Source of the DNA: Alphaproteobacteria bacterium
Lineage (GTDB): Bacteria > Pseudomonadota > Alphaproteobacteria > Micropepsales > Micropepsaceae
Assembly: GCA_016783965.1 (NCBI GenBank)
Contig: JADHVO010000001.1
Coordinates: forward strand, 248,001 to 312,000
Direction: 5' to 3'
Length of the DNA: 64,000 nucleotides
Part shown: in pieces, positions 1 through 64,000 of the stretch
Position numbering within the stretch: the first letter of the stretch is position 1
How the letters are laid out: the number at the start of each line of letters is the position of its first letter
Position numbers and translations under genes: made by a program
Notes under the pieces: generated by a model
Told to the model about the DNA's origin: nothing
The model's input: only the letters and a program-made list of their open reading frames with translations
The model's database searches: none

Positions 1-453
1 GGGTCGCAGAACCCGGACTTCGTGCTGAACAAGCCCGCGTACACGAAGGCGCAGATCCTGGTGACGGGCGAGAATTTCGGCTGCGGCTCGTCGCGCGAGC
101 ATGCGCCTTGGGCGCTGCTCGATTTCGGGATCAAGTGCGTGATCGCGCCGAGCTTCGCCGACATCTTCTACAACAACTGCTTCAAGAACGGCATTTTGCC
201 AATCGCGCTGCCGCAGGCGGACGTCGACAAGCTGATGGACGATGCGGAGCGCGGCGCGAACGCCGTGATCTCCGTCGACCTGGAGAAGCAGGAAATCCGC
301 GGGCCGGACGGCGGCTGCGTCAAGTTCGAGATCGATCCTTTCCGCAAACAGTGTCTGCTAAACGGCTGGGATGACATAGGCCTGACGCTGCGGCACGAGA
401 GCGACATCAGCGCGTTCGAGGCCAAGCGCAAGCGCGAGATGCCCTGGGCGTAG
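1..453 (+). CDS. leuD: 3-isopropylmalate dehydratase small subunit (5' truncated by window)
   Basis: Small (swivel-domain) subunit of isopropylmalate isomerase. With LeuC it interconverts 2- and 3-isopropylmalate in leucine biosynthesis in the cytoplasm. The reading frame is open from base 1, so the N-terminus lies outside the window and 150 residues are visible. The aconitase-swivel signature is clear: [17 protein letters not shown], then a segment [17 protein letters not shown] typical of LeuD. The C-terminal part (DIGLTLRHE) also fits LeuD of about 200 residues. leuB follows on the same strand about 1 kb downstream, separated by a crotonase gene, so the two leu genes share orientation but are not directly adjacent. 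Identification is firm; only the start is missing. Confidence 0.95.
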
Positions 454-476
454 CGGCCGCGCCGTTTCCCCTCACC

Positions 477-520
477 CGAAATCGCTGTGCGATTTCGACC
501 TCTCCCGTAAAAGGGAGAGG
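477..520. repeat. two tandem intergenic hairpins
   Basis: Two adjacent perfect inverted repeats lie between leuD and the crotonase gene: an 8-bp stem at 477-497 (CGAAATCG/CGATTTCG) and an 8-bp stem at 499-520 (CCTCTCCC/GGGAGAGG). The second carries the same CTCTCCC/GGGAGAG core as the larger repeat near 40946-41111, so this is probably a short member of a dispersed family. It could also act as an RNA-level stem-loop after leuD, but no T-run follows. Confidence 0.6.
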
Positions 521-563
521 TTGATACACTGCTGCCCGACAAGAACAGCGCGGAGGATGGACC

Positions 564-1301
564 ATGAGCGACGTGTTGCGCGAGGTGAAGGATGGGTTGA
601 TGACCCTGACGCTCAACCGGGCGGACAAGCTGAACGCGCTGTCGTTCGAGTGCTTCAAGGAATTCGCCGCCGCGATCGACTACGCCAACACGCATGGCAA
701 AGAGATCGGGTGCGTGTTGCTGAAGGGCGCGGGGCGCAGTTTTTGCGCCGGCAACGACCTGGGCGGGCTGGGCAGCGTATTCAACGAGGGCGACAACTCG
801 CGCTTCCGCAGTGAGACGGTCGAGCGGCTGGCGGCGCTGCCGATGCCGGTGGTGGCTCAGGTGCAGGGACATTGCCTGACCGGCGGACTCGAATTGGCCT
901 TGGCCGCCGACATCATCATCGCGGGCGAGAGCGCGAAGTTCGGCGACACGCACGGCAAGTGGGACCTGGTGCCGGTGTGGGGCCTGAGCCAGCGGCTGCC
1001 GCGGCGCGTGGGGCGCGCCAAGGCGCTGGAGATGTCGTTCAGCGGACGGTTTGTCTCGGGCCGCGAGGCGGAGAAGACAGGACTCGCGAACTTCTGTGTA
1101 CCGGATGCGGAGCTGGATGCGGCGGTGGCGTCGTTCATCGCCGACGTGCTGGCGAATTCGTGGCGCAGCTCGCGTGCGATCAAGAAGCTGGTCGACGACA
1201 CTGACGGCATGTCGCTGAAGATGGGCCTGGCGCACGAAGTGCATCGCAGCGAAGGCATGGGACCGGAGACGCGCGGCCGTCTCGCGAAGATGAGAAAGTA
1301 G
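564..1301 (+). CDS. enoyl-CoA hydratase/isomerase (crotonase) family protein
   Basis: A 245-residue crotonase-fold protein acting on acyl-CoA thioesters; the exact substrate is unknown. Family features: an oxyanion-hole segment GAGRSFCAGNDLGGL around residues 53-67, the second glycine-rich oxyanion helix GHCLTGGLELALAAD near residue 105, and the conserved stretch around the GR...A...GLA region (SGRFVSGREAEKTGLANF). The length matches single-domain hydratase/isomerases (about 250-260). The ATG follows an AGGATGG-like stretch. It lies between leuD and leuB but has no known role in leucine synthesis. The specific reaction (hydratase, isomerase or other) cannot be read from sequence. Confidence 0.9.
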   Translation: MSDVLREVKDGLMTLTLNRADKLNALSFECFKEFAAAIDYANTHGKEIGCVLLKGAGRSFCAGNDLGGLGSVFNEGDNSRFRSETVERLAALPMPVVAQVQGHCLTGGLELALAADIIIAGESAKFGDTHGKWDLVPVWGLSQRLPRRVGRAKALEMSFSGRFVSGREAEKTGLANFCVPDAELDAAVASFIADVLANSWRSSRAIKKLVDDTDGMSLKMGLAHEVHRSEGMGPETRGRLAKMRK

Positions 1302-1311
1302 TTTTCTCACC

Positions 1312-1438
1312 TGTCATGGCCCGCGAATGCGGGCCACCCAGGTGAACGTCGGCACCTTCGTCGAAGATTTGCTATGTGCCAACCGCGCACCGCCGGTGGC
1401 TGAACAAACTGGGTGGCCTGCATTCGCGGGCCATGACA
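1312..1438. repeat. dispersed inverted repeat element (28-nt arms)
   Basis: Arms at 1312-1339 and 1411-1438 are inverted copies of each other with one mismatch over 28 nt; they begin TGTCATGGCCCGCGAATGCG. They enclose about 71 bp and fill the gap between the crotonase gene and leuB. A degenerate copy of the same element is at 36581-36700. This looks like a non-coding MITE/REP-like intergenic element and has no ORF. Confidence 0.75.
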
Positions 1439-1455
1439 CCTGAGAGAGAATTGCG

Positions 1456-2562
1456 ATGGCGTACCAGCTGCTTTTAACCCCCGGCGACGGCATCGGGCCC
1501 GAGGTGCTGAACGATACGCGGCGCGTGCTGGGCTGGTTCCAGCAGAACCGCAACATGGCGTTCGAGACCGAAGAGGCCGCGATCGGCGGCATCGCGTATG
1601 ACACGCTGGGCACGCCGGAGCCGGACGAGACGATCGCCAAGGCGAAGAAGGCCGACGCCGTGCTGTTCGGCGCCGTGGGCGGGCCCAAATGGGACACGCT
1701 TCCGTTCGACAAGAAGCCGGAGCGCGGGCTGCTGCGGCTGCGCAAGGACCTTGGGCTGTTCGCGAACCTTCGGCCTGCGATCTGTTTCGATGCGCTGAAG
1801 GATGCGTCGTCGCTGAAGCCGGAGCTGGTGGCGGGGCTCGACATCCTGATCGTGCGCGAGCTGACGGGCGGCGTCTATTTCGGCGAGCCCAAGGAAATCA
1901 CGAAGCTGCCGGACGGCCAGCAGCGCGCGGTCGACACGCAGGTCTACACCACGCATGAGATCGAGCGCATCGCGCGCGTGGCGTTCGAGCTGGCGCGGCT
2001 GCGTGGCGGGCGCGTGTGTTCGGCCGAGAAGAACAACGTGATGGTGTCGGGCGTCCTGTGGAAGCAGGTCGTCACCGCGGTCGGCGCGAAGGAATTTCCC
2101 GACGTGAAGCTCACGCACATGCTGGCGGACGCGATGGCAATGCAGCTGGTGCGCAATCCCAAGCAGTTCGACGTGATCGTGACCGACAACCTGTTCGGCG
2201 ACATCCTGTCGGACGAGGCGGCGCAGTTGACCGGCTCGCTGGGCATGCTGCCGAGCGCCTCGCTGGGTGCCAAGGATGCGAACGGCCGGCAGCTTGCGCT
2301 GTACGAGCCGATCCACGGCTCGGCGCCGGACATCGCGGGGCAAGGCGTGGCGAACCCGATCGCCTGCATCCTGTCGTTCGCGATGTGCCTGCGCTATTCG
2401 CTCGGCCGCGGCGACGATGCGGCGCTGCTGGAGAAGGCGGTCGACCGCGTGCTGGCCGACGGCTACCGCACCCCGGACATCATGCAGCCCGGCATGACCA
2501 AGATCGGAACGAGCGAGATGACGGCGCAGATCATGAAGGCGCTGGACAAGCTCAAGCAGTAG
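1456..2562 (+). CDS. leuB: 3-isopropylmalate dehydrogenase
   Basis: Oxidatively decarboxylates 3-isopropylmalate to 2-oxoisocaproate with NAD+ in leucine biosynthesis. At 368 residues it is the usual bacterial length. Visible signatures are the N-terminal PGDGIGPEV, the substrate-binding [19 protein letters not shown] segment around residue 90-110, the [12 protein letters not shown] motif, the K/N segment EKNNVMVSG, and the metal/NAD region [27 protein letters not shown] followed by [18 protein letters not shown]. The ATG start is preceded by GAGAGAG about 8 nt upstream. It is the second leu gene after leuD. Identification is essentially certain. Confidence 0.97.
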
Positions 2563-2568
2563 CGATTA

Positions 2569-2787
2569 TCAGGCTGGCTTTTCCGACCACTTAGAAAAGC
2601 CATGTCGCTCCCAGCTCAGCAACGTGACTCTGAGATAGGGAAGACTGGAGCTACGCTTCACCTCGAGTCGATAATTGCGGCCATCTGACTGCATATCGCC
2701 GCACGCGAGGAACGTGCCAACCATGGCATGAACCCTCTCTTCGCTTATGTGCGCGGCAAATTTGACGTAGATCATCGCTGCAGGCAT
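2569..2787 (-). CDS. small hypothetical protein, coupled to quinone oxidoreductase gene
   Basis: A 72-residue ORF whose ATG overlaps the stop codon of the upstream quinone oxidoreductase gene by one base (TAATG), an arrangement typical of translational coupling. It is therefore the likely third cistron of a TetR-oxidoreductase operon. No signal peptide, membrane segment or known motif is visible. It reads as a small basic cytoplasmic protein with alternating beta-like hydrophobics (SLPYLRVTLLSW). It ends 6 bp from the convergent leuB stop. I do not recognise a family; the coupling is the only support for its being real. Confidence 0.4.
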   Translation of the reverse strand: MPAAMIYVKFAAHISEERVHAMVGTFLACGDMQSDGRNYRLEVKRSSSLPYLRVTLLSWERHGFSKWSEKPA

Positions 2788-3755
2788 TAGGGCTCGATCA
2801 CGACTTTGCCGATGACGCTGCGATCTTCGAGGGTGCGCATGGCGTCGACGGCTCTTGCGAGTGGAAAGCGCCCGTGGACGTGGGGGTGGATTTTCCTTTC
2901 CGCTAAGAGCTTGGTGATCGCGAACATGTTTTGTCTCCCCTTCTCGGGGAATTTGCGGCCGTATTCGCCGGCTCTGACGCCCATGATCGAGTAGCCCTTG
3001 ATCAGCGGCATGTTCACGCTGATCGACGGGATGCGGCCCGAGGTAAATCCGATGATCGCGATGCGGCCGTCAAAGGCGATGCAGCGCGTCGATTCGTCGA
3101 ACACGTCGCCGCCGACGGGGTCGTAGATCACGTTGGCGCCGTCGCCGCCAGTGACCTCCTTCACCTTCTCGCGGAAGCCGTGCGGTTCGAAGACATGGTC
3201 GGCGCCGTAGCTTTTCAGGAACGCGCGCTTGGCTTCCGTCGATGCGGTGGCGATGACCTTGGCCCCGAGATGCCTGCCGAGATCGACGGCGGCAAGGCCG
3301 ACGCCGCCGGCGGCGCCGTGCACCAAGAGCCACTCATCCGCTTCCAGCTTCGCGCGGCGCACCAGCGCGACGTAGGCGGTGAGATACGCCACCGTGAAGC
3401 TGGCCGCCTCGGCATAGCCGACGCCGGGCGGAATCATCCGTAGACTGACGGATGGCAGCTGCATCTCTTCGGCATAGCAGCCGAGCCCGCCGCAGATCAC
3501 GCGGTCGCCCACCTTCACGTTCGTCACGCCCGCGCCCACCGCGATCACGTCGCCGGCGGCTTCGGTTCCGGGCGTGAAGGGCAGCAGCGGCTTGTGCTGG
3601 TACTTTCCCTGCACCGTCAGGATGTCCGGGAAGTTCACCGCGGCGGCGCGGATGCGCACGCGCGCCTGGCCCGGACCGAGCGGCGGCAATTCCACATCTT
3701 CCAGCGCCAGCGTGCCGATGTCGTCGGCGATCGCCTTGCAGACGATAGCCTTCAC
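2787..3755 (-). CDS. NADPH:quinone oxidoreductase family (MDR superfamily)
   Basis: A 322-residue zinc-independent medium-chain reductase of the quinone oxidoreductase/crotonyl-CoA reductase-like group, predicted to reduce quinones or enones with NADPH. The N-terminal GroES-like domain includes VNFPDILTVQGKYQHKP and PGTEAAGDVIAVG. The Rossmann domain carries VHGAAGGVGLAAVDLG, a close match to the QOR nucleotide loop. Alcohol-dehydrogenase zinc ligands are absent. It starts with GTG immediately after the TAA stop of the TetR gene, so regulator and enzyme are one operon. The physiological substrate is unknown. Confidence 0.9.
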   Translation of the reverse strand: MKAIVCKAIADDIGTLALEDVELPPLGPGQARVRIRAAAVNFPDILTVQGKYQHKPLLPFTPGTEAAGDVIAVGAGVTNVKVGDRVICGGLGCYAEEMQLPSVSLRMIPPGVGYAEAASFTVAYLTAYVALVRRAKLEADEWLLVHGAAGGVGLAAVDLGRHLGAKVIATASTEAKRAFLKSYGADHVFEPHGFREKVKEVTGGDGANVIYDPVGGDVFDESTRCIAFDGRIAIIGFTSGRIPSISVNMPLIKGYSIMGVRAGEYGRKFPEKGRQNMFAITKLLAERKIHPHVHGRFPLARAVDAMRTLEDRSVIGKVVIEP

Positions 3756-4445
3756 TTATGCTGTGCCGGTCTTGGCGGCCGGATGATCGGCGTGCGGCAG
3801 CATGCGGATGCCGCCGACGAACAGCGCGGTGGCGAACGCCGCGGCGGCGGCCGGGTCGCGGTGCTCGCGCGTCATCATGCGGTCGGCGACCTCGAAGGCG
3901 ACGCCGACGATGGACGCCATCAGGTAGTCGGCGTCGACCGGCGGGAACAGGCCCTGGGCGATTGCCTTCTCGATGTCCTCCCGCAATTCCTCGAAGCCGG
4001 CGACGATTTCCGGGGTGTGGATGCGGACCCTCGTGGTGTCGGCGGTGTGGCGGATGGTGCGGACGCTGACGTGATCCTCCGCCACGAATTCCATGAAGCT
4101 GCGGAAGGTGGAGGAAATGAACTCCTCGACCGTCTTGGCCTTCAGGCGCTCGTCGCGCAGGCGCGGGCGCAGGGTGAGCGCCATCTCGTCCTGGATCGCC
4201 TGGAACACTTCTTCCTTTGATTTGAAGTAGTTGTAGAACGTGCCGCTGGCGAGCGGCGTGGCGCGGATGATGTCGCGCACGGTGGTGGCGCCGAAGCCGA
4301 GCTCGCCGAAGACCTTGCGGGCGGCGTCCAGGATGATCTCCCGGTTCTGGACCTTGGTCTGTTCGCGCTTGCCGAGCGAGGCGGTGCGGACGGGGGCCTT
4401 GGCGATGATGGGGCTATCCATGGGATTTCTGGTGAGCGGTGACAT
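3756..4445 (-). CDS. TetR/AcrR family transcriptional regulator
   Basis: A 229-residue regulator. The N-terminal helix-turn-helix is clear: REIILDAARKVFGELGFGATTVRDI, then the recognition-helix segment SGTFYNYFKSKEEVF. The C-terminal ligand-binding region is helical and divergent. It begins at ATG 4445 (an internal ATG at 4421 is also possible) and abuts the oxidoreductase gene that follows, which it probably controls. A short perfect dyad at 4466-4478, about 20 bp upstream, is a candidate autoregulatory operator. The inducer is unknown; given the target, a quinone, aldehyde or acyl-CoA-like ligand would be plausible. Confidence 0.92.
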   Translation of the reverse strand: MSPLTRNPMDSPIIAKAPVRTASLGKREQTKVQNREIILDAARKVFGELGFGATTVRDIIRATPLASGTFYNYFKSKEEVFQAIQDEMALTLRPRLRDERLKAKTVEEFISSTFRSFMEFVAEDHVSVRTIRHTADTTRVRIHTPEIVAGFEELREDIEKAIAQGLFPPVDADYLMASIVGVAFEVADRMMTREHRDPAAAAAFATALFVGGIRMLPHADHPAAKTGTA

Positions 4446-4758
4446 CGGCGGATTCTAACGATTGGTGACGGGTCGTCAATTTCCGGTAGGACAACCATAT
4501 CAAGATGTGGTGGCTGAGGTTCGGCCAGCACAACATATTGATATTTGTTTTTCAGAATCGGAGTGTTTTTTGGTTCGCGGCGGGATTGGTGCCATTCGAA
4601 CCAGACGGGAGCGCCCCCTCAGAGTCGGACGTCGCAGACATTCGACCGACAGAAACCAGCCGGCTCAGTGACGGCGGTCCACCCCTTAGATGGGGCTGGC
4701 ACGTCCGGTTTCAAGTGTCGAGATTGACGGGTACGGCGACGCGGCCAAGGTTGGCCCC
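4446..4758. other. intergenic stretch, no convincing gene
   Basis: About 310 bp between the divergent TetR gene and the first thioesterase. It holds the TGACG-GGT-CGTCA dyad near its left end and a locally lower-GC patch around 4525-4575. ORFs crossing it have no recognisable features. The thioesterase frame extends back to ATG 4690, but the family alignment favours ATG 4759. Confidence 0.4.
4466..4478. promoter_or_regulatory. candidate TetR operator dyad
   Basis: Perfect 5-bp inverted repeat with a 3-bp centre, TGACG-GGT-CGTCA, lying 21 bp upstream of the TetR start. The position suits autorepression of the TetR-oxidoreductase operon. Short dyads arise by chance, so this is tentative. Confidence 0.35.
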
Positions 4759-5229
4759 ATGAGCGACAACCCCGACCTGGACCTGACCACGCTGATGCGC
4801 TCGCGCGCCGGAACCGCCTTCATCTTGGCCATGGGCGGCGAGATCGTGGAGGCGAGCGCGGGCAAGGTGCTCATGCGCCTGCCCTACTCCAGGAAGCTGA
4901 TCGGCAACCCGGACACCGGCGTGCTGCATGGCGGGGCGATCACGGCGATGCTGGACCATGCCTGCGGCATGGCGGTGGGATCGGGCCTCGGCGTCATCAT
5001 CACCGAGGCGCAGGCGCGCCAGACGACGAGCTACGCGACGCTCGACCTGCGGGTGGACTACATGAAGGCGGCGCGGCCGAACGCCGACGTCTGGGTGGCC
5101 GGCGAGTGCGTGAAGATCACGCGCCAGATCGTGTTCGCGCGGGCGCGGGCCTACCAGGAATCGGTGGACGAGCCGGTCGCCATGGCGACAGGCACCTTCA
5201 TCACCACCGAAACACGGCCGGGGAGCTGA
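4759..5229 (+). CDS. PaaI-family thioesterase (hotdog fold), first of a tandem pair
   Basis: A 156-residue hotdog-fold acyl-CoA thioesterase of the PaaI/YdiI type. The active-site loop NPDTGVLHGGAITAMLDHACG carries the conserved HGG followed by Asp, placed as in PaaI thioesterases, and the strand TLDLRVDYMKAARP is typical. The ATG at 4759 gives a normal family length; the frame is open back to ATG 4690. A second, divergent PaaI-like gene starts 2 bp after its stop, so the two are almost certainly co-transcribed and may form hetero-oligomers or have different chain-length preferences. Substrate unknown. Confidence 0.88.
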   Translation: MSDNPDLDLTTLMRSRAGTAFILAMGGEIVEASAGKVLMRLPYSRKLIGNPDTGVLHGGAITAMLDHACGMAVGSGLGVIITEAQARQTTSYATLDLRVDYMKAARPNADVWVAGECVKITRQIVFARARAYQESVDEPVAMATGTFITTETRPGS

Positions 5230-5231
5230 AC

Positions 5232-5669
5232 ATGGAACTTCTGGCGAAGGCGGCACGCGAAGGGCAGCCGGTGGATGTGGCGGCGCTGATGGCGGTGGTG
5301 CCGTATTGCGCATTCCTGGGCGTGAAAGCATCGCTGCGCGGCGAGGAGGTTGTGCTGGAGATGCCGTTCGATCCCAAGCTGGTCGGCAATCCGATCATCC
5401 CGGCGCTGCATGGCGGGGTGATCGGCTCGCTGCTGGAGACGGCGGCGATCGTTCAGGCGATCTGGAGCACGCGGGCGGTGAAGATTCCGAAACCGGTGGA
5501 CTTCACGGTGGACTACCTGCGCACGGGGCGCGCGGTCACGACCTATGCCAAGGCGCGGCTGGCGCGGCAGGGGCGGCGCGTCGTGAACGTGCATGCGGAG
5601 CTGTGGCAGGAAGACGAAGCGAGGCCGATCGCGACGCTGCGCGGGCATTTCCTGCTGGCGGGGCAGTGA
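5232..5669 (+). CDS. PaaI-family thioesterase (hotdog fold), second of a tandem pair
   Basis: A 145-residue hotdog protein. The family core NPIIPALHGGVIGSLLETAA shows the HGG loop with a Glu in place of the usual Asp on the active-site helix, followed by the beta-strand PVDFTVDYLRTGRA. The ATG lies 2 bp after the stop of the preceding thioesterase and has GGGGAGC upstream. Its stop overlaps the GTG start of the next secreted protein (GTGA), so three genes are tightly packed. Probably an acyl-CoA thioesterase; substrate unknown. Confidence 0.85.
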   Translation: MELLAKAAREGQPVDVAALMAVVPYCAFLGVKASLRGEEVVLEMPFDPKLVGNPIIPALHGGVIGSLLETAAIVQAIWSTRAVKIPKPVDFTVDYLRTGRAVTTYAKARLARQGRRVVNVHAELWQEDEARPIATLRGHFLLAGQ

Positions 5670-6160
5670 GACGGGCGGCCGCCGCCTTTTTCTTGATCGC
5701 CGCGCTCGCGAGCGCTGCGGACGCCAAGCCGACCTGCGTGGTGATCCACGCGCCGGGTCATCAAGCACTGGTTCATCGTATTGCGGAGGCGGTGCGGGCT
5801 GCACTGATGCGGTCGCACGCCTTTGTCATCGGGAACGGACGCACGGAGCGTAGCCTACACATCACGGTAAGGCACGAAGCCCCGCGCCTGCCCGGGGAAG
5901 CACCGCCGTTTCCCACCGGTCCCTCGACCATCTATGTCAGCTTCGAGTATCGGGAGCCGGACCCGAAGGCGCGTTTTTTTGAGGGCAGCGACACAATGGG
6001 GCTGAAATGCGACGAGCGCGGAATGTACCGCTGCGTGGATCAGATCGTCAGGTTGGCCTACGTTCACCGGCACATAAATCACGCGGTGATGGAATCCGGA
6101 TCGCCGCTCCCTCCCTGCATGTACATGCTCAGCCGGCACTGCACGTCGTCGGCGCAGTGA
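5666..6160 (+). CDS. putative periplasmic protein of unknown function
   Basis: The GTG start overlaps the stop of the upstream thioesterase by four bases (GTGA), giving a 164-residue product. Residues 1-20 form a convincing signal peptide (RR, then AAAAFFLIAALASAADA) ending in an AxA-like site before KPT. The mature part has five cysteines spread along its length (near residues 24, 114, 119, 152 and 159), suggesting disulfides, and no recognisable domain. The start rests on the overlap and the signal peptide; the frame is open further upstream, but that part is a shadow of the thioesterase. Function unknown. Confidence 0.6.
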   Translation: MRRAAAAFFLIAALASAADAKPTCVVIHAPGHQALVHRIAEAVRAALMRSHAFVIGNGRTERSLHITVRHEAPRLPGEAPPFPTGPSTIYVSFEYREPDPKARFFEGSDTMGLKCDERGMYRCVDQIVRLAYVHRHINHAVMESGSPLPPCMYMLSRHCTSSAQ

Positions 6161-6171
6161 GGCTGGTGCGC

Positions 6172-6603
6172 CTACTGTGCCGCGAGCTCGACGACAGAGT
6201 CGCTCTCGCCTGACTGCACTTCGGGGATTTGGTGTTGGACCCCTTCCGCCGGTGCTGAAGAGGGTATGCGGCGGATGGTGGGGCGTGCGGCCCTGAACTG
6301 ACGCGGCGTGTGATCTGCCGCTTTGGGACGGGACGACGGGGCGCGCGGTTTGGCGGTGAAGCTGCGGCTGCGCGGGCCTGCGGCTGACGGAGCTGCAAGC
6401 CTCACAGGCGCATCATCATGCTGCTGCGGGGCGGACGTGCGATGGGCGCGCCAGATCGCCGAGATGCTGGAGCGCAGGCCTTCGAGGGCCATCACGACAA
6501 ACAATGCCGCCAGCGTAACGAGCATGATCTGCCCGAACGGCGGCTGATGCGACAGGAACGCGAGCGCGCTGTGCCAAAGTTCCGGCAGGCCGGTCGTTGT
6601 CAT
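6172..6603 (-). CDS. small single-pass membrane protein, hypothetical
   Basis: A 143-residue ORF filling the gap between two plus-strand genes. Around residues 21-41 there is one clear membrane segment (GQIMLVTLAALFVVMALEGL). It is followed by a long polar, Pro/Arg/Ala-rich tail without predicted structure. No domain is recognised. The ATG at 6603 gives a short N-terminus and one membrane anchor; no strong ribosome-binding site is visible. The membrane segment argues that it is a real gene, but support is moderate. Confidence 0.45.
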   Translation of the reverse strand: MTTTGLPELWHSALAFLSHQPPFGQIMLVTLAALFVVMALEGLRSSISAIWRAHRTSAPQQHDDAPVRLAAPSAAGPRSRSFTAKPRAPSSRPKAADHTPRQFRAARPTIRRIPSSAPAEGVQHQIPEVQSGESDSVVELAAQ

Positions 6604-6736
6604 GGTCGGATATTGCTTTGTGCCCCTGCGCAATTGTGCATCATCAAGATGACGATGTCGTTGCTTAATCGGTGCCCAAGGAAGCAGCAGACTGCCTCGT
6701 TGGCGCGCTACAGGCACAGAAATCGAGGGGACTGCC

Positions 6737-7633
6737 ATGACCGCTCTTGAGCCCAATGAGATCATCAAGCTGTGGCCGGATGGTCCGCCCACGCGGATCG
6801 AGGGCGTGGGTGCGGAGGCCTCGTACCTGGCGCCGGTGGGCGTGGCGGCGCAGGCGACGATGCTGCGCAATGTCTCGGAACCCACGCTCAGTGTTTTCCG
6901 GCCACAGAAGCCGAATGGCGTCGGCATTGTCGTGTGCCCCGGCGGCGGCTGGCGCATTCTGGCGTGGGAGCATGAAGGCACCCAGGTCGTGGAGTGGCTC
7001 ACGGCGCGCGGCTACACCGCGTTCCTGCTCAAGTACCGCGTGCGCGGCACGCCGGCGGCGCAGGCGGACTATGAGGCCGACATGGCCAAGGGGATGGCGC
7101 GGCTCGATCTGACCCGCACGGCGAAGAACGCTTTTCGCAGCATCGGCGAGATCGCAGGCATGGTCGACGGCGGGCCGGGCGACGTGCTGAAGGAGGCACG
7201 TGCGGTGGCGGCGGATGACGCGCGGCGCGCCGTGGCCATCGTGCGTGAGCGGGCGAAGCAATACGACATCGATCCGGCGAAGGTCGGGATGATCGGATTC
7301 TCGGCCGGCGCGTTCCTGGTAACGGATGTCGCGATGGAGCCGAAGGGCGCGCCGCAGCTCGCCTTCGTCGCGCCGATCTACGGCGGCGAGACGACGGGCA
7401 AACCTGTGCCGGCGGATGCGCCGCCGATGTTCACCTGCATCGCGCAGGACGACTTCCTGCTCTATCGCGTGGTCGAGGGCCTGTATTCGGACTGGACGGA
7501 TGCGGGGAAGTCGGCGGAGCTGCATATCTATCGCCGCGGCCAGCACGGCTTCGGCATGGTGAAGCAGGGCCTGCCGTCGGATCGCTGGATCGAGCAGTTC
7601 CACGAATGGCTGGTCGATCTCGGATACAAGTAG
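6737..7633 (+). CDS. alpha/beta hydrolase (esterase/BD-FAE-like)
   Basis: A 298-residue alpha/beta hydrolase. The oxyanion region is VCPGGGWRILAWEHEG, the nucleophile elbow is GFSAG (Ser) near residue 196, and the probable catalytic His lies in GQHGFGM near the C-terminus, with Asp in AQDDFLLY upstream. This arrangement matches the esterases often annotated as dienelactone-hydrolase or acetyl-xylan-esterase relatives. There is no signal peptide, so a cytoplasmic esterase is likely. An SD-like GAGGGG lies just upstream of the ATG. Natural substrate unknown. Confidence 0.85.
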   Translation: MTALEPNEIIKLWPDGPPTRIEGVGAEASYLAPVGVAAQATMLRNVSEPTLSVFRPQKPNGVGIVVCPGGGWRILAWEHEGTQVVEWLTARGYTAFLLKYRVRGTPAAQADYEADMAKGMARLDLTRTAKNAFRSIGEIAGMVDGGPGDVLKEARAVAADDARRAVAIVRERAKQYDIDPAKVGMIGFSAGAFLVTDVAMEPKGAPQLAFVAPIYGGETTGKPVPADAPPMFTCIAQDDFLLYRVVEGLYSDWTDAGKSAELHIYRRGQHGFGMVKQGLPSDRWIEQFHEWLVDLGYK

Positions 7634-7642
7634 CCGTCGAGG

Positions 7643-8452
7643 TTATCGGCGCCGGCGCATGTCGTCGGGCACGCCGTCGGCGCGGGTCTGCGGGACGATC
7701 TTCTCGCCGGTGCGCTGGTTCACGTAGAACTTCCACGGATAATGGTCGCCCTCGCCGCCGGCGCCGTGGGCCTGCATATGGTTCGAGACGGCCTTGCGCC
7801 ACTTGTCGGACGTGTTGGCCGTGGTCATGTGCGGCATGTTCGAGTGGTGGAACGTCACGCTGCCGCGCTTGATCGGGCACACGACCATCTTGGACTCGTC
7901 GGGATCGCAGGTGAGGAGATCGCTCGCCATGCCTTCGACCGGGCGATGCGTGAGCACCTCGCCCTTGTGGCCGCCGTCGATGAAGTGCATGCAGCCGTTC
8001 TTCGCGTCGACATCGATCAGCGGGATCCAGCAGGTGGCGCCCCTGTTGCGCAGGTTGCGGCCCCAATAACCCTCATCCTGATGCCAGTAGGTCGGCACGG
8101 ATTTCCCGGGGGGTTTGCCGAGGAACTGGTCGTACCAGAAATCGAGCTCGAGCCCGGTGAGCTGGCGGCCGAACGCGACCAGCCATTTTCGATACGGCAT
8201 GTCCTTCACGTCCTTCCAGACGAAGGACGGCGACGACTGCACGATGCGGAAGGAGCGATCCTCGCGCTTCTCCTTCTCGTCCCAGGCCCAGTCGTAGGCG
8301 AGCTTCTGCTTGTCGGCGAGGATCATGTCGCAGTGGCGCTCGATCTCGTCGAGGTCAGCCTGCGGGATGGCATCTTCGACCACGAGGAAGCCGTGATCGC
8401 CATAAAAAGCGATCTGTTCGGGCGTGGCGGCGGGATAGGCCATGCCTAACAT
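7643..8452 (-). CDS. phytanoyl-CoA dioxygenase (PhyH) family protein
   Basis: A non-heme Fe(II)/2-oxoglutarate-dependent oxygenase-fold protein of about 269 residues. N-terminal motif: TPEQIAFYGDHGFLVVEDAI, typical of PhyH proteins. Metal ligands are probably the His and Asp of WHQDEGYWG and the His in VTFHHSNMPH, with an Arg later for 2-oxoglutarate. The start at 8452 (or ATG 8443) avoids a 95-bp overlap with the upstream transporter gene that a longer frame would give. It sits 22 bp after that gene on the same strand, so the two may be co-transcribed. Substrate unknown. Confidence 0.85.
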   Translation of the reverse strand: MLGMAYPAATPEQIAFYGDHGFLVVEDAIPQADLDEIERHCDMILADKQKLAYDWAWDEKEKREDRSFRIVQSSPSFVWKDVKDMPYRKWLVAFGRQLTGLELDFWYDQFLGKPPGKSVPTYWHQDEGYWGRNLRNRGATCWIPLIDVDAKNGCMHFIDGGHKGEVLTHRPVEGMASDLLTCDPDESKMVVCPIKRGSVTFHHSNMPHMTTANTSDKWRKAVSNHMQAHGAGGEGDHYPWKFYVNQRTGEKIVPQTRADGVPDDMRRRR

Positions 8453-8474
8453 GCTAGCGTCGCGGACGCGGCGG

Positions 8475-9389
8475 TCAATGTTCGGGACCGCCGAGCAGCG
8501 CGACGCCGACGCCGACCAGCACGGCGCCGAGGCCCTTCTGGACCAGGGCGCGGGTGGAGAGGTCTTCATGGCCGAGCCGGGGCGCGAACGCAGTCAGCAC
8601 GATGCCGAACAGGAAGACGAGCAGCGTGGTGGTCGACGACACCGCCGAGACCAGTGCGACCGGCGCGATCAGGGATGCAGCGCGGACGGTGAGGCCGCCG
8701 GCAAGCGTGATCAGCTCGTTCGCTCCGTTGATGGCGAGCATCGCGCCGGGGTTCTTCGCGAACAGGGCGAGGAACTGGCGGCGGTAGTGCGGGATCGCGA
8801 GGATGCCGAGGCCGAAGAAGCCCTCGCCCGCATAGATCCAGAAGGTGGTGACCCAGAAGCGGTCGCGCACAGCGAAGAACTTGAACAGCACCGACGACAG
8901 CGCCAGCACGAAAGTGGCGGCGCCCATGGTGAGCACCAGCCTGCCGGAGAACTTGCGCAGGCGGAACGCGCGGTCGAAGGAGAGCGAAAGCACGCCGCCG
9001 ACGATCAACGCGGCGCCGAGCGCTTCCTTCCACGACAGCTTCTCGCCCAGAAAGACATAGGCGAGCGCGAAGGTGAAAAGCGTCGAGAGCTGGAACAGCG
9101 GCGCGATGACGGAGGCTTCCTCTTGCTGGATGGCGCGCAGGTAGAACAGCATGGCGCCCATATAGAAGATGCCCGACACCACCATCACGGCGATGTCGCG
9201 GGTCGAGGAGGCGAACAGGTCGCGCTCGAACACCGCGATGAAGGGCAGCATCACCAGCCCGAGCAGGGCGGTGAAGACCATCAGCACAGCGGTGTCGCTG
9301 TCCTTGAAAAAGCGGTCGACAAGGTACTTGTCGATATGGGTGGACACCGCCCAAAGCACCGGGCCGGTGAAAGCAAGTAACAGCCACAT
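8475..9389 (-). CDS. EamA/DMT superfamily transporter
   Basis: A 304-residue integral membrane protein with about ten hydrophobic segments arranged as two EamA-like halves. The first half ends with SVIAPLFQLSTLFTFALAYVFLGEKLSWKEALGAALI, the typical EamA loop with GE; the second has SLIAPVALVSAVSSTTTLLVFLFG. Members export metabolites such as amino acids or nucleosides, but the substrate cannot be predicted. The PhyH-like gene follows at 22 bp. Start at ATG 9389 places the first membrane helix at the N-terminus. Confidence 0.88.
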   Translation of the reverse strand: MWLLLAFTGPVLWAVSTHIDKYLVDRFFKDSDTAVLMVFTALLGLVMLPFIAVFERDLFASSTRDIAVMVVSGIFYMGAMLFYLRAIQQEEASVIAPLFQLSTLFTFALAYVFLGEKLSWKEALGAALIVGGVLSLSFDRAFRLRKFSGRLVLTMGAATFVLALSSVLFKFFAVRDRFWVTTFWIYAGEGFFGLGILAIPHYRRQFLALFAKNPGAMLAINGANELITLAGGLTVRAASLIAPVALVSAVSSTTTLLVFLFGIVLTAFAPRLGHEDLSTRALVQKGLGAVLVGVGVALLGGPEH

Positions 9390-9501
9390 GCGGGAAACGG
9401 GTGTTCGTATATCGGAACCGTTATGCCAACGCCCCGATGCGGAACTCGCTCCGGGGTGGCGGCGCTTTTGCTATGATGCGGCCTCAAGAAGGATCACCGC
9501 C

Positions 9502-10971
9502 ATGCTCAAGCTGAAAGACGAAACCCTGCTTAAGGCCGACGCCTATGTCGGCGGCGCGTGGACACCTGCGGGAAAGGGGGCGCGGTTCGCGGTGCGCAAT
9601 CCGGCCACGGGCGAGGAGCTGGCGCAGGTGGCCGACCTGGACGCGGCGGATGCGCAGAAGGCGATCGCGCACGCGCTTGTGGCGTGGCGCGGCTGGCGGA
9701 GCAGGACCGCCAAGGAGCGCGGCGGGCTGATGCGCAAGTGGTTCGAGCTGATCATGGGCAACCAGGAAGACCTGGCGCGGATCATGACGGCCGAACAGGG
9801 CAAGCCGCTGGCGGAGACCCGGGGCGAGGTCGCCTATGGTGCGAACTTCATCGAATGGTTCGCCGAGGAAGGAAAGCGCGTCTATGGCGACGTGATCCCG
9901 ACCTTCGCGCAGGGCAAGCGCGTGCTGGTGTTCAAGGAGCCGGTGGGCGTGGTGGCGGCGATCACGCCGTGGAATTTCCCCAACGCGATGATCACCCGCA
10001 AGGCCGCGCCGGCGCTGGCCGCGGGCTGCACCTTCCTGATCAAGCCGCCGTCCGAGACACCGCTGTCGGCGCTGGCACTGGCGGTGCTGGCGGAGCGCGC
10101 GGGGATTCCGGCGGGCGTGTTCAACGTGGTGACATCGGACAAGGCGGCGGAGGTGGGCCGCGAGTTCACCGAAAGCCCGATGGTGCGCAAGTTCAGCTTC
10201 ACCGGATCGACCGAGATCGGGAAGCTCCTGATGCGGCAATCGGCGTCGACGGTGAAGAAGGTGTCGCTGGAGCTCGGCGGCAACGCGCCGTTCATCGTGT
10301 TCGACGATGCCGACCTGGATGCGGCGGTCGAGGGCGCGATGGCATCGAAGTACCGCAACATGGGGCAGACCTGCGTGTGCGCCAACCGGCTGCTGGTGCA
10401 GGACGGCGTGTACGAGGCGTTCGAGAAGAAGCTGGCGGAGCGCGTGGGCAGGATGAAGCTCGGCAACGGCATGGACGACGGCGTCACGCAGGGGCCGCTG
10501 ATCAACGAGGACGCGGTCGAGAAGGTCGAGCGGCTGTTGCGGGATGCGACGGCGAAGGGGGCGAAGATCGCAATGGGCGGCAAGCGCAGCGCGCTGGGCT
10601 ACACCTTCTTCGAGCCCACCATCGTGACCGAGGCGACGCCGGCGATGGACCTCGCGCGGCAGGAGATCTTCGGGCCCGTGGCGCCGCTGTTCCGGTTCAA
10701 GACCGAGACCGAAGCGATCCAGATGGCGAACGACACCGAGTTCGGCCTGGCGGCGTATTTCTATACCCGCGACGTAGGGCGCACGATCCGCGTGGCCGAG
10801 GCGCTGGAGTACGGCATCGTCGGCATCAACGAGGGCATCATCTCAAGCGAGGCCGTGCCGTTCGGCGGCATGAAGGAAAGCGGCATCGGCCGCGAAGGCG
10901 GCAAGTACGGGATCGAGGACTATCTCGAGATCAAGTACGTGCTGCTGGGCGGGATCGGCCCCCGCACATGA
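9502..10971 (+). CDS. gabD: NAD(P)-dependent succinate-semialdehyde dehydrogenase
   Basis: A 489-residue aldehyde dehydrogenase of the GabD type, oxidising succinate semialdehyde to succinate (GABA catabolism or a TCA side route). It shows the PWNFPNAMITRKAAPALAAG cofactor loop, FTGSTEIGK, the general-base region ELGGNAPFIVFDDADL, the active-site Cys in GQTCVCANR, and EIFGPVAPLFRF. The closing VPFGGMKESGIGREGG is typical of GabD. ATG 9502 has AGAAGGA upstream; the frame is open back to 9169 but that part overlaps the transporter promoter. No GABA transaminase is in the window, so the exact semialdehyde substrate is by homology. Confidence 0.9.
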   Translation: MLKLKDETLLKADAYVGGAWTPAGKGARFAVRNPATGEELAQVADLDAADAQKAIAHALVAWRGWRSRTAKERGGLMRKWFELIMGNQEDLARIMTAEQGKPLAETRGEVAYGANFIEWFAEEGKRVYGDVIPTFAQGKRVLVFKEPVGVVAAITPWNFPNAMITRKAAPALAAGCTFLIKPPSETPLSALALAVLAERAGIPAGVFNVVTSDKAAEVGREFTESPMVRKFSFTGSTEIGKLLMRQSASTVKKVSLELGGNAPFIVFDDADLDAAVEGAMASKYRNMGQTCVCANRLLVQDGVYEAFEKKLAERVGRMKLGNGMDDGVTQGPLINEDAVEKVERLLRDATAKGAKIAMGGKRSALGYTFFEPTIVTEATPAMDLARQEIFGPVAPLFRFKTETEAIQMANDTEFGLAAYFYTRDVGRTIRVAEALEYGIVGINEGIISSEAVPFGGMKESGIGREGGKYGIEDYLEIKYVLLGGIGPRT

Positions 10972-10992
10972 TGATTGTCTTCATCGTCGCCC

Positions 10993-11124
10993 CTATTCGC
11001 AGCTTCTGACGGCCCTGGCGTAGCAGGCCTCGTGTGCGCGATCGCAGGAGCCCTTGTCGGCGGTGGGGCCCGGGCACTTGTCGTACACCGGCATGCAGGT
11101 TCCTGATGCGTTTGTCAGGCACAT
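10993..11124 (-). CDS. possible small Cys-rich ORF or gene remnant
   Basis: A 43-residue frame beginning at ATG 11124, with five Cys (MCLTNASGTCMP..., DKCPG, GSCDRAHEACYARAVRSC adds more) and the look of a disulfide-rich secreted protein. It has no signal peptide and only a weak ribosome-binding site. It lies just after the natural end of the DUF1501 reading frame. It may be a remnant of a truncated gene, a small protein, or chance. Confidence 0.25.
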   Translation of the reverse strand: MCLTNASGTCMPVYDKCPGPTADKGSCDRAHEACYARAVRSCE

Positions 11125-11226
11125 GTCTTTCTGAGGTGTTCGGCATCCATCACGCGCGAATGAGACCGGTGAGCGGCGCAACGCCGCCGCTGTCGGGGAA
11201 GACAGTCGTGTCGAGCGCGGTGTTCG

Positions 11227-12366
11227 TCACGCCCATGTGCCCCGCCAGCACGCCTTGAACAGCGCACGCAGGTCGGTGCGCGGCGGCTGATCGCGCCCGT
11301 CCTGGAGCGCGGCGGTCGACAGACCGGTCCATTCCGCATGCATCTTGCCGCCGGCGACGGCGCCGCCCAGCAGGAAAGCGGCGCCGCCCGTGCCGTGATC
11401 GGTGCCGCCGCTGCCGTTGACGTGCACGGTGCGGCCGAACTCGGTCGCCATGACGACGGCGGTTTTCGACCATGCCGGACCCAGCGCCGTCTTGAGCGCG
11501 TCGAGTGCGGTGTCGAACGCCTGGAGGCGGCGCGCAAGCTGGCCGTCGGCGGCGCCCTGGTTGAAGTGCGTGTCCCAGCCGCTGGTGTCAAGCACCGCGA
11601 TGCGCGGACCATCGGCGGCCGCGAGCAGCTTGCCCGCGCCGGTGAAGAGCGGCGTGATGTTGCCGCCATAGGCGCCGTTGCCCTTGGGTGGCTTGCCGTC
11701 GGGGCCCGGCCTCATCGAGGGATCGTCCATCGCCGTCATCGCCGCGCCCTGCATGCCGAGCGCGCTGTCGAGCGAGGCGAGCAGCACGGGGTCCCTCGCG
11801 TAGAGCAGCTTCACGCGGTCCATGAAGGCTTCATCGGGCGCGGGAAGGACTTCGGGCATCCAGCTCGTGGTCTGTGCCGGGCCGGAGAGAAGGAGAGGCG
11901 CGGTCTGTGCCACCGCCAGCGCATGCGTGCCGTCGGCCATGTTCAGCGGCTTCAGCGCGCGGTTGAGCCAGCCATCCTGCAAGATGTGCGGGCCGGTGCC
12001 GCCGGTCTCCAGCACATTCTGGCCGTCGAAATGCGAGCGGTCGCGATAGGGCGAGCAGATGTTGTGGAAGATCGCCGCTTCCTTCGCGTCGTACATCGCC
12101 TTGATGTTGGTGAGCACGGGATGCAGGCCGAAGAAGCCGTCGAGATCGAGCGGGTTGGAGATCGCGAGCGAACCGCGCACCGACTCGTAGTCCTTGTCGC
12201 CATGCGGCGGCACGGCGGCGAGGCCGTCGAGCGCGCCGCGCTGGATCACCACGACGAGGCGGCGCTCGGTGGGCGCGCTGGCGAAGGCGTAACGGATCGG
12301 CGCGTCCCACAGGGAGAGCGCGCCGGCGGCGGCCATGGTCTTCAGGATGAAACGGCGCGTGGTCAT
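11227..12366 (-). CDS. DUF1501 domain protein, Tat-exported, apparently frameshifted near the C-terminus
   Basis: A 379-residue DUF1501 (sulfatase-like fold) protein starting MTTRRFILKTMAAAGAL, a twin-arginine signal. Core motifs are RGALDGL, the HFDGQNVLETG segment, and VVMATEFGRTVHVNGSGGTDHGTGGAAFLLGG. It lies 5 bp after the DUF1800 gene, its usual partner. The frame ends LFKACWRGTWA. In the adjacent frame, however, the sequence continues as a normal DUF1501 C-terminus (LAGHMGVTNTALDTTVFPD, then GLIRA and a stop at 11150-11152). A missing G near 11256-11260 would explain this. It is either a real frameshift that alters the last 30-40 residues or an assembly error. Confidence 0.85.
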   Translation of the reverse strand: MTTRRFILKTMAAAGALSLWDAPIRYAFASAPTERRLVVVIQRGALDGLAAVPPHGDKDYESVRGSLAISNPLDLDGFFGLHPVLTNIKAMYDAKEAAIFHNICSPYRDRSHFDGQNVLETGGTGPHILQDGWLNRALKPLNMADGTHALAVAQTAPLLLSGPAQTTSWMPEVLPAPDEAFMDRVKLLYARDPVLLASLDSALGMQGAAMTAMDDPSMRPGPDGKPPKGNGAYGGNITPLFTGAGKLLAAADGPRIAVLDTSGWDTHFNQGAADGQLARRLQAFDTALDALKTALGPAWSKTAVVMATEFGRTVHVNGSGGTDHGTGGAAFLLGGAVAGGKMHAEWTGLSTAALQDGRDQPPRTDLRALFKACWRGTWA

Positions 12367-12371
12367 GGGCG

Positions 12372-13739
12372 TCACCTGCGCTGGAATTCGGGACTGGCGA
12401 TCAGGAAGGCTATGGCGTCCGCCTGGCTTTCGGCGCGCGCCATGACGGTGCGGGTGTCGGCGCTGAGCAGCGGCCCGAGCGCGCTCGCGGCGACGGCGAG
12501 CGCATCGACGCTGGGCGGCAGCGCATGCGCGACCTGCTTGGCCCATTCGATGCGCGTGAGCACGGCGTCGGGGCCGCACCAGGCGTCGGAGGTGTCCGGC
12601 CAGCCCTTCGGTGCGGGCGGCGCAAGCGGCGTTTCGCCCATCAGGCGCGTCGCGGCGACCGCGCCGCGAATCTGCTTCTCGCTGTTGTCGCCTTTCGGGA
12701 GACCCAGCATGCGATAGCCGGCGGTGACGAACTCGACCGGCGTGCGCATCTTGTTCAGACCGGGCTGCCAAGCGGCGGGATCGTCGACGATGGTGTGGGC
12801 CAGGGCGCGGAGATCGCCGCCGGTGTCGCGGAACGTCTTCTCCAGACGCGCCACCGATGCCGGCGGCGGATTGTCGGCGATGAAATGCGTCGCGAGCTTG
12901 CCCGCGACGTGACGCGCGGTGGCGGGATCGTTGGCGAGATCCCTGATCGCCCGGATGCCGTCGTCGAGCGAACCGCCATAGGTCTTTCCGCGCAGTGTCA
13001 CCGTGCCGGGCTGGTGGCGGCTCGGCGCGAACATGAAGCCGTTGTGATCGCCGGTCGGATCGATGGTCCAGCCGGTGAGCAGGTTCGCCATCGCGATCAC
13101 GTCGGCCTGGGTGTAGCCGCCGTCGACGCCGAGCGTATAGAGCTCCATCAGCTCGCGACCGAGATTCTCGTTGCGCCCCTTGCCGCTGCGCCGGCCGGCC
13201 AGCGAGTCCGGGCCGATCGACTGGGCGTTGTCGAGATAGAGCAGCATCGCCGGATGGCTCATCGCCGCGAGCACCATGTCCTCGAACTTGCCGGTGATGT
13301 GGGGGCGGATCACCTCGCGCTCGAATGCGCCGACGAAGGTCGTGGCGCGCGGGTTCATCGCGGAGACGACGAAGTGGTTGCTCCAGAACCATACGAGGCG
13401 TTCGGCGAAAGGACGGTCGGTTGTGAAGCCGAGCGCGTAGCGCGCCGCGAGCTCGTCGATGAACTGTTTGACACGGCTCTGAAAGAACGCCTTCACCGGG
13501 TCGGCCGGCACGGTTCCGTTCCGTTTCGCATCGCGCCGCTCCATCTGGTAGTGGCGCATGTCGACGACCAGTTCTCCGCCCGTCATGAACGACAGGCCCG
13601 GCATCGGGGCCGGCTGATCGGCCGGCATATTGATCTGTGTTTTCAGCCAATTCTTCGGATCGCGGCTGGCGCGGTCGATCTCGCCCGCACGCGCACCAAG
13701 TCCAAAGCGATGGGCCGCGATGGCGCCTTCAAGCGACAT
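12372..13739 (-). CDS. DUF1800 domain-containing protein
   Basis: A 455-residue DUF1800 protein. Recognisable segments: AAHRFGLGARAGEIDRA at the N-terminus, LVWFWSNHFVVS near residue 130, YLDNAQSIGPDSLAGR, and NENLGRELMELYTLGVDGGYTQADV, the best-conserved stretch of the family. It then runs through TGDHNGFMF and KLATHFIADNPP. The downstream DUF1501 gene starts 5 bp after its stop. Co-occurring DUF1800/DUF1501 pairs are common in alphaproteobacteria and planctomycetes; their biochemical function is not established. No clear signal peptide is visible here, unlike its partner. Confidence 0.92.
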   Translation of the reverse strand: MSLEGAIAAHRFGLGARAGEIDRASRDPKNWLKTQINMPADQPAPMPGLSFMTGGELVVDMRHYQMERRDAKRNGTVPADPVKAFFQSRVKQFIDELAARYALGFTTDRPFAERLVWFWSNHFVVSAMNPRATTFVGAFEREVIRPHITGKFEDMVLAAMSHPAMLLYLDNAQSIGPDSLAGRRSGKGRNENLGRELMELYTLGVDGGYTQADVIAMANLLTGWTIDPTGDHNGFMFAPSRHQPGTVTLRGKTYGGSLDDGIRAIRDLANDPATARHVAGKLATHFIADNPPPASVARLEKTFRDTGGDLRALAHTIVDDPAAWQPGLNKMRTPVEFVTAGYRMLGLPKGDNSEKQIRGAVAATRLMGETPLAPPAPKGWPDTSDAWCGPDAVLTRIEWAKQVAHALPPSVDALAVAASALGPLLSADTRTVMARAESQADAIAFLIASPEFQRR

Positions 13740-13796
13740 GGGGACAGTTCCGTGGTTGACCGTGGGTTCAACGCAGGGGACCGGAATGTCCGTCGA

Positions 13797-14549
13797 TTAC
13801 GATTTCAGCAAGGCGGCGCCGACAAGATCCTGCAAGCGGTCACCGCGCGGATAGGGCGTGCCGGTGTACTGGCGAAAGCCTTCCGCATAGGCGACACCGA
13901 AGGGACGCGCCACTTTGGCGCTGAAGCGCTCCATCGCCTGGGTGAAGTTGCTGATGCCGTGCTGCCGGTCGACCCAGCGCACCTGGCTGGCGTGGCAGTT
14001 GAGCATGGCGCGCTTGACATCCATGTGCGCGGAGACGTCGACAGCGAAATCCGGCGCGAGCCACTTACCCTGGCGGTCGCGGCCGTCAATCGAATCCATG
14101 AAATAGAGGTACGGGATCTGCGCCAGCGGCGCTGGCGCGCCGGTGACGTAGTTCTTCACGGTGGAGGCGAAGCAGGCGTCGCGCACGAGGATCGAGGTCG
14201 CCTCATGATCGGGATGATAGTCGGCGGGCGAGCCGGTGATGACGACCTCGGGCTGGACGGCGCGGATCGTTTCGACGGTGCGGCGGCGGCAGAAATCGTC
14301 GTTGAAGACGCAGAGGTCGCCGACACCGGCGCAGCGGTAATCGGCGCCGATCATCGCGGCGGCTGCCGCGGCCTCGCCCCGGCGGATGCGGGCGGTTTCT
14401 TCGAGCGAGGTGTCGACGGCGCCGCAATCGCCGGCCGTCATGGTGGCGATGGTGATGCGGTGGCCGTTGGCCGCGAGCAGCGCCAGCGTGCCGGCGGCGA
14501 GCGTCTCGATATCGTCAGGATGGGCATGGAAGGCGAGGATGTGTGTCAT
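13797..14549 (-). CDS. PIG-L family deacetylase
   Basis: A 250-residue zinc-dependent deacetylase of the GlcNAc-PI de-N-acetylase (PIG-L/LmbE) family. The N-terminal AHPDD motif is at residues 9-13, and the second metal site is in the segment DYHPDHEATS near residue 130. Family members remove N-acetyl groups from amino sugars such as GlcNAc-linked lipids or mycothiol/bacillithiol precursors; the substrate here is unknown. Its start overlaps the stop of the upstream flavoprotein gene by four bases (ATGA), so the two are translationally coupled. Confidence 0.92.
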   Translation of the reverse strand: MTHILAFHAHPDDIETLAAGTLALLAANGHRITIATMTAGDCGAVDTSLEETARIRRGEAAAAAAMIGADYRCAGVGDLCVFNDDFCRRRTVETIRAVQPEVVITGSPADYHPDHEATSILVRDACFASTVKNYVTGAPAPLAQIPYLYFMDSIDGRDRQGKWLAPDFAVDVSAHMDVKRAMLNCHASQVRWVDRQHGISNFTQAMERFSAKVARPFGVAYAEGFRQYTGTPYPRGDRLQDLVGAALLKS

Positions 14550-15724
14550 GACGCGATCCTAGAGAGGATGGCACGGGCGGCAAACACGGCGGTCGAAAAG
14601 CACGCCTGCAAAAGATAGCCGCCGGTTGGCGCCTCCCAGTCGAGCATTTCACCGATGGCGTAGGTGTCGCTGACGCCTTTCAGTTGCAGCGTGTCGTCGA
14701 GCGCATCGAAGGAAACGCCGCCGGCGGTGGAGATGGCGCGGGCGAGCGGCTGCGCCCCCGTCACGGTGAGCGGGATGGACTTCAGGCGGTCCGGCGCGGC
14801 GCCGGTCTCCCGCAAGAGATTGCTTTCGAGCGGCGACAGGCCCACGGCCTTGCGCAGGAAGTTGGCGAGCGAGTCCTTGCCCTGCGGACGCGACAGGCGG
14901 GATGCGATCTGCTGTTGCGAGAGATCGGGGCGCAGGTCGAGGTCGAGTGTGATGGTACCGCCGGTCGCGAGTGCGTCGCGCAACACGGCGGACAGTGCGT
15001 AGACGGCGCCGCCTTCGAGGCCGTAGCGGGTAATCATCGCGTCGCCGCGCGCGATGTGGCCGCCGAACCGAAGCGCTACGTTCTTCAGGGGCTGGCCGGC
15101 GAAGCGGGTGCGGAAGAGTTCGCTCCACGCGACGTTGAAGCCCATATTGGCGGGACGCAGCGGCGTGATCGCAACGCCCTTGTCTTGCAGCAACGTGGTC
15201 CAGCCGCCATTCGCGCCGAGGCGCGGCCAGCTCGCGCCGCCCAGCGCGAGGACCGTGACGTCCGGCGTGTCGGTGACGTCGCCGGCGGGTGTGTGGAATC
15301 CGAGCGCATCGCCGGACCAGCCGCGCCACTCGTGGCGCAGGCGGAACTGGACCTTCTGGCGATTGAGGCGCGCGAGCCATGCGCGCAGCAGCGGCGACGC
15401 CTTCATCGCCTTCGGGAAGATGCGGCCGCTGGAGCCGGTGAAGGTCTGGGCGCCAAGTGTGTTGGCCCACTCCGTCAGCGCCAGCGGCGGGAAGGCTTGC
15501 AGCATCGGGCGCAGATGCGGAGCCGCCGGGCCGTAGCGGGTGAAGAAGATGTCGGGACGTTCGGAATGCGTGAGGTTCAGGCCGCCGCGGCCGGCCATCA
15601 GGAACTTGCGGCCGACCGACGGCATGCGATCGTACACCGTCACGGCCATGCCGCCCGCGCTGAGCACTTCGGCCGCCATCAGGCCCGCGGGGCCCGCGCC
15701 GATCACCGCCGCCGTCTTCGTCAT
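14546..15724 (-). CDS. NAD(P)/FAD-dependent oxidoreductase, HI0933/BaiN-like (TIGR03862 type)
   Basis: A 392-residue flavoprotein. The N-terminal FAD-binding Rossmann fold is AAVIGAGPAGLMAAEVLSAGG, then the family-specific SVGRKFLMAGRGGLNLTHSE. The C-terminus closes with AIGEMLDWEAPTGGYLLQACFS, the second FAD-contact region of this family. No substrate is established for this subgroup. The start ATG 15724 (an upstream ATG at 15739 is possible) leaves 54 bp to a divergent flavoprotein gene, so a shared promoter is likely. The PIG-L gene follows with a 4-bp overlap. Confidence 0.9.
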   Translation of the reverse strand: MTKTAAVIGAGPAGLMAAEVLSAGGMAVTVYDRMPSVGRKFLMAGRGGLNLTHSERPDIFFTRYGPAAPHLRPMLQAFPPLALTEWANTLGAQTFTGSSGRIFPKAMKASPLLRAWLARLNRQKVQFRLRHEWRGWSGDALGFHTPAGDVTDTPDVTVLALGGASWPRLGANGGWTTLLQDKGVAITPLRPANMGFNVAWSELFRTRFAGQPLKNVALRFGGHIARGDAMITRYGLEGGAVYALSAVLRDALATGGTITLDLDLRPDLSQQQIASRLSRPQGKDSLANFLRKAVGLSPLESNLLRETGAAPDRLKSIPLTVTGAQPLARAISTAGGVSFDALDDTLQLKGVSDTYAIGEMLDWEAPTGGYLLQACFSTAVFAARAILSRIAS

Positions 15725-15778
15725 GGGTTCTGTATGCACGCTTCCCTTATCGGCTGCTATCGCCTAAACGCTCGCGCC

Positions 15779-17404
15779 ATGCTGCGGGTGTCGGAAATCA
15801 AGCTGCCGCTGGATCATGGGCCGGAGGCGCTGAAAAGCACGCTGCTCAAGAAGCTGCGGCTGAGCGCGAAGGACCTCAAGGATTTCACCGTGTTCAAGCG
15901 GGGTGTGGATGCGCGCAAGAAGTCGGCGATCCAGTACGTGTATATTGTCGACGCGGAGGTTGCAGACGAAGCGGCAGTGCTGCGGCGAGGCGATTCGCAT
16001 GTGATGCGCGCGCCGAACCTGGAGTATCCGGGTGCGGTGCGCGCACCGGCGACGCCGTTCCTGCCGCCGGTGGTGATCGGCGCAGGGCCGTGCGGGCTGT
16101 TCGCGGCGCTGATCCTGGCGCAGGCGGGATACCGGCCGATCATCCTTGAGCGCGGCAAGGCGGTGCGCGAACGCACCAAGGATACCTGGGGGCTGTGGCG
16201 CAAGTCTGTGCTCAATCCGGAATCGAACGTGCAGTTCGGCGAAGGTGGCGCGGGCACGTTTTCGGATGGCAAGCTCTACAGCCAGATCAAGGACCCACGG
16301 CACCTGGGCCGCAAGGTGCTGACCGAGTTCGTGAAGGCCGGCGCGCCGGAGGACATCCTGACCGAAGCGCATCCGCATATCGGCACCTTCCGGCTGGTGA
16401 CGATGGTGGAGAGTCTGCGCGAGACCATCGAAGCGCTTGGCGGCGAGTATCGCTTCCAGAGCCGCGTGGTCGACATCGAACTGGACGACGCGCGGCGGGT
16501 TCGGGGCGTGGCGCTGGCGAATGGCGAGCGGATCGCGACGAACCATGCGGTGCTTGCGCCGGGGCATTCGGCGCGCGACGTGTTCCAGATGCTCTACGAC
16601 CGCGGCGTGGACGTGGAGGCCAAGCCGTTCTCCATCGGCTTTCGCATCGAGCATCCGCAGTCGATCATCGACAAGGCGCGCTACGGCAAGACGATCCCGA
16701 AGCTCGGCGCGGCGGAGTACCGGCTCGTGCATCACGCGGCGAACGGGCGCTCGGTCTACAGCTTCTGCATGTGCCCGGGCGGCACGGTGGTCGCGGCGAC
16801 AAGCGAGGAAGGCCGCGTCGCGACCAACGGCATGAGCCAGTACTCGCGCAACGAGCGCAACGCCAATGCCGGCATCGTGGTCGGCATCACGCCGGAGGAT
16901 TATCCGGAGCATGTCCTGGCCGGGATCGATCTTCAGCGGAAATGGGAGTCGCGTGCGTTCGAAGCGGGCGGCAGAACCTACAAGGCGCCGGGGCAACGGG
17001 TGGGAGATTTTCTCGCGAAACGGCCGTCGACGGAACTCGGTGCGGTGACGCCGTCATACCGGCCGGGCGTGCATCTGACCGATCTGTCGGAGTGCCTGCC
17101 GGACTACGCGATCGAGGCGATCCGCGAGGCCATTCCGGCGTTCGGGCGGCAGATCCCCGGCTTTGCGATGGACGATGCGATGCTGACGGGCGTGGAGACG
17201 CGCACGTCGTCGCCGATCCGCATCAAGCGCGGCGCGGACTTCCAGAGCCCGAACACGCGCGGGCTCTATCCGGCGGGCGAAGGCGCGGGCTTCGCCGGCG
17301 GCATCCTTTCGGCCGGCGTGGACGGCATCAAGGTGGCGGAAGCGGTTGCGCGCGCGATCGCCGATCAGGCCACCACGGCGACCAAGGCCGGGCCGCCGGG
17401 ATAA
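15779..17404 (+). CDS. NAD(P)/FAD-dependent oxidoreductase (YtfP/uncharacterised FAD dehydrogenase type)
   Basis: A 541-residue flavoprotein with an N-terminal extra domain (residues 1-95, starting MLRVSEIKLPLDH, with DFTVFKRGVDARKK). The FAD loop VVIGAGPCGLFAALILAQAG follows. Then come LERGKAVRERTKDT and NVQFGEGGAGTFSDGKLYSQIKDPR, hallmarks of the COG2509 family. The C-terminal GEGAGFAGGILSAGVDGIKVAEAV is the second dinucleotide contact. Function is unproven in this family. It is divergent from the HI0933-like gene and its last 40 bp overlap the convergent L,D-transpeptidase gene. Confidence 0.9.
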   Translation: MLRVSEIKLPLDHGPEALKSTLLKKLRLSAKDLKDFTVFKRGVDARKKSAIQYVYIVDAEVADEAAVLRRGDSHVMRAPNLEYPGAVRAPATPFLPPVVIGAGPCGLFAALILAQAGYRPIILERGKAVRERTKDTWGLWRKSVLNPESNVQFGEGGAGTFSDGKLYSQIKDPRHLGRKVLTEFVKAGAPEDILTEAHPHIGTFRLVTMVESLRETIEALGGEYRFQSRVVDIELDDARRVRGVALANGERIATNHAVLAPGHSARDVFQMLYDRGVDVEAKPFSIGFRIEHPQSIIDKARYGKTIPKLGAAEYRLVHHAANGRSVYSFCMCPGGTVVAATSEEGRVATNGMSQYSRNERNANAGIVVGITPEDYPEHVLAGIDLQRKWESRAFEAGGRTYKAPGQRVGDFLAKRPSTELGAVTPSYRPGVHLTDLSECLPDYAIEAIREAIPAFGRQIPGFAMDDAMLTGVETRTSSPIRIKRGADFQSPNTRGLYPAGEGAGFAGGILSAGVDGIKVAEAVARAIADQATTATKAGPPG

Positions 17405-18213
17405 TCCTCGATGAACACCAGCACGCGGTAGCCCGGCGCGAGAACCGGATTGCCGCTGCTGTCGCGCACGATCAGCCCGTCGCCGCTGGTGCGATTGTGT
17501 GTGCTGTCATAGGCGAACACCGGCACCATGCCCTGCTCTTCCTTCTGGAAACGGTGGAACAGCTCGGCCGCCTTCTCCGGCGGCAGCCGCACGCATCCGC
17601 CCGAGGCGCGATTGCCGAGCAGGACGGCGTGCGCATTGCCCGACGAATGCAGCGCGACACCCGTCTGCTTGCCGTGGATGGTCGCGTTCAGGAACATCGC
17701 CCAGGGCATGCGCGCATGCCACGTGCGCGAGTAGTGGGACGTCTCGAACCGGTTGGGATCGAGTTCGAAAAGACCGACCGGCGTGGAGGTGAAATACCGT
17801 TCGTGCCGTTCGCGGCCGGTGGAGACCGGGAAGTTCTCCTCATAGACGAGGTTGTTCGCCGCATCCTTGTGGAAGATGTAGAGATGCTGCGCGAGCGCGC
17901 CTTCCGCCGCCTTGCTCACATAGAGATACACGTCGAAGTATGGATAGAGGTCCGCGGGAATCTTGTCGCGCAGACGGCCCGCAGCATCGGTGGTCATCGC
18001 GAGCTGCGGATCGGGTTCGGCCACCGGCGCGGACTTCTGGCCGCCCTGCCCGCCCATCGCGAGACGCAGCGCATCGTTGGCCTGCGTCGAGGCGATACGA
18101 ACGGTGCTGGCGGCGGGTTCGAGCGCGTCGCGGATCTGGCCGGCATGCATCAGGCCGGTCATCGCCAGCATCGCGAGGGCCGCGAGCCCGGCCACTCCCC
18201 TCAGATTGTCCAT
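17365..18213 (-). CDS. L,D-transpeptidase family protein (YkuD domain)
   Basis: A 282-residue cell-envelope protein starting with a signal-anchor (LAALAMLAMTGLMHAG). The YkuD catalytic block is present: a His in GVALHSSG and the Cys motif NRASGGCVRLPPE, a variant of the usual SxGCVR. It probably crosslinks peptidoglycan stem peptides or attaches proteins to them in the periplasm. ATG 18213 is chosen over an in-frame GTG at 18225. It overlaps the end of the convergent flavoprotein gene by 40 bp. A 17-codon ORF with a strong SD lies about 170 bp upstream on the same strand. Confidence 0.88.
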   Translation of the reverse strand: MDNLRGVAGLAALAMLAMTGLMHAGQIRDALEPAASTVRIASTQANDALRLAMGGQGGQKSAPVAEPDPQLAMTTDAAGRLRDKIPADLYPYFDVYLYVSKAAEGALAQHLYIFHKDAANNLVYEENFPVSTGRERHERYFTSTPVGLFELDPNRFETSHYSRTWHARMPWAMFLNATIHGKQTGVALHSSGNAHAVLLGNRASGGCVRLPPEKAAELFHRFQKEEQGMVPVFAYDSTHNRTSGDGLIVRDSSGNPVLAPGYRVLVFIEDYPGGPALVAVVA

Positions 18214-18386
18214 TGTTAATCCCACCGCTTGGCTTGGTTAAGGTAGCAGAAAATTCCCGGGCGTCAGGCCCATTCTGGCCCGCGGCGGCGCAAGTCGATC
18301 ACAGTTAACGAGATTGCCGCCCTTGTGTGTCCGATCGAAGAAATGGCCGAGACACTTTGTTGGATGCGCGGGACGGTGGCGGCGGT

Positions 18387-18440
18387 TCAGAACTGACGGA
18401 AGATGACGCAGCCGAAGACGTTCGGAACGAGACGGTTCAT
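18387..18440 (-). CDS. 17-residue small ORF with strong ribosome-binding site
   Basis: Begins at ATG 18440, 17 bp after the GST stop, with AGAGGAGG spaced 6 nt from the ATG, one of the best SD sequences in the window. It encodes MNRLVPNVFGCVIFRQF and stops. There is no membrane segment or known motif. It could be a micro-protein co-expressed with GST, or a leader peptide for the L,D-transpeptidase gene about 170 bp downstream. Reported on the strength of the SD; conservation has not been tested. Confidence 0.4.
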   Translation of the reverse strand: MNRLVPNVFGCVIFRQF

Positions 18441-18457
18441 CGCGAAGCCTCCTCTGC

Positions 18458-19141
18458 TCAGATCTGCTTTTCCTTGGGCACGCGCGCCTGCGCCCTGGCG
18501 ATGGCGTCGCGCGTTTCCTGCATCACGCGCGCGACCAGCGGGTGCTTGCGGACTGCGGTGTAATAGGCGGTGAGCTTCGGCAGATCGGCGCGCGGATCGG
18601 GGCGGTCGAACAGGCGCGGCGCCCACTCGAAGGCGAGCATCAGCTGGGGCGCGAGCGCACCATCAGCCTGCGTCAGCGAATGGCCGACGGCGTAACCTTC
18701 TGTACCGATATAGTGCTCGAGGTATTCGAGCGACTTCTTCACTTCGGCCAGTGCGGCGTCGATCTTCTGCCAGTCCCATTTCCTGCGGCTCATGCCGGAC
18801 GCGGTGAACAGCGGGACCATGGCGAAGACGAGATAGAAGTCGCACAGCCGCGCGATCAGACGCACCTGTGCGCGCGCCCACGGATCGGCGGGACGCAGCG
18901 TTGGTTCGGGATAGGCGTCCTCGAGGTATTCGCAGATGACTTCGGACTCGGGCAGCGTGCGGCCGTCATCGAGTTCGAGCGTCGGCACGCGGCCGAGCGG
19001 GTTGATCTTCAGATAGTCGCCCTTGCCGCTGCGATCATGGATGCCGCCGGGCTCGACGAAGGGGATGTCGAGGCCCTTGGCGTACAGCACCAGCCGCACG
19101 CGCGTGGGGAAGGGCGAGAGAAACGTCTGCCACAGTTTCAT
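18458..19141 (-). CDS. glutathione S-transferase family protein
   Basis: A 227-residue GST. The thioredoxin-like N-terminal domain begins MKLWQTFLSPFPTRVRLVLYAKGL and holds the glutathione-binding segment GRVPTLELDDGRTLPESEVICEYLED (cis-Pro and ES). An all-helical C-terminal domain follows. ATG 19141 is preferred over a TTG at 19150. The gene lies 5 bp after the acyl-CoA dehydrogenase gene, so they form an operon. GSTs next to lipid-oxidation genes may detoxify reactive products, but this is inference. Substrate unknown. Confidence 0.9.
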   Translation of the reverse strand: MKLWQTFLSPFPTRVRLVLYAKGLDIPFVEPGGIHDRSGKGDYLKINPLGRVPTLELDDGRTLPESEVICEYLEDAYPEPTLRPADPWARAQVRLIARLCDFYLVFAMVPLFTASGMSRRKWDWQKIDAALAEVKKSLEYLEHYIGTEGYAVGHSLTQADGALAPQLMLAFEWAPRLFDRPDPRADLPKLTAYYTAVRKHPLVARVMQETRDAIARAQARVPKEKQI

Positions 19142-19146
19142 GACGA

Positions 19147-20349
19147 TCAAAGCCCGAGGACCAGCCGGGCCATGATATCACGCTGGATCTCGTTCGACCC
19201 GCCATAGATCGAACCGGCCCGGTTGTTGAGGTAGCGCGCCATCGCGAGCATGCCATCGACCGGACCGACGGGTTCGACATTGGAGCCGGGCTGGCGGGCG
19301 GCGGGCTGGTCGACGGCGCTGTAGAAGCCGATCACCTCGATGGCGAGCTCGTCCAGACGCTGCATCGCCTCGGTGCCCTGCATCTTGAGCATGGACGAGG
19401 CCGGGCCGGGCGGCTTGCCGGCACTCAGCGCGCTCATCACGCGATGCTCGGTCATCTCGATGGCTTCGACGGCGACAGAAGCGGCGGCGAGTTTCGCCGC
19501 AAAGGCTTCGTCGTCGATCAGGCGTTTGCCGTCGTCGTCGAGCTGTTTCGAGGCGAGATCGCGGATGCGGCCGATGGAAATCCTGAGGCCAGCGCCGGAG
19601 CCGCCGCCGCGCTCGAATTCGAGCAGGTACTTGGCGACGGTCCAGCCGTCGTTCTCTTCGCCCAGGCGGTTGGCTTTCGGCACGCGCACGTCGTCGAAGA
19701 AGACCTGGTTCACCTCGTGCTCGCCCGCGAGCGTGATGATCGGGCGCACCTTGATGCCCGGCGTTTGCATGTCGAGCAGCAGGAAGGTGATGCCGGCCTG
19801 CGGCTTGCCGTCGAACCTCGTACGCACGAGGCAGAACATGCGGGTCGCCCATTGCGCATGCGTGGTCCAGATCTTGGAGCCGTTCAGCACATAATCGTCG
19901 CCGTCGCTCGTGGCGCGCAGCTGGAGCGAGGCGAGGTCGCTACCCGAACCCGGTTCGGAATAGCCCTGGCACCAGTAGTCCTCTCCCGAGAGGATGCGCG
20001 GCAGGTAGCGAGCTTTCTGCTCCGGCGTGCCGTAGCGCATGATGCAGGGGCCGACCATGCGCAGCCCCATCGGCGCGAGGCCCGGCGCGCCGGCGCGGGC
20101 GCATTCGGCGGACCAGATGTAGCGCTGCATATCGCTCCAGCCCGTGCCGCCATATTCCTTCGGCCAGCTCGGCGCGACCCAGCCCTTTTCGTGGAGAATC
20201 CTCTGCCACGGGATGCTCCACTTCTTGTCGGTGAAGACCGAGGTGGTGCGGCGGCCGGCCTCGCGCAGATCGGGCGGCAGGTGTGTGTCGAGGAAGCTGC
20301 GCACTTCGTCACGAAAGGCACGTTCGTCGGGCGAGAGATCGAGGTTCAT
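19147..20349 (-). CDS. acyl-CoA dehydrogenase family protein
   Basis: A 400-residue FAD-dependent acyl-CoA dehydrogenase. It begins MNLDLSPDERAFRDEVRSFL; the FAD/substrate signature is YWCQGYSEPGSGSDLASL near residue 130, followed by LNGSKIWTTHAQWATRMF. The C-terminal helical region ends with the family motif SIYGGSNEIQRDIMARLVLGL. The long acidic-basic mid-region is typical of acyl-CoA dehydrogenases from fatty-acid or steroid catabolism. ATG 20349 is preferred to the frame extension upstream. Chain-length specificity cannot be read from sequence. Confidence 0.92.
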   Translation of the reverse strand: MNLDLSPDERAFRDEVRSFLDTHLPPDLREAGRRTTSVFTDKKWSIPWQRILHEKGWVAPSWPKEYGGTGWSDMQRYIWSAECARAGAPGLAPMGLRMVGPCIMRYGTPEQKARYLPRILSGEDYWCQGYSEPGSGSDLASLQLRATSDGDDYVLNGSKIWTTHAQWATRMFCLVRTRFDGKPQAGITFLLLDMQTPGIKVRPIITLAGEHEVNQVFFDDVRVPKANRLGEENDGWTVAKYLLEFERGGGSGAGLRISIGRIRDLASKQLDDDGKRLIDDEAFAAKLAAASVAVEAIEMTEHRVMSALSAGKPPGPASSMLKMQGTEAMQRLDELAIEVIGFYSAVDQPAARQPGSNVEPVGPVDGMLAMARYLNNRAGSIYGGSNEIQRDIMARLVLGL

Positions 20350-20381
20350 ACGCGCCAGCGTGCGCGGCGAACGCGACGCGA

Positions 20382-20852
20382 TCAAGCCGATCCGCTACGG
20401 AAGCTACGCTTGGTCGCCTGTATCTCGTTCTCCAGCGCGTTCAGGAAACGGGAGCGGTCCTGCTTCGTGAAACCGGCGTGGTGCGTCTGGCCGCCGGGTG
20501 TCAGCTCGCGCAGGTGGCGGGAGAGCTCGCGCATGCCGAGCGCCGTGCCGATGCCGGCCTCGGTGAACGGCTCGCCGTTGGGCTTGAGAACGCGGGCCTT
20601 CGCCTTGAGGGCGCGGGAGGCGAGCGGAATATCGGCAGTGATCACGATGTCGCCCTCGCCTGCGTGTTCGGCGATCCAGTCATCGGCGGCGTCGGGGCTT
20701 TCGGGTACGGTGACGTGACGGACAAGCGGATTGCGGCTTGGGCGCAGGCCGCCATTGCTGACGATGATGACGGGAAGCTGGTGCCGGCCGGCCACCTGCT
20801 CGACCTCGCCCTTCACCGGGCAGGCGTCGCCATCGACGTAGATCTCAAGCAT
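20382..20852 (-). CDS. YaiI/YqxD family protein (UPF0178)
   Basis: A 156-residue UPF0178 protein, a NYN/PIN-like nuclease fold of unproven role. The N-terminus MLEIYVDGDACPVK contains the conserved VDGDACPVK acidic motif. VSNG, then ADDWIAEHAGEGDIVITADIPLASRAL, completes the acidic active-site-like set. The length is normal. Family function is not established; a role in RNA metabolism is possible from the fold. It lies 32 bp upstream of the acyl-CoA dehydrogenase gene on the same strand. Confidence 0.9.
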   Translation of the reverse strand: MLEIYVDGDACPVKGEVEQVAGRHQLPVIIVSNGGLRPSRNPLVRHVTVPESPDAADDWIAEHAGEGDIVITADIPLASRALKAKARVLKPNGEPFTEAGIGTALGMRELSRHLRELTPGGQTHHAGFTKQDRSRFLNALENEIQATKRSFRSGSA

Positions 20853-20890
20853 GATCGCGCCTTATACGGGGTAGAGCGGGAGGGGCAAAG

Positions 20891-21523
20891 ATGACGCTGG
20901 CGCTGAAGCCCGAAGATCTGGACTTCATATCGAACTTCTCGACGCTGTGGGCCGTGTTCCTGGGCGCGCTGCTGGCGACCATCGGCGGCTTCGGAGCGAC
21001 GCAGCTCGAGTGGTATCTCGAACGGCGCCGGCGGGAACGCAACGCGGCGCTGTTCTTCGGCGAAGTGCTGGCGACACTGCATATCCTCATCAGGTTCGCC
21101 GCGGATTCCACGAAGATCGGCGAGCCCTATGGGCCGATCACGCTGCGGCTGTTCCGCTCCGTGCTGGGCGAAGTGGACATCTACAATCGCAACCGCGAAA
21201 CGCTCTACGACCTCAGCAGCGCGGAGCTGCGCGCGCGCATCCATACGCTGACGCTGCGCGTGAGCATGTCGATCGACGGCATCTTCGACGCTACCAACAC
21301 GATCAACACCCTCGAGGAGCAGCTGGCGACCGGGGCACCTTCGGCGGCGGAACGCGAGCGGAGCGAGAAGCGCATCGCCAACCTGAACGTCAACCGCACC
21401 AACGGCTACACGTTCCTGCTGGAGAACGCCGACCAGCTCAGGGCCGTGGTGAAGGACCTTGAGCCGATCGCGCGTTTCTCGTTCGACCGCGTCGAGAATG
21501 CGGTTAGGCGGACCAATACTTAA
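20891..21523 (+). CDS. hypothetical single-pass membrane protein with helical C-terminus
   Basis: A 210-residue protein. One membrane segment lies near residues 17-40 (LWAVFLGALLATIGGFGATQ), then a basic YLERRRRERN stretch, consistent with an N-out/C-in anchor by the positive-inside rule. The rest is charged and helical, probably coiled-coil in part. I do not recognise the domain. ATG 20891 follows GAGCGGGAGGGG. It is divergent from the UPF0178 gene (38 bp apart) and ends near a terminator-like hairpin. Function unknown. Confidence 0.7.
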   Translation: MTLALKPEDLDFISNFSTLWAVFLGALLATIGGFGATQLEWYLERRRRERNAALFFGEVLATLHILIRFAADSTKIGEPYGPITLRLFRSVLGEVDIYNRNRETLYDLSSAELRARIHTLTLRVSMSIDGIFDATNTINTLEEQLATGAPSAAERERSEKRIANLNVNRTNGYTFLLENADQLRAVVKDLEPIARFSFDRVENAVRRTNT

Positions 21524-21540
21524 ATTGGCGCGCAACTTAC

Positions 21541-21563
21541 GGGTGGCGCGAAGTGCGCCACCC
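21541..21563. terminator. bidirectional terminator-like hairpin
   Basis: A 9-bp perfect stem GGGTGGCGC/GCGCCACCC with a 5-nt loop sits between the convergent membrane-protein and helicase genes. No long T-run follows on either side, so it may act with Rho or simply be a stable stem. Confidence 0.45.
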
Positions 21564-21571
21564 TGTTGCGC

Positions 21572-22822
21572 TTATGCAGCCTTGCGGCGCGGGCCGCGCG
21601 GGTTCCAGCGGTGCCTGGGCTGCTTGTAGTTGCGGCCTTCCGGTTTGTAGTTGCGCCGCTCCTCGTGGATGTTCACGGGCTGGAGCGCTTCCGCCGGCAG
21701 GTCGTGCGGAACAACGGGAAGCTGGCGCTTCACCAGCCGCTCGATATCGCGCAGGAACGTCTTCTCCGACGGATCGCAGAACGAGATCGCGATGCCCTCG
21801 GCGCCGGCGCGCGCGGTGCGGCCGATGCGATGGACGTAACTCTCCGCGTCGTTGGGTAGCTCGAAGTTGATCACGTGGCTGACGTTTTCGACGTCGACGC
21901 CGCGGGCGGCGATGTCTGTGGCGACCAGAACGCGGACCTTGCCGGCCTTGAAGCCGTCGAGCGCACGCTGGCGCGCGTTCTGCGACTTGTTGCCGTGGAT
22001 CGCGTCGGACACCACGCCCGCCTTCTCCAGGTGCTCCGCCACGCGGTTGGCGACGTGCTTGGTGCGGGTGAAGACGATCACGCGGCTCAGCGCCGGATCG
22101 GCGAGGAGATGCGTCAGCAGCGCGCGCTTTTTGCGCTGCTCGACCGGGATCACGCGCTGCTCGATGCGGTCGGCGGTGACGGTGGGCGGCGAAACCTCGA
22201 CCCGCTCGTACTGGTAGAGCACCTCGCCGATCAGCTCGACGATCTCGCGCGGCATGGTGGCCGAGAACAGCATCGACTGGCGGTCCTTCGGCAGCAGCGC
22301 CACGATCTTGCGGACGTCCTTGATGAAGCCCATGTCGAACATGCGGTCGGCTTCGTCGAGGATCAGCTGGTGCGCCTGGTTGAGGCGGACGTGGCCCTGC
22401 TTCACAAGGTCGAGCAGTCGGCCGGGCGTGGCGACGAGGATGTCGACGCCATTGCGCATGGCATTGACCTGCTTGTTCTGGTTCACGCCGCCGAGGATCA
22501 CGGCCTGCCTGAGGCCGAGGTGGCGGCCATAGGTCTTGAGGCTCTGGTCGATCTGCACCGCGAGCTCGCGGGTCGGCGCGAGGATCAGGGCACGGCAGGA
22601 CTTCGGCGCCGGACGCACGCGGTCCTGCGACAGCTTCTGGAGCAGCGGCAGGCCGAACGCGGCGGTCTTGCCGGTGCCGGTCTGCGCGATGCCGAGTAGG
22701 TCGCGGCCGTTCAGCAGCGCCGGGATGGCGCGGGTCTGGATCGGCGTCGGCTGGGTGTAATTCTCGGCGGCCAGGGCGCGCAAAAGCGGCTCGGAAAGGC
22801 CGAGGGATTCAAACGTACTCAT
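21572..22822 (-). CDS. DEAD/DEAH-box ATP-dependent RNA helicase (RhlE-like)
   Basis: A 416-residue RNA helicase. Motifs in order: Q motif with PTPIQ (residues 25-29), Walker A AQTGTGKT (46-53), PTRELAVQI, GGVN, TPGRLLDL, DEAD in LILDEADRMFDMGF, FSATMP, VIFTRTK, ATDIAARGVD and YVHRIGRTARAG. A short basic RNA-binding tail (RNYKPEGRNYK, RHRWNPRGPRRKAA) ends it, as in RhlE proteins involved in ribosome assembly and RNA turnover. ATG 22822 is preferred; the frame is open to 22861. A GC-rich hairpin lies in the leader just upstream. Confidence 0.94.
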   Translation of the reverse strand: MSTFESLGLSEPLLRALAAENYTQPTPIQTRAIPALLNGRDLLGIAQTGTGKTAAFGLPLLQKLSQDRVRPAPKSCRALILAPTRELAVQIDQSLKTYGRHLGLRQAVILGGVNQNKQVNAMRNGVDILVATPGRLLDLVKQGHVRLNQAHQLILDEADRMFDMGFIKDVRKIVALLPKDRQSMLFSATMPREIVELIGEVLYQYERVEVSPPTVTADRIEQRVIPVEQRKKRALLTHLLADPALSRVIVFTRTKHVANRVAEHLEKAGVVSDAIHGNKSQNARQRALDGFKAGKVRVLVATDIAARGVDVENVSHVINFELPNDAESYVHRIGRTARAGAEGIAISFCDPSEKTFLRDIERLVKRQLPVVPHDLPAEALQPVNIHEERRNYKPEGRNYKQPRHRWNPRGPRRKAA

Positions 22823-22839
22823 ATTCAAACAATGTCCTT

Positions 22840-22859
22840 GACCGCACAAACGTGCGGTC
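22840..22859 (-). promoter_or_regulatory. hairpin in leader of RNA helicase gene
   Basis: On the minus strand GACCGCAC and GTGCGGTC pair perfectly (8 bp, 4-nt loop) 17 nt upstream of the helicase ATG, next to an AAGGA sequence. It could modulate translation of the helicase, possibly as feedback. The longer ORF start at 22861 would run through it, so it may also be coding. Confidence 0.35.
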
Positions 22860-23013
22860 ATGCACGTGCGCTACGGCTATGTTGCCGTCTTCCACGCACT
22901 CTGGAGCAAACGGGAGTTTTTCACGGGGCTTGCGGTGGGGGAGCGGCGGATCTGATCCGCGCGCCGCGTGCGACCGCCAAGCGATGGCGGGTGTATGGTG
23001 ATCGCGACACAAA

Positions 23014-23907
23014 ATGTCAAGCTGTGGTTTTCTCGAGGGCCGAGGCGTGGTCGATCTGTCAGGCGTGAAATTCACACGGCGCCAATGCGGCGAGGTCACG
23101 CTGCATGTCGCCGAAGCGGGGCCGGAAGACGGGCCACTGTGCATCCTGCTGCATGGATTTCCGGAGTTCTGGTTCGGCTGGCGCTGCCAGATCGGTGCGC
23201 TGGTCGAAGCCGGCTATCGCGTCGTGATGCCCGATCAGCGCGGCTACAACCTCTCCGACAAGCCGAAGGGCATTGCGCGCTACGACATCGACATCCTGGC
23301 GGCGGACGCGATCGCGCTTGCGGCGCACTACACCAGCGAGCCGTTCCGCCTGGTCGGACACGACTGGGGCGCGGTGGTCGCGTGGTGGGTGGCGACACGC
23401 TATCCGGAGAGTGTGCACAAGCTCGCGGTGCTCAACTGTCCGCATCCGCAGGTGTGGCTGCACGCCGCGCGCAACGATCCGAAACAGCGCCGCGCGAGCT
23501 GGTACGTCGCCGCGTTCCAGATTCCGCTGCTGCCCGAAGCGATGATGCGTGCGGGCAATTTCAACGCGATGGTCGGAGCGATCCGGCAGTCGACCGCTGC
23601 GGTGAGCGACGAAGACGTCGAGCGCTATCGCGCATGCTGGCGCCAACCGGGCGAACTGACGGCGACCATCAACTGGTATCGCGCGGCCGCGCGGCACCGC
23701 TTCGAGCCGCTGGCGCCGGGCAGCATCAAACCGCCGGTTCAGATCATCTGGGGCAAGCAGGATCCCTATGTGCTGCCGGCGCTGGCCGAGGCCAGCAGGG
23801 CGCTCTGTGCTGACGCCCGTCTCACTTTTCTTCCCGAGGCGACGCACTGGGTGGCGCACGACGCGCCGGAGCGCGTGAACGCCCTTTTGCGCGACTTCCT
23901 TAAATGA
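23014..23907 (+). CDS. alpha/beta hydrolase, epoxide hydrolase-like
   Basis: A 297-residue soluble epoxide-hydrolase-type alpha/beta hydrolase. The HGFPEFWFGWR oxyanion loop lies near residue 45, and the nucleophile motif is VGHDWGAVVAWW, with Asp in the elbow as in epoxide hydrolases and dehalogenases. The charge relay His is in ATHWVAHDAPERV at the C-terminus. The cap region (WYVAAFQIPLLPE) follows the epoxide-hydrolase pattern. The start is ATG 23014, with GTG 23047 as an alternative. Natural substrate unknown. A TGGAACGC-GCGTTCCA palindrome lies downstream of its stop. Confidence 0.87.
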   Translation: MSSCGFLEGRGVVDLSGVKFTRRQCGEVTLHVAEAGPEDGPLCILLHGFPEFWFGWRCQIGALVEAGYRVVMPDQRGYNLSDKPKGIARYDIDILAADAIALAAHYTSEPFRLVGHDWGAVVAWWVATRYPESVHKLAVLNCPHPQVWLHAARNDPKQRRASWYVAAFQIPLLPEAMMRAGNFNAMVGAIRQSTAAVSDEDVERYRACWRQPGELTATINWYRAAARHRFEPLAPGSIKPPVQIIWGKQDPYVLPALAEASRALCADARLTFLPEATHWVAHDAPERVNALLRDFLK

Positions 23908-24215
23908 AACGGCTGTCACGTATAAGAAAAACGTAATAAAGACCGGCGCTTCGCGAGATTCATCGCGCGATCAATTCGCATATGGAACGCGCGTTCCACC
24001 ACGTCATCTAGACCATTCCGGCGCCGCGCGAACTAGCGATTGCGATGGCAGGCCGCGCCGGCTCGAACAACTCTTGACCAACCAGCGGTGGCGAGTCGTG
24101 TCCCCCGTTGCGGATTCACCCTATTCTTGCGCATGATGGCTGGGACGCGCCTTACCCGTGCCGGACGGTGGGGCGTGTACTGGGTGTTTCCGGCTGGGCA
24201 GCGGCATTCGGCACA
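23908..24215. other. intergenic leader of the cold shock gene
   Basis: About 308 bp without a recognisable gene. It contains a perfect 16-bp palindrome at 23983-23998 and AT-rich stretches near 23925-23940 (ATAAGAAAAACGTAATAAAG). A long 5' leader is typical of cold shock genes; no promoter can be fixed by eye. Confidence 0.4.
23983..23998. promoter_or_regulatory. perfect 16-bp palindrome TGGAACGC-GCGTTCCA
   Basis: Uninterrupted palindrome in the intergenic region upstream of the cold shock gene. Its length and symmetry resemble operators of TetR-family or similar dimeric repressors. No regulator for it is encoded alongside, so this is a tentative assignment. Confidence 0.35.
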
Positions 24216-24884
24216 ATGGCAAATTACGGTGATGGCGGCTCGCGGGGCGGTCTCGCGCAGGCGTCGGTTAAGGGCACAGTCAAGTGGTTCAACGGGACCA
24301 AAGGCTACGGTTTCATCACTCTTGAAAACGGCGGCGACGCCTTCTGTCATGCATCGGCTTTGCAGGCAGCGGGACACGCCGAACTTCCGCAAGGCGCAAC
24401 GATCGTTTGCGATCTCCAGGACTCTCCGCGTGGTCTCCAGGTCGTCGCTGTTCACAGCGTCGACATGTCGACAGCGGAAGCCGGCGGCGGTGGCGGCGGC
24501 GGGCGTGGTCCGCGGCGAGACTTCGGTGACGGCGGTGGTGGTGGACGGCGCTTCGGCGGCGGCGACCGCTTCGGCGGTGGCGGCGATCGCTTCGGCGGCG
24601 GCGACCGGTTCGGTGGTGGTGGTGGTGGCGGCGGACGCTTCGGCGGCCATCGCGACCGCGACAGCGGGCCTTCGGGTCCGATGGTCGAGGGCAAGGTCAA
24701 GTTCTTCAACGACCAGAAGGGCTTTGGCTTTGTGATGCCGGACTCGGGATCGGGGGACGTCTATATCCACGCCAGCGCGCTGCGCCGGTCGGGGGTACAG
24801 GTCCTGGAACCCGAGCAGCGCATCCGCTATTCGACCCGCCAGGGCCAAAAGGGCGTGGAAGTCGACCGCGTCGAGGTCATCTAA
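24216..24884 (+). CDS. cold shock protein with two CSD domains and Gly-rich linker
   Basis: A 222-residue protein with two cold shock domains. CSD1 (about residues 17-80) has GTVKWFNGTKGYGFITLENGG and CSD2 (about 150-222) has GKVKFFNDQKGFGFVMPD, with the RNP1-like KGYGFI and KGFGFV motifs. The linker is a low-complexity Gly/Asp/Arg/Phe stretch (GGGDRFGGG repeated) like an RGG region. It probably binds single-stranded nucleic acids as an RNA chaperone. Two-domain CSPs are characteristic of alphaproteobacteria. ATG 24216 is chosen because it gives a short natural N-terminus; the frame is open to 24108. Confidence 0.93.
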   Translation: MANYGDGGSRGGLAQASVKGTVKWFNGTKGYGFITLENGGDAFCHASALQAAGHAELPQGATIVCDLQDSPRGLQVVAVHSVDMSTAEAGGGGGGGRGPRRDFGDGGGGGRRFGGGDRFGGGGDRFGGGDRFGGGGGGGGRFGGHRDRDSGPSGPMVEGKVKFFNDQKGFGFVMPDSGSGDVYIHASALRRSGVQVLEPEQRIRYSTRQGQKGVEVDRVEVI

Positions 24885-24990
24885 GACCTTCATCGCAATA
24901 GGCTTTTCACTAGTTTGCACGGTTTCGCGCCATGCAACCCAGTGACGCATGGCCAATTTGCGCCGGCAACTTGAATTTCGCATCTGCGAA

Positions 24991-25026
24991 CATATATAGC
25001 GTCGATCTATATCGGTCCTATATAGG
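24991..25026 (+). promoter_or_regulatory. candidate PadR operator/promoter (CTATAT repeats)
   Basis: The segment carries TATATAG-N-CTATAT in inverted arrangement and then a palindromic CTATATAG (25018-25025), 14 bp before the PadR start. AT-rich dyads of this kind are typical PadR binding sites, and the -10 element may overlap them. It probably mediates autorepression of the padR-efflux operon. Confidence 0.5.
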
Positions 25027-25039
25027 TTCGAAGGGCGGA

Positions 25040-25573
25040 ATGGACGTTCGCACGATCTGTCTGGGCATCCTGACTCGCGGTGACGCCACCGGCTACGAGA
25101 TCAAGAAGCTGTTCGAGGACGACGGCTACCAGCACTTCGTCGAGGCAAGCTTCGGCTCGATCTATCCGGCGCTCCAGCGGCTGACCGAGGAAGGCTACGT
25201 CTCCGTGCGCTCCGAGGCACAGGAGAAGCGGCCCGACCGCAAGGTCTATTCGATCACGCCGCAGGGCCGCAGCCAGTTCATTGCGTCGCTGCTGAAACCC
25301 CTGCCCGAGGACCGGCACCGCTCACCCTTCGTTTTCGCCATGCTTTTCGCCGATCTGTTGCCGCAAAGCCGCGTCAGCGGAATGGTCGACGCCTATATCA
25401 GCCAGGTCGAGCAGAAACTGGCGCATCTGAACCAGCACGACAGCGCATCCAAGCCGGAAGGGGACAAGTTCGTCAGCGGGTTCGGACGCGCAGTGTACGT
25501 CGCCATCCTGGATTACCTCCGCTCCCACCGCGCGGAGATCGAGACAAGACTGGCCGCCGAAGCGGCCGAGTAA
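25040..25573 (+). CDS. PadR family transcriptional regulator
   Basis: A 177-residue PadR-type winged-helix regulator. The HTH region is MDVRTICLGILTRGDATGYEIKKLFED, then the wing segment SIYPALQRLTEEGYVSVRSE and YSITPQGRSQF, all conserved in PadR. The C-terminal part is the dimerisation helix bundle. ATG 25040 is chosen because it gives the usual PadR N-terminus; the frame is open to 24932. It lies 12 bp upstream of an RND efflux operon, so it likely represses that pump and is released by a ligand. The operator is probably at 24991-25026. Confidence 0.92.
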   Translation: MDVRTICLGILTRGDATGYEIKKLFEDDGYQHFVEASFGSIYPALQRLTEEGYVSVRSEAQEKRPDRKVYSITPQGRSQFIASLLKPLPEDRHRSPFVFAMLFADLLPQSRVSGMVDAYISQVEQKLAHLNQHDSASKPEGDKFVSGFGRAVYVAILDYLRSHRAEIETRLAAEAAE

Positions 25574-25585
25574 CGGAAGAGGCGT

Positions 25586-26689
25586 ATGTTCGAACGGATC
25601 AGCAAATTCTGGCGCGGCCTGAAGCCCTCCTACCAGTGGGCCGCGGGCATCGCGATCGTGGCCGTCCTGTGGGTCGCGAGCGGCCAGATCTTCGGCACCG
25701 CCAAACCGGTCGATCCCGATGAGGTCAAGCCGGCCTCGGGCATCCCGCAGGTGCGCGTGGCGGAGCTCTCAGCCATTTCGCGCGACGCCACGATCACGAT
25801 CCGCGGCCGCACGCAGGCCAAGCAGGAAGTCGACGTGCGCGCCGAAGTCGAGGGCGTGGTGCAGGCGATCCACTTCGACAAGGGCGATCACGTCCGCAAG
25901 GGCGACGTGCTCTGCGAGATCAAGAACAACGACCGCGGCGCCAAGGTGCAGCAGGCCCAGGCGCTCGTCGCCCAGATGCTTAAGGAGCTTCAGGTCGCGC
26001 AGGAGCTGTTCAAGGAGGGCTTCCGCTCCAAGACGCAGCTCGCCCAGGCCGAAGCCAACTATGCCCAGGCGCAGGCCGCGCTTTCCACGATGAACATCGC
26101 GCTCGACAACACGCGCGTCCGGGCGCCCTTCGCGGGCTTCGTCGACGACCGTTATGTCAACGTCGGCGACTATATGCGGGCCGGCGACAAGTGCGAGATG
26201 CTGATCGCGCCCGAGCCGTTCCTGGCCACCGGTACCGTGTCGGAGCAGGACGTCGGCGGCATCAGCCTGGGCGATCCGGCGACTGTCTCGCTGGTGACCG
26301 GCGAGACCGTGACCGGCAAGGTCACCTTCGTCGCCGACCGCGCCGACCAGATGACCCGCGCCTTCCGCATCGAGGTCGAGCTTCCCAATCCGGACGGCAA
26401 GCTGCGCGACGGCGTCAGCGCCGAGATCCACATCGCGGTCAAGAAGGTCAAGGCGCATCACATCTCGCCCGGCATCCTGGTGCTGAGCGACAAGGGCGCG
26501 GTCGGCGTGCGCGTGGTGCAGAACGGCGTGGTCGCCTTCCTGCCGGTGAACGTGCTGAGCGACGATGCGAACGGCTCGTGGGTCACCGGCCTGCCCGACC
26601 GCGTCAACGTCATCACCGTCGGCCAGGAATTCGTCACTGACGGCCAGCGGGTGGAACCGGTGTTCGACAAGAACGGAAAAGCCTCATGA
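25586..26689 (+). CDS. RND efflux periplasmic adaptor (membrane fusion protein)
   Basis: A 367-residue HlyD/AcrA-type membrane fusion protein. It has an N-terminal inner-membrane anchor (about residues 18-36, AGIAIVAVLWVASGQIFG), then the biotinyl-lipoyl domain with RTQAKQEVDVRAEVEGVVQAI. The alpha-hairpin has KVQQAQALVAQMLKEL repeats, and the closing half-motif is RVRAPFAGFVDDRYVNVGDYM. It bridges the RND pump to an outer-membrane factor. The next gene overlaps by four bases (ATGA). No TolC-like partner is in the window, so the outer channel must be supplied elsewhere. Substrate unknown. Confidence 0.93.
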   Translation: MFERISKFWRGLKPSYQWAAGIAIVAVLWVASGQIFGTAKPVDPDEVKPASGIPQVRVAELSAISRDATITIRGRTQAKQEVDVRAEVEGVVQAIHFDKGDHVRKGDVLCEIKNNDRGAKVQQAQALVAQMLKELQVAQELFKEGFRSKTQLAQAEANYAQAQAALSTMNIALDNTRVRAPFAGFVDDRYVNVGDYMRAGDKCEMLIAPEPFLATGTVSEQDVGGISLGDPATVSLVTGETVTGKVTFVADRADQMTRAFRIEVELPNPDGKLRDGVSAEIHIAVKKVKAHHISPGILVLSDKGAVGVRVVQNGVVAFLPVNVLSDDANGSWVTGLPDRVNVITVGQEFVTDGQRVEPVFDKNGKAS

Positions 26690-29600
26690 CCAGAATTGTC
26701 GAGTGGGCGGTCAATAACACCCGCGTCGTCCTCGCGTTCATTGCGGTGGTGATCGTCGCGGGTGTGACGGCGTTCATCAACATCCCGAAGGAAGCCCAGC
26801 CCGACATCCCGATCCCGGTCCTGACGGTGCAGGTCACCTATCCGGGCATCAGCCCGGAGGACAGCGAGAGGCTGCTGGTCAAGCCGCTCGAGACCTCGCT
26901 GCGCAACGTCGAAGGCATCAAGACGATGACGGCGCGCGCCTATTCCGGCGTGGCGGTGATCATCCTGGAGTTCGACGTCAACTTCAACAAGCAGAAGGCG
27001 CTCGAGGACGTTCGCGCGCAGGTTGACGAGGCTCGCTCGCGCCTGCCACAGGAAGCCAATCCGCCGTCGGTCCAGGAAGTGAACGTCGCGCTCCAGCCCG
27101 TGATCGCCGTGGCGCTGTCGGGCGACGTGCCGGAGCGGACGCTGCTGCACCTGGCAAAGGACCTGAAGGACCAGATCAAGCTGATCCCCAGCGTGCTGGA
27201 CGTCGACATCGGCGGCGAGCGCGACGAGATGCTGCTGATCGAGATCGATCCGGCCAAGCTCGAGGCGTACGGCATCACGCAACAGGAGCTGTACTCGGCC
27301 GTCGCGAACAACAACAAGCTGGTCGCGGCCGGCCTGATCGACACCGGACACGGCAGCTTCGCGGTCAAGGTGCCGGGCGTCATCGAGAACGCCTCCGATC
27401 TGCTCAGCCTGCCGATCCGCTCCAATTCGACGGCCACGGTGACGCTGGCCGACGTGGCGTCGGTGCGCCGCACCTTCCAGGATCCGGTCACCTATGCGCG
27501 GCTGGACGGGAAGCCGACGCTGACGCTCAACGTCTCCAAGCGCATCGGCTCCAACATCATCGCCAACAACGAGCAGGTTCGCGCGCTCGTCGACAAGGCG
27601 GCCAAGAGCTGGCCCGCCGGCGTGCGCGTCACCTACCTGTTCGACGAGTCGACCGATATCCGCGACCAGCTGAGCTCGCTCACGGACTCGATCATCCTCG
27701 CCATCGTGATGGTGATGATCATCGTGGTGGCGGCGCTCGGCCTCAGGTCGGGCCTGCTGGTCGGCATCTCTATCCCGACCTCGTTCCTGATGGCGTTCAT
27801 GGTGCTGAACAGCGTCGGCTACACGCTGAACATGATGATCATGTTCGGCCTGCTGCTGGCGGTCGGCATCCTGGTCGACGGCGCGATCATCGTGGTCGAG
27901 TACGCCGACCGGAAGATGACGGAGGGCCACAAGCCCAAACAGGCGTTCGCCGAAGCGGCGCTGCGCATGTTCTGGCCGGTGCTGAGCTCCACCGCGACGA
28001 TGATCGGCGCCTTCCTGCCCATGCTGATGTGGCCGGGCGTTGCGGGCAAGTTCATGAGCTACTTCCCGATCACGCTGATCGTCATCCTGGGCGCGTCCGT
28101 CATCGTGGCTCTGATCTTCATGCCGGTGCTGGGCGGCATACTCGGCAAGGCACCGGCGCGCGACGAGGCGCATGAGCGCGCGATCGAGGCGTCCGAGACC
28201 GGCGACTGGCGCGAAATCCCGGGCATCACCGGCTGGTACGCCCATTGGGCCGAGCGGCTGACCCGCTATCCGGGCCGCGTGATGGCCGGCGCTGCCGGTA
28301 TCGTGGTCGCCGTGTTCACGCTATTCATCGTCTTCAATCACGGCGTGATCTTCTTCGCCGACGAAGACCCGGACTTCACACAGGTGCTGATCTCGGCACG
28401 CGGCAACCTGTCGGCTGACGAGAAACGCGACATCGTGATGAGCATCTCCCGTATCGTGCAGACGATCCCGGGCATCCGCGCCATCAATGCATCGTCGGGC
28501 GGCCAGTCCAACAGCCTGAACAGCCAGGGCGGCCTGCCCGTGGACAATATCGGGCGGCTGGGCATCGAGCTCAAGAGCTACCGCGAGCGGCATCCCGCCA
28601 AGTGGATCGAGGAACAGATCCGCCGGAAGACGGCGAACGTGCCGGGCGTGCACGTGGAGGTGCGTCCGCCGCAGCAGGGCCCGCCGACCGGCAAGGACGT
28701 GATGATCGACGTCAACTCCGACAACTATGCCGAGCTGGCGCAGGTGACGGCGGCGATCCGCGCCTACATGGACAAGCTGCCCGAGCTGCGCGACGTGGAG
28801 GACACGCGGCCCCTGCCCGGAATCGAGTGGGACCTCGAGATCAACCGCGACGTCGCCAGCCGGTTCGGCGCCAATGCGCAGACCATCGGCACCGCGGTGC
28901 AGCTCGTCACCAACGGCATCCTGGTCGGCAAGTACCGTCCCGACGACAGCCAGGACGAAGTCGACATCCGCGTGCGCTATCCCAGCACGGCGCGCGGCAT
29001 CCATGCGCTCGACAATCTGCGCGTGACGGCGGCGGACGGATCGATGGTGCCGATCAGCAACTTCGTCGAGATGAAGCCGGCCCAGCAGGTCAACTCGATC
29101 GAGCGCGTGGACGCCCACCGCGTCTATCACGTTCGCGCCAACGTCATGCCGGGCATCAACGCGACGGCCGAGATCGACAAGATCAAGGCGTGGCTGGCGA
29201 CGCAGACCTTCCCGTCCGATGTGCGCGTGTCGTTCAAGGGCGGCAGCGAGCAGCAGGATGAGTCGGCTGCGTTCCTGAAGGTCGCAGCCGGCCTGGCGCT
29301 GTTCCTGATCGCGATCGTGCTGCTGGCGCTGTTCAACAGCTTCTATCACACCTCGCTCATCCTGGTGGCGGTGATCCTGGCGATGATCGGCGCGCTGCTG
29401 GGCATGGTGGTGATGGCGCAGCCCTTCTCGATCATCATGACGGGCACAGGCCTGCTGGCGCTGGCGGGCATCGTGGTGAACCACAACATCGTGCTGATCG
29501 ACACGTTCCACCGCCTGCGCGACGCGGGCATGGATCCGATCGAGGCGGTGATCCGCTCGAGCGCGCAGCGTCTGCGTCCGGTGTTCCTGACCACGATCAC

Positions 29601-29889
29601 GGCCATCGGCGGCCTGCTGCCGATGATGTTCGCGGTCGAGATCAACTTCTGGACGCGCGAGGTAACGATCGGCGGCCCGAACGAGCTGATCTGGGTGAGC
29701 CTGTCCACCGCGATCGTGTTCGGCCTGGCGTTCTCCAAGCTGATCACGCTGGGGCTGGTGCCGGCGATGCTGGCCCTGCCCTATCGACTGCGGGAGCGCA
29801 GAGAAGCACGGGCCGCAGCACGGGCCGGCGCCGCGCGTCCGGCGACCGGCTGGCGCGGTGTCGAACCGGCGAGCCAGCCGGCGGAGTAG
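26686..29889 (+). CDS. RND multidrug efflux permease (AcrB/MexF-like)
   Basis: A 1067-residue inner-membrane proton-driven transporter with the RND plan: TM1 (VVLAFIAVVIVAGVTAF) and a large periplasmic loop, a TM2-TM6 block with the conserved GILVDGAIIVVEYADR (essential Asp) and a STATMIGAFLPML stretch, then a second loop and a TM7-TM12 block with LLALAGIVVNHNIVLIDTFHRL. The length fits HAE-1 exporters. It is translationally coupled to the adaptor. The product probably exports toxic organics under PadR control. A strong terminator follows. Substrate range unknown. Confidence 0.95.
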   Translation: MTRIVEWAVNNTRVVLAFIAVVIVAGVTAFINIPKEAQPDIPIPVLTVQVTYPGISPEDSERLLVKPLETSLRNVEGIKTMTARAYSGVAVIILEFDVNFNKQKALEDVRAQVDEARSRLPQEANPPSVQEVNVALQPVIAVALSGDVPERTLLHLAKDLKDQIKLIPSVLDVDIGGERDEMLLIEIDPAKLEAYGITQQELYSAVANNNKLVAAGLIDTGHGSFAVKVPGVIENASDLLSLPIRSNSTATVTLADVASVRRTFQDPVTYARLDGKPTLTLNVSKRIGSNIIANNEQVRALVDKAAKSWPAGVRVTYLFDESTDIRDQLSSLTDSIILAIVMVMIIVVAALGLRSGLLVGISIPTSFLMAFMVLNSVGYTLNMMIMFGLLLAVGILVDGAIIVVEYADRKMTEGHKPKQAFAEAALRMFWPVLSSTATMIGAFLPMLMWPGVAGKFMSYFPITLIVILGASVIVALIFMPVLGGILGKAPARDEAHERAIEASETGDWREIPGITGWYAHWAERLTRYPGRVMAGAAGIVVAVFTLFIVFNHGVIFFADEDPDFTQVLISARGNLSADEKRDIVMSISRIVQTIPGIRAINASSGGQSNSLNSQGGLPVDNIGRLGIELKSYRERHPAKWIEEQIRRKTANVPGVHVEVRPPQQGPPTGKDVMIDVNSDNYAELAQVTAAIRAYMDKLPELRDVEDTRPLPGIEWDLEINRDVASRFGANAQTIGTAVQLVTNGILVGKYRPDDSQDEVDIRVRYPSTARGIHALDNLRVTAADGSMVPISNFVEMKPAQQVNSIERVDAHRVYHVRANVMPGINATAEIDKIKAWLATQTFPSDVRVSFKGGSEQQDESAAFLKVAAGLALFLIAIVLLALFNSFYHTSLILVAVILAMIGALLGMVVMAQPFSIIMTGTGLLALAGIVVNHNIVLIDTFHRLRDAGMDPIEAVIRSSAQRLRPVFLTTITAIGGLLPMMFAVEINFWTREVTIGGPNELIWVSLSTAIVFGLAFSKLITLGLVPAMLALPYRLRERREARAAARAGAARPATGWRGVEPASQPAE

Positions 29890-29906
29890 TTGTCCATCTT
29901 AATCGA

Positions 29907-29942
29907 GGGGTCGTCCGGCTCAGTCGGACGGCCCCTTTTTTT
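29907..29942 (+). terminator. Rho-independent terminator of the RND operon
   Basis: An 11-bp stem (GGGGTCGTCCG / CGGACGGCCCC, one G-T wobble) with a 7-nt loop is followed directly by seven T residues. It lies 17 bp after the permease stop. It is the only classical terminator in the window that I find convincing. Confidence 0.85.
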
Positions 29943-29960
29943 GCGCCCCCAACACCTTCA

Positions 29961-30027
29961 TCGCCCGGCTTGTCCGGGCGACCCATTTTTGATGCGCCCC
30001 AATTGGTCGCCCGCATAAAGCGGGCGA
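29961..30027. repeat. paired intergenic hairpins (TCGCCCG family)
   Basis: Two inverted repeats, TCGCCCGG-CTTGT-CCGGGCGA at 29961-29981 and TCGCCCGC-ATAAA-GCGGGCGA at 30007-30027, lie between the terminator and the ABC transporter gene. They resemble other TGTCAT/CGGGCGA repeats here and are probably a non-coding dispersed element. Confidence 0.5.
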
Positions 30028-30044
30028 TGACGATAGAGATAGTG

Positions 30045-31901
30045 CTAGTCAGCGGCGACGTGCACGACGTCGGGATCGCTCTCGGCGGCCTTGAGAATTT
30101 CCATCGCTTCGGCGGCCTGCTTCTGCTTGTTCCACATCGCGGCATAATGGCCGTTGCGCGCTACCAGGTCGGCGTGGCGGCCGCGCTCGACGATCTGGCC
30201 GTGGTCGAGCACGAGAATCTCGTCGGCGTCGATCACGGTCGACAGGCGGTGGGCGATGACCAGCGAGGTGCGGTTGCGCGAGACTTCCGCCAGCGCGCCC
30301 TGGATCTCACGTTCCGTGTGCGTATCGAGCGCCGAGGTCGCTTCGTCCAGCAGCAGGATCGGCGGGTTCTTGAGGATGGTGCGGGCGATGGCGACGCGCT
30401 GCTTCTCGCCGCCGGAGAGCTTCAGGCCGCGCTCGCCGACCATGGCGTCGTAGCCGAGCGGCAGCTCCACGATGAACTTGTCGATCTGGGCGAGACGCGC
30501 GGCGTTCTTGATCTCGGCTTCCGTCGCGCCGATGCGGCCATAGGCGATGTTGTACTTCACGGTGTCGTTGAACAGCACCGTGTCCTGCGGGACGATGCCG
30601 ATGACCTTGCGCAGGGACGCCTGTGTCACGTCGCGGATGTCCTGGCCGTCGATGGTCACGCTGCCGGACTGGATGTCGTAGAAGCGGTAGAGAATGCGCG
30701 AGATCGTCGACTTGCCCGCGCCGGAGGGCCCGACCACGGCGACTGTCTTCCCGGCGGGGACCGTGAAGCTGACGCCCTTCAGCACCGTGCGGGCCGGTTC
30801 GTAGGCGAAGACGACGTTGTCGAACCTGATCTCGCCGCCGGTGACGCGGATGTCGGGTGCGCCGGGCTTGTCCTTCACCTCTTCCGGCTGGTTGAGCAGG
30901 CGGAACATCGCGTCCATGTCGACCAGCGACTGGGTGATCTCGCGATAGGCGGTGCCGAGGAAGTTCAGCGGCTGCTGGAGCGCGATGAGATAGCCGGTGA
31001 CCATGGTGAGATCGCCGACGGTGAAGTGGCGCGTTTCCATGATACCGACGGCAGTCAGCACCAGCACAGCGCCGAGGCCCAGCGACATCAGGATGGCCTG
31101 ACCGAGGTTCAGGACGGTGAGCGATGTTGTGGCCTGGATGGAGGCATTGGTGTAGCGCTCCATCGAGCGGTCGAAGCGGCGGGACTCGTGATCCTCGTTG
31201 TTGAAGTACTTGACCGTCTCATAGTTGAGAAGGCTGTCGACCGCCTTGGTGTTCGCGTCCTGGTCGGACTGGTTCATGTCGCGGCGGAACTGGATGCGCC
31301 AGCGCGTGATCGCGAAGGTAAACCAGACGTATAGCACCACCATGACGACGGTCGCGAGCGCGAACCAGACATTGAACAGAATGAGGAAGATCGTGCTGGT
31401 GATCGCAAGTTCCAGCAAAGTGGGAAAGGTGTTGAAGATCGCGATCGAGAGCAACGTGTCGATGCCCTTGGTGCCGCGCTCGATCACGCGCGACAGGCCG
31501 CCGGTCTTGCGTTCGAGATGAAAGCGCAGCGAGAGGCGGTGGACGTGGCTGAAGGTCGAGACTGCCACCTCGCGCATCGCGTGGTACTGCACCTTGGCGA
31601 AGACGCCGTCGCGCAGCTGCGCGAAGCCCGAGATCATGATGCGCGCAACGATCTGCGCGGCGATGACGCCCATCACGGCGGCAAAGATCTGCATCGTCGG
31701 GTGATGGTTGAGACCATCGACCAGCTTTCCGCTCAGCCAGGGCACCGCGGCATTGGCAACTTTTGCCAGCACGAGGCAGACGAGCGCGATGACGACGCGG
31801 GTCTTGAGGTCGGCACGGTTGTTCGGCCAAAGGTACGGCATGAGCGCCCACAGCGGACGCAGGGATGGGGCTCCATCGCCGTCTTCGACCGGATGCGCCA
31901 T
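30045..31901 (-). CDS. ABC transporter ATP-binding/permease, Atm1-type
   Basis: A 618-residue fused ABC half-transporter. The N-terminal transmembrane domain (six helices, residues 30-330; LWPNNRADLKTRVVIALVCLVL) is followed by the nucleotide-binding domain: Walker A VGPSGAGKST, signature LSGGEKQRVAIART, Walker B PPILLLDEATSALD. The membrane part resembles bacterial Atm1/HMT1-type exporters, which in alphaproteobacteria export glutathione conjugates linked to metal or Fe-S homeostasis. The ATG follows immediately on the stop of a 29-residue ORF. The plus-strand RND operon terminator lies downstream. Substrate unproven. Confidence 0.9.
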   Translation of the reverse strand: MAHPVEDGDGAPSLRPLWALMPYLWPNNRADLKTRVVIALVCLVLAKVANAAVPWLSGKLVDGLNHHPTMQIFAAVMGVIAAQIVARIMISGFAQLRDGVFAKVQYHAMREVAVSTFSHVHRLSLRFHLERKTGGLSRVIERGTKGIDTLLSIAIFNTFPTLLELAITSTIFLILFNVWFALATVVMVVLYVWFTFAITRWRIQFRRDMNQSDQDANTKAVDSLLNYETVKYFNNEDHESRRFDRSMERYTNASIQATTSLTVLNLGQAILMSLGLGAVLVLTAVGIMETRHFTVGDLTMVTGYLIALQQPLNFLGTAYREITQSLVDMDAMFRLLNQPEEVKDKPGAPDIRVTGGEIRFDNVVFAYEPARTVLKGVSFTVPAGKTVAVVGPSGAGKSTISRILYRFYDIQSGSVTIDGQDIRDVTQASLRKVIGIVPQDTVLFNDTVKYNIAYGRIGATEAEIKNAARLAQIDKFIVELPLGYDAMVGERGLKLSGGEKQRVAIARTILKNPPILLLDEATSALDTHTEREIQGALAEVSRNRTSLVIAHRLSTVIDADEILVLDHGQIVERGRHADLVARNGHYAAMWNKQKQAAEAMEILKAAESDPDVVHVAAD

Positions 31902-31991
31902 CTAGTGGCCCATGTTCCCGCCGCCGAAGACGAGGAAGCCGGCAATCATGGCGATGACGGCGACGACGACGATGACAAGGAACCAGCGCAA
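31902..31991 (-). CDS. 29-residue membrane micro-protein coupled to the ABC exporter
   Basis: A short frame with TTG start (31991) encodes MRWFLVIVVVAVIAMIAGF followed by LVFGGGNMGH and then a TAG stop that abuts the ATG of the Atm1-type gene with no gap. It is a single hydrophobic helix with a Gly-rich tail. I recall small hypothetical proteins of this form in alphaproteobacteria, but cannot check. The position suggests translational coupling to the transporter. The start codon is uncertain because no ATG or GTG lies upstream in frame. Confidence 0.45.
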   Translation of the reverse strand: MRWFLVIVVVAVIAMIAGFLVFGGGNMGH

Positions 31992-32060
31992 CGGACGACC
32001 TGTATTCGTGGACGAATCTGTTTAGGAACTGCGCCGGTTCCGTGCAACCCTTGAGATCAC

Positions 32061-32621
32061 ATGGACAACAAGACTCCTGCCATTTGCGTGTTCTGCGGTT
32101 CCTCCCACGGGGCGAAACCGGCCTATGCGCAGGCGGCGATCCGCCTTGGCACGCTGATCGGCGAGCGTGGCTTCTCCATGGTGTTCGGCGGCGGCAATGT
32201 CGGCCTGATGGGCGAGTGCTCGCGCGCCGCCCGTGCCGCAGGTGCGAAGGTACTGGGCATTATTCCCGGGTTCCTCGGGCGGCGCGAGGTCCAGGGCGTC
32301 GACGACGTGATCGTGCCGGACATGCAGATCCGCAAGCAGCGGATGATCAACGAGGCGGACGCGTTCATCATCCTGCCCGGCGGCCTGGGCACGCTGGACG
32401 AACTGTTCGAGGTGATCTCCATCGCGCAGCTGCGCGAGCACGACAAGCCGATCGTGGTCGTGAACACCGACGACTTCTATGCGCCGCTGTGGCCGATGCT
32501 GGCGCGCGTGGTGCACGAAGGTTTCGCGATGCGCAACGTCGAGAACCTCTACCACGTGGTCATGACGCCGGAGCAGGCGATCGAGAAGATCGAGCAGCTA
32601 CTCGGCCACGCGCCGGGATAG
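32061..32621 (+). CDS. LOG family / TIGR00730 Rossmann-fold nucleotide hydrolase
   Basis: A 186-residue LOG (Lonely guy) family protein, likely a nucleoside 5'-monophosphate phosphoribohydrolase. Motifs: ICVFCGSSHGAKPAY at the N-terminus, FGGGNVGLMGECSRAA, and the active-site PGGLGTLDELFEV (PGGxGTxxE) near residue 115. In plants and some bacteria such proteins release cytokinin bases; in bacteria the substrate is often AMP-like nucleotides. The ATG lies 69 bp from the divergent micro-ORF. The stop overlaps the end of the convergent RarD gene. Confidence 0.94.
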   Translation: MDNKTPAICVFCGSSHGAKPAYAQAAIRLGTLIGERGFSMVFGGGNVGLMGECSRAARAAGAKVLGIIPGFLGRREVQGVDDVIVPDMQIRKQRMINEADAFIILPGGLGTLDELFEVISIAQLREHDKPIVVVNTDDFYAPLWPMLARVVHEGFAMRNVENLYHVVMTPEQAIEKIEQLLGHAPG

Positions 32622-33518
32622 CAGCGGAATCCGGCCTTCGAGGCTGACCAGCATCAGCGCGCTCCAGATGCAGCCGAAGGCGATGGCGTTGGTGCGCGTG
32701 AAGGGCTCGTGCAGCAGCAGCGTCGCGACCAGCAGCGTGATGCTGGGCGAGAGATATTGCAGGAAGCCGAGCGTGGTCAGGCGCAGGCGGCGCGCGCCGG
32801 CGGCGAACATCACCAGCGGGAGCGAGGTGAGCGGGCCGGTGAACATCAGGAGCGCGTTGCGCGTGGGCGACGGCGCCGGGAACGCGCCGGTGCCGTTGGC
32901 CGCCCAGAGCGTGATGAGCACGGCGGCGACCGGGAACAGCAGGACGGTCTCGACGGTGAGGCCCTCCAGTGAATCCACCGGCGTCATCTTCCGGACGTAG
33001 CCGTAGAAGCCGAAGGTGAGCGCCAGCGCCGGTGCGACCCAGGGGATGTGGCCCAGCGCGAAGGCCTGCACGGCGACCGCACCGCCGGCGAGAATCAGCG
33101 CGGCGATGCGGGTGGTCGAGACCTTCTCGCCGAGCAAGCTGACACCGAGGCCGATGGAGACAAGCGGCGTGAGGTAGTAGCCGAACGCGGCTTCGACGAG
33201 TTGATGCGTCGTCACCGTGTACATGAACAGCGTCCAGTTCGCGGTGATCAGCAGGCTGGAGGCGGTGAGTGCGCCCAGCAGCTTCGGGGTGCGGAACACG
33301 GCGATGAAATGCAGCAGGCGGCGGCGGAAGACGGTGACGATCACGCCGAACAGCGCGCACCACAGGATGCGGTGGAGCGTGATCTCCCACGGCGAAACGT
33401 CGTCCAGCAGCTTCCAGTAGAGCGGCACCAGGCCCCAGACGAAATACGCGCCGCCCGCGAGCAGGATGCCCTGCCCTTCGTGATGCTGTTCCGGTGGCTG
33501 GTCGACGCTGGCGCTCAT
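32598..33518 (-). CDS. rarD: EamA family transporter, RarD type
   Basis: A 306-residue DMT-superfamily membrane protein with about ten TM segments. It has the RarD signature GGAYFVWGLVPLYWKLLDDVSPWEITLHRILWC near residues 18-50 and ends with a basic tail. RarD-like proteins are linked to chloramphenicol sensitivity in E. coli, but the transport role is undefined. ATG 33518 is chosen; the frame is open to 33557. Its 3' end overlaps the convergent LOG gene by 24 bp. Confidence 0.92.
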   Translation of the reverse strand: MSASVDQPPEQHHEGQGILLAGGAYFVWGLVPLYWKLLDDVSPWEITLHRILWCALFGVIVTVFRRRLLHFIAVFRTPKLLGALTASSLLITANWTLFMYTVTTHQLVEAAFGYYLTPLVSIGLGVSLLGEKVSTTRIAALILAGGAVAVQAFALGHIPWVAPALALTFGFYGYVRKMTPVDSLEGLTVETVLLFPVAAVLITLWAANGTGAFPAPSPTRNALLMFTGPLTSLPLVMFAAGARRLRLTTLGFLQYLSPSITLLVATLLLHEPFTRTNAIAFGCIWSALMLVSLEGRIPLLSRRVAE

Positions 33519-33589
33519 GGTGTCAACGTAATGCCGCGCGCCGCGATTGCATCCCACGCGCGCGCGGAGCCGTTATGCACGAGCATCGG

Positions 33590-35188
33590 TCAGGCACGGG
33601 CGCCGTCGCGAAATAATTTGTAGCAAATCGAGTCCGTGAGCGCCTCGAACGAAGCGTCGACCAGGTTCGGCGAGACGCCGACGGTGGACCAGCGGTTCTC
33701 ATGGCCGTCGGCGCTTTCGACGGTCACGCAGGTGATCGCCTCGGTGCCCATGTTGAGGATACGAACCTTGTAGTCGACCAGCCTGAGGTCGGCGAGGAAG
33801 GACGAGTATTTGCCCAGGTCCTTGCGCAGCGCCCAGTCGAGCGCGTTGACCGGGCCGTTGCCTTCGCCGGCGGTCAGCAGCATCTCGCCGTCGACCTTGA
33901 GCTTCACCACCGCTTCCGAGACCGTGACGAGTTCGCCGCGTGCATTGTGGCGGCGCTCGACCAGCACGCGGAAGGATTCGACGTCGAAGTAATTCGGCAC
34001 CTGGCCGAGCGCGCGGCGTGCCAGCAATTCGAACGAGGCTTCGGCGCCGTCATAGGTGTAGCCGAGGAATTCGCGCTGCTTGATGTCTTCCAGGAGACGC
34101 TCGAGGCGCGGGTCCTTTGCGTCGAGCGCGATGCCGACTTCGCTGAGGCGCGCGAGCAGGTTGGAGCGGCCGGCCTGGTCTGAGACCAGGATGTTGCGGG
34201 CATTGCCGACGCTTTCCGGCGGCACATGCTCGTAGGTGCGCGGGTCTTTCAGGACCGCCGAGGAGTGCAGGCCGCCCTTGTGCGCGAAGGCCGAGGGACC
34301 GACATACGCGGCGTGACGATCCGGGAGGCGGCCAAGGATCTTGTCCAGCAGGCGCGAGACGGGCGTGAGGCGCGCGAGCGCTTCCGTGGTGATGCCGGTT
34401 TCGAAGCGCCGCGCGAACCGATCCTTGAGCATCAGGTTCGGGATGACGGTGCAGAGATTGGCGTTGCCGCAGCGCTCCCCGAGGCCGTTGAGCGTGCCCT
34501 GGATCTGGCGCGCACCGGCGTCGACGGCGGCGAGCGACACCGCCACGGCCTGACCCGTGTCGTTGTGGGCGTGGATGCCGAGCGCGGCGGCGGACAGCTT
34601 GTCCTTCACAGCGGCGACAATGTCGTACACCTCGTCGGGCATGGTGCCGCCGTTGGTGTCGCAGAGGACGAGCCACTTTGCGCCGGCGTCGTGCGCCGCC
34701 TTGATGCATTGCAGGGCGTAGTCGGGATTGGCCTTGTAGCCGTCGAAGAAATGCTCGGCGTCGAACAGGGGTTCGCGGCCCTTCGCCACGACGGCGGCAA
34801 TGGATTCGGCGATGCCGTCGATATTATCCTTGTACGGAATATCAAGTGCGACGCGGACCTGGAAGTCCCAGGTCTTGCCGACCAGGCAGACCGAATCCGC
34901 CTGCGCATCGAGCACCTGGGCGAGACCGGGATCGTTGGCGGCCGAACGCCCTGCCCGCTTGGTCATGCCGAAGGCCGTGAAGCGCGCAGTTTTCAGCGGC
35001 GGGCGTTCAGAGAAGAACGCGGTGTCGGTGGGGTTGGCGCCGGGCCAGCCGCCCTCGACATAGTCGACGCCCAGCTCGTCCAGGACGAGGGCGATCCTGC
35101 GCTTGTCGTCGACCGAGAAGGCGACACCCTGCGTCTGCGCGCCGTCGCGCAGCGTGGTGTCGAAGAGGTAGATGCGTTCGCGGGTCAC
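33590..35188 (-). CDS. cimA: citramalate synthase
   Basis: A 532-residue enzyme of the alpha-isopropylmalate/homocitrate synthase family, long form, producing (R)-citramalate from pyruvate and acetyl-CoA for isoleucine or propionyl-CoA metabolism. It begins [27 protein letters not shown]; the metal motif is [16 protein letters not shown], and the family motif [17 protein letters not shown] follows. The C-terminal LeuA-regulatory-like domain has [29 protein letters not shown]. The GTG at 35188 overlaps the cysS stop (GTGA), so cimA and cysS form an operon; a second GTG at 35203 is the alternative start. Confidence 0.93.
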
Positions 35189-36525
35189 CGCTTGATCTCC
35201 CACGTCGTGCCCTGGGCGCTATCCTTGAGGACGATGCCCTGGGCCAGGAGTTCGTCGCGGATGCGATCGCTTTCCTTGAAGTCCTTGCGGGCGCGGGCGG
35301 CCTTGCGGGCGGCGATGGCGGCGAGGATGGCGCCTTCGTCGACCAGCTTCTTGGCGGCGAGATTGAGCTGCACGTTCGAGAAGCCGAGCAATCCGAGGCC
35401 GCCGGCCAGTTCATGCTCGGTTCCGGAGTGCAGAGCGGCGATGGCGGCCGGAGTGTTCAGGTCGTCGCTGAGGGCTTCGAGGAATGCCTCGCCGATCGGC
35501 GGGTCGGCAAGCGGTTCGGTGACGGCGTACCACTTCTCCAGCGTCTTCCAGCTCTCGGTCATGCCCGCGACGGTCCAGTCCATCGGCTGGCGGTAATGCG
35601 TACGCAGCATGTTGAAGCGCAGCACCTCGCCTGGCCAATCCTTGAGCAGCTCGTTGATGGTGACGAAGTTGCCTAGGGACTTCGACATCTTCTCGCCTTC
35701 GACGTTGAGAAAGCCGTTATGCATCCAGAAGCGCGCAAGCGGATGGCCGTGGTGCGCGCCTTCGGATTGCGCCACCTCGTTTTCGTGGTGCGGGAAGACC
35801 AGGTCGATGCCGCCGCCGTGGATGTCGATGGTCTCGCCCATCGTCGCCTCGATCATCGCGGAGCATTCGAGATGCCAGCCGGGGCGGCCGTAGCCCCACG
35901 GGCTGCTCCAGCCCGGCTGGTCGGGCGTGGACGGCTTCCACAGCACGAAGTCCATCGGGTCCTCCTTGTACGGAGCAACGTCGATGCGGGCGCCGGCGAT
36001 CATGTCGTCGAGGCTGCGGCGCGCGAGCTTGCCGTAGTCGGCCTTCTTCTTCACGCGGAAGAGGACGTGGCCTTCGGCGGCGTAGGCGTAACCGGCAACG
36101 ATCAGGTTCTCGGTCATCGCGATCATCTGCGTCACGTGCCCGGTGGCGCGTGGCATGTAGTTTGGTTCGAGGCAGCCCAGCGCGACGACGTCGCTGCGAT
36201 AGACACCGTAGGTCACCTCGGTGATCTCGCGCAGCACATCGAGGATCGGGATGTTGCGCTGGTCGGCCTTGGCGCGTTCGGCGGCGCGCGCGTTGATCTT
36301 GTCGTCGATGTCCGTGATGTTGCGGACGTAGGTCACGTGGCCCGCGCCATAGGTGTGGCGCAGGAGGCGGAACAGCACGTCGAACACGATGGCCGGGCGA
36401 GCGTTGCCGATATGGGCGTAGTCGTAGACCGTCGGGCCGCAGACATACATCCGCACATTGTTGGCATCGAGCGGGACGAACTCCTCCTTCGTCCGGGTCA
36501 TGGTGTTGTAGAGGCGGATGGTCAT
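35185..36525 (-). CDS. cysS: cysteine--tRNA ligase
   Basis: A 446-residue class I aminoacyl-tRNA synthetase that charges tRNA-Cys. It shows [26 protein letters not shown] (HIGH variant HIGN), [12 protein letters not shown], a zinc Cys/His set including [22 protein letters not shown], and the KMSKS motif in EKMSKSLGN near residue 260. This is the only cysS seen here. It is co-transcribed with cimA downstream (4-bp overlap). The ATG at 36525 follows a weak SD. Confidence 0.96.
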
Positions 36526-36880
36526 GGTTGTTACTTCTTAGCGTGTTTTGAAGGTTGATTATTAGCCCCACCACCATCACTGTCATGGCCCGCGACCACC
36601 CAGTTGGTGCGCTTCGTTGCCGTTCCAGAATTCTGCCTCGCGAACCTTGCGATGGCCGCGAAGACGTCACCTGGGTCGCCCGCATTCGCGGGCCACGACA
36701 ACTGAGTTTAGCGATGTGGGCAGGCAAAAGGAGGGTGTCGCGGCGTCAGCCGCAAATAAGCGTCGCGCAAGTCATGTGGCGGACGGCGGTCACACCGGGC
36801 TCCTCATTCGTGGAAGCGTCACTAGCAGCTTTTTCCCGCCCGGTCCATGCTCCGGCCCGGCAAGGCGCAGCGAGGGGTTC
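36526..36880. other. intergenic stretch with degenerate repeat element
   Basis: About 355 bp between cysS and the DUF805 gene. It contains the degenerate inverted repeat at 36581-36700. The remainder (36701-36880) has no recognisable gene or motif; frames running through it are upstream extensions of the DUF805 ORF. Confidence 0.45.
36581..36700. repeat. degenerate copy of the TGTCATGGCCCGCG element
   Basis: The left arm TGTCATGGCCCGCGA at 36581 and the right arm 36671-36700 (rc TGTCGTGGCCCGCGAATGCG) match the element at 1312-1438, though a segment of the left arm has been lost. It indicates dispersal and decay of this repeat family. Confidence 0.55.
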
Positions 36881-37411
36881 ATGGGCTTCGGCGAAGCGAT
36901 CAGCACGTGCTTCCGCAAGTACGTGACGTTCAGCGGGCGGGCGCGGCGGTCGGAGTATTGGTATTTCTATCTGTTCACCATCCTGGCCGGACTGGTGGCC
37001 GGCATCCTGGATGCGATCGTGGGCGGGGCGGCCGGTACGACGAACTCGTTCAGCAATACGAGCGGACCGTTCGCGGCGATCCTGAACCTCGTGCTGCTAT
37101 TGCCATCGATCTCGGTCACGGTGCGGCGGTTGCACGACACCAACCATTCGGGATGGCTGTTCGGCGGCTTCTTCATTTACATCGTGGTGGCTATCGCGGG
37201 CGGGGTCGGCGCCGGCATGGCGGGCGCCTTTGGCAGCGCGGGCGGTAGCGGCACGCCGAACGTGCCGGCGCTGCTGTTGGTCGGCGCGCTGGTGCTGATC
37301 GGTCTGGCCTACGCGGTCTATATCTTCGTGCTGATGGTGTGGAACGGCGATGCCGGCGAGAACAAGTACGGCGCCGACCCGAAGGGCCCGAACGTCGAGG
37401 TGTTCAGCTAA
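36881..37411 (+). CDS. DUF805 domain membrane protein
   Basis: A 176-residue integral membrane protein. The DUF805 start is GFGEAISTCFRKYVTFSGRARRSEYWYFYLFTIL, then a central segment with ISVTVRRLHDTNHSGWLF and three further hydrophobic helices, including a Gly-rich one. The RARRSEYWYF and RRLHDTN motifs are diagnostic. Function is unknown; several E. coli members (YhaH/YhaI) are also uncharacterised. The ATG is preceded by GAGGGG. The 3' end overlaps the convergent gltX by 4 bp. Confidence 0.9.
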   Translation: MGFGEAISTCFRKYVTFSGRARRSEYWYFYLFTILAGLVAGILDAIVGGAAGTTNSFSNTSGPFAAILNLVLLLPSISVTVRRLHDTNHSGWLFGGFFIYIVVAIAGGVGAGMAGAFGSAGGSGTPNVPALLLVGALVLIGLAYAVYIFVLMVWNGDAGENKYGADPKGPNVEVFS

Positions 37412-38730
37412 GCCGTTTCACCGTTCAGCCGCGCCAGGGCGCGTTCGCGGCCAATCAGCGGTAGCAATTTCTTCAACTCGGGGCCGTCGCCGCGGCCGGT
37501 GAGGGCCTCGCGCAGGGGGTGGAAGAGCGCGCGGCCCTTGACGCCGGTGGCTTCGGAGACGGCCCTGGTCAGCGTGCCCCAGGTCGTTTCGTCCCATGGT
37601 TCGGGCGGGAGCAGCTCGGCGGCTTTTGCGATCAGCACGCGGTCCTCGATCACCGGCGTAACGGGGCCATTGACGATGTGGGCCCAGGTTTCGGTGTCGC
37701 TGAGTTTGGTGAGGTTGGGTTTCACGGCGTCCCAGAACGCTGCGTCGCCGGGGATGCGGCCGGCCACGGCACCATAGGGCAGCATGTGGAGCAGCTTGCC
37801 GTTGAGCAGCACGAGCTCGTCTGGGTCGAACTTGGCCAGCGCCCGGCCGAATTTCGCAAAGTCGAATTCCTGCGCGAGCGTGTCGAGCGATGTGTGCGGC
37901 TCGACGGCGTCGGAGGTGCCGATCTTCGCGAGATAGGAGCAGAGCGTCATGGACTCGATGCCGGCCTCGCGCAGCGCGCGCAGGGATAGCGAGCCGAGGC
38001 GCTTCGACAGCTTCTCGCCGGTCGGCGCGATGAAGAGCGCGTAGTGCGCGAAGACGGGCGGCGCGGCTTCGAGCGCCTCGAACAGCTCGATCTGCGACGC
38101 GGTGTTGGTGACGTGGTCCTCGCCGCGGATGATGTGGGTGATGCCGAACGCGATGTCGTCGACCACCGAGGGCAGCGTGTAGAGGTAGCTGCCGTCCTCG
38201 CGAATCAGGACGGGGTCGGACTGGGTGGCGGTGTCGATCTCGACGGGGCCGCGGATGGCGTCGGTCCAGGCGACCGTTTTGTGGCTGAGCTTGAAGCGCC
38301 AGTGGGGCTTGCGGCCTTCCGCTTCGAGCTTGGCGCGGTCTTCGGCGGTGAGGTTGAGCGCGGCGCGGTCGTAGATCGGCGGCTTGTGCTGCGCGGCGGC
38401 ACGCTTGCGGCGGCGTTCGAGCTCGTCGGCGGTTTCGTAGGCCGGATAGAGACGGCCGCAGGCTTTCAGGCGCTCGGCAGCGGCGTGATAGATCGCGGTG
38501 CGGTCGGTCGAACGCGCGAAGATATCGTGCGCGACGCCGAGCCAGGCGAGGTCTTCGCAGATCGCGGTCTCGTACTCCTTCTTGCTGCGCGCCGGATCGG
38601 TGTCGTCGATGCGCAGCATGAACTTGCCGCCGGTCTTCTTCGCGAACAGCGCGTTGAGCACGGACGCGCGACCATTGCCGGCCTGGAGAAAGCCGGTGGG
38701 GGATGGAGCGACGCGGACGACGGTGGTCAT
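37408..38730 (-). CDS. gltX: glutamate--tRNA ligase with altered HIGH motif
   Basis: A 440-residue class I synthetase attaching Glu to tRNA. The N-terminus reads VRVAPSPTGFLQAGNGRAS; where most GluRS have H[IV]G[GN], here residue 16 is Gln (QAGN). Downstream features are normal: FMLRIDDTDPARSKKEYE, YPAYETADELERRRKR, and the KMSKS-like KLSKR at residues 240-244. ATG 38730 (MTTVVR) overlaps the DUF2019 gene stop by four bases; the longer frame would overlap it by 31 bp. It is the only gltX in this window; a second copy may exist elsewhere. Confidence 0.93.
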   Translation of the reverse strand: MTTVVRVAPSPTGFLQAGNGRASVLNALFAKKTGGKFMLRIDDTDPARSKKEYETAICEDLAWLGVAHDIFARSTDRTAIYHAAAERLKACGRLYPAYETADELERRRKRAAAQHKPPIYDRAALNLTAEDRAKLEAEGRKPHWRFKLSHKTVAWTDAIRGPVEIDTATQSDPVLIREDGSYLYTLPSVVDDIAFGITHIIRGEDHVTNTASQIELFEALEAAPPVFAHYALFIAPTGEKLSKRLGSLSLRALREAGIESMTLCSYLAKIGTSDAVEPHTSLDTLAQEFDFAKFGRALAKFDPDELVLLNGKLLHMLPYGAVAGRIPGDAAFWDAVKPNLTKLSDTETWAHIVNGPVTPVIEDRVLIAKAAELLPPEPWDETTWGTLTRAVSEATGVKGRALFHPLREALTGRGDGPELKKLLPLIGRERALARLNGETA

Positions 38731-39080
38731 GGAAACTTCAGGGCGCCTTTTCGCCACTCACTTAATGTCGTCTCGGCAATGAGCCTTTGAATGCCGATGT
38801 GTTCTGCACCCGCAAGCGCTTCCAGTACAGGCACTCCCTTGTGCGATGCGAATTCAAGCGCGTGGGTGGCTGCCCAACTGCGAACAGCGGCGTCTTCGTC
38901 ATTCAACAGCGTCAAGAGCAATCGCTGAGACGGCAAGCCCCTCTTTCTCAATTCTCGATATGCGCTGGTAACAACGTGATAAGCCCTATTACCGTTTTTG
39001 TAGTCGCCCTTTGCGGTCGCGGCCCCATGTTTCTCGGCGGCATCTCGATAGCGAGCCACCAATTCGGCGTCAGTAGTCAT
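38727..39080 (-). CDS. DUF2019-like helical repeat protein
   Basis: A 117-residue all-helical protein resembling DUF2019, with N-terminal LVARYRDAAEKHGAA and a HEAT-like RLLLTLLNDEDAAVRSWAATHALEFAS. It probably acts through protein-protein contacts; these small proteins are often immunity-like or accessory factors, but no function is shown. It precedes gltX with a 4-bp ATGA overlap. ATG 39080 is preferred to a GTG at 39086. An inverted repeat element lies just upstream. Confidence 0.7.
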   Translation of the reverse strand: MTTDAELVARYRDAAEKHGAATAKGDYKNGNRAYHVVTSAYRELRKRGLPSQRLLLTLLNDEDAAVRSWAATHALEFASHKGVPVLEALAGAEHIGIQRLIAETTLSEWRKGALKFP

Positions 39081-39096
39081 CACCACAGAACCAAGG

Positions 39097-39217
39097 TGTC
39101 ATCCCCGGCCGAGCGAAGCGAGGGAAAGGGAACCCAGAAGTCCCGCGCAGAGCCCAGTCGTGGGTCCCCTTCCCTCACACCGCGCGCTGTGGCGCGCGGT
39201 GCTCGCCGGGGATGACA
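39097..39217. repeat. intergenic inverted repeat (TGTCATCCCCGGC ends) with internal hairpins
   Basis: Perfect 13-bp outer arms (39097-39109 and 39205-39217) enclose an internal perfect 10-bp stem CACCGCGCGC-TGTG-GCGCGCGGTG (39178-39201) and an imperfect AGGGAA/CCCTTCCCT pairing. It is a composite palindromic element between DUF2019 and nadE, non-coding. Confidence 0.7.
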
Positions 39218-39224
39218 GTGATGC

Positions 39225-40895
39225 TTAGTAATCGCGCGCATCTCGGAACGCATTCGTGATCGGGTAGCGGCGGTCGCGGCCGAAGTTTCTGGCGCTGATC
39301 TTCACGCCGGGCGGGGCCTGGCGGCGTTTGTATTCGCTCACGTAGAGGAGCTGCTCGATGCGCTTCACCGTGGCGGGATGGTAACCCTTGGCGCAGGTGT
39401 CTTCGAAGGTCATCTCGTTTTCGACGAGACATTCGAGGATGCCGTCGAGGATCTCATAGGGCGGGAGGGAGTCCTCGTCCTTCTGGTTCTCGCGCAGCTC
39501 GGCGCTGGGCGGCTTGGTGATGATGCGCTCCGGGATCACCCGGCCCTTCGGCCCCAGGCTGCCGCGCGGATGGTTCTGGTTGCGCCAGTGCGCGAGGCGG
39601 AAGACCACGGTCTTGTAGATGTCCTTCAGCACGTTGTAGCCGCCGCACATGTCGCCGTAGAGCGTGGCGTAGCCGACGCTCATCTCGCTCTTGTTGCCGG
39701 TGGTGAGCACCATGGGGCCGAACTTGTTGGAGATCGCCATCAGGATTACGCCGCGGGCGCGGCTCTGGATGTTCTCTTCCGTGGTGTCGGCGCGCTTGTT
39801 GGAGAAGGTCGGCGCGAGCGCATTGCCGAAGGCCTCGACCACGCCTTCGATCGACACACTGTCGTAAGAGACGCCGAGCATCTTCGCACATTCGGCGGCA
39901 TCGTCGAGGCTATCCTGGCTGGTGTATTTCGACGGCAGCATCACGCAGCGCACCCGGTCCGGCCCCAGCGCGTCGACCGCGACGGCGGCGCTGATCGCGG
40001 AGTCGATGCCGCCGGAGAGGCCGAGCACCACGCCTGGGAAGCGGTTCTTGTTCACGTAGTCGCGCAGGCCCAGAACCATCGCCTGGTAGATGGACGTGTT
40101 GCGGTCTTCCTCGCCAGCGCGTTCGCCGCGCGCGCAGACCCAGCCGTTCAGGCCGCGCGTCCATTCGGTGACGACGACCTTCTCTTCCCAGGCGGGCAAC
40201 GAGACGGGGATCGATTTGTCGGCGTTGGCGACGAAGGAGGCACCGTCGAACACCAGCTCGTCCTGGCCGCCGACCTGGTTGAGATAGATGAGCGGGAGCT
40301 TGGATTCTGTGACGCGCGCGGCGATCAGGTTGAGGCGGACGTCTTCCTTGCCTGCCTCGAACGGCGAACCGTTGGGGACAAGCAGGATCTCGCCGCCGGT
40401 CTCGGTGAGGCATTCGACGACGTCGGGGGTCCAGATGTCCTCGCAGATCGGAACGCCGATGCGCAGCCCGCGGATATTGAACGGTCCGGGCATGGGGCCG
40501 GGAACGAATACGCGCTTCTCGTCGAACACGCCGTAATTGGGGAGATCGACCTTGTAGGTCTTGGCCGCGATGGCGCCGCCGTCGAGCAGCAGCGTGGCGT
40601 TGTAGAGCTTGTCGTGCTCGACCCAGGGCGAGCCGACGAGGACGGCGGGGCCGCCGTCGGCGGTGTCTAAAGCGAACTTCCCGATCGCTTCCATGGCGTC
40701 GGCCTGGAGCGCGGGCTTGAGCACGAGGTCTTCGGGCGGATAGCCGACGATGTAGAGCTCGGGGAACAGGATGACGTCGGCGTGCTGCGCGGCGGCCTCG
40801 GCACGCGCGGCGCGGGCTTTCACCAGGTTGCCGTGGATGTCGCCCATAATGGGATTGAGCTGGGCGAGCGCGATGCGAAACGTCTTCGTCGTCAT
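39225..40895 (-). CDS. nadE: NAD+ synthase, glutamine-hydrolysing
   Basis: A 556-residue two-domain enzyme making NAD+ from nicotinic acid adenine dinucleotide. The N-terminal nitrilase-like glutaminase domain (residues 1-260) shows FPELYIVGYPPEDL with the Glu, a Lys segment (KTYKVDLPNYGVFDEKR), and the Cys in VPICEDIW. The C-terminal synthetase domain has the P-loop GLSGGIDSAISA near residue 300 and YLPPYEILD-like segments. The glutamine-dependent form is normal for this class. An inverted repeat lies after its stop, 8 bp away. Confidence 0.96.
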   Translation of the reverse strand: MTTKTFRIALAQLNPIMGDIHGNLVKARAARAEAAAQHADVILFPELYIVGYPPEDLVLKPALQADAMEAIGKFALDTADGGPAVLVGSPWVEHDKLYNATLLLDGGAIAAKTYKVDLPNYGVFDEKRVFVPGPMPGPFNIRGLRIGVPICEDIWTPDVVECLTETGGEILLVPNGSPFEAGKEDVRLNLIAARVTESKLPLIYLNQVGGQDELVFDGASFVANADKSIPVSLPAWEEKVVVTEWTRGLNGWVCARGERAGEEDRNTSIYQAMVLGLRDYVNKNRFPGVVLGLSGGIDSAISAAVAVDALGPDRVRCVMLPSKYTSQDSLDDAAECAKMLGVSYDSVSIEGVVEAFGNALAPTFSNKRADTTEENIQSRARGVILMAISNKFGPMVLTTGNKSEMSVGYATLYGDMCGGYNVLKDIYKTVVFRLAHWRNQNHPRGSLGPKGRVIPERIITKPPSAELRENQKDEDSLPPYEILDGILECLVENEMTFEDTCAKGYHPATVKRIEQLLYVSEYKRRQAPPGVKISARNFGRDRRYPITNAFRDARDY

Positions 40896-40945
40896 GGGGT
40901 TGGTTTAGCGCGGTGCAGGTTTGGGCGAAAGAACCCAAACATTCT

Positions 40946-41111
40946 CCCTCGCCCCCACGCAGTGGGGGAGAGGGCGGGGTGAGGGGGTGCTGGGCGTGGA
41001 GCGCAGGGCTACGAGCGTTGTATCGGAATTGAAGACAAATGAGGCGAGGGACGTCTTTGACGGCACCGCCCCCTCACCCTGCCCTCTCCCCCGCTAAAGC
41101 GGGGGCGAGGG
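40946..41111. repeat. large intergenic inverted repeat (CCCTCGCCCCC ends)
   Basis: Arms of about 42 nt at 40946-40987 and 41069-41111 are inverted relative to each other with a few mismatches (CCCTCGCCCCC...GGGGGAGAGGG... and its complement). The arms themselves contain small hairpins. It lies between the divergently transcribed nadE and the 3' end of the Gfo/Idh gene and is probably a dispersed non-coding element. Confidence 0.7.
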
Positions 41112-41122
41112 TAAGATTTTGT

Positions 41123-42055
41123 TCAGCGCGCCGCAGCGATGGCGGTGTAGGGGTCGGCGGGCATCGCGTCGCGGTCGGAGGCGTCTTCGATGGCGAGTGC
41201 GGTGGCGAGCGCCTGGCGCGCCTCCTCCGGGCGGACCAGCGTGGCGGCGCCGTCGCGCACGGCGCGGACGAAGCTTTGCACGGACTCGCCGAGCGGATCG
41301 CCCATCTCGAGCGGCTTCAGGCTGCGCGGGGTGGTGTTGCGGATCTTGCGGGTGACGAAGTCGATCTCGATCACGCCGTCTTCGTATTCGGCGCGCATGC
41401 CGCGGCGGCGGGCGTCGGAGATGCGGCTGGTCTCGAGGTGCGCGACGGTGCCGTTGGCAAAGGTGACGGAGGCGTGCACGTCATCCGGCAGCGGCGAATG
41501 CAGGCGCTTGGCGCGGGCTTCGATGTCGAACACCTCGCCCGGGATCAATTGGTGCACCAGGTCGAGGTCGTGGATCATCAGATCAAGCACGACGGAGACG
41601 TCGGCGCTGCGCCCGGTCCACGGCCCCATGCGCCAGCACGACACTTCCAGCGGCACGACCTTGTGGTCGAGCAGGCCGGTGCCGGCGAAAACGAAACGCT
41701 CCTGATGGCCGACCGTCAGCACGAGGTTGGTCGAGCGCGCGAGCGCGATGAGCGCATCGGCCTCTTCGACCGAGGTGGCGATGGGCTTTTCGACCAGCAC
41801 ATGCGCGCCGGCATTGAGGAAGGCGCGCACGATCTCTGCGTGGGTCTGGGCCGGGGTGCAGATGGAGACGAGATCGACCTTGCCCAGAAGCTCGCGCCAG
41901 TCGGCGACGGCGGGGCAGCCATGGGTCGCGAGCGAAGCCTTGCGCACATCGGAACTCGGGTCCGCGATGGCGGCCAGCTCGACGCCATCGATGTGGCGGT
42001 ACTTGGAGGCATGGTGACGTCCGAACGCGCCGGCGCCGATGACGGCAGCCTTCAA
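41123..42055 (-). CDS. Gfo/Idh/MocA family oxidoreductase
   Basis: A 310-residue NAD(P)-dependent sugar or sugar-derivative dehydrogenase of the glucose-fructose oxidoreductase family. The N-terminal Rossmann motif is AAVIGAGAFGRHHASKYRHI, followed by DLVSICTPAQTHAEI and the EKPIATSVEEADAL segment with catalytic Lys. The C-terminal domain has the family strand and LDLMIHDLDLVHQL (His). TTG 42055 is chosen because it gives the standard start; the frame is open to a TTG at 42103. It may act in amino-sugar or cell-envelope metabolism, but the substrate is unknown. Confidence 0.88.
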   Translation of the reverse strand: MKAAVIGAGAFGRHHASKYRHIDGVELAAIADPSSDVRKASLATHGCPAVADWRELLGKVDLVSICTPAQTHAEIVRAFLNAGAHVLVEKPIATSVEEADALIALARSTNLVLTVGHQERFVFAGTGLLDHKVVPLEVSCWRMGPWTGRSADVSVVLDLMIHDLDLVHQLIPGEVFDIEARAKRLHSPLPDDVHASVTFANGTVAHLETSRISDARRRGMRAEYEDGVIEIDFVTRKIRNTTPRSLKPLEMGDPLGESVQSFVRAVRDGAATLVRPEEARQALATALAIEDASDRDAMPADPYTAIAAAR

Positions 42056-42251
42056 CGGACCGATCTTTTGACGATCATGCGGACGCAGCCGAAATGGCGA
42101 CAAGATGAATCTCGACGGAATTTCAGTGACATAAGGCCCGTGGGCCGGCGTCCAGGCGACTCATAAAATGTTTCGCGTTGTTACCGGCAAGGCCCTGCTA
42201 AGCTCCTGAAACTTCAAAATTTCCTCGTTAGCAGAGTTAAGGGAGACGCCC

Positions 42252-43271
42252 GTGGACAACCAGAAGAACCGCGAAATCCGCCTGAAGAGCCGTCCCGTCG
42301 GCCTGCCTACATCCGACAATTTCGAGCTTGTGGAAACCACTGTGCCGACGCCCGGGGCCGGACAGGTCCTTGTACGCAATTCGTATATCTCGGTGGACCC
42401 GTACATGCGCGGGCGCATGGTGGATCGCAAGAGCTATGTGCCCCCGTTCCAGATCGGCGAGACCTTGCAGGGCCACGCGGTCGGCCAGGTGGTGGCGTCG
42501 AACAGCCCTGCGGCGAAGGTTGGCGACTTCGTGCAGAGCATGAATGGCTGGCGCGAATGGTACGTCGCCGACGGCGCGCAGGTACAGAAGTTCGAGCCGG
42601 CGGCGCCGATCCAGTCCTATCTGGGCGCATTGGGCATGCCGGGCATGACCGCCTACGCTGGGCTGCTGCGCATCGGCGCGCTGAAAGACGGCGAGCGTGT
42701 GTTCGTGTCGGCGGCGTCGGGCGCGGTAGGGTCGGTGGTGTGCCAGATCGCCAAGGCGAAGGGCTGCTATGTCGTGGGCTCGGTCGGATCGGATGAGAAG
42801 GCCGCCTATCTGAAATCGCTGGGCGTGGATGCGACGATCAACTACCGCACGGCGGGCGACCTGACCGCGGCGGTGGCGGCGGCCTTCCCGGAAGGCATCG
42901 ACGTCTATTTCGAGAACGTCGGCGGGGCGCATCTGGAAGCGGCGATCAACAACATGCGCGTCGGTGGCCGCATTCCGCTGTGCGGGATGATCGACATGTA
43001 CAATGCGACGGAGCTGCCGCCCGGGCCGCGCAATCTGGCAATGGCGATCGGGCTGGGGCTGACGCTGCGCGGGTTCGTGGTGTCGAGCCATTACGACATG
43101 CTGGCCGACTTCCACCGCGACATGGCGAAGTGGGCGAAGGAAGGCAAGATGAAGTGGCGCGAGACGGTGGTCGACGGCGTGGAGCATGCGCCGGAAGCCT
43201 TCATCGGCCTCTTCAAGGGCGACAATGTCGGCAAGATGGTCGTGCGCGTGGGGCCGGACAAGGCGGTTTGA
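42252..43271 (+). CDS. NADP-dependent MDR oxidoreductase (PTGR/CurA-like)
   Basis: A 339-residue medium-chain reductase of the leukotriene B4 12-hydroxydehydrogenase/prostaglandin reductase group, which reduces alpha,beta-unsaturated ketones. It begins with QNREIRLKSRPVGLPTSDNFEL-like sequence and has the family stretch MRGRMVDRKSYVPPFQIGE and the nucleotide loop VSAASGAVGSVVCQIAKAKGC. The C-terminus has FENVGGAHLEAAINNMRVGGRIPLCGMI. It begins with GTG, preceded by GGGAGA. Substrate unknown. The toxin-antitoxin genes follow at 55 bp. Confidence 0.92.
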   Translation: MDNQKNREIRLKSRPVGLPTSDNFELVETTVPTPGAGQVLVRNSYISVDPYMRGRMVDRKSYVPPFQIGETLQGHAVGQVVASNSPAAKVGDFVQSMNGWREWYVADGAQVQKFEPAAPIQSYLGALGMPGMTAYAGLLRIGALKDGERVFVSAASGAVGSVVCQIAKAKGCYVVGSVGSDEKAAYLKSLGVDATINYRTAGDLTAAVAAAFPEGIDVYFENVGGAHLEAAINNMRVGGRIPLCGMIDMYNATELPPGPRNLAMAIGLGLTLRGFVVSSHYDMLADFHRDMAKWAKEGKMKWRETVVDGVEHAPEAFIGLFKGDNVGKMVVRVGPDKAV

Positions 43272-43293
43272 CGAGCCAAGCCAAGGGGTTCAT

Positions 43294-43320
43294 AATCTAG
43301 CTAGAATTTCTAGCTAGATT
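43294..43320 (+). promoter_or_regulatory. 27-bp palindromic operator of toxin-antitoxin operon
   Basis: AATCTAGCTAGAA-T-TTCTAGCTAGATT, a perfect 13-bp dyad around a single base, 6 bp upstream of the antitoxin start. Phd/YefM antitoxins autoregulate by binding such palindromes; the position overlaps the start region. Very likely the operon operator. Confidence 0.75.
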
Positions 43321-43326
43321 ACGCCC

Positions 43327-43587
43327 ATGACAACATGGTCGCTCCAGGACGCAAAAAATCGCTTTAGCGAGGTCGTAACGGCTGCGCGGAAGTCGCCGCA
43401 GACGGTGACCAAGCACGGAAAGCCGGCTGTCATGATCGTCGATGTCGAGGAGTTCGAGCGGCTGACCGCACACAACAAGCCCGCGGACAAGCGCAATTTC
43501 ATCGAGCACCTGCTGGCAATTCCAAAAGACGATGGCAGCTTCACTGCTACGCGCCGCCGTCCGAAGCGCCGTAGCTTCGATTTGTGA
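43327..43587 (+). CDS. type II antitoxin, Phd/YefM family
   Basis: An 86-residue antitoxin. The N-terminus MTTWSLQDAKNRFSEVVTAA is the Phd/YefM DNA-binding dimerisation core, followed by PQTVTKHGKPAVMIVDVEEFERL. The C-terminal basic tail (RRRPKRRSFDL) would contact the toxin. It binds the palindrome upstream. The next gene, a PIN toxin, starts directly after its stop codon, a canonical TA pair. Function is by family; activity of this pair is untested. Confidence 0.92.
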   Translation: MTTWSLQDAKNRFSEVVTAARKSPQTVTKHGKPAVMIVDVEEFERLTAHNKPADKRNFIEHLLAIPKDDGSFTATRRRPKRRSFDL

Positions 43588-43998
43588 ATGTATCTGCTGG
43601 ACACCGACGTGCTTTCGACGCTCCGCCGTCGTCCGGCGGACGACGCGACACCACGCTGGCTGGCAAAACAGACGCCGCAGAGCGTATTCCTGAGCGTAAT
43701 CACGATTATGGAGATCGAACGGGGCATAGAGCAGCAACGGCGCATCAATCCCCCGTTTGCCCGGGTACTGGAAACCTGGTTGAGCGGCGTGCGGCGCTGG
43801 CATGGCGACCGCGTGCTGCCGGTCACTGCCGACATAGCGGCGCTTTGGGGCAGGTTGCAAATCCAGCTTGGACGAGACGACGACGATCTTGCGATTGCGG
43901 CGACTGCGATTGAGCACGGTCTCACTGTCGCAACCCGCAATGTACGGCATTTTGCAATCAGCGGTCTGCCCGTGATCAATCCCTTCGGAAGGCGATAA
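43588..43998 (+). CDS. PIN domain ribonuclease toxin (VapC/FitB type)
   Basis: A 136-residue PIN domain toxin. Acidic active-site residues: Asp in MYLLDTDVLS at residues 5-7, Glu in TIMEIERGIEQQ near residue 40, and Asp in DDDDLAIAATAI near residue 100, followed by VATRNVRHF with Asn, the usual PIN order. FitB-like VapC toxins cleave RNA. It starts right at the antitoxin stop and its own stop overlaps the next gene by one base (TAATG), so a hydrolase gene may be co-transcribed. Confidence 0.92.
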   Translation: MYLLDTDVLSTLRRRPADDATPRWLAKQTPQSVFLSVITIMEIERGIEQQRRINPPFARVLETWLSGVRRWHGDRVLPVTADIAALWGRLQIQLGRDDDDLAIAATAIEHGLTVATRNVRHFAISGLPVINPFGRR

Positions 43999-44936
43999 TG
44001 GGGGTGACGCGTCTCGACCAGCGCGGATTCGTCACCCTTGGCGGCATTCCGCAGTGGGTGGAGGTGCATGGGGCAGACGGCGCCAATCCGGTGCTGATTG
44101 CCCTGCATGGCGGACCGGGGATGCCGGAGACTCCGCTGCTGCGCCACTTCAATGCCGGCATCGAGCGCGTGTTCACTGTCGTGTATTGGGAACAGCGCGG
44201 CGCGGGGCGGACATACGACAGGAAGACGCCGCCGGAGACGATGACGGTGGACCGGTTCGTTGCCGATCTGGATGAACTGGTCGATCACGTGCGGGCCAGG
44301 TTCGCCAAGCCGAAGGTCGCGCTGCTCGGTCATTCGTGGGGATCGGCGCTGGGGACGCTGTATGCGGCGCGGCATCCGGAGAAGGTATCCGCCTATATCG
44401 GCACGGGGCAGATCGGCGATCTCGCGGCGAGCGAAGCGGATGGCTATGCGTTCGTGCTGGAAGAGGCGAAACGGCGTGGCAATGCGAAGGCCGTCGAGGA
44501 GCTGACCAGGCTTGGACCGCCGCCCTACACCGAGCAGCAGATGATGGTGCAGCGGCGCTGGCTGGGGCGGTTTGTCGGAACGCTCGGCAGCGTGCCGGTG
44601 TGGACGGCGCTGCGGATCGTGCTGTTCGCATCGGGAACTTCGATCTTCAGCCTTCCGAAGGTCGTCGGCGGGATGTTCTTCTCGTTGCGCACGCTGTGGC
44701 CGCAGGTGAGCGCGATCAACCTAGAACGCGACGCGCCGGAGCTGAAGATGCCGGTGTGGTTCCTGAACGGGCGCAACGACCACCAGGTGAGCGCAGCGAA
44801 GACCGAGCAGTATTTCAACAAGCTGATTGCGCCGTCGAAGAAGCTCGTGTGGTTCGAGAAGTCCGGACACTTCGCGCCGTTCGAGGAGCCGGAGGCTTTC
44901 AACGCCGCGATGGCGGAGATCGCGCGGTCGCTCTAG
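43998..44936 (+). CDS. alpha/beta hydrolase, proline iminopeptidase-like
   Basis: A 312-residue hydrolase of the proline iminopeptidase/tricorn-interacting factor type. It shows HGGPGMPETPLLR in the oxyanion region (residues 35-50), the WEQRGAGRTYD motif, nucleophile GHSWGSALG near residue 115, and the C-terminal HFAPFEEPEAF with His; the acid is probably in LNGRNDHQV. It starts with ATG overlapping the toxin stop (TAATG). Peptide or ester substrate unknown. Its 3' end overlaps a convergent membrane protein gene by 4 bp. Confidence 0.88.
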   Translation: MGVTRLDQRGFVTLGGIPQWVEVHGADGANPVLIALHGGPGMPETPLLRHFNAGIERVFTVVYWEQRGAGRTYDRKTPPETMTVDRFVADLDELVDHVRARFAKPKVALLGHSWGSALGTLYAARHPEKVSAYIGTGQIGDLAASEADGYAFVLEEAKRRGNAKAVEELTRLGPPPYTEQQMMVQRRWLGRFVGTLGSVPVWTALRIVLFASGTSIFSLPKVVGGMFFSLRTLWPQVSAINLERDAPELKMPVWFLNGRNDHQVSAAKTEQYFNKLIAPSKKLVWFEKSGHFAPFEEPEAFNAAMAEIARSL

Positions 44937-45706
44937 CTCTCGCGGTCGTGGTGCTCGGGGCCACTCGCGACGAGAGCGACCAGCGAGGCATAAATCAGAT
45001 AGCTGAGGAGAAGTGGCGCCAGTCCGATCAACACGGCGCCGGTAACGCGATAGAATGCTTTGCACGGCAGCAGCGGATACGCCGATCCCATATACAGAAG
45101 CTGGAACGCAATGATGGCGACCGTGCCGTAGATGGCGGCAAGGACGGTTGGGCCGAACGGCGTTGGATGCTGGACCCGTTCCAGCCGCAACAGGCCGGCA
45201 CTCAGGCGGATGCGCGAGACCGCCGAGGCAAGGAATATCATGGCCAACAGCCACGTGACCGCGGAAGACAGCGAGATCGAGTAGATATAGAGCGGCGTGA
45301 TACCGCAGGCGCTCAAACGCGCATCGATTCCCGCCAAGCCCGGCACGACGAAGTCCATCGCTTTCTGAAGACCGTGTCCCGCCGCACTCCCGCCGATAAA
45401 TGGAATGACAAAAATCTGCGCGAAGCTGACGGCCACAAAAGCGAGAAAGACGGCGCCATCGAAGCCGGGCAGGAAGCGTCTCGACGCAAGGCGGGTGCGC
45501 AGCAGGTGTGGACCGCCGGCAGATGAAAGGCCGAAGCCCGCCACGAACAACAGCCCCATGGCCGCAAACAGAAATACGCAGATGGCCGCGCCTGTCGCCG
45601 CCTGCAGTGGCGGGACGCTTCCACGCAGATCGAGCGCAAGGGCGTGCGCGCCCGCGAACAGGCAGAACACGACCCAGCCCTTCGCCAGCAGCCGCGCCAC
45701 GCCCAT
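44933..45706 (-). CDS. hypothetical multi-pass membrane protein
   Basis: A 257-residue hydrophobic protein with six or seven probable membrane segments (e.g. LLAKGWVVFCLFAGAHALAL, ICVFLFAAMGLLFVAGFGL, GAVFLAFVAVSFAQIFVIPF, VTWLLAMIFLASAV, VLAAIYGTVAIIAFQLLYM, LIGLAPLLLSYLIYASLVA). No domain is recognised. It starts at ATG 45706 and is convergent with the hydrolase gene. Function unknown; the composition is that of an inner-membrane protein. Confidence 0.75.
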   Translation of the reverse strand: MGVARLLAKGWVVFCLFAGAHALALDLRGSVPPLQAATGAAICVFLFAAMGLLFVAGFGLSSAGGPHLLRTRLASRRFLPGFDGAVFLAFVAVSFAQIFVIPFIGGSAAGHGLQKAMDFVVPGLAGIDARLSACGITPLYIYSISLSSAVTWLLAMIFLASAVSRIRLSAGLLRLERVQHPTPFGPTVLAAIYGTVAIIAFQLLYMGSAYPLLPCKAFYRVTGAVLIGLAPLLLSYLIYASLVALVASGPEHHDRES

Positions 45707-45732
45707 GCGAACACATACCCCTTGGGTGCTGC

Positions 45733-45790
45733 CCCTCGCCCAGTTCAGGGCGAGGGTTGGATAAAGCCTTCAAGCCGAGCTTGTCGAAGC
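45733..45790. repeat. intergenic repeat (CCCTCGCCC hairpin plus CTTCGACAAGCTCGG-type repeat)
   Basis: CCCTCGCCC-AGTTCA-GGGCGAGGG at 45733-45756 is followed by a palindromic stretch ending near 45790 whose reverse complement reads CCTTCATGCTTCGACAAGCT then CGG; such sequences are widespread in sphingomonads and other alphaproteobacteria. Non-coding. Confidence 0.55.
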
Positions 45791-45807
45791 ATGAAGGTCA
45801 GGATGGT

Positions 45808-47190
45808 TTACGCCGACGCCGCTATCTTGTGGCCGTCCTTGATGCGCTCGGCGCGGATGGTGTCGGCAAGCAGGAACGCAACTTCCAGCGCCTGGCTGGC
45901 GTTCAGGCGAGGATCGCAGGCGGTGAGGTAGCGCTCATCGCCGATGTCGATCTCCTTGATAGCCTGGGCGCCGCCGAGGCACTCGACCACGTCCTGGCCG
46001 GTCATCTCGAGGTGCACGCCGCCGGCATAGGTTTTCTCCGCGCGGTGGATGGCGAAGAAGGCCCTGAGCTCGTCCAGCACGCGGTCGACCGGGCGGGTCT
46101 TGAAACCGGATTGCAGCTTCAGCGTGTTGCCATGCATCGGGTCGGACGACCAGACGACGTTGGCGCCCTCGCGCTTGATGGCGCGGATCAGCTTGGGCAG
46201 CGCGCCGGCGATCTTGTCGTGGCCGTACCGCGCGATCAGCGTGATGCGGCCAGGCGTGTTGTCCGGGTTCAGCGTGGCGAGCAGCTTGAGCAGATCGTCC
46301 TCGCTGAGCGACGGACCGCACTTGATGCCGATCGGGTTCCTGATCCCGCGGCAATACTCGACGTGCGCGCCGTCGGGCTGGCGCGTGCGGTCGCCGATCC
46401 AAATCATGTGGCCGGACGTCGCGTAGTAGTCGCGGCTGATCGAGTCCTGACGGGTCAGCGCCTCCTCGAACGGCAACAACAGCGCTTCGTGGCTGAAGTA
46501 GAAGTCGACGCGGCTCGTCTGCTGCTTCACCGCATCGGCGAGCGAAAAGGTGCGCATGAAGTCGACGCCTTCGTAGATCTTGTCGACGACATCGTTGTAG
46601 CGCCTGGACAGGTCGGGATGGTGGTGATCGAGATTCCAGTGCCGCGCGCGCGACAGGTCGGCATAGCCGCCGGTCGCGAAGGCGCGCACGAGGTTCGCGG
46701 TCGCCGCGGACTGGTAATAGGCGCGCATCATGCGCTCCGGGTCCGGCGTGCGGGCCTCGGCGGTGAACTCGCCGCCGTTGACGTTGTCGCCGCGATAGGA
46801 CGGGAGCGTGATGCCGTCGCGCGTCTCGGTGTCGTCGGAGCGCGGCTTGGCGAACTGGCCGGCGATGCGGCCGACCTTCACCACCGGCACGCCGGCCGCA
46901 AAGGTGAGGACCGTCGCCATGCTCAGAAACACGCAGAACGTATCGCGGATGTTGTTGGCGGAGAATTCCGCGAAGGACTCCGCGCAGTCGCCGCCCTGGA
47001 GCAGGAACGCCTTGCCCCGGGAAACCTCGGCGAGGCCGGACATTAAATTACGCGCCTCGCCGGCGAACACCAACGGGGGATGGGTGCGAAGACGCTGCTC
47101 CACAGCCTCCAAAGCGGCCTGGTCCGGATAGGCCGGGGCCTGCTTGATGGGGCTGGAACGCCAGCTTTGCGGGGTCCAGCTCGGGGCCAC
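45808..47190 (-). CDS. 3-deoxy-7-phosphoheptulonate (DAHP) synthase, class II
   Basis: A 460-residue class II (plant/Mycobacterium-type) DAHP synthase, first enzyme of the shikimate pathway, condensing PEP and erythrose 4-phosphate. It begins [20 protein letters not shown] and shows [74 protein letters not shown], and the metal-binding [19 protein letters not shown] and [17 protein letters not shown] regions. The GTG start follows AAGGAGA. A secreted protein gene lies just upstream on the same strand. Confidence 0.95.
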
Positions 47191-47272
47191 GCGGGTCTCC
47201 TTACATTTGGGTCTGTGGATATATGGGAAGCAAGCCGGGTTTGCCAGCGGCCGAGGGCCGCGTGGGGAACCG

Positions 47273-47632
47273 CTATTTGTGCGGCGGATAGGCCCAGCCC
47301 GGGAACGCCGGCTGGCCGCTGTTGGTCACGTTTGCAAGCGTGGCCGTGCATGCATGGCGGCGCAGCAGGCCGGCGCGCACCTCGAGCCGCTTCTGGAAAT
47401 TCCAGTCGGGATGCCGCAGATGCGCCCAGGCGGTGTAGCGCTCGAACTCCTCCAGGCGATCGTCTTCGCTGGCGAGCGTTTCGGGGCAGGCGAACTGCGC
47501 ATCGAACGCGGCGTCATCCATGTCGGCGAGGAGGACGGTGTCCGCGTCAGCCTTGTCGGCGTCGCCGAGCGGGCTGGCATGTGCGGCCATGGCGAACGCG
47601 AGAACGACTATGGTTAAGGCAGCGAGACGCAT
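47273..47632 (-). CDS. hypothetical secreted protein
   Basis: A 119-residue protein with a clear signal peptide ([17 protein letters not shown], residues 3-19). The mature part is small, with two Cys (ACPE and HACTA) that may form a disulfide, and has a DAD-rich N-terminus. No domain is recognised. It lies between the transglutaminase-like gene and the DAHP synthase gene on the same strand, so may be co-transcribed, but no functional link is evident. Confidence 0.65.
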
Positions 47633-47660
47633 GTCCCGATGCTAGCGGACTTCACCGGCT

Positions 47661-48536
47661 CTAAACAGTCTCCGTCCGTTGGCGCATGGCATTGAAAATT
47701 TGATGCGGGACATGGATCCTGCTGTCATCGTAAATCGCGCGCAACTCAGCGAAGTGCCGGTCCGGATCGGCTGCGAGCGTCGCGAGCCTGTCATACAGCT
47801 CAACTTTTTCGGGCGAGATAGATTCGCCGGGTCCTGTCATCGTACCCCATGAGTCCCAGGGCAGCATCTCCATGTTGTTCAGCGAGGCGACGTCGCGGAT
47901 CAAATTACCGGCGATGAACCAGTCGCCCCACATGTCGAGGATGCCGAACTTCTTCGCGTCGATTTGACCCGCTCGATGCTGCGCCCACGCATTGCCGCCG
48001 GTGAGGAATTGCTCGCGCGGAACGTTCAGCGGGTCAAAGGGAAGGCGCAGCAGCGCGCGCTGCATGGCGTCGATCTGGGCGTCGAGGAATTGCCACGCCG
48101 TACCGTTCCAGTATTCGATCAGCCAGTGGTCGACGCCCTTCCCTGCCTCGAAGTACATGCCGAACCCACAGCGGGCACGCGCGGGGATGCCGGCACGGCG
48201 GAACAGCGCCGTGCCGAAGGTCGAGAAATGGCGGCAATTGCCGACGGCGCGCTGCGCGAGCGTGCGCACGAAGCCGAGCGGGCGCGGATCGTGCGTCTGC
48301 ATCCGCGCCAGCATGTCGTGCACCGAACGGGTGTGGACTTCGTCCTGACGCGCCGGGCTCAGTTGCTGGTGATAGGCGGCCGCCCAGAAGGGATGGATCA
48401 GCAGGTTCTGGATGAAGGCGACGAGGCCCGGGATGTCCGAGGGTGCGCCCTCGAGAACGGCGTCGAGTTCGCGCGGATCGGTCATGTGCGCGGGCTTGGT
48501 GTAGAAGCCCGCGATGTCGGGAGGGAGCGTGCGCAT
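47661..48536 (-). CDS. transglutaminase-like cysteine protease-fold protein
   Basis: A 291-residue protein with a transglutaminase core: Cys in VGNCRHFSTFGTALFRRAGIPARARCGF, His in KGVDHWLIEYWN, and Asp in WQFLDAQIDAM, in the order Cys-His-Asp. Such bacterial proteins are peptidases, deamidases or peptide-N-glycanase-like enzymes. There is no signal peptide, so it is probably cytoplasmic. A Trp/Asp-rich segment (ILDMWGDWFIAGNLIRD) follows. The target is unknown. ATG 48536; the divergent acyl-CoA ligase gene starts about 210 bp away. Confidence 0.85.
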   Translation of the reverse strand: MRTLPPDIAGFYTKPAHMTDPRELDAVLEGAPSDIPGLVAFIQNLLIHPFWAAAYHQQLSPARQDEVHTRSVHDMLARMQTHDPRPLGFVRTLAQRAVGNCRHFSTFGTALFRRAGIPARARCGFGMYFEAGKGVDHWLIEYWNGTAWQFLDAQIDAMQRALLRLPFDPLNVPREQFLTGGNAWAQHRAGQIDAKKFGILDMWGDWFIAGNLIRDVASLNNMEMLPWDSWGTMTGPGESISPEKVELYDRLATLAADPDRHFAELRAIYDDSRIHVPHQIFNAMRQRTETV

Positions 48537-48749
48537 GGCATGGGTTCCTCGGCTTCACGACCACACTAAATCAAGACCGCGGGTGCATCCTGACCGGGCT
48601 TGCGCGTGTCAGCATCGCTGCTGACGAATCCGCGACAATCTGGGCGTGCGGATAGGGCGTGGCGCGGCGTGCGGCTCCGCAGTACCGTAATCGCCAGAAT
48701 GACTTACCGCAGCACCGGGAACACGGCGCGCGGGGGCTGGGAGAACCGT

Positions 48750-50342
48750 ATGGACCGCATCGATACCGCCGACCCCAAATTCCTGGAACCGCTGCTCGCC
48801 TATGCCCAAACCGGCATGGGCGGCGCGTTCTGGGCGCAGGTGAAGGGCAACAAGACGGCGGTGTTCGACCGCTTCGGCGAGCACAGCTATCGCAAGATCA
48901 ATGCGAATGCGAACCGGCTGGCCCGCGTGCTGCGGGGCGCGGGACTGAAACCGGGCGATGCGGTGGCGCTCTTCTGCACCAACCGGGCGGAGTTCGTCGA
49001 AACGATCAACGCCACGCGGCGATCGGGCCTGCGCGTGACACCGGTAAACTGGCACCTCGCCACCGACGAGATCGCCTACATCCTGAACGACTGCGAGGCG
49101 AAGGCGCTGGTGGCGGAGACAAGATTCGACACCATCAGGGAGGCCGTGCGCTCCGCGCCCGGCCTGGCGCTGCATCTGTCCGTCGGCGGGCTGGCGGACG
49201 GGTTCGAGGACTTCGAGAGCGCGCTGGAAGGCGTGGACGACCGCGACCTGCCCGACCCGGTGATGGGAAGCCAGATGCTCTATACCTCGGGCACCACGGG
49301 GCGGCCCAAGGGCGTGCACCGGCCGCACGGCGTTGCGACGCCGCCACAGTATGCCGGATCGAACGCCCAGTACGATCCGTCCACGGACGTTCAGATGTGC
49401 GCCGGGCCGGGCTATCATGCCGCGCCGCTGGCGTTCGACATCGCGATCCCGCAGGCGTCGGGTGTCCCGATCGCCTTCATGGGCGAGCGCTGGGACACGG
49501 AAGAAGTGTTCCGCACGATCCAGAACCGGCGCGTGACGCATGCGCATCTGGTGCCGATAATGATGCAGCGCATGCTGGCGGCGCCGGACGAACTCAAGAA
49601 GAAGTACGACCTGTCGTCTCTCAAGTTCCTCGTGCACGGCGCGGCGCCCTGCCCGCCCGAGGTGAAGCACGCGATGATCGAGTGGCTGGGACCGATCCTG
49701 TACGAATACTACGCGGGCTCGGAAGGCGGCGCGGGCTTCGGCATCCGCTCGGACGAGTGGCTGAAGAAGCCAGGCAGCGTGGGCAAGCGGCCGACGCTGC
49801 TGCGCGTGAAAATCATGGACGACGAGGGCAACGAGCTCCCCAACGGCCAGGCGGGCCTGATCTATCATGAGGCGCAGAAGCTCAACCCGTTCTCCTACTA
49901 CAAGGACGACAAGAAGACGGCCGGCGCACATCGCGGCGAATTCTTCACGCTGGGCGACATCGGCTATTTCGACGAGGACGATTATCTGTTCCTGACCGGG
50001 CGGTCGGCGGAGATCATCATTTCCGGCGGCGTGAACATCTATCCGCAGGAAGTGGACAACGAGATCATCAAGCATCCGTCGGTCGAGGACGTCTGCACCA
50101 TCGGCGTGCCAAACAGGGAATGGGGCGAAGAGGTGAAGAGCGTGATCATGCTGAAGGCCGGATGGAAGCCGAGCGATGAGCTGAAGAAAGAGATCATCGA
50201 CTTCGTGCGGCCGCGGCTGGCGGGCTTCAAGGTACCGCGCTCGATCGACTTCGTCGCCGAGCTGCCGCGCAGCGCCGCCGGCAAGATCAAGCGCGGCGAG
50301 GTGCGCAAGCCGTTCTGGGAAGGACGGAAGGTGCAGATTTAG
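48750..50342 (+). CDS. acyl-CoA synthetase/AMP-binding protein
   Basis: A 530-residue ANL-superfamily acid-CoA ligase. Visible core motifs: YTSGTTGRPKGVHRPHGV (P-loop-like A3), EYYAGSEGGAGFG, TGRSAEIIISGGVNIYPQEVDNEI, and the catalytic-Lys region PRSAAGKIKRGEVRKP at the C-terminus. It adenylates and then thioesterifies a carboxylic acid, as in the fadD-like/long-chain or aromatic groups; the substrate is unknown. ATG 48750 follows GGGAGA; the frame is open further upstream. It overlaps the convergent glycosidase-like gene by 4 bp. Confidence 0.9.
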   Translation: MDRIDTADPKFLEPLLAYAQTGMGGAFWAQVKGNKTAVFDRFGEHSYRKINANANRLARVLRGAGLKPGDAVALFCTNRAEFVETINATRRSGLRVTPVNWHLATDEIAYILNDCEAKALVAETRFDTIREAVRSAPGLALHLSVGGLADGFEDFESALEGVDDRDLPDPVMGSQMLYTSGTTGRPKGVHRPHGVATPPQYAGSNAQYDPSTDVQMCAGPGYHAAPLAFDIAIPQASGVPIAFMGERWDTEEVFRTIQNRRVTHAHLVPIMMQRMLAAPDELKKKYDLSSLKFLVHGAAPCPPEVKHAMIEWLGPILYEYYAGSEGGAGFGIRSDEWLKKPGSVGKRPTLLRVKIMDDEGNELPNGQAGLIYHEAQKLNPFSYYKDDKKTAGAHRGEFFTLGDIGYFDEDDYLFLTGRSAEIIISGGVNIYPQEVDNEIIKHPSVEDVCTIGVPNREWGEEVKSVIMLKAGWKPSDELKKEIIDFVRPRLAGFKVPRSIDFVAELPRSAAGKIKRGEVRKPFWEGRKVQI

Positions 50343-51505
50343 CGCGTCGCGAACGGATTGAAGCGTCGTTCCACCAGTGCGGCCCAGGCGAGCGGGGCAA
50401 GCGCCCGGATGTGGAAGTACTGCCGGGCTTTCGTCGGGTCCGTGTCGAGCATGAAGCCGGTCGGCAGGCCGGGAACGTCGGACGCATAGTAGCCGCCCTG
50501 GGGCGTGCGCATCGTGCCGATAGTGCGCGAGAGGGTTGCGGCTTTGGCCATGTCCCTGGACAGGGCGGCGAGGAGCGCGACCTGCGCCGTGCCTTCTGTC
50601 CAGAGGCCCTGGAGGGCTTCGCTATACGCGTAGCCTCCGGACTGGGCGAGCTTGGCGTCGACCGAGGCGAGGATCGTCGCGGGTGGCGCGGTGTTGAGGT
50701 GCGCGAGGACGGGCCAGATCTGCGCGTCGAGCGCGAAGAGCGTGTTGGGCGTCACGCCGTCGAGGCCGGCGCCGACGGCGTAGCAATGGCAGGCGGGCTG
50801 CCACATCGCGCGAACGAAGTGCCCGGCGGCGCGGGACGCGGCACGCCAGCGGCGGTCGCCGGTAGCGTGTTCGATCGCGGCATACGCGGCGGCGAGGTCG
50901 GTGTTGTGCTCGGTGGAACGCCAGGTGTTCTGCTTCGGGTAGGGTTCCTGGTCGAAGGTGCCGCCGGCGAAGCCTCCGGGCCCATTGTGGCGCTGCCATT
51001 GCAGCGTCCATTCGCCGAGGCGCACGGCGGCGTCGCGGTAGCGCGCGTCCTGCGTGGCGCGGTGGAGCGTGAGCAACGCGAGCATCGCCCAGGCCATGTT
51101 GCCGTTGTCTGAGGCGACCTGATAGCTGTCCTCGAACCAGCGGTTCTGCATGGTGTCCCACCAGCCGGAGAGCTTCACGGGCGTGTCGAGCGGACCGGCG
51201 GCATAGGCGTTGCGCAGGCGGCTGTCGTGCCAGAAGCGGTCGTGATCCTGCGCCAGCAGCATCGCGTCGCCGATGCGGCGGGCATGAATGATGTCGTTGC
51301 AGCCGATGAGCGCGATGACGGCGGCGGCGTTGTCGTAGAGGAAAGCAGTGTTCTGTAGCGGACCGGGGCCGGTAGTGGGATAGCTCGCAAGGAAGACGGG
51401 CGTCGTGGCTGCGTCAAAGGACGCGGCGAGCTCAGAGCAAGCAGACGGAGCTGCGGCCGCGGGAGCGGAGAACAGCAACGCCGCCGCGAGGAGAAGCCAC
51501 CGCAT
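50339..51505 (-). CDS. secreted (alpha/alpha)6-barrel-like glycoside hydrolase/epimerase-like protein
   Basis: A 388-residue protein with a signal peptide (WLLLAAALLFSAPAAAA). Repeated helical segments with aromatic and Asn/Asp motifs (NTAFLYDNAAAVIAL, SDNGNMAWAMLALLTLH, STEHNTDLAAAYAAI, LFALDAQIWPVLAHL, EGTAQVALLAALSR) are typical of the six-hairpin glycosidase fold seen in AGE-like and GH-type proteins. The exact family and substrate are unclear. Its ATG overlaps the gor stop by one base, so it is co-transcribed with glutathione reductase. It is probably periplasmic. Confidence 0.65.
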   Translation of the reverse strand: MRWLLLAAALLFSAPAAAAPSACSELAASFDAATTPVFLASYPTTGPGPLQNTAFLYDNAAAVIALIGCNDIIHARRIGDAMLLAQDHDRFWHDSRLRNAYAAGPLDTPVKLSGWWDTMQNRWFEDSYQVASDNGNMAWAMLALLTLHRATQDARYRDAAVRLGEWTLQWQRHNGPGGFAGGTFDQEPYPKQNTWRSTEHNTDLAAAYAAIEHATGDRRWRAASRAAGHFVRAMWQPACHCYAVGAGLDGVTPNTLFALDAQIWPVLAHLNTAPPATILASVDAKLAQSGGYAYSEALQGLWTEGTAQVALLAALSRDMAKAATLSRTIGTMRTPQGGYYASDVPGLPTGFMLDTDPTKARQYFHIRALAPLAWAALVERRFNPFATR

Positions 51506-52899
51506 CAAGCCGCTTCGGGGCTTTTCGAATATGACTTCGTCCGCATCGTCACGAGTTCTTCGGCGGCGCTCGGATGCAGGGCGACGGTGGCATCGAACTG
51601 GGCCTTTGTCGCGCCCATCTTCACCAGGATGCCGACGATCTGGATGATCTCGGCGGCGTGGTCGCCGAAGATGTGGCAGCCGAGTACCTTGTCGGTCCTG
51701 CTGTCGACGATCAGCTTGAAGGTGGAGCGCTCGTCACGGCCGCTGAGCGTGTGCTTCAGCGGGCGGAACACCGATTTGTAGACGTCGATGTGGTGGCCCT
51801 CGCCCAGCGCGCGCAGCTCCGTCATGCCGACGACGCCGATCTCGGGCGTGGTGAACACCGCAGTGGCGATGTCGTGGTGATCAGCCGGCGTGGGGACGCC
51901 GCCGAACACGGTCTTCACGAAGCACATCGCCTCATGGATCGCGACCGGCGTGAGCTGGATGCGGTCGGTGACGTCGCCGATGGCGTAGATGTTATCGGCG
52001 CTGGTCTTCGAGTACCGGTCGACCAGCACCTCGCCGCGCTTGCCGAGCTCGACGCCGGCCTTCTCGACATGCAGCGCCTCGGTGTTGGGGGCGCGGCCGA
52101 TGGCGAGCATGATCTGGTCGCACTCGATCTTGTCGCCCTTGTTGGTCTCGGCGTAGAGGCCGTCGGCGCGCTTCTCAATTTTGGTGAACTGGCAGCCCAG
52201 GGAGACGTGCAGGCCCTTCTTGACCATGTTGTCGCGCAGGGCGTCGCGGATGTCCTCGTCGAAGCCCCGCAGCACCTTCTCACCGCGGTAGAGCACCGAC
52301 ACTTTCGAGCCAAGCCCATGGAAGATGTGCGCGAACTCCATCGCGATGTAGCCGCCACCGGCGATCAGGATGCGGCCGGGCAGCTTGTCGAGATGGAAGG
52401 CCTCGTTGGAGGTGATGCAGAGTTCGCCGCCCTTCATCATGTGGGTGGTGCCGAGGTCGCGGGTCGGGCGGTTTCCGGTGGCGATCAGAATCTTGTCAGC
52501 GGTGATCTTCCTGTCGTCGTTCAGGAGGCGGATGGTGTGCGCGTCCTCGAACACGGCGCGGTCCTGGAAGATGGTGACGCCGGCGGCCTCGACGTTCTTC
52601 CTGTACATGCCCTCGAGGCGGGCGATCTCCTTGTCCTTGTTGGCGATCAGGGTCGGCCAATCAAAAGATGGCTCGCCGATGGTCCAACCATAGGCGGCGC
52701 TATCCATGAAGTCTTCGTGGAATTGCGCGGCGTAGACGAACAGCTTCTTGGGGATGCAGCCGCGGATCACGCAGGTGCCACCCATGCGGTATTCCTCGGC
52801 GATCGCGACCTTCCTGCCGGCCAGCGCCGCCATGCGGCTGGCGCGCACGCCGCCCGAGCCCCCGCCGATCACGAAAAGGTCGTAGTCGTATTGCGCCAT
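51505..52899 (-). CDS. gor: glutathione-disulfide reductase
   Basis: A 464-residue FAD/NADPH disulfide oxidoreductase. The N-terminal FAD loop is FVIGGGSGGVRASRMAAL, the redox-active Cys pair is GGTCVIRGCIPKK (C43/C48), and the NADPH loop is ILIAGGGYIAMEFAHIFHGLG. The C-terminal dimer interface has the His/Glu of TVALHPSAAEELVTMR. It keeps glutathione reduced, consistent with GST and the GFA protein nearby. The gene downstream overlaps its stop by one base. Length and motifs match Gor rather than thioredoxin reductase. Confidence 0.95.
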   Translation of the reverse strand: MAQYDYDLFVIGGGSGGVRASRMAALAGRKVAIAEEYRMGGTCVIRGCIPKKLFVYAAQFHEDFMDSAAYGWTIGEPSFDWPTLIANKDKEIARLEGMYRKNVEAAGVTIFQDRAVFEDAHTIRLLNDDRKITADKILIATGNRPTRDLGTTHMMKGGELCITSNEAFHLDKLPGRILIAGGGYIAMEFAHIFHGLGSKVSVLYRGEKVLRGFDEDIRDALRDNMVKKGLHVSLGCQFTKIEKRADGLYAETNKGDKIECDQIMLAIGRAPNTEALHVEKAGVELGKRGEVLVDRYSKTSADNIYAIGDVTDRIQLTPVAIHEAMCFVKTVFGGVPTPADHHDIATAVFTTPEIGVVGMTELRALGEGHHIDVYKSVFRPLKHTLSGRDERSTFKLIVDSRTDKVLGCHIFGDHAAEIIQIVGILVKMGATKAQFDATVALHPSAAEELVTMRTKSYSKSPEAA

Positions 52900-52948
52900 G
52901 GGGTTCTCTGCGGTTGATTTGGGTTATCTATGTAAGGGCGAACCTAGC

Positions 52949-54169
52949 ATGCAACAGGGGCGGATGGTCGCGAGGTTCGTAACCCTGGCATGCGTGTTGT
53001 TCCTGTCGGCTTGTACATTTTCCGACTCGTTGAAACACGACGAGGTGTGGTCGGTACGGCCGCTGCCCACCGGCACGACCGGCATGCCGCGTGACGTCCT
53101 GTTTGCGACAGACCGCGAGCTGGACCCCGCGGCGGAGTTCCATGTCGGGCGGCACTGGGCGGCGCAAGCCTCGTGCGGTGTGGCGTCGGAGAACAACTGG
53201 GCGCAGGTGACATCCTCGGTGCCGCTGTTCCGGGCCTGCACCGGTGCCGCGGCGGACGCGGCGCCGATGGGTCTGTTCGCGGACGACGTGGCGGCGGAAG
53301 CGGACTCGCGCAAGTGCCATTCGCTGCTGCTGTATGTGCACGGCTACAACACCATGTTCCGCACCGCGCTGCTGCACAGCGGGCAGATGGCCAACGACAC
53401 GCACTGGCCCTGCGCGATGGGCTTCTTCTCGTGGGCCAGCGAGGGGCAATACGACCGCTATGTCGCCGACGTGGAGCGCAGCGGTTACGCGGTGCCGGTG
53501 CTGATCAACCTGCTGCGGGCAGTGGCGGACAAGGGGGTAGAGGAAAACATCCTGGCCCATTCGATGGGGACGCGGATTACGCTGTCCGCCATCGGGGCGC
53601 TGGAGAGCTATTGCGTCGCGCACAAGCGTAAGATCGTGAAGGAGCTGGTGCTGCTGGCGCCGGACATCGGGGTAGAGCGGTACAATGACGACGCGCTGCA
53701 CCTGTTGCGGCGGGCGCAGGCCTGCGTGGGGCGCACGACGATCTATGCCTCGGACAACGACGTGGTGCTGATCGTGTCGGAGGGGACCCATGGCGGCATT
53801 CCGCGCGCGGGGCGCGTGCCGGACAAGGACCTGCAATACCCGGCATGCGAGGCGCTGAACGCCGACATCGTGGACGCGCATCTGGCGCCCGGCGACAAGA
53901 TGGGACACGGGTATTTCATCAATTCCTACGAGATGATGGACGACATGACGGCGGTGCTGCGCGGCGTGGCGCTGGCGGCGCGGGCGGGTGGCGCGAGGCC
54001 GACGCTAAAGGATGGCGGCACGGTTCAAGTGGCGTGTGTCGACGCTGCGGGCGAGACGGGAGCGCGGACGGCCGACCGCTACAGCCTGATCGTGGCGCCG
54101 GACCGGCAGCCCAGCTTCACCTCGCGCATCATGCGCGCGCTTGTCCCGCTGCTGGTTCCCCTGCAATGA
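52949..54169 (+). CDS. DUF900 alpha/beta hydrolase lipoprotein
   Basis: A 406-residue lipoprotein candidate. The signal peptide ends in a lipobox (LFLSAC followed by TF), so the Cys would be lipidated and the protein anchored to a membrane. The DUF900 alpha/beta-hydrolase core is LLLYVHGYNTMFRTALL and the nucleophile motif ILAHSMGTRITLSAI, with the later GHGYF carrying a probable His. DUF900 proteins are uncharacterised. It starts at ATG 52949 (or 52964) and its 3' end overlaps the convergent rpiA gene by 41 bp. Confidence 0.8.
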   Translation: MQQGRMVARFVTLACVLFLSACTFSDSLKHDEVWSVRPLPTGTTGMPRDVLFATDRELDPAAEFHVGRHWAAQASCGVASENNWAQVTSSVPLFRACTGAAADAAPMGLFADDVAAEADSRKCHSLLLYVHGYNTMFRTALLHSGQMANDTHWPCAMGFFSWASEGQYDRYVADVERSGYAVPVLINLLRAVADKGVEENILAHSMGTRITLSAIGALESYCVAHKRKIVKELVLLAPDIGVERYNDDALHLLRRAQACVGRTTIYASDNDVVLIVSEGTHGGIPRAGRVPDKDLQYPACEALNADIVDAHLAPGDKMGHGYFINSYEMMDDMTAVLRGVALAARAGGARPTLKDGGTVQVACVDAAGETGARTADRYSLIVAPDRQPSFTSRIMRALVPLLVPLQ

Positions 54170-54857
54170 CCTCGACCTCGCCGGGATGGGCGATGAGAAG
54201 CGTCGTGGCGATGCCGATGAACAGGCCGTGCTCGACCGCACCGGGGATCGCGGAGATGGCGGCCGCGAGCTTCGCTGCCGAGGTGATGGCGCCCATCGCG
54301 CAATCGTAGATCACGTTGCCGGAGTCGCTCTTGAAGATGGCGCCTTCGCGCTGGCGCAGCGTGATGGGGATGTTGCTGTAACCGAGCGAGGTGAAGGCCT
54401 CGCTGAGATGGCGCGCGGTGGTCTTGTGGCCGAACTCCAGCACCTCCACCGGCAGGGTGAACTTGCCGAGGCGGGCGACCAACTTGGACTCGTCGGCGAT
54501 GACGACCATGCGCTTTGACGCGCGGGCGACGATCTTCTCGCGGAGCAGTGCACCGCCGGCGCCCTTGATCAGGGTCAGCTCGCGGTCGGCCTCGTCGGCG
54601 CCGTCGACGGTGAGGTCGAGCGGCGCCAGGTCGTCGAGATTGCCGAGCGAGAGGCCAAGCTTGCGGGCGTAGGTCGTGGTGCGCTCGGAGGTCGGAACGC
54701 AGAGAAGCTTCAATCCGCCGCGCACGCGGGGTCCCAGCAGATCGATAAACGCTTCCGCGGTCGAGCCGGTGCCGAGGCCCAGCTTCATGCCGTCGGTCAC
54801 GTAGTCGAGCGCCCTGGCGGCGGCGGCGCGTTTCAACCGGTCCTGTTCGGTGGGCAT
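54129..54857 (-). CDS. rpiA: ribose-5-phosphate isomerase A
   Basis: A 242-residue RpiA that interconverts ribose 5-phosphate and ribulose 5-phosphate in the pentose phosphate pathway. Diagnostic features: DGMKLGLGTGSTAEAFIDLL near residue 20, VPTSERTT, LDLTVDGADEADRELTLIKGAGGALLREKIVA, and DESKLVARLGKFTLPVEVLEFG. ATG 54857 is chosen; the frame is open to 54911. It is convergent with the DUF900 gene and overlaps it by 41 bp. Firm identification. Confidence 0.96.
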   Translation of the reverse strand: MPTEQDRLKRAAAARALDYVTDGMKLGLGTGSTAEAFIDLLGPRVRGGLKLLCVPTSERTTTYARKLGLSLGNLDDLAPLDLTVDGADEADRELTLIKGAGGALLREKIVARASKRMVVIADESKLVARLGKFTLPVEVLEFGHKTTARHLSEAFTSLGYSNIPITLRQREGAIFKSDSGNVIYDCAMGAITSAAKLAAAISAIPGAVEHGLFIGIATTLLIAHPGEVEVIAGEPAAGQARA

Positions 54858-54903
54858 GGGCGGACTAGAGCCTGAGTCCGGCAGCATGTCGAGGGTGCAG
54901 GCT

Positions 54904-54923
54904 GCTGACAAGATCCTGTCAGC
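54904..54923. promoter_or_regulatory. inverted repeat GCTGACA-AGATCC-TGTCAGC
   Basis: A perfect 7-bp inverted repeat between the divergent rpiA and GFA genes; it may be an operator or a leader stem-loop. No matching regulator is identified. Confidence 0.3.
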
Positions 54924-54967
54924 TGATGGTGTAAGAACAGGAGGTTGGATGAATCGAGGAGGTTCTC

Positions 54968-55375
54968 ATGGCGATGAAACGGCATTCGGCGAGCTGTCAC
55001 TGCGGCGCGGTCAAGGTGGAGCTGGATTTCGACACGGCGGCGGGGACAAGCCGATGCAATTGCTCGATCTGCCGCAAGTCGCGCTGGTGGGGCGCCAATG
55101 TGAAGCCGGAGGCCGTGCGGGCGCTGAGTGGCGAGGAGAACACCTTCGTCTATAGCTGGGGATCGAAGTCGATCGATCTTCACTACTGCAAGACCTGCGG
55201 CATCCGGCTGTACGGGCGCGGCGACATCCCGCAGATCGGTGGCAAGTTCTTCGCCTTCAACGTGGCGTGCCTGGACGACGTGAGTGACGAGGAGTTCGCG
55301 GCCATTCCGGTGCGCCTCTGCAACGGCCGCGACAACGACTGGATGCACGAGCCGAAGGTGACGTCGTATCTGTGA
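54968..55375 (+). CDS. GFA (glutathione-dependent formaldehyde-activating/CENP-V-like) family protein
   Basis: A 135-residue zinc protein with the GFA domain. Cys pattern: SCHCGAVKVE (C10, C12), RCNCSICRKSRWWG (C30, C32, C35) and YCKTCGIRLYG (two Cys), the standard zinc sites. Family members were named for binding the S-hydroxymethyl-glutathione adduct; most are uncharacterised. The ATG has GAGGAGG upstream; another SD (AGGAGG) lies before an out-of-frame ATG at 54949. It ends 3 bp from the convergent glmS stop. Function tentative. Confidence 0.88.
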   Translation: MAMKRHSASCHCGAVKVELDFDTAAGTSRCNCSICRKSRWWGANVKPEAVRALSGEENTFVYSWGSKSIDLHYCKTCGIRLYGRGDIPQIGGKFFAFNVACLDDVSDEEFAAIPVRLCNGRDNDWMHEPKVTSYL

Positions 55376-55378
55376 CGG

Positions 55379-57205
55379 CTACTCGACGGTGACCGACTTC
55401 GCCAAGTTGCGGGGCTGGTCGACGTCGGTGCCCTTGGCGATGGCCGCGTAGTACGACAGGAGCTGCACCGGGATGGCGTAGAGGATGGGTGCGAGGAACG
55501 GATCGGCGTCGGGAACCTGGATGCTGGCCCAGACGTCGCCGGCGCGCGCGATCCCTTCCTTGTCGGAGATAAGCAGCACCTTGCCGCCGCGCGCCATGAC
55601 TTCCTGCATGTTGGAGATGGTCTTCTCAAACAGCGCATCGTGCGGAGCAATCACGACCACCGGCACGTTCTCGTCGATCAGGGCGATCGGGCCGTGTTTC
55701 ATCTCACCCGCGGCATAGCCTTCGGCGTGGATGTAGGAAATCTCCTTGAGCTTCAGCGCCCCTTCCAGCGCCAGCGGGTAGCTGGGGCCGCGGCCCATGT
55801 AGAGCACGTCGGTGGCCTTGGCGATTTCCTGGCCGAGCTGTTCGATCTTCGGTTCCTGTTTGAGGAATTCGGCAACCAGGCGCGGTGCGGCAAGGAGCTG
55901 GGCGCACAGGCGCTTCTCGTCGGCTTCACTGAGCGTGCCGCGTGCCACGCCCGCGGCGATGGCGAAGGAGGCGAGCGCGGCGAGCTGGCAGGTGAAAGCC
56001 TTGGTCGAGGCGACGCCGATCTCAGGCCCCGCGAAAGTGGGGAGTACGATGTCGGCCTCGCGCGCGATGGAGCTTTCGGCGACGTTGACGATCGCGATGG
56101 TGGTCTGGCCCTGCGCCTTGGCTTCGCGCAGTGCGGCGAGCGTGTCCGCGGTCTCGCCGGACTGGGAGACGAACAGCGCGGCACCGTCCTTCGGATAGAT
56201 CACGTCGCGATAGCGCAGTTCGGACGCCACGTCGGACTCGACTGGCAGGCGCGCGAGCTTTTCGAACCAGTACTTGCCGACCATGCCGGCGTAGAAGGCG
56301 GTGCCGCAGGCGGAGATGGTGAGGCGCGAGGCCTTGGACAGCGCCCCGCGCAGGCCGACGCCCTGGCGCTGCACCACCGGGCCGGCGGGATCGAGATAAT
56401 GCGCGAGCGTGTGGCCGATGACTTCCGGCTGCTCGTGGATCTCCTTCGCCATGAAATGCTTCTTGCCGCCCTTGTCGACCAGCGCAGCAGAGGCCGATGT
56501 GGTCTTCACCTCGCGGTTGGTGGGGCGGCCTTCGGAGTCGTAGATCGTGATGTCCGGACCCTTGATCACCACGACGTCGCCGTCCTCGAGATAGGCGACC
56601 TTGTTCGTGAAGGGCGCGAGCGCGAAGGCGTCGGAGCCGAGATAAGATTCGGTGGTGCCGTAGCCGACGGCGAGAGGCGCACCCTTGCGGGCGCCGATCA
56701 TCAGGCCGTCGTGGTCGGTGAAGATCATCGCCAGCGAGTAGGCACCGGTCAGGCGGCGCACCGCGGCCTGTGCCGCCTCGGACGGGCTCAGGCCCTTGTC
56801 GAGATAGTCGGTGACGAGGTGGACGGCGACCTCGCTGTCGGTCTGGGACTCGAATGTGTGGCCGGCGGCTTTCAGCTCGTCGCGCAGTTCGCGGAAATTC
56901 TCGACGATGCCGTTGTGGACGATGGCGACGCGCTTGCTGGCATGCGGATGGGCATTGGTCTCGGTCGGGGCGCCGTGTGTCGCCCAGCGCGTGTGGCCGA
57001 TGCCGGTGTGGCCGTGAAGCGGCCGGCTGTGCAGCACGTCACCCAGCTTGTTCAGCTTGCCGGACGAGCGGCGGCGGTCGATGTGGCCGTCGACCAGCGT
57101 GGCAATGCCGGCGGAGTCGTAGCCGCGATATTCCAGGCGCCGCAGCGCGTCCAGGATGACGGGGGCCACGTCGCGGGTGCCTGCGATGCCGACGATTCCG
57201 CACAT
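55379..57205 (-). CDS. glmS: glutamine--fructose-6-phosphate transaminase (isomerizing)
   Basis: A 608-residue GlmS making glucosamine-6-phosphate from fructose 6-phosphate and Gln, the first step of UDP-GlcNAc synthesis. It begins MCGIVGIAGTRDVAPVILDALRRLEYRGYDSAG, with Cys2 as the glutaminase nucleophile, and later has the SIS-domain motifs SACGTAFYAGMVGKYWFE, FVSQSGETADTLAALREA and AEGYAAGEMKHGPIALID. ATG 57205 is chosen so that Cys is residue 2; the frame is open to 57220. It is downstream of glmU in the same operon. Confidence 0.97.
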   Translation of the reverse strand: MCGIVGIAGTRDVAPVILDALRRLEYRGYDSAGIATLVDGHIDRRRSSGKLNKLGDVLHSRPLHGHTGIGHTRWATHGAPTETNAHPHASKRVAIVHNGIVENFRELRDELKAAGHTFESQTDSEVAVHLVTDYLDKGLSPSEAAQAAVRRLTGAYSLAMIFTDHDGLMIGARKGAPLAVGYGTTESYLGSDAFALAPFTNKVAYLEDGDVVVIKGPDITIYDSEGRPTNREVKTTSASAALVDKGGKKHFMAKEIHEQPEVIGHTLAHYLDPAGPVVQRQGVGLRGALSKASRLTISACGTAFYAGMVGKYWFEKLARLPVESDVASELRYRDVIYPKDGAALFVSQSGETADTLAALREAKAQGQTTIAIVNVAESSIAREADIVLPTFAGPEIGVASTKAFTCQLAALASFAIAAGVARGTLSEADEKRLCAQLLAAPRLVAEFLKQEPKIEQLGQEIAKATDVLYMGRGPSYPLALEGALKLKEISYIHAEGYAAGEMKHGPIALIDENVPVVVIAPHDALFEKTISNMQEVMARGGKVLLISDKEGIARAGDVWASIQVPDADPFLAPILYAIPVQLLSYYAAIAKGTDVDQPRNLAKSVTVE

Positions 57206-57263
57206 GTGTCTTTCCTCCATGGCCGAGTTTAGGCGGCCAAACTGAACCCGCGCTGAACGCGCT

Positions 57264-58628
57264 CTATTTCTTCTTCGCGGCCTTCTCGGCCTTCTTTTGT
57301 GTGCGGAATTTCTCCGCCCAGCCGGGAATTTCCTTCTGCGCGGCGCGTGTCACGGCGAGCGCGTCCTTTTCCACCGGCTTGGTGATCACCGAGCCGGCAC
57401 CGACATAGACGCCGTCGCCAACCTTCACCGGCGCGACCAGCGCGGTGTTGGAGCCGATGAAGGCACCGGCGCCGATGTCGGTGTGGTGCTTGTCGAAGCC
57501 ATCGTAATTGCAGGTGATGGTGCCGGCGCCGATGTTCGCGCCTGCGCCGACGCGCGCGTCGCCCAGATAGGTAAGATGGTTGGCCTTGGCGCCCTTCTCG
57601 ATGCGGGCCTTCTTGACCTCGACAAAATTGCCGATGTGGACGTCTTCCTCGATCACCGCGCCGCCGCGCAGGCGCGCGTAAGGCCCGATCAGTGCGCCGT
57701 TGCCGACGACGACGGGACCTTCCTTCTCGCTGCCTTCGAGGTGGGAGTGGGATTTGATCCCGGCGCCGCTCTTCACCGTCACCTTGGGGCCGATCACGAC
57801 ATAGGGGCCGATGTGGCAGTCGGGTTCGAGCACGGTGTCGTGGCTGAGGAACACGGTTTCGGGCGCGGTCATGCCGACCCCCGCCGCGAGGGCGCGGGCG
57901 CGCAGGCGCTTCTGCATCTGGCTTTCCGCATCGGCCAGTTCGGCCCGCGAATTCACGCCCATCACCGTGATCTCGTCGGTTTCGGTGATCGTGCACTTCA
58001 CGCCATCGCGCCTGGCGATCAGCGGGACTTCGGGAATGTAGTACTCGCCCTGGGCATTGTTATTCTCGAGGCGGCCCGCCCATTCGAAGAATTTGCGCGC
58101 GCTGGCGGCGGAATAGGTGCCGGCGCAGCAGAGATCGATCGCTCGCTGCTCCGGCGTTGCGTCCTTGTATTCGACGATGCGGTCGAGCGTACCGTCGGCG
58201 TTCTGGATCACACGCCCATAGGCGGCGGGATCGGCGGGACGGAAGGCGACCAACGATAGTCCATAGGTCTCGGCCGAAGCCAGCGACTCCGCGAGCATCG
58301 GCGACTGTGCCAGCGGCATGTCGCCGTTGTTGATGAGGAGCGCGCCCTGGAAATCGCCCAGCACGCTCTTGGCGGCAAGCGCGGCGTGGCCGGTGCCGAG
58401 CGGCCTGTCCTGGATCGCATTCTCCGCGCCCAGCGAACTGACATAGCCGCGCATTTCCTCCATGGAGGGTGCGCTGACCACGACGATGCGCGAGACGCCG
58501 GCGCCGCGGACAGCGGCGACCACATGACCGAGGATGGGAAGGCCTGCTATGGCATGCATGACCTTGGGCTTCGCGGATTTCATCCGCGTGCCCTGGCCTG
58601 CTGCCAGGATGATTGCCGCTTTTGCCAT
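57264..58628 (-). CDS. glmU: bifunctional UDP-N-acetylglucosamine pyrophosphorylase/glucosamine-1-phosphate N-acetyltransferase
   Basis: A 454-residue GlmU, catalysing acetylation of GlcN-1-P and uridylylation to UDP-GlcNAc for peptidoglycan and LPS. The N-terminal uridylyltransferase domain opens AAIILAAGQGTRMKSAKPKVMH. The C-terminal left-handed beta-helix shows the hexapeptide repeats (IGPYVVIG, IGPYARLRGG, HIGNFVEVK) and the acetyl-CoA region VGAGANIGAGTITCNYDG. ATG 58628 is used; the longer frame would run into the divergent gph promoter. With glmS downstream it supplies the whole amino-sugar branch. Confidence 0.96.
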   Translation of the reverse strand: MAKAAIILAAGQGTRMKSAKPKVMHAIAGLPILGHVVAAVRGAGVSRIVVVSAPSMEEMRGYVSSLGAENAIQDRPLGTGHAALAAKSVLGDFQGALLINNGDMPLAQSPMLAESLASAETYGLSLVAFRPADPAAYGRVIQNADGTLDRIVEYKDATPEQRAIDLCCAGTYSAASARKFFEWAGRLENNNAQGEYYIPEVPLIARRDGVKCTITETDEITVMGVNSRAELADAESQMQKRLRARALAAGVGMTAPETVFLSHDTVLEPDCHIGPYVVIGPKVTVKSGAGIKSHSHLEGSEKEGPVVVGNGALIGPYARLRGGAVIEEDVHIGNFVEVKKARIEKGAKANHLTYLGDARVGAGANIGAGTITCNYDGFDKHHTDIGAGAFIGSNTALVAPVKVGDGVYVGAGSVITKPVEKDALAVTRAAQKEIPGWAEKFRTQKKAEKAAKKK

Positions 58629-58716
58629 GACGTGGCCTAACCTGCCGAAGAATCCGGATAAAGTGACGAATTGCGACGCTATATTGCCCCATCCTGCAAG
58701 ATGGATTCCAAAAAAA

Positions 58717-59391
58717 GTGAACGCTCTCCCCGCCCTGATCTTCGACCTCGACGGAACGCTGGTGGATACGGCCCCGGATCTGCTGGGCGCGACCAACGCC
58801 GTGCTGCGCTCGGAACACCGGGAGGAAATCGACCCCGCCACGCTGCGTCATATGGTGGGGTTCGGGGCGCGATCGCTGATCCAGCAGGCGATGGCCGCGA
58901 CCGGGACACCTGTGGAAGACGCGCGGCTTCCGGAACTGGTCGATCGGTTCATCGTGCACTATCGCGCGCACATCGCGGACGACAGCGTGCTTTTCCCGGG
59001 AGTCGAAGAGACCTTGGCCGACTTGCAGGCGAAGGGCGAGCGCATGGCGGTGCTGACCAACAAGCCGCATGACCTTGCCGTGCAACTTCTGGACAAGCTG
59101 AAGCTCACGCAGTTCTTCCCTGTGATCTACGGCGCGGGGCGCATGTCCTATGTGAAACCCGACGCGCGCATTTTTCACGACGTGGTGCGCGATGTGGGCG
59201 GGGAGCCCGGCATCATGGTCGGCGACAGCATCACCGACGTGGCGACAGCGCGCGCGGCGAACGCTTTGGTGATCCTGGTGAACTACGGCTATACGCCCGA
59301 GCCGGCGCACATGCTGGGCGGCGACGTGGTGACGGGCGATTTCCGCGACATACCGCGATTGGCACGAGACCTGGCGAGGGCAGCACTATGA
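58717..59391 (+). CDS. gph: phosphoglycolate phosphatase-like HAD hydrolase
   Basis: A 224-residue HAD phosphatase. Motif I is IFDLDGTLVDTAPD at the N-terminus; motif II is in AVLTNKPHD; motif III is the Lys in MSYVKPDARIF; motif IV is in MVGDSITDVATA. The cap helical region fits Gph-type C1 caps. It probably dephosphorylates 2-phosphoglycolate from DNA repair, but related HAD proteins also act on other sugars. It begins with GTG and its stop overlaps the next gene by four bases (ATGA), so they are co-transcribed. Confidence 0.88.
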   Translation: MNALPALIFDLDGTLVDTAPDLLGATNAVLRSEHREEIDPATLRHMVGFGARSLIQQAMAATGTPVEDARLPELVDRFIVHYRAHIADDSVLFPGVEETLADLQAKGERMAVLTNKPHDLAVQLLDKLKLTQFFPVIYGAGRMSYVKPDARIFHDVVRDVGGEPGIMVGDSITDVATARAANALVILVNYGYTPEPAHMLGGDVVTGDFRDIPRLARDLARAAL

Positions 59392-60113
59392 GCATTCTTG
59401 AAGTCGAAGAGATCGGCGAAATCCGGCGCGTGGTCATGAACCGGCCGGAGCGGCTGAACGCGCTAAACCAGCCGATGGCGGAGGAGCTGCTCAGATATTT
59501 CGAGGCGCGACGGCGCGATACGGCGGCGCGGGTGATCATCCTGACCGGTGCGGGACGCGGCTTCACGGCGGGTGCCGATCTGAAGGCGCTGGGCCAGGCG
59601 GACGCGCTGCAGGACGGGCCGAACGGCGACTGGACCCTGCGCGACGTGATGAAGGCGATGCGGGCGTGTCCGCAGCCCATCATCTCGCTGGTGCGCGGCC
59701 CGGCGGCGGGCGGGGGCCTGGCGCTCGCACTCGCCAGCGATGTGATCGTGGCGGGCGAGAGCGCCGTGTTCCACTCGGCCTTCATCAAGATCGGCCTGAG
59801 CGGCGCGGAGCTGGGTGCGGCGTGGCGCCTGCAACGCACGATGGGCATCTCGCGGGCGCGCGAGGCGCTGCTGACCGGGCGGCCGATCGACGCGCAGGAG
59901 GCGTGGCGCACCGGACTGGTGTCGTCGGTACTGCCGGATGCGGCGCTGGACGCGCATGGACTGACCCTGGCGAAGGCGATGTGCGAGGCGCGGCCGGATG
60001 CCTTGCGTCTGACGAAGCGGTCGCTGGATGCGGGGCTGGAGATGGGCAGCGACGCGGCGATGGAACTGGAAGAACGCGCCCAGATGCTGATGATCGCGCG
60101 CCGGCCGCGCTGA
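59388..60113 (+). CDS. enoyl-CoA hydratase/isomerase family protein
   Basis: A 241-residue crotonase-fold protein: RVVMNRPERLNALNQPMAEEL, the oxyanion segment GAGRGFTAGADLKAL, GPAAGGGLALALASDVIVAGESAVFHSAF, and the family stretch RPIDAQEAWRTGLVSSVLP. It is coupled to gph by a 4-bp overlap. Related to the one at 564-1301 by fold, but not closely by sequence. The acyl-CoA substrate is unknown. Confidence 0.88.
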   Translation: MSILEVEEIGEIRRVVMNRPERLNALNQPMAEELLRYFEARRRDTAARVIILTGAGRGFTAGADLKALGQADALQDGPNGDWTLRDVMKAMRACPQPIISLVRGPAAGGGLALALASDVIVAGESAVFHSAFIKIGLSGAELGAAWRLQRTMGISRAREALLTGRPIDAQEAWRTGLVSSVLPDAALDAHGLTLAKAMCEARPDALRLTKRSLDAGLEMGSDAAMELEERAQMLMIARRPR

Positions 60114-60119
60114 TAGCGG

Positions 60120-61049
60120 CTAGTGGAGGCTAAAACGGACGATGGCCTGATGGCCGGGTGATGCGACCGGCTTGCCGCCCTGCATGGCGGGCCAGTTACG
60201 CCATCGCGTTCCGACGCAGACAACCGCGGCCTGATCGAGGCGATCCGAGCCGCTCGTTCGCACGACGCGGACGTTCATGATCACGCCATTGGCAGCGATA
60301 TCGTATCCGACCAGGACATCGCCGGACTCGCCTGTTGCCCGCGATTCCGAAGGATAGAACTCGGTGCAGTCGTGCGTATCGCCGATGGCGCGCGCCGGTG
60401 CATTGCCGTTAGCATCGACGATGGGGCCGTCGACCTGACGGTGGGCCACGTGCCCCTGCTGCTCGGCGCCGCCCGCATCCGTCGAAGGTGGTTGCAGTGC
60501 CCCGGGCGGCGGCGCCAGTGCAAGCGGCACGGCATCGGCGATGGGACCCTCGATCGTGAAGGCGTGCTTGCTGTTGTCGATGGACCAGCGATGCAGGCGT
60601 GCCAGGAAGCTCTGGCCCAGAAGCAAGGCGCCGTCGGGCGGAGCAATCGCCGCCGCGACGTTCGAAATGACGAAGTTGCCGATCTGTAGCTTGTGGATCA
60701 TGACGACGGGCGACCGGTGCGCCGAGCCGTCTGCCAATCGATATTGCTGTTCGCCCTGGAGATCCTGCTGCGAAAGCGCACCGGTCCGCATCAGGGTCGA
60801 GGCGACGTCGGCGGGAATGGTCACCACCGATGCGCCGCTGTCGACCAGGAAGTCCATGGTGATCGTGTCATTGATGCGGACGGGCAGCGCGTACACACCG
60901 CCCGTTGGATGCAGCGGCACGTCTTCCGCCGAGCAGATCGACAGCGGGCCGAGGATGCCAGTGGCCGCGAGCTGAATGGCCAGCAGGCGCAGTGCGCGGC
61001 GCAGGTGTCTGATCAACGGCACTCGCCCCCGGCCGAATATCGCCGTCAT
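60120..61049 (-). CDS. retropepsin-like aspartic protease fused to TonB-C-like domain
   Basis: A 309-residue protein. The N-terminus has an uncleaved signal or signal-anchor (LRLLAIQLAATGILGPL), then a clan AA retropepsin-like motif with the catalytic Asp in DFLVDSGASVVTIP (D70), and LLLGQSFLAR, the flap/core segment of the fold. After a Pro/Gly-rich linker the C-terminal ~85 residues (GDVLVGYDIAANGVIMNVRV, then RTSGSDRLDQAAVVC) look like a TonB C-terminal domain. ATG 61049 is used. Secreted or periplasmic; function unknown. The fusion is unusual. Confidence 0.75.
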   Translation of the reverse strand: MTAIFGRGRVPLIRHLRRALRLLAIQLAATGILGPLSICSAEDVPLHPTGGVYALPVRINDTITMDFLVDSGASVVTIPADVASTLMRTGALSQQDLQGEQQYRLADGSAHRSPVVMIHKLQIGNFVISNVAAAIAPPDGALLLGQSFLARLHRWSIDNSKHAFTIEGPIADAVPLALAPPPGALQPPSTDAGGAEQQGHVAHRQVDGPIVDANGNAPARAIGDTHDCTEFYPSESRATGESGDVLVGYDIAANGVIMNVRVVRTSGSDRLDQAAVVCVGTRWRNWPAMQGGKPVASPGHQAIVRFSLH

Positions 61050-61203
61050 TTCATTTGCCCCCGCTCGCGGGGAGAGCATTTCACCAACTGATGACGGTCT
61101 GCAATCCAAAGTCGAGCGTCGAAAGGGCTGAGGCGAGAATGGTGGCCAGACAGGGACCAAACCCGCGACCACCATTGATTCTTAAGGGAATCCGGTTGCC
61201 GCC

Positions 61204-61232
61204 TTGACGGCCTACGGCGGCAACTTTATACG
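61204..61232 (+). promoter_or_regulatory. sigma-70 type promoter for tRNA-Val
   Basis: TTGACG (61204-61209), 17-bp spacer, TATACG (61227-61232), about 18 bp before the tRNA start. It matches the alphaproteobacterial housekeeping consensus well for a stable RNA gene. Confidence 0.6.
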
Positions 61233-61249
61233 GCTGCTCCCTCTAGAGA

Positions 61250-61324
61250 GGGCGCGTAGCTCAGCGGGAGAGCACTCCCTTCACACGGGAGGGGTCACAG
61301 GTTCAATCCCTGTCGCGCCCACCA
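61250..61324 (+). tRNA. tRNA-Val (CAC)
   Basis: A 75-nt cloverleaf reads from GGGCGCG: acceptor stem GGGCGCG/CGCGCCC, D-arm GCTC...GAGC, anticodon stem CTCCC/GGGAG with loop TTCACAC (anticodon CAC), variable GGGTC, T-arm ACAGG-TTCAATC-CCTGT, and encoded ACCA end. The anticodon CAC decodes GUG, so tRNA-Val. The promoter lies just upstream. Confidence 0.95.
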
Positions 61325-61455
61325 TGCCTCGCACCGAACATCTGCTCAGGCCTCACCGAGCGCGGGTCGCTCGGGCTGGCGCCGGGTTTGTGGGCGTCAG
61401 GGCAGCGTGCCGCGATTGTGTATCGCAGTCGCGGTTTCGAGCTCTGCAAAAAAAC

Positions 61456-61469
61456 TTGACCGGAATCAA
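61456..61469 (+). promoter_or_regulatory. FNR/FixK-like box upstream of the cytochrome-porin operon
   Basis: TTGAC-CGGA-ATCAA matches the FNR/FixK/Crp-type consensus TTGAT-N4-ATCAA with one change. It sits 52 bp upstream of the cytochrome-porin start. Such boxes place genes under low-oxygen control. No -10 can be fixed by eye, so the exact promoter geometry is unknown. Confidence 0.5.
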
Positions 61470-61521
61470 CAGTTCCGAGCGGCTTCCCTCCACACTTCCA
61501 CACGAAACAGGGAGCTGTTCG

Positions 61522-62862
61522 ATGCGATCGGTGTCGTCGTGGATAATCGGTGTGGGGATGCTGGCGGCGGTAACAGCCGCCCTCACCACTTCTGCCGAGG
61601 CTGTGCCGGCTTTCGCCGAGCAGACAGGACAGCCGTGCAGTGCCTGCCATGTGGGTGCTTTCGGACCTCAGCTCACACCGTTCGGCCGAGCTTTCAAGCT
61701 CGGCGGATATACGATGCGTGCCGGCGATCAGTTCACCAATCCGGTCTCTGCAATGGCAATCATGTCCTTCCTGAACACGGCAAAGGACCAGGCCGCACCG
61801 CCCGCCCCGCACTACGGGGTCAACAACAACGCCACGATCGACCAGATCAGCCTGTTCATTGCGGGCGGCATCGACGACACCTTCGGAGGATTCTCACAGT
61901 TCACCTATGACGGCGTGGGCCGCGCCTTTTCCTGGGACAATCTCGACCTGCGGGCGGTGACGAGCGGGACTTGGCTGAACGTGCCAGTACAGGCGGGCCT
62001 CAGCCTGAACAACGCGCCCGGCATGCAGGATGTATGGAATACGATCCCGGCCTGGGGCTTCCCGTACACCAAAAGCAATCTTGCGCCTGCGCCGGCTGAA
62101 GCCACGATCTTTGATGGCCGGCTGGCACAACATGTGCTGGGCTTCACTGCCTATGCTGATTGGGACTCGCACGTCTACACCGAGGCCTCGTTCTACTGGT
62201 CGCCGGGCCGCCATTTTCTGAGCACGCTGGGTAGCGGCGAGGGCGTCGGCCGCATCACGGATGTCGCGCCCTATCTCCGCGTGGCGTGGCACGACGACCG
62301 GGGGGACGACAACTATGAAATCGGGGCGTTTTTCTTCCGGCCCGATCTCTATCCGGGCGGCGATCCGACAACCGGCACGTCCGATCTCTACACCGATCTC
62401 GGCGTCGATGCGTCCTACCAGTACACCGGCGACAACAGCAGCATCTACGGCGCGAACCTGCGCTACACATACGAGCATCAGCATCTGGCCGCGACCACGA
62501 TCCTGGGCGGCGCCACGAATCTGAATGACAATCTGAACGAGCTCAACGTCGACGCTTCCTATTACTGGCAGAATGAAATCGGAGGGACGGTCGGGTTCTT
62601 CGACAGCTGGGGTACGAGCGATCCGCTGCTTTACGGCGCCAGCGCGACGGGCAAACCGGACAGCGCGGGTTTCATTGTTCAGGTCGACGGCACGGCGTTC
62701 GGCCGCGACATGGAAATCCTGGATGGGCGATTCAACGTGCGGCTGGGCTTGCAATACACGGCCTATACCAGGTTCGACGGTGGCACGACGAACTACGACG
62801 GCGCCGGCACCAACGCTTCCGACAACAACACGCTCAGGGTCTTCCTATGGACGGCACTCTGA
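61522..62862 (+). CDS. Cyc2-like fused monoheme cytochrome c/outer-membrane porin candidate
   Basis: A 446-residue exported protein. Signal peptide at residues 1-27 (VGMLAAVTAALTTSAEA); then a single heme site CSACH at residues 39-43 within VPAFAEQTGQPCSACHVGAF, followed by PQLTPFGRAFKLGGYT. The remaining ~380 residues alternate hydrophobic and polar residues and are rich in Tyr, Asp, Gly and Asn (SFYWSPGRHF, EIGAFFFRPDLY, YGANLRYTYEH, LNVDASYYWQ), as in an outer-membrane beta-barrel. This architecture matches Cyc2 cytochrome-porins, which oxidise extracellular Fe(II). The barrel and the Fe function are inference. ATG has AGGGAG upstream; HiPIP and cupredoxin genes follow. Confidence 0.7.
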   Translation: MRSVSSWIIGVGMLAAVTAALTTSAEAVPAFAEQTGQPCSACHVGAFGPQLTPFGRAFKLGGYTMRAGDQFTNPVSAMAIMSFLNTAKDQAAPPAPHYGVNNNATIDQISLFIAGGIDDTFGGFSQFTYDGVGRAFSWDNLDLRAVTSGTWLNVPVQAGLSLNNAPGMQDVWNTIPAWGFPYTKSNLAPAPAEATIFDGRLAQHVLGFTAYADWDSHVYTEASFYWSPGRHFLSTLGSGEGVGRITDVAPYLRVAWHDDRGDDNYEIGAFFFRPDLYPGGDPTTGTSDLYTDLGVDASYQYTGDNSSIYGANLRYTYEHQHLAATTILGGATNLNDNLNELNVDASYYWQNEIGGTVGFFDSWGTSDPLLYGASATGKPDSAGFIVQVDGTAFGRDMEILDGRFNVRLGLQYTAYTRFDGGTTNYDGAGTNASDNNTLRVFLWTAL

Positions 62863-62894
62863 GCTCCGAACCCAACCTGCGAAAGGGCGACACG

Positions 62895-63167
62895 ATGAAC
62901 AAGACCAACCCCACCACCGCGGTCTCTCGCCGGCAAATGCTGCGGAGCGCAACCGTCACTGCGTGCGTTGCGGCCGCGCTTGTTGCCACAACAACCCAGA
63001 GCGCTCAGGCAGCCCAGGTAACACAGGCAGCCGCCGGCTATCAGCCCACACCGAAGGGCGATCAGCGCTGCGACAACTGCGCGCTATTCCAGGCGCCGTC
63101 GTCTTGCAGGTTCGTCTCCGGCGACATCAGCCCTGCGGGCTGGTGCAAGCTTTACGCGAAGAAATAG
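62895..63167 (+). CDS. high-potential iron-sulfur protein (HiPIP)
   Basis: A 90-residue periplasmic electron carrier. The N-terminal Tat signal is SRRQML (residues 11-16) followed by a hydrophobic, Ala-rich stretch ending near AAQ. The 4Fe-4S Cys set is C59, C62, C71 and C84 (CDNC, SSC, GWC), the HiPIP pattern C-x2-C-x8-C-x12-C. HiPIPs shuttle electrons at high potential, e.g. to photosynthetic reaction centres or cytochrome oxidases, and one acts in Acidithiobacillus iron oxidation (Iro). It lies between the cytochrome-porin and cupredoxin genes on the same strand. Confidence 0.92.
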   Translation: MNKTNPTTAVSRRQMLRSATVTACVAAALVATTTQSAQAAQVTQAAAGYQPTPKGDQRCDNCALFQAPSSCRFVSGDISPAGWCKLYAKK

Positions 63168-63225
63168 GGACAGAAACGGCGCGTCGGCAAAATGGCCCGC
63201 GCCAGGCCTTCGTAGGGAGGAAGTC

Positions 63226-63570
63226 ATGTTTGGAGCCGTCATAGCCCATCGCGGCCTATTAGCGGCGTTGGCCTTTCTGCCAATGCTCGTTGCACCTGCC
63301 GTCGCTGCGGAGCGCTACGTCGATCAACACGATCTGATGTTCGTGCCCACGAGCATGACTATCAAGGCCGGTGATACGGTGCGTTTCACCGACACCGACC
63401 GCATCACGCACAACATCACCATAGTCAACCCCGATGGCTCGACCGAAGACAAGGGAATGAGCACATACAGCCAGCACATCGTGGTGCAGTTCGACAAGCC
63501 CGGCATCTACAAGGTGATCTGCCGCATCCATCCCGACATGAAGATGACGATAACGGTGGAGAAACCCTGA
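63226..63570 (+). CDS. cupredoxin (plastocyanin/amicyanin-like type 1 copper protein)
   Basis: A 114-residue secreted protein with signal peptide (LLAALAFLPMLVAPAVAA). Probable copper ligands: His62 (THN), Cys99, His102 and Met105 in CRIHPDM, the C-x2-H-x2-M spacing of the amicyanin type. It is a one-electron periplasmic carrier. Following the cytochrome-porin and HiPIP genes, it fits a chain moving electrons between the outer membrane and the respiratory chain. ATG 63226 is preceded by GGGAGGA. The partner is inferred from the neighbours only. Confidence 0.92.
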   Translation: MFGAVIAHRGLLAALAFLPMLVAPAVAAERYVDQHDLMFVPTSMTIKAGDTVRFTDTDRITHNITIVNPDGSTEDKGMSTYSQHIVVQFDKPGIYKVICRIHPDMKMTITVEKP

Positions 63571-63589
63571 CCAGGCCTCCTGCGCCGTT

Positions 63590-63670
63590 TCAAAGCCGGC
63601 CCGCGAGGCTCCAAAGCAGGCAAAGGATCGAGGCCGGCACGGCGATAAGCCATAGAAGAAATGTGCGCAT
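63590..63670 (-). CDS. possible 26-residue membrane micro-protein
   Basis: ATG 63670 begins MRTFLLWLIAVPASILCLL then WSLAGRL and a stop: a single hydrophobic helix. It is antisense to no annotated gene and fills the gap after the cupredoxin gene. No strong SD is seen. Low confidence. Confidence 0.3.
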   Translation of the reverse strand: MRTFLLWLIAVPASILCLLWSLAGRL

Positions 63671-63781
63671 AGGTCAGGTGCGGTTTCGGTCTTCAGTGGA
63701 AACAGCCAAGGGAACGTCGTGTTCCCGTGAACCTCGCATCCCACTCCCGCGTTGCTTCACGAAGCAGCAACGGAGGTTGCG

Positions 63782-63952
63782 ATGGGACAGAACAACGATC
63801 CGACGGAACATGGCGAACCGCAGGGACAGCAAGGCGGCCCCAGCATTCCGCCTGCGGAGAGAAAGCGCCAGTCCGCCTATCCGATCATACCGGCGTCCGA
63901 GCAGAGCGGCCTTGTAAAGACCGGCGATGCAGCGGGCCCGTACAAGCCATGA
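63782..63952 (+). CDS. small hydrophilic hypothetical protein
   Basis: A 56-residue ORF with ATG 63782 preceded by CGGAGG at 5 nt, a strong SD. The product is very polar and probably disordered (GQNNDPTEHGEPQGQQGG, then PIIPASEQSGLVKTGDAAG). No family is recognised. It lies 212 bp after the cupredoxin gene. Confidence 0.5.
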   Translation: MGQNNDPTEHGEPQGQQGGPSIPPAERKRQSAYPIIPASEQSGLVKTGDAAGPYKP

Positions 63953-63958
63953 TAACGC

Positions 63959-64000
63959 TCAGCCTTTCGCAGGCACCGGGATCGGAGTCTGTGGCTGCCA
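63959..64000 (-). CDS. possible 3' end of a gene leaving the window
   Basis: On the minus strand the frame from the window edge reads WQPQTPIPVPAKG and stops at 63959. Only 13 codons are visible, so this is weak evidence; it could be the C-terminus of a gene starting beyond 64000, or chance. Confidence 0.2.
   Translation of the reverse strand, partial: WQPQTPIPVPAKG

Follow-up and report, generated by a model that had tools for sequence, protein, structure and literature searches.

A retropepsin-like aspartic protease and a TonB C-terminal domain joined in one gene of an alphaproteobacterium

The fusion gene and its genomic setting

The stretch of DNA analysed here, referred to as the window, comprises 64,000 nucleotides of an alphaproteobacterial genome of the family Micropepsaceae. 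Its minus strand carries a complete open reading frame (ORF) of 309 amino acids (P0001, positions 60120–61049), which starts with ATG at 61049 and stops at 60120–60122. Four parts follow one another along the protein: a signal-peptide-like segment (residues 1–41; 60927–61049), a retropepsin-like domain (residues 42–168; 60546–60926), a Pro/Ala/Gly-rich linker (about residues 169–222; 60384–60545) and a TonB C-terminal domain, TonB_C (residues 232–308; 60126–60356). The presence of both domains in one intact ORF is confirmed. A longer reading from an in-frame start at 61175, which would place 42 residues ahead of the signal-like segment, is unlikely. An ORF-calling artefact was rejected, both domains being strongly supported, and an assembly chimera is judged unlikely. 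Compared with its nearest relative in the genome, one half is 40% and the other 55% identical, too little for either to be a mis-joined copy of that relative.

The neighbours of P0001 are SIS/GATase (glmS-like), hexapeptide NTP transferase (glmU-like), HAD and enoyl-CoA hydratase genes and a tRNA-Val gene (CAC; 61250–61324, plus strand), the last of which is conserved in the congeneric genome G019. A 1,091-bp stretch (60112–61202) containing P0001 alone is missing from the matching junction of G019, in which the blastn blocks 59750–60111 and 61203–61325 stand 3 bases apart and the hydratase gene (89% identical) adjoins tRNA-Val. Gain of P0001 in the window's genome would be a simpler explanation than loss in G019, because only the window's genome shows a full-length match among the matches listed from 69 genomes of the genus; no matching junction was found in an outgroup. 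Judged from these comparisons, the presence of the gene is recent or patchy. No convincing repeats were seen at the edges of the insert, the terminator scan at the gene was empty, an Rfam scan of the DNA revealed no family besides tRNA, and no promoter-like site was found upstream, this last being a weak test at the present G+C content. Phage origin was rejected, since there was no PHROGs match and no phage match, and viral contigs gave two pattern matches with none confirmed.

The region beyond the tRNA gene also differs from that of G019, so that the tRNA-Val flank is variable on both sides. The gene past tRNA-Val (61204–62862) encodes a CSACH-type motif and has no Pfam match; a small twin-arginine-like exported Cys-rich protein (62847–63167; HiPIP-like by eye, no Pfam match) lies beside a cupredoxin (63226–63570; PF00127, 1.4e-10).

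The two domains and the N-terminus

The protease half matches PF13975 (gag-asp_proteas) over residues 56–151 with an E-value of 2.8e-16 and 60.3 bits (curated cut-off 28.2), and PF13650 with an E-value of 2.4e-15. Its NCBIfam score for TIGR02281 (clan_AA_DTGA), 53.8 bits, is slightly below the curated cut-off of 57.95, as is that of the retropepsin paralogue L003 of the same genome (50.1 bits). Modelling with 34 aligned retropepsin rows gave block-mean pLDDT values of 89–98 for residues 41–170; this alignment held no TonB rows, which is why the C-terminal half was modelled poorly in that run. The top Foldseek match of this half in the PDB is APRc of Rickettsia conorii (5c9f; E 1.7e-8, TM 0.71 by target length), and further matches are retroviral and Ddi1 proteases. 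Profile, model and fold thus bear out the retropepsin-like aspartic protease of the original prediction, and the aspartic motif that it read as DFLVDSGAS is present, with DSGA at residues 70–73 (60831–60842, minus strand). Proteolytic activity is plausible from the sequence, because D70 is invariant in all 34 rows of the retropepsin alignment and the second hydrophobic-Gly motif is retained (LLLGQS at 142).

For the tail, PF03544 gives an E-value of 1.1e-14 and 55 bits (curated cut-off 24.6) and reaches the last residue but one, and the NCBIfam model tonB_Cterm gives 42.5 bits (cut-off 27.1). The last 122 residues, modelled with 37 TonB_C rows, have a mean pLDDT of 88.2. All 13 Foldseek matches of the tail in the PDB with E ≤0.001 are TonB-type C-terminal domains, and they include the receptor-bound complexes 6i97 (FoxA-TonB), 9dc4 (TbpA-TonB) and 2gsk (BtuB-TonB). 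What had been described as a region resembling TonB is therefore a true TonB_C domain with firm statistical support; both domains exceed the Pfam curated cut-offs, and structure prediction of the two halves confirms a retropepsin and a TonB C-terminal fold. Within the tail, Cys228 (60366–60368) and Cys278 (60216–60218, both minus strand) are found together in 32 of the 37 TonB_C rows and are both lacking in the other five, a single one occurring in none. Such strict co-occurrence points to a probable disulfide, consistent with the periplasm, an oxidizing compartment. The intervening linker has low pLDDT; the Pro and Gly by which it had been characterized are indeed present (nine and seven in 62 residues), but Ala is commoner (12).

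The N-terminus consists of a basic stretch (RHLRR), hydrophobic residues 22–40 and the sequence CSA-ED, in which cleavage after residue 41 is possible by eye; the model has a helix at residues 12–29. Over 19 residues the hydrophobic segment, which is free of His, has a KD value of 1.69, falling within the range of signal peptides (1.20–1.80) and near that of transmembrane (TM) anchors (1.77–2.57); these ranges overlap, and hydrophobicity alone cannot separate a cleaved from an anchored N-terminus. Of the membrane-targeting N-terminus proposed originally, the hydrophobic segment stands, and a signal peptide is the preferable reading of it.

Among known retropepsins, APRc (5c9f, 5c9b and 5c9d) comes structurally closest to the protease half; however, the two are only 22% identical, and TonB_C is absent from the titles of the APRc PDB entries. 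An autotransporter role of APRc is disputed (PMC10414592). RloA of Pseudomonas is an exported bacterial retropepsin, but it is placed in another Pfam family, and the portion of its description cited here mentions no TonB_C (PMC12239564). No rloB or rloC domains were found in the seven neighbouring ORFs of P0001 that were scanned, two of which lack any Pfam match.

Ancestry and rarity of the fusion

A tree built from 37 TonB_C rows places the tail of P0001 with the genome's own TonB (L002), with L004 of the same genome and with L012 of the relative G051 (support 92/95), and pairs it with L012 (support 96/73). The tail is 55% identical to the own TonB over residues 177–309, and 66% over the aligned TonB_C part. 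On this sequence evidence the tail is derived from the lineage's own TonB. The branch of the own TonB is short (0.016) and that of the fusion long (0.32), which indicates that the transducer has been conserved while the fused copy is evolving faster. L012 resembles P0001 in its signal-like N-terminus and in lacking the TonB anchor, but its partner is TPR rather than a protease.

L002 and P0001 share the C-terminal domain, the final RFSLH and the cysteine pair. In contrast, the place taken by the protease in P0001 is occupied in L002 by a His-bearing TM helix and a D-box-like motif, and two exbB/exbD-like ORFs (recognized by eye) follow L002. TonB is described as requiring an N-terminal helix with an SHLS motif, the His of which touches the motor, and an ExbD-binding D-box (PMC10907165; the SHLS motif also in PMC12204202). 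The TM-segment His is present in all three canonical TonBs of the genome (L002, L072 and L073), whereas the hydrophobic segment of P0001 has none. The L002 sequence PEELKAEVVQP fits the published D-box pattern (PMC10907165). A scan of P0001 with this pattern found no match, but the pattern has low sensitivity, missing L072 and L073 as well, so that less weight falls on the absent D-box than on the lack of His. There is no exbB or exbD among the neighbours of P0001, although unlinked exbBD genes may still partner it. Because these motor-coupling parts (TM His, D-box-like motif and adjacent exbBD) are absent, P0001 was rejected as a TonB energy transducer.

The protease half is a member of a broad family of alphaproteobacterial proteins, in the tree of which it lies on its own long branch with no donor picked out; its highest identity is to a MORN-retropepsin protein from a Beijerinckiaceae MAG (51% over 127 columns).

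The window's genome has nine TonB_C matches, and 13 PF13975 matches (11 over the cut-off) in 10 ORFs according to our count from listing plus translations. In this genome TonB_C occurs fused to TPR (L005) and to MORN (L080), and relatives of the genome carry further TonB_C-TPR fusions (L012 and L045); in L004 TonB_C ends a 392-amino-acid ORF without other Pfam matches. Retropepsin partners include MORN (L053), Sel1 (L049), TPR (L059), PG_binding_1 with LprI (L055) and SH3 with DnaJ (L048), the domain-partner scan covering ten proteins. MORN and TPR are thus partners common to TonB_C and retropepsin, and P0001 joins the two domains directly. Its occurrence in L005, L080, L004, L012 of G051 and L045 of G019 suggests that TonB_C is an envelope module of general use in the genus. 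In addition, L032 of G036 has two TonB_C domains within one open frame, and the TonB-like ORFs L006 and L007 lie side by side on contig C5 of the window's genome.

In G050, G051, G052 and G019, relatives that have only the retropepsin part are encoded roughly 0.1–3 kb from a divergent TonB_C gene. The first three of these genomes share a block of groES-groEL, a divergent TM-anchored TonB_C gene, a retropepsin gene and an ORF of about 168 amino acids (L094–L097, L099); the block is partial in G019, where the stretch analysed contains no groEL. In the genome of the window, this block retains its TonB_C gene, but the retropepsin relative is found on contig C8. As a link between retropepsin and TonB_C this neighbourhood was set aside as weak, since the block looks vertically inherited and was counted as one event. 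Retropepsin matches with in-frame stops reported within the matched stretch were seen in L014, L015, L048 and L050 (G027, G055, G447 and G449); these matches may run past the gene end.

No second fusion like P0001 was found in the genus among the matches listed (69 genomes; E up to 1e-3, listing to near 1e-8). The family and order searches spanned one common set of 96 genomes. Across the class, the full protein matched six of 385 genomes at E 1e-22, one of these matches being the fusion, and the protease half matched 12 places in 11 of 385 genomes at E 1e-8; across the phylum, 20 of 398 genomes matched at E 1e-12. At the cut-offs used, neither the 385 nor the 398 genomes yielded a second fusion, the full-protein runs scoring, in each genome, just the first five or six candidates, with the risk of missing divergent fusions. 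A collection of genome contigs, from which the window's own record was possibly excluded, gave 94 pattern matches and nine confirmed loci, none a fusion.

Domain-trimmed profiles applied to 127 loci revealed 50 distinct ORF sequences with retropepsin, 45 with TonB_C and two with both, namely P0001 and the Hymenobacter monticola plasmid protein WP_243520725.1 (502 amino acids, annotated 'energy transducer TonB'). The latter matches PF13650 (7.7e-8), PF13975 (5.1e-7; best stretch 254–345) and PF03544 (1e-8; 433–499), and its NCBIfam scores are below the cut-off for both domains. As in P0001, a retropepsin domain with the DSGA motif precedes TonB_C; however, the two proteins are only 24% identical over 268 aligned positions, and WP_243520725.1 has an additional N-terminal part of about 235 residues. 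Its TonB_C is of the Bacteroidota type, its matches in the plasmid collection being Bacteroidota records, and on an alphaproteobacterial TonB_C profile its E-value is no better than 0.0067. Because its TonB part matches Bacteroidota, while the P0001 tail nests in its own genus, the two are apparently separate fusions. A retropepsin-like gene (L047) was also seen on OY726032.1, a 15-kb plasmid of the gut Bacteroidota species Phocaeicola massiliensis.

The open-access literature gave no description of the pairing by title or abstract start. Both domains are known; their combination is rare and probably arose more than once. The original prediction that it is uncommon agrees with these counts; its suggestion of looking for the same fusion in other genomes produced no further copy in the genus, class or phylum at the cut-offs used, and one counterpart in Hymenobacter.

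Proposed role of the fusion protein

We tentatively propose, at somewhat less than even confidence, that P0001 is an aspartic protease secreted to the periplasm, with a TonB tail that serves for docking alone, likeliest at TonB-dependent receptors. Retropepsins are active as homodimers. P0001 would be an exported, soluble periplasmic enzyme of the retropepsin type that works as a homodimer, and its docking tag would be a TonB_C domain that split off from the TonB of the lineage and is attached by a flexible linker. Since the membrane helix of TonB and the ExbD-binding box are absent, the tail would bind and could not pull. The TonB C-terminal domain binds Ton-boxes by strand addition, and ligand binding exposes these boxes (PMC10907165, PMC9022066). 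Docking would thus most likely take place on TonB-dependent receptors of the outer membrane, at their Ton-box or plug face; the 17 receptor plug domains of the window's genome are candidate sites. The protease may then act on the tails of receptors, on cargo bound to them or on envelope proteins nearby. We infer export, dimer, activity, docking target and substrate alike. Exported bacterial retropepsins can be physiologically important, as described for RloA (PMC12239564), and that the two domains were apparently fused a second time, independently and in the same order, argues for a useful pairing. Several findings count against this proposal: the genomes searched contain P0001 only once, the weak test for an upstream promoter-like site was negative, and its codon score of 0.136 per codon (0.073 in the TonB_C half, 0.214 in the protease half) is low for the window, compared with 0.221 for the hydratase and 0.346 for the glmS-like gene, as in young or little-used genes.

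The original prediction was of a periplasmic sensor, or a protease connected to TonB-like partners. The sensor is unsupported, and a role in cell-surface signalling was rejected: despite its 17 plug domains, an STN signalling domain was not found in the genome (the control was detected in four of 14 genomes). A protease with TonB_C stands; its likely partners are receptors and not TonB, because TonB_C binds the Ton-boxes of outer-membrane receptors.

Receptors may not be the sole address, since peptidoglycan binding has also been proposed for free TonB C-terminal domains (PMC9022066). That proposal, the TonB_C fusions to TPR (L005) and MORN (L080) in the same genome, and the retropepsins joined elsewhere to MORN, Sel1, TPR, PG_binding_1 and SH3/DnaJ would suit a tail that anchors the protease to the envelope or peptidoglycan, as a general protein- or wall-binding module like those partners; the tail, however, stays close to the true transducer and forms no separate subfamily in the TonB_C tree, and we consider this reading rather unlikely. 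Overexpressed periplasmic TonB C-terminal domain inhibits TonB function. A tail so near to the own TonB and without motor-coupling parts could likewise compete for Ton-boxes and lower receptor-dependent uptake as a dominant-negative regulator, the protease being secondary or cleaving TonB or the receptor tail. The catalytic motif is fully kept, however, and the neighbours of P0001 offer no link to an iron or receptor operon, which makes such a regulator unlikely.

Two further readings seem to us very unlikely, and about equally so. The tail might raise dimer formation of the protease, given that retropepsins need to dimerize, that RloA forms dimers (PMC12239564) and that dimers of the TonB C-terminal domain have been reported (PMC9022066); yet the genus has retropepsin-only relatives without any tail (L003, L009, L010, L013 and L041). 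Or the fusion might be a young accident, its tail without specific function and kept by drift, as its single occurrence among the matches listed for the genus, its insertion relative to G019 and its low codon score would suggest. Against this, the reading frame and the catalytic, structural and cysteine positions are intact in a protein whose protease half shares no more than 51% identity with any tree row, and a second fusion exists in Hymenobacter monticola.

As ligand binding exposes the Ton-boxes, a docked protease could in principle read ligand occupancy. Receptor-addressed proteolysis, in which a target would be cut only at ligand-loaded receptors by means of a motor-uncoupled TonB tail, and which would have evolved separately in Alphaproteobacteria and Bacteroidota, is an idea that we hold to be distinctly improbable as a whole. 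The TonB C-terminal domain is usually seen as the working end of the motor; here, and in several further proteins of the same genome, it appears to have been cut loose and joined to other modules, in P0001 to a protease whose active-site motif is intact. If the tail of P0001 still finds Ton-boxes, the fusion would represent a natural route for sending an enzyme to outer-membrane receptors, and a reminder that labels of 'energy transducer TonB' based on TonB_C alone can be wrong.

Follow-up and report, generated by a model that had tools for sequence, protein, structure and literature searches.

A putative three-gene route of electron uptake through the outer membrane: a predicted Cyc2-type cytochrome-porin without the signature arginine, encoded with a HiPIP and a cupredoxin in an alphaproteobacterium

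What is the function of a monoheme cytochrome-porin whose gene is followed directly by genes for two small redox carriers? Three such genes lie at positions 61522–63570 of the window, the whole stretch of 64,000 nucleotides that was analysed. The original prediction was that a Cyc2-like cytochrome-porin, a HiPIP and a cupredoxin form a route for electrons across the outer membrane, and that this is the strongest candidate in the window for an undescribed system. All three genes are on the plus strand, with a gap of 32 bp between the Cyc2-like and HiPIP genes and of 58 bp between the HiPIP and cupredoxin genes, so the predicted collinear order with short gaps is seen in the coordinates. A purine-rich stretch resembling a Shine–Dalgarno sequence precedes each of the three starts. 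Scans of the cluster for promoters and terminators gave nothing above chance, so we infer an operon from the spacing alone. Upstream, at about 200 bp, the 5′ neighbor is a tRNA-Val(cac) gene (window positions 61250–61324). Downstream there is a stretch without a clear gene, and then genes on the opposite strand for an SDR-type and a pyridine-nucleotide-disulfide-type oxidoreductase, both named by eye. The GC content of the cluster is 0.61–0.62 vs 0.63–0.70 in most of the flanks, a weak contrast. The tRNA-Val gene was considered as a fixed insertion site and rejected, since the copies in relatives have either no nearby tRNA gene or a different one; in two relatives another tRNA gene is found in the same stretch as the Cyc2-like gene, and in the remaining relatives there is none.

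The first gene (61522–62862, plus strand) is present in a single copy in the genome and encodes a protein of 446 amino acids. The translation has a signal-like sequence at residues 1–28, as read by eye, and a single N-terminal CxxCH at residues 39–43, as originally described. This motif is located in the heme domain, AVPAFAEQTGQPCSACHVGAFGPQLTPFGRAFKLGGYT (residues 27–64; 61600–61713 on the plus strand, computed from the residue numbers), which was compared with the motif in PMC8406198. Pfam and NCBIfam, searched up to E = 1, hold no model that matches the protein, a profile search of PDB sequences likewise found nothing, and the other members of its alignment gave no convincing library match either. 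Its homology was therefore assessed with purpose-built profiles. The AlphaFold2 model, made from an input alignment of 49 rows, has a pLDDT of 85.4 and a pTM of 0.84, and shows 16 main strands at residues 75–445; the N-terminal domain, which surrounds the heme motif, is short and helical. Thus, the barrel of 14–18 strands that had been expected is found in the model, as a predicted 16-strand outer-membrane β-barrel (61744–62856, plus strand), and its top structural matches in the PDB are general porins (E = 3.5e-10). Sixteen strands have also been predicted for Cyc2 of Mariprofundus PV-1 (PMC8406198), and the protein has the size used to define Cyc2, at least 365 amino acids with a 16-strand porin domain.

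In a phylum-wide search with alignment A1, dozens of genomes of one family, f188, gave matches, with E-values down to 1e-21 and motifs such as AIPAFARQTGAACLSCHFQSFPTLNAFGR. The motif and the near-universal presence of Cyc2, among other things, suggest that these genomes are Zetaproteobacteria. The references for homology are proteins with a Cyc2 motif (ARQT-type), not sequences of characterised Cyc2. An HMM built from 12 ARQT-type f188 proteins matched only the Cyc2-like ORF among the 641 ORFs of the window, with E = 1.6e-12, and a profile–profile comparison of f188 with the protein gave a probability of 98.8%, E = 1.3e-16, over 262 columns. The full length of the protein is also matched by a profile of other canonical ARQT/CHxxFPxL Cyc2 sequences, with E = 2e-131. 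Furthermore, in a tree of the barrel region alone, with f188 as the root, the window protein is nested within Cyc2-type sequences, and genomes of the same genus encode close homologs as well as proteins with the canonical signature AVPSYARQTGLACEACHTVFPQLTPFGR. The CxxCH is invariant in the family, and the N-terminal domain is its most conserved part. These comparisons indicate that the protein is homologous to Cyc2, in line with the relationship originally suggested; its outer-membrane location and covalent heme are predicted. Met65 and Met78 were considered as the distal heme ligand and rejected. Since neither is conserved across the family, we propose no distal ligand.

Is the protein then a Cyc2 in the published sense? 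Keffer et al. stated that no proteins other than Cyc2 have AxPxFAR[Q/K][T/Y] upstream of CxxCH, and they excluded sequences that lack this motif (PMC8406198). The window protein has AVPAFAEQT, with Glu33 at the position of the Arg. In the signature, PxL follows four residues after CxxCH; here PQL is present, with two extra residues before it (CHVGAFGPQL). The original prediction missed what is most distinctive here, the absence of the signature Arg and the separate clade to which the protein belongs. This clade consists of 20 alphaproteobacterial proteins with a support of 100, and the Arg is absent from every one of them, replaced by E, V, A, D, Q, or M. Its members occur in about one-quarter of the sampled genomes of one genus, as well as in Sphingomonadales and other families. 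On the tree, the longer CxxCH–PxL spacing is one change, while the loss of the Arg is four. An AU test gave p = 0.04 against a single origin of all Arg-less proteins, which is weak, as the group was named after the tree had been seen. There are too few independent pairs on the tree for a paired test of Arg loss against cupredoxin presence.

Four charged residues are shared within the clade: Arg439 and Asp389 in all 20 members, Arg314 in 19, and Asp344 in 18. All four are predicted to face the barrel lumen, from the hydrophobic alternation along the predicted strands. Arg439, Arg314, and Asp344 are missing from the seven nearest Arg-bearing sequences, while Asp389 is present there. Compensation for the lost Arg33 by Arg439 and Arg314 fits the main clade and fails as a general rule. 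A second, independent Arg-less group, mostly beside cupredoxin genes, lacks both residues, so such compensation is possible but not general. We therefore place the window protein in a divergent clade within the Cyc2 family rather than with Cyc2 in the published sense, and it very likely works like a Cyc2. A bolder reading, that the clade is a distinct cytochrome-porin type in which the loss of the Arg and the gain of Arg439, Arg314, and Asp344 retune the heme and the pore, with carriers exchanged to match, is one we put forward only tentatively. If it is true, the donor or the potential would be unlike that of canonical Cyc2.

Arg-less and variant sequences were also seen elsewhere. The second Cyc2-like group (L171, L175, L176, and L112), mostly Arg-less and beside a related small cupredoxin, occurs in three other alphaproteobacterial families and one genome of the same genus. 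A plasmid of A. ferrooxidans YQ-N3 (CP084173; L099) carries, separate from the rus operon, an Arg-less Cyc2-like gene with a c-type cytochrome gene after it, and Acidiphilium plasmids (H5, H7) carry similar genes. Cyc2-type proteins with an ARQV motif are found in MAGs of Verrucomicrobia (L072, L073, L075, and L078), and canonical ARQT proteins in MAGs of Campylobacterota (L090 and L093).

The second gene begins with ATG at 62895 and its stop ends at 63167 (plus strand). It encodes a small HiPIP of 90 amino acids including the signal, with the four Cys that had been noted and the Tat motif SRRQMLR, and it scores 25 bits against PF01355, for which the gathering cut-off is 22. Among solved structures, the closest match is PioC of Rhodopseudomonas palustris TIE-1 (6xyv, E = 1.7e-11). 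The score against the Iro model NF041615 is 66 bits, below the equivalog cut-off of 100. The protein is therefore PioC-like, and the link to Iro in the original prediction gives way to one with PioC, which receives electrons from an outer-membrane conduit (PMC5566968).

The third gene (63226–63570, plus strand) encodes a protein of 114 amino acids, one of three Copper-bind proteins in the genome, with a score of 41.9 bits against PF00127 (cut-off 21.2). The type-1 copper assignment is upheld by this score and by the ligands, C-x2-H-x2-M plus an upstream His. It matches the pseudoazurin, amicyanin, and plastocyanin models, each below the equivalog cut-off, and its top PDB matches are pseudoazurins (E = 3e-7). 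Rusticyanin, with which the cupredoxin had been associated, is not among its matches in NCBIfam to E = 1 or in the PDB to E = 0.001. The ligand loop of rusticyanin is longer than C-x2-H-x2-M. The protein is therefore best described, from its matches, as pseudoazurin/amicyanin-like and not as a rusticyanin. Its nearest homologs in the genus are those encoded beside Cyc2-like genes (74% in G013, 43% in G031).

Do these genes belong together? Among 37 genomes of the genus, all eight with a Pfam HiPIP also have a Cyc2-like gene (Fisher P ~ 0.002, to be taken as a guide because the genomes are related), and by coordinates the HiPIP gene is within 2 kb of the Cyc2-like gene in all eight. Given this co-occurrence, and given that the only HiPIP of the present genome adjoins the cytochrome gene, the grouping of the two exceeds chance. 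The complete trio is rare. A HiPIP and a cupredoxin beside an Arg-less protein were found only in this genome and, in a different order, in G013, so that two carriers side by side are unusual within the clade. A HiPIP alone occurs in G022 and G023, a cupredoxin alone in G031, and a monoheme cytochrome c in G021 (twice), G034, G032, G002, and G035. Most canonical Cyc2 copies in the genus have a diheme cytochrome c as their neighbor, and often a HiPIP as well. Other alphaproteobacterial families have cupredoxins (G390, G338, and G150) or HiPIPs (G105, G467, and G585; Methylocapsa, Methylocella, and Methylocystis) near Cyc2-like genes, and across the family the neighbors are small redox carriers, namely HiPIP, cupredoxin, monoheme c, and diheme c. 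On the tree, HiPIP, cupredoxin, and cytochrome c each change three times within the clade. The recurring unit is thus Cyc2 with one or two small carriers, which have been swapped repeatedly. As regards synteny in relatives, the fixed trio of the original prediction does not hold beyond one other genome, while Cyc2 with interchangeable carriers does, and the HiPIP and the cupredoxin are supported as partners of the cytochrome-porin. Because the redox genes are common to the compared loci and the flanking genes are not, the redox unit seems to move or to be lost as a small cassette.

Other partners were seen outside the alphaproteobacteria. In most of the Methylococcales loci L041–L094, a single-CxxCH protein of about 250 amino acids, with the motif Y.E.IAPILNRDC..CHTPSI, is encoded some 1.1 kb beyond the 3′ end of the Cyc2-like gene; it is unlike any partner in alphaproteobacteria. 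On a betaproteobacterial plasmid of Caballeronia sp. SBC1 (L100), genes for a HiPIP, a Cyc2-type ‘cytochrome C’, and a diheme cytochrome are found together.

We propose that the three genes probably form an operon-like unit for the uptake of electrons across the outer membrane, with Fe(II) as the most likely donor. The N-terminal c-heme domain probably plugs or lines the 16-strand pore, and the heme would take electrons singly from an extracellular donor, most likely Fe(II), although reduced humic matter or a different donor of comparable potential is also possible. Electrons would then go from the heme to a small periplasmic carrier encoded beside it, here the PioC-like HiPIP and the pseudoazurin/amicyanin-like cupredoxin, and these would relay them towards the inner membrane, plausibly to the bc1 complex or to an oxidase of the cbb3 or aa3 type. 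Genes for an aa3-type CoxA and for CcoN/CcoO/CcoP-like cbb3 proteins are present in the genome, the types being assigned from sequence. In this scheme the donor, the location of the proteins, the attachment of the heme, the direction in which electrons flow, and the order of the carriers are all inferred. The electron route of the original prediction is in this way supported by a putative Cyc2-type porin with HiPIP and cupredoxin partners. There is no match to RuBisCO in the genome, so the unit is likely to supply a heterotroph with extra energy or electrons and not to sustain autotrophic growth on iron by the Calvin cycle.

How closely would this unit resemble an iron oxidase? Fe(II) oxidation has been tested for Cyc2 proteins of three clusters (PMC8406198). 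For the Arg-less protein, Fe(II) is a plausible donor and, of the single candidates, the likeliest. A specialised Fe(II) oxidase conduit that works exactly like Cyc2 of known iron oxidisers, in which the HiPIP would act as Iro/PioC does and the cupredoxin as rusticyanin does, is a substantial possibility, though one we rate below even. The Cyc2 profile homology and the predicted fold, a HiPIP resembling PioC of the phototrophic iron-oxidation pathway, and the cbb3-type oxidase genes all speak for it. However, the clade has lost the signature Arg and changed its lumen charges, the cupredoxin is not rusticyanin-like, and the genome is without a RuBisCO match. Cyc2-like homologs are also present in methanotrophs and in further organisms that are not known to oxidise iron, cyc2 of Methylobacter is induced by dissolved organic matter (PMC12211021), and humic substances have been discussed for methanotroph relatives of Cyc2 (PMC6344600). 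The occurrence of the homologs and the Methylobacter response suggest that the donor may not be iron, although orthology of the Methylobacter gene to the window gene is not established. Another extracellular donor, such as reduced humics, quinones, or electrodes, to which the conduit would be tuned by a different heme potential or donor access set by the loss of the Arg and the new charges in the lumen, is a possibility of somewhat lower rank. It would account for the clade-wide loss of the Arg together with the gain of predicted lumen-facing residues (R439, R314, and D344) that the sister group lacks, but the second Arg-less group has neither R439 nor R314, which leaves the link between loss and gain in one lineage only.

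Outward flow, in which respiratory electrons pass to Fe(III) or humics under oxygen limitation, we consider unlikely. The direction of flow cannot be read from a sequence, and the same has been proposed for Cyc2-bearing methylotrophs (PMC6344600). However, characterised Cyc2 proteins oxidise Fe(II). High potentials are also usual for HiPIPs and type-1 copper carriers, and such potentials are a better fit to uptake. That the protein is an ordinary porin with a chance CxxCH and unrelated copper and iron–sulfur neighbors is very improbable: its best solved matches are indeed general porins, but the CxxCH is invariant in the family, whose N-terminal domain is the most conserved, and the redox genes travel together without common flanks. 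Electron uptake by a Cyc2-type conduit, most likely from Fe(II), is thus the reading that we prefer.

Among marker genes for microbial iron oxidation Cyc2 is the main one, and the Arg that is absent from this clade is part of its published signature. A filter on the signature would discard Arg-less proteins, and surveys that apply it would overlook the clade. The frequent replacement of one carrier by another (HiPIP, cupredoxin, or cytochrome c) next to one type of conduit is a natural experiment on the electron acceptor of an outer-membrane heme, and the hand-over from heme to carrier is a poorly known step of Cyc2 pathways outside Acidithiobacillus. The term ‘undescribed system’ in the original prediction is too strong, because a cluster of Cyc2 with a HiPIP and cytochromes in Bradyrhizobium (PMC5566968) and one of Cyc2 with a cupredoxin, the rus operon (PMC10654088), have both been reported. 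A limited literature search, which covered few subscription papers, found no paper on Cyc2 with both a HiPIP and a cupredoxin, or on an Arg-less Cyc2 clade.

The window protein resembles the Cyc2 family (Cyc2 of Acidithiobacillus and Cyc2PV-1 of Mariprofundus; clusters 1–3) in having a signal peptide, one N-terminal CxxCH, a predicted 16-strand barrel, and the core AxPxFAxQT...CxxCH...PxL...GRxFKxxGY, with detectable profile homology. It differs in the Glu in place of the Arg (V, A, D, Q, or M in its clade mates), in a PxL two residues further from CxxCH, and in the clade-specific Arg and Asp in the predicted barrel lumen. The Bradyrhizobium cluster (Percak-Dennett et al. 2017, as cited in PMC5566968) likewise joins an alphaproteobacterial Cyc2 gene to a HiPIP gene; from its description there, it has three periplasmic cytochromes c, whereas the present cluster has none and has a cupredoxin instead. 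The rus operon of Acidithiobacillus (cyc2-cyc1-cup-cox-rus), the classical Cyc2–cupredoxin operon (PMC10654088), shares a cupredoxin gene close to Cyc2, but no cyc1, cox, or rus adjoins the window cluster, and the cupredoxin here is short and pseudoazurin/amicyanin-like. With pseudoazurin and amicyanin, the cupredoxin shares the fold family, by profile and PDB matches, and the amicyanin-type spacing of C-x2-H-x2-M. It falls under both equivalog cut-offs, however, and in the stretch that was read its gene has no methylamine dehydrogenase or denitrification gene as a neighbor. The HiPIP, like PioC of R. palustris TIE-1 and Iro, is tiny and predicted to be periplasmic. It is under the cut-off of the Iro model. 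PioC carries electrons from an outer-membrane conduit, as we propose for the window HiPIP, but the partner of PioC is the PioAB porin–decaheme complex, whereas the partner here would be a Cyc2-type cytochrome-porin.
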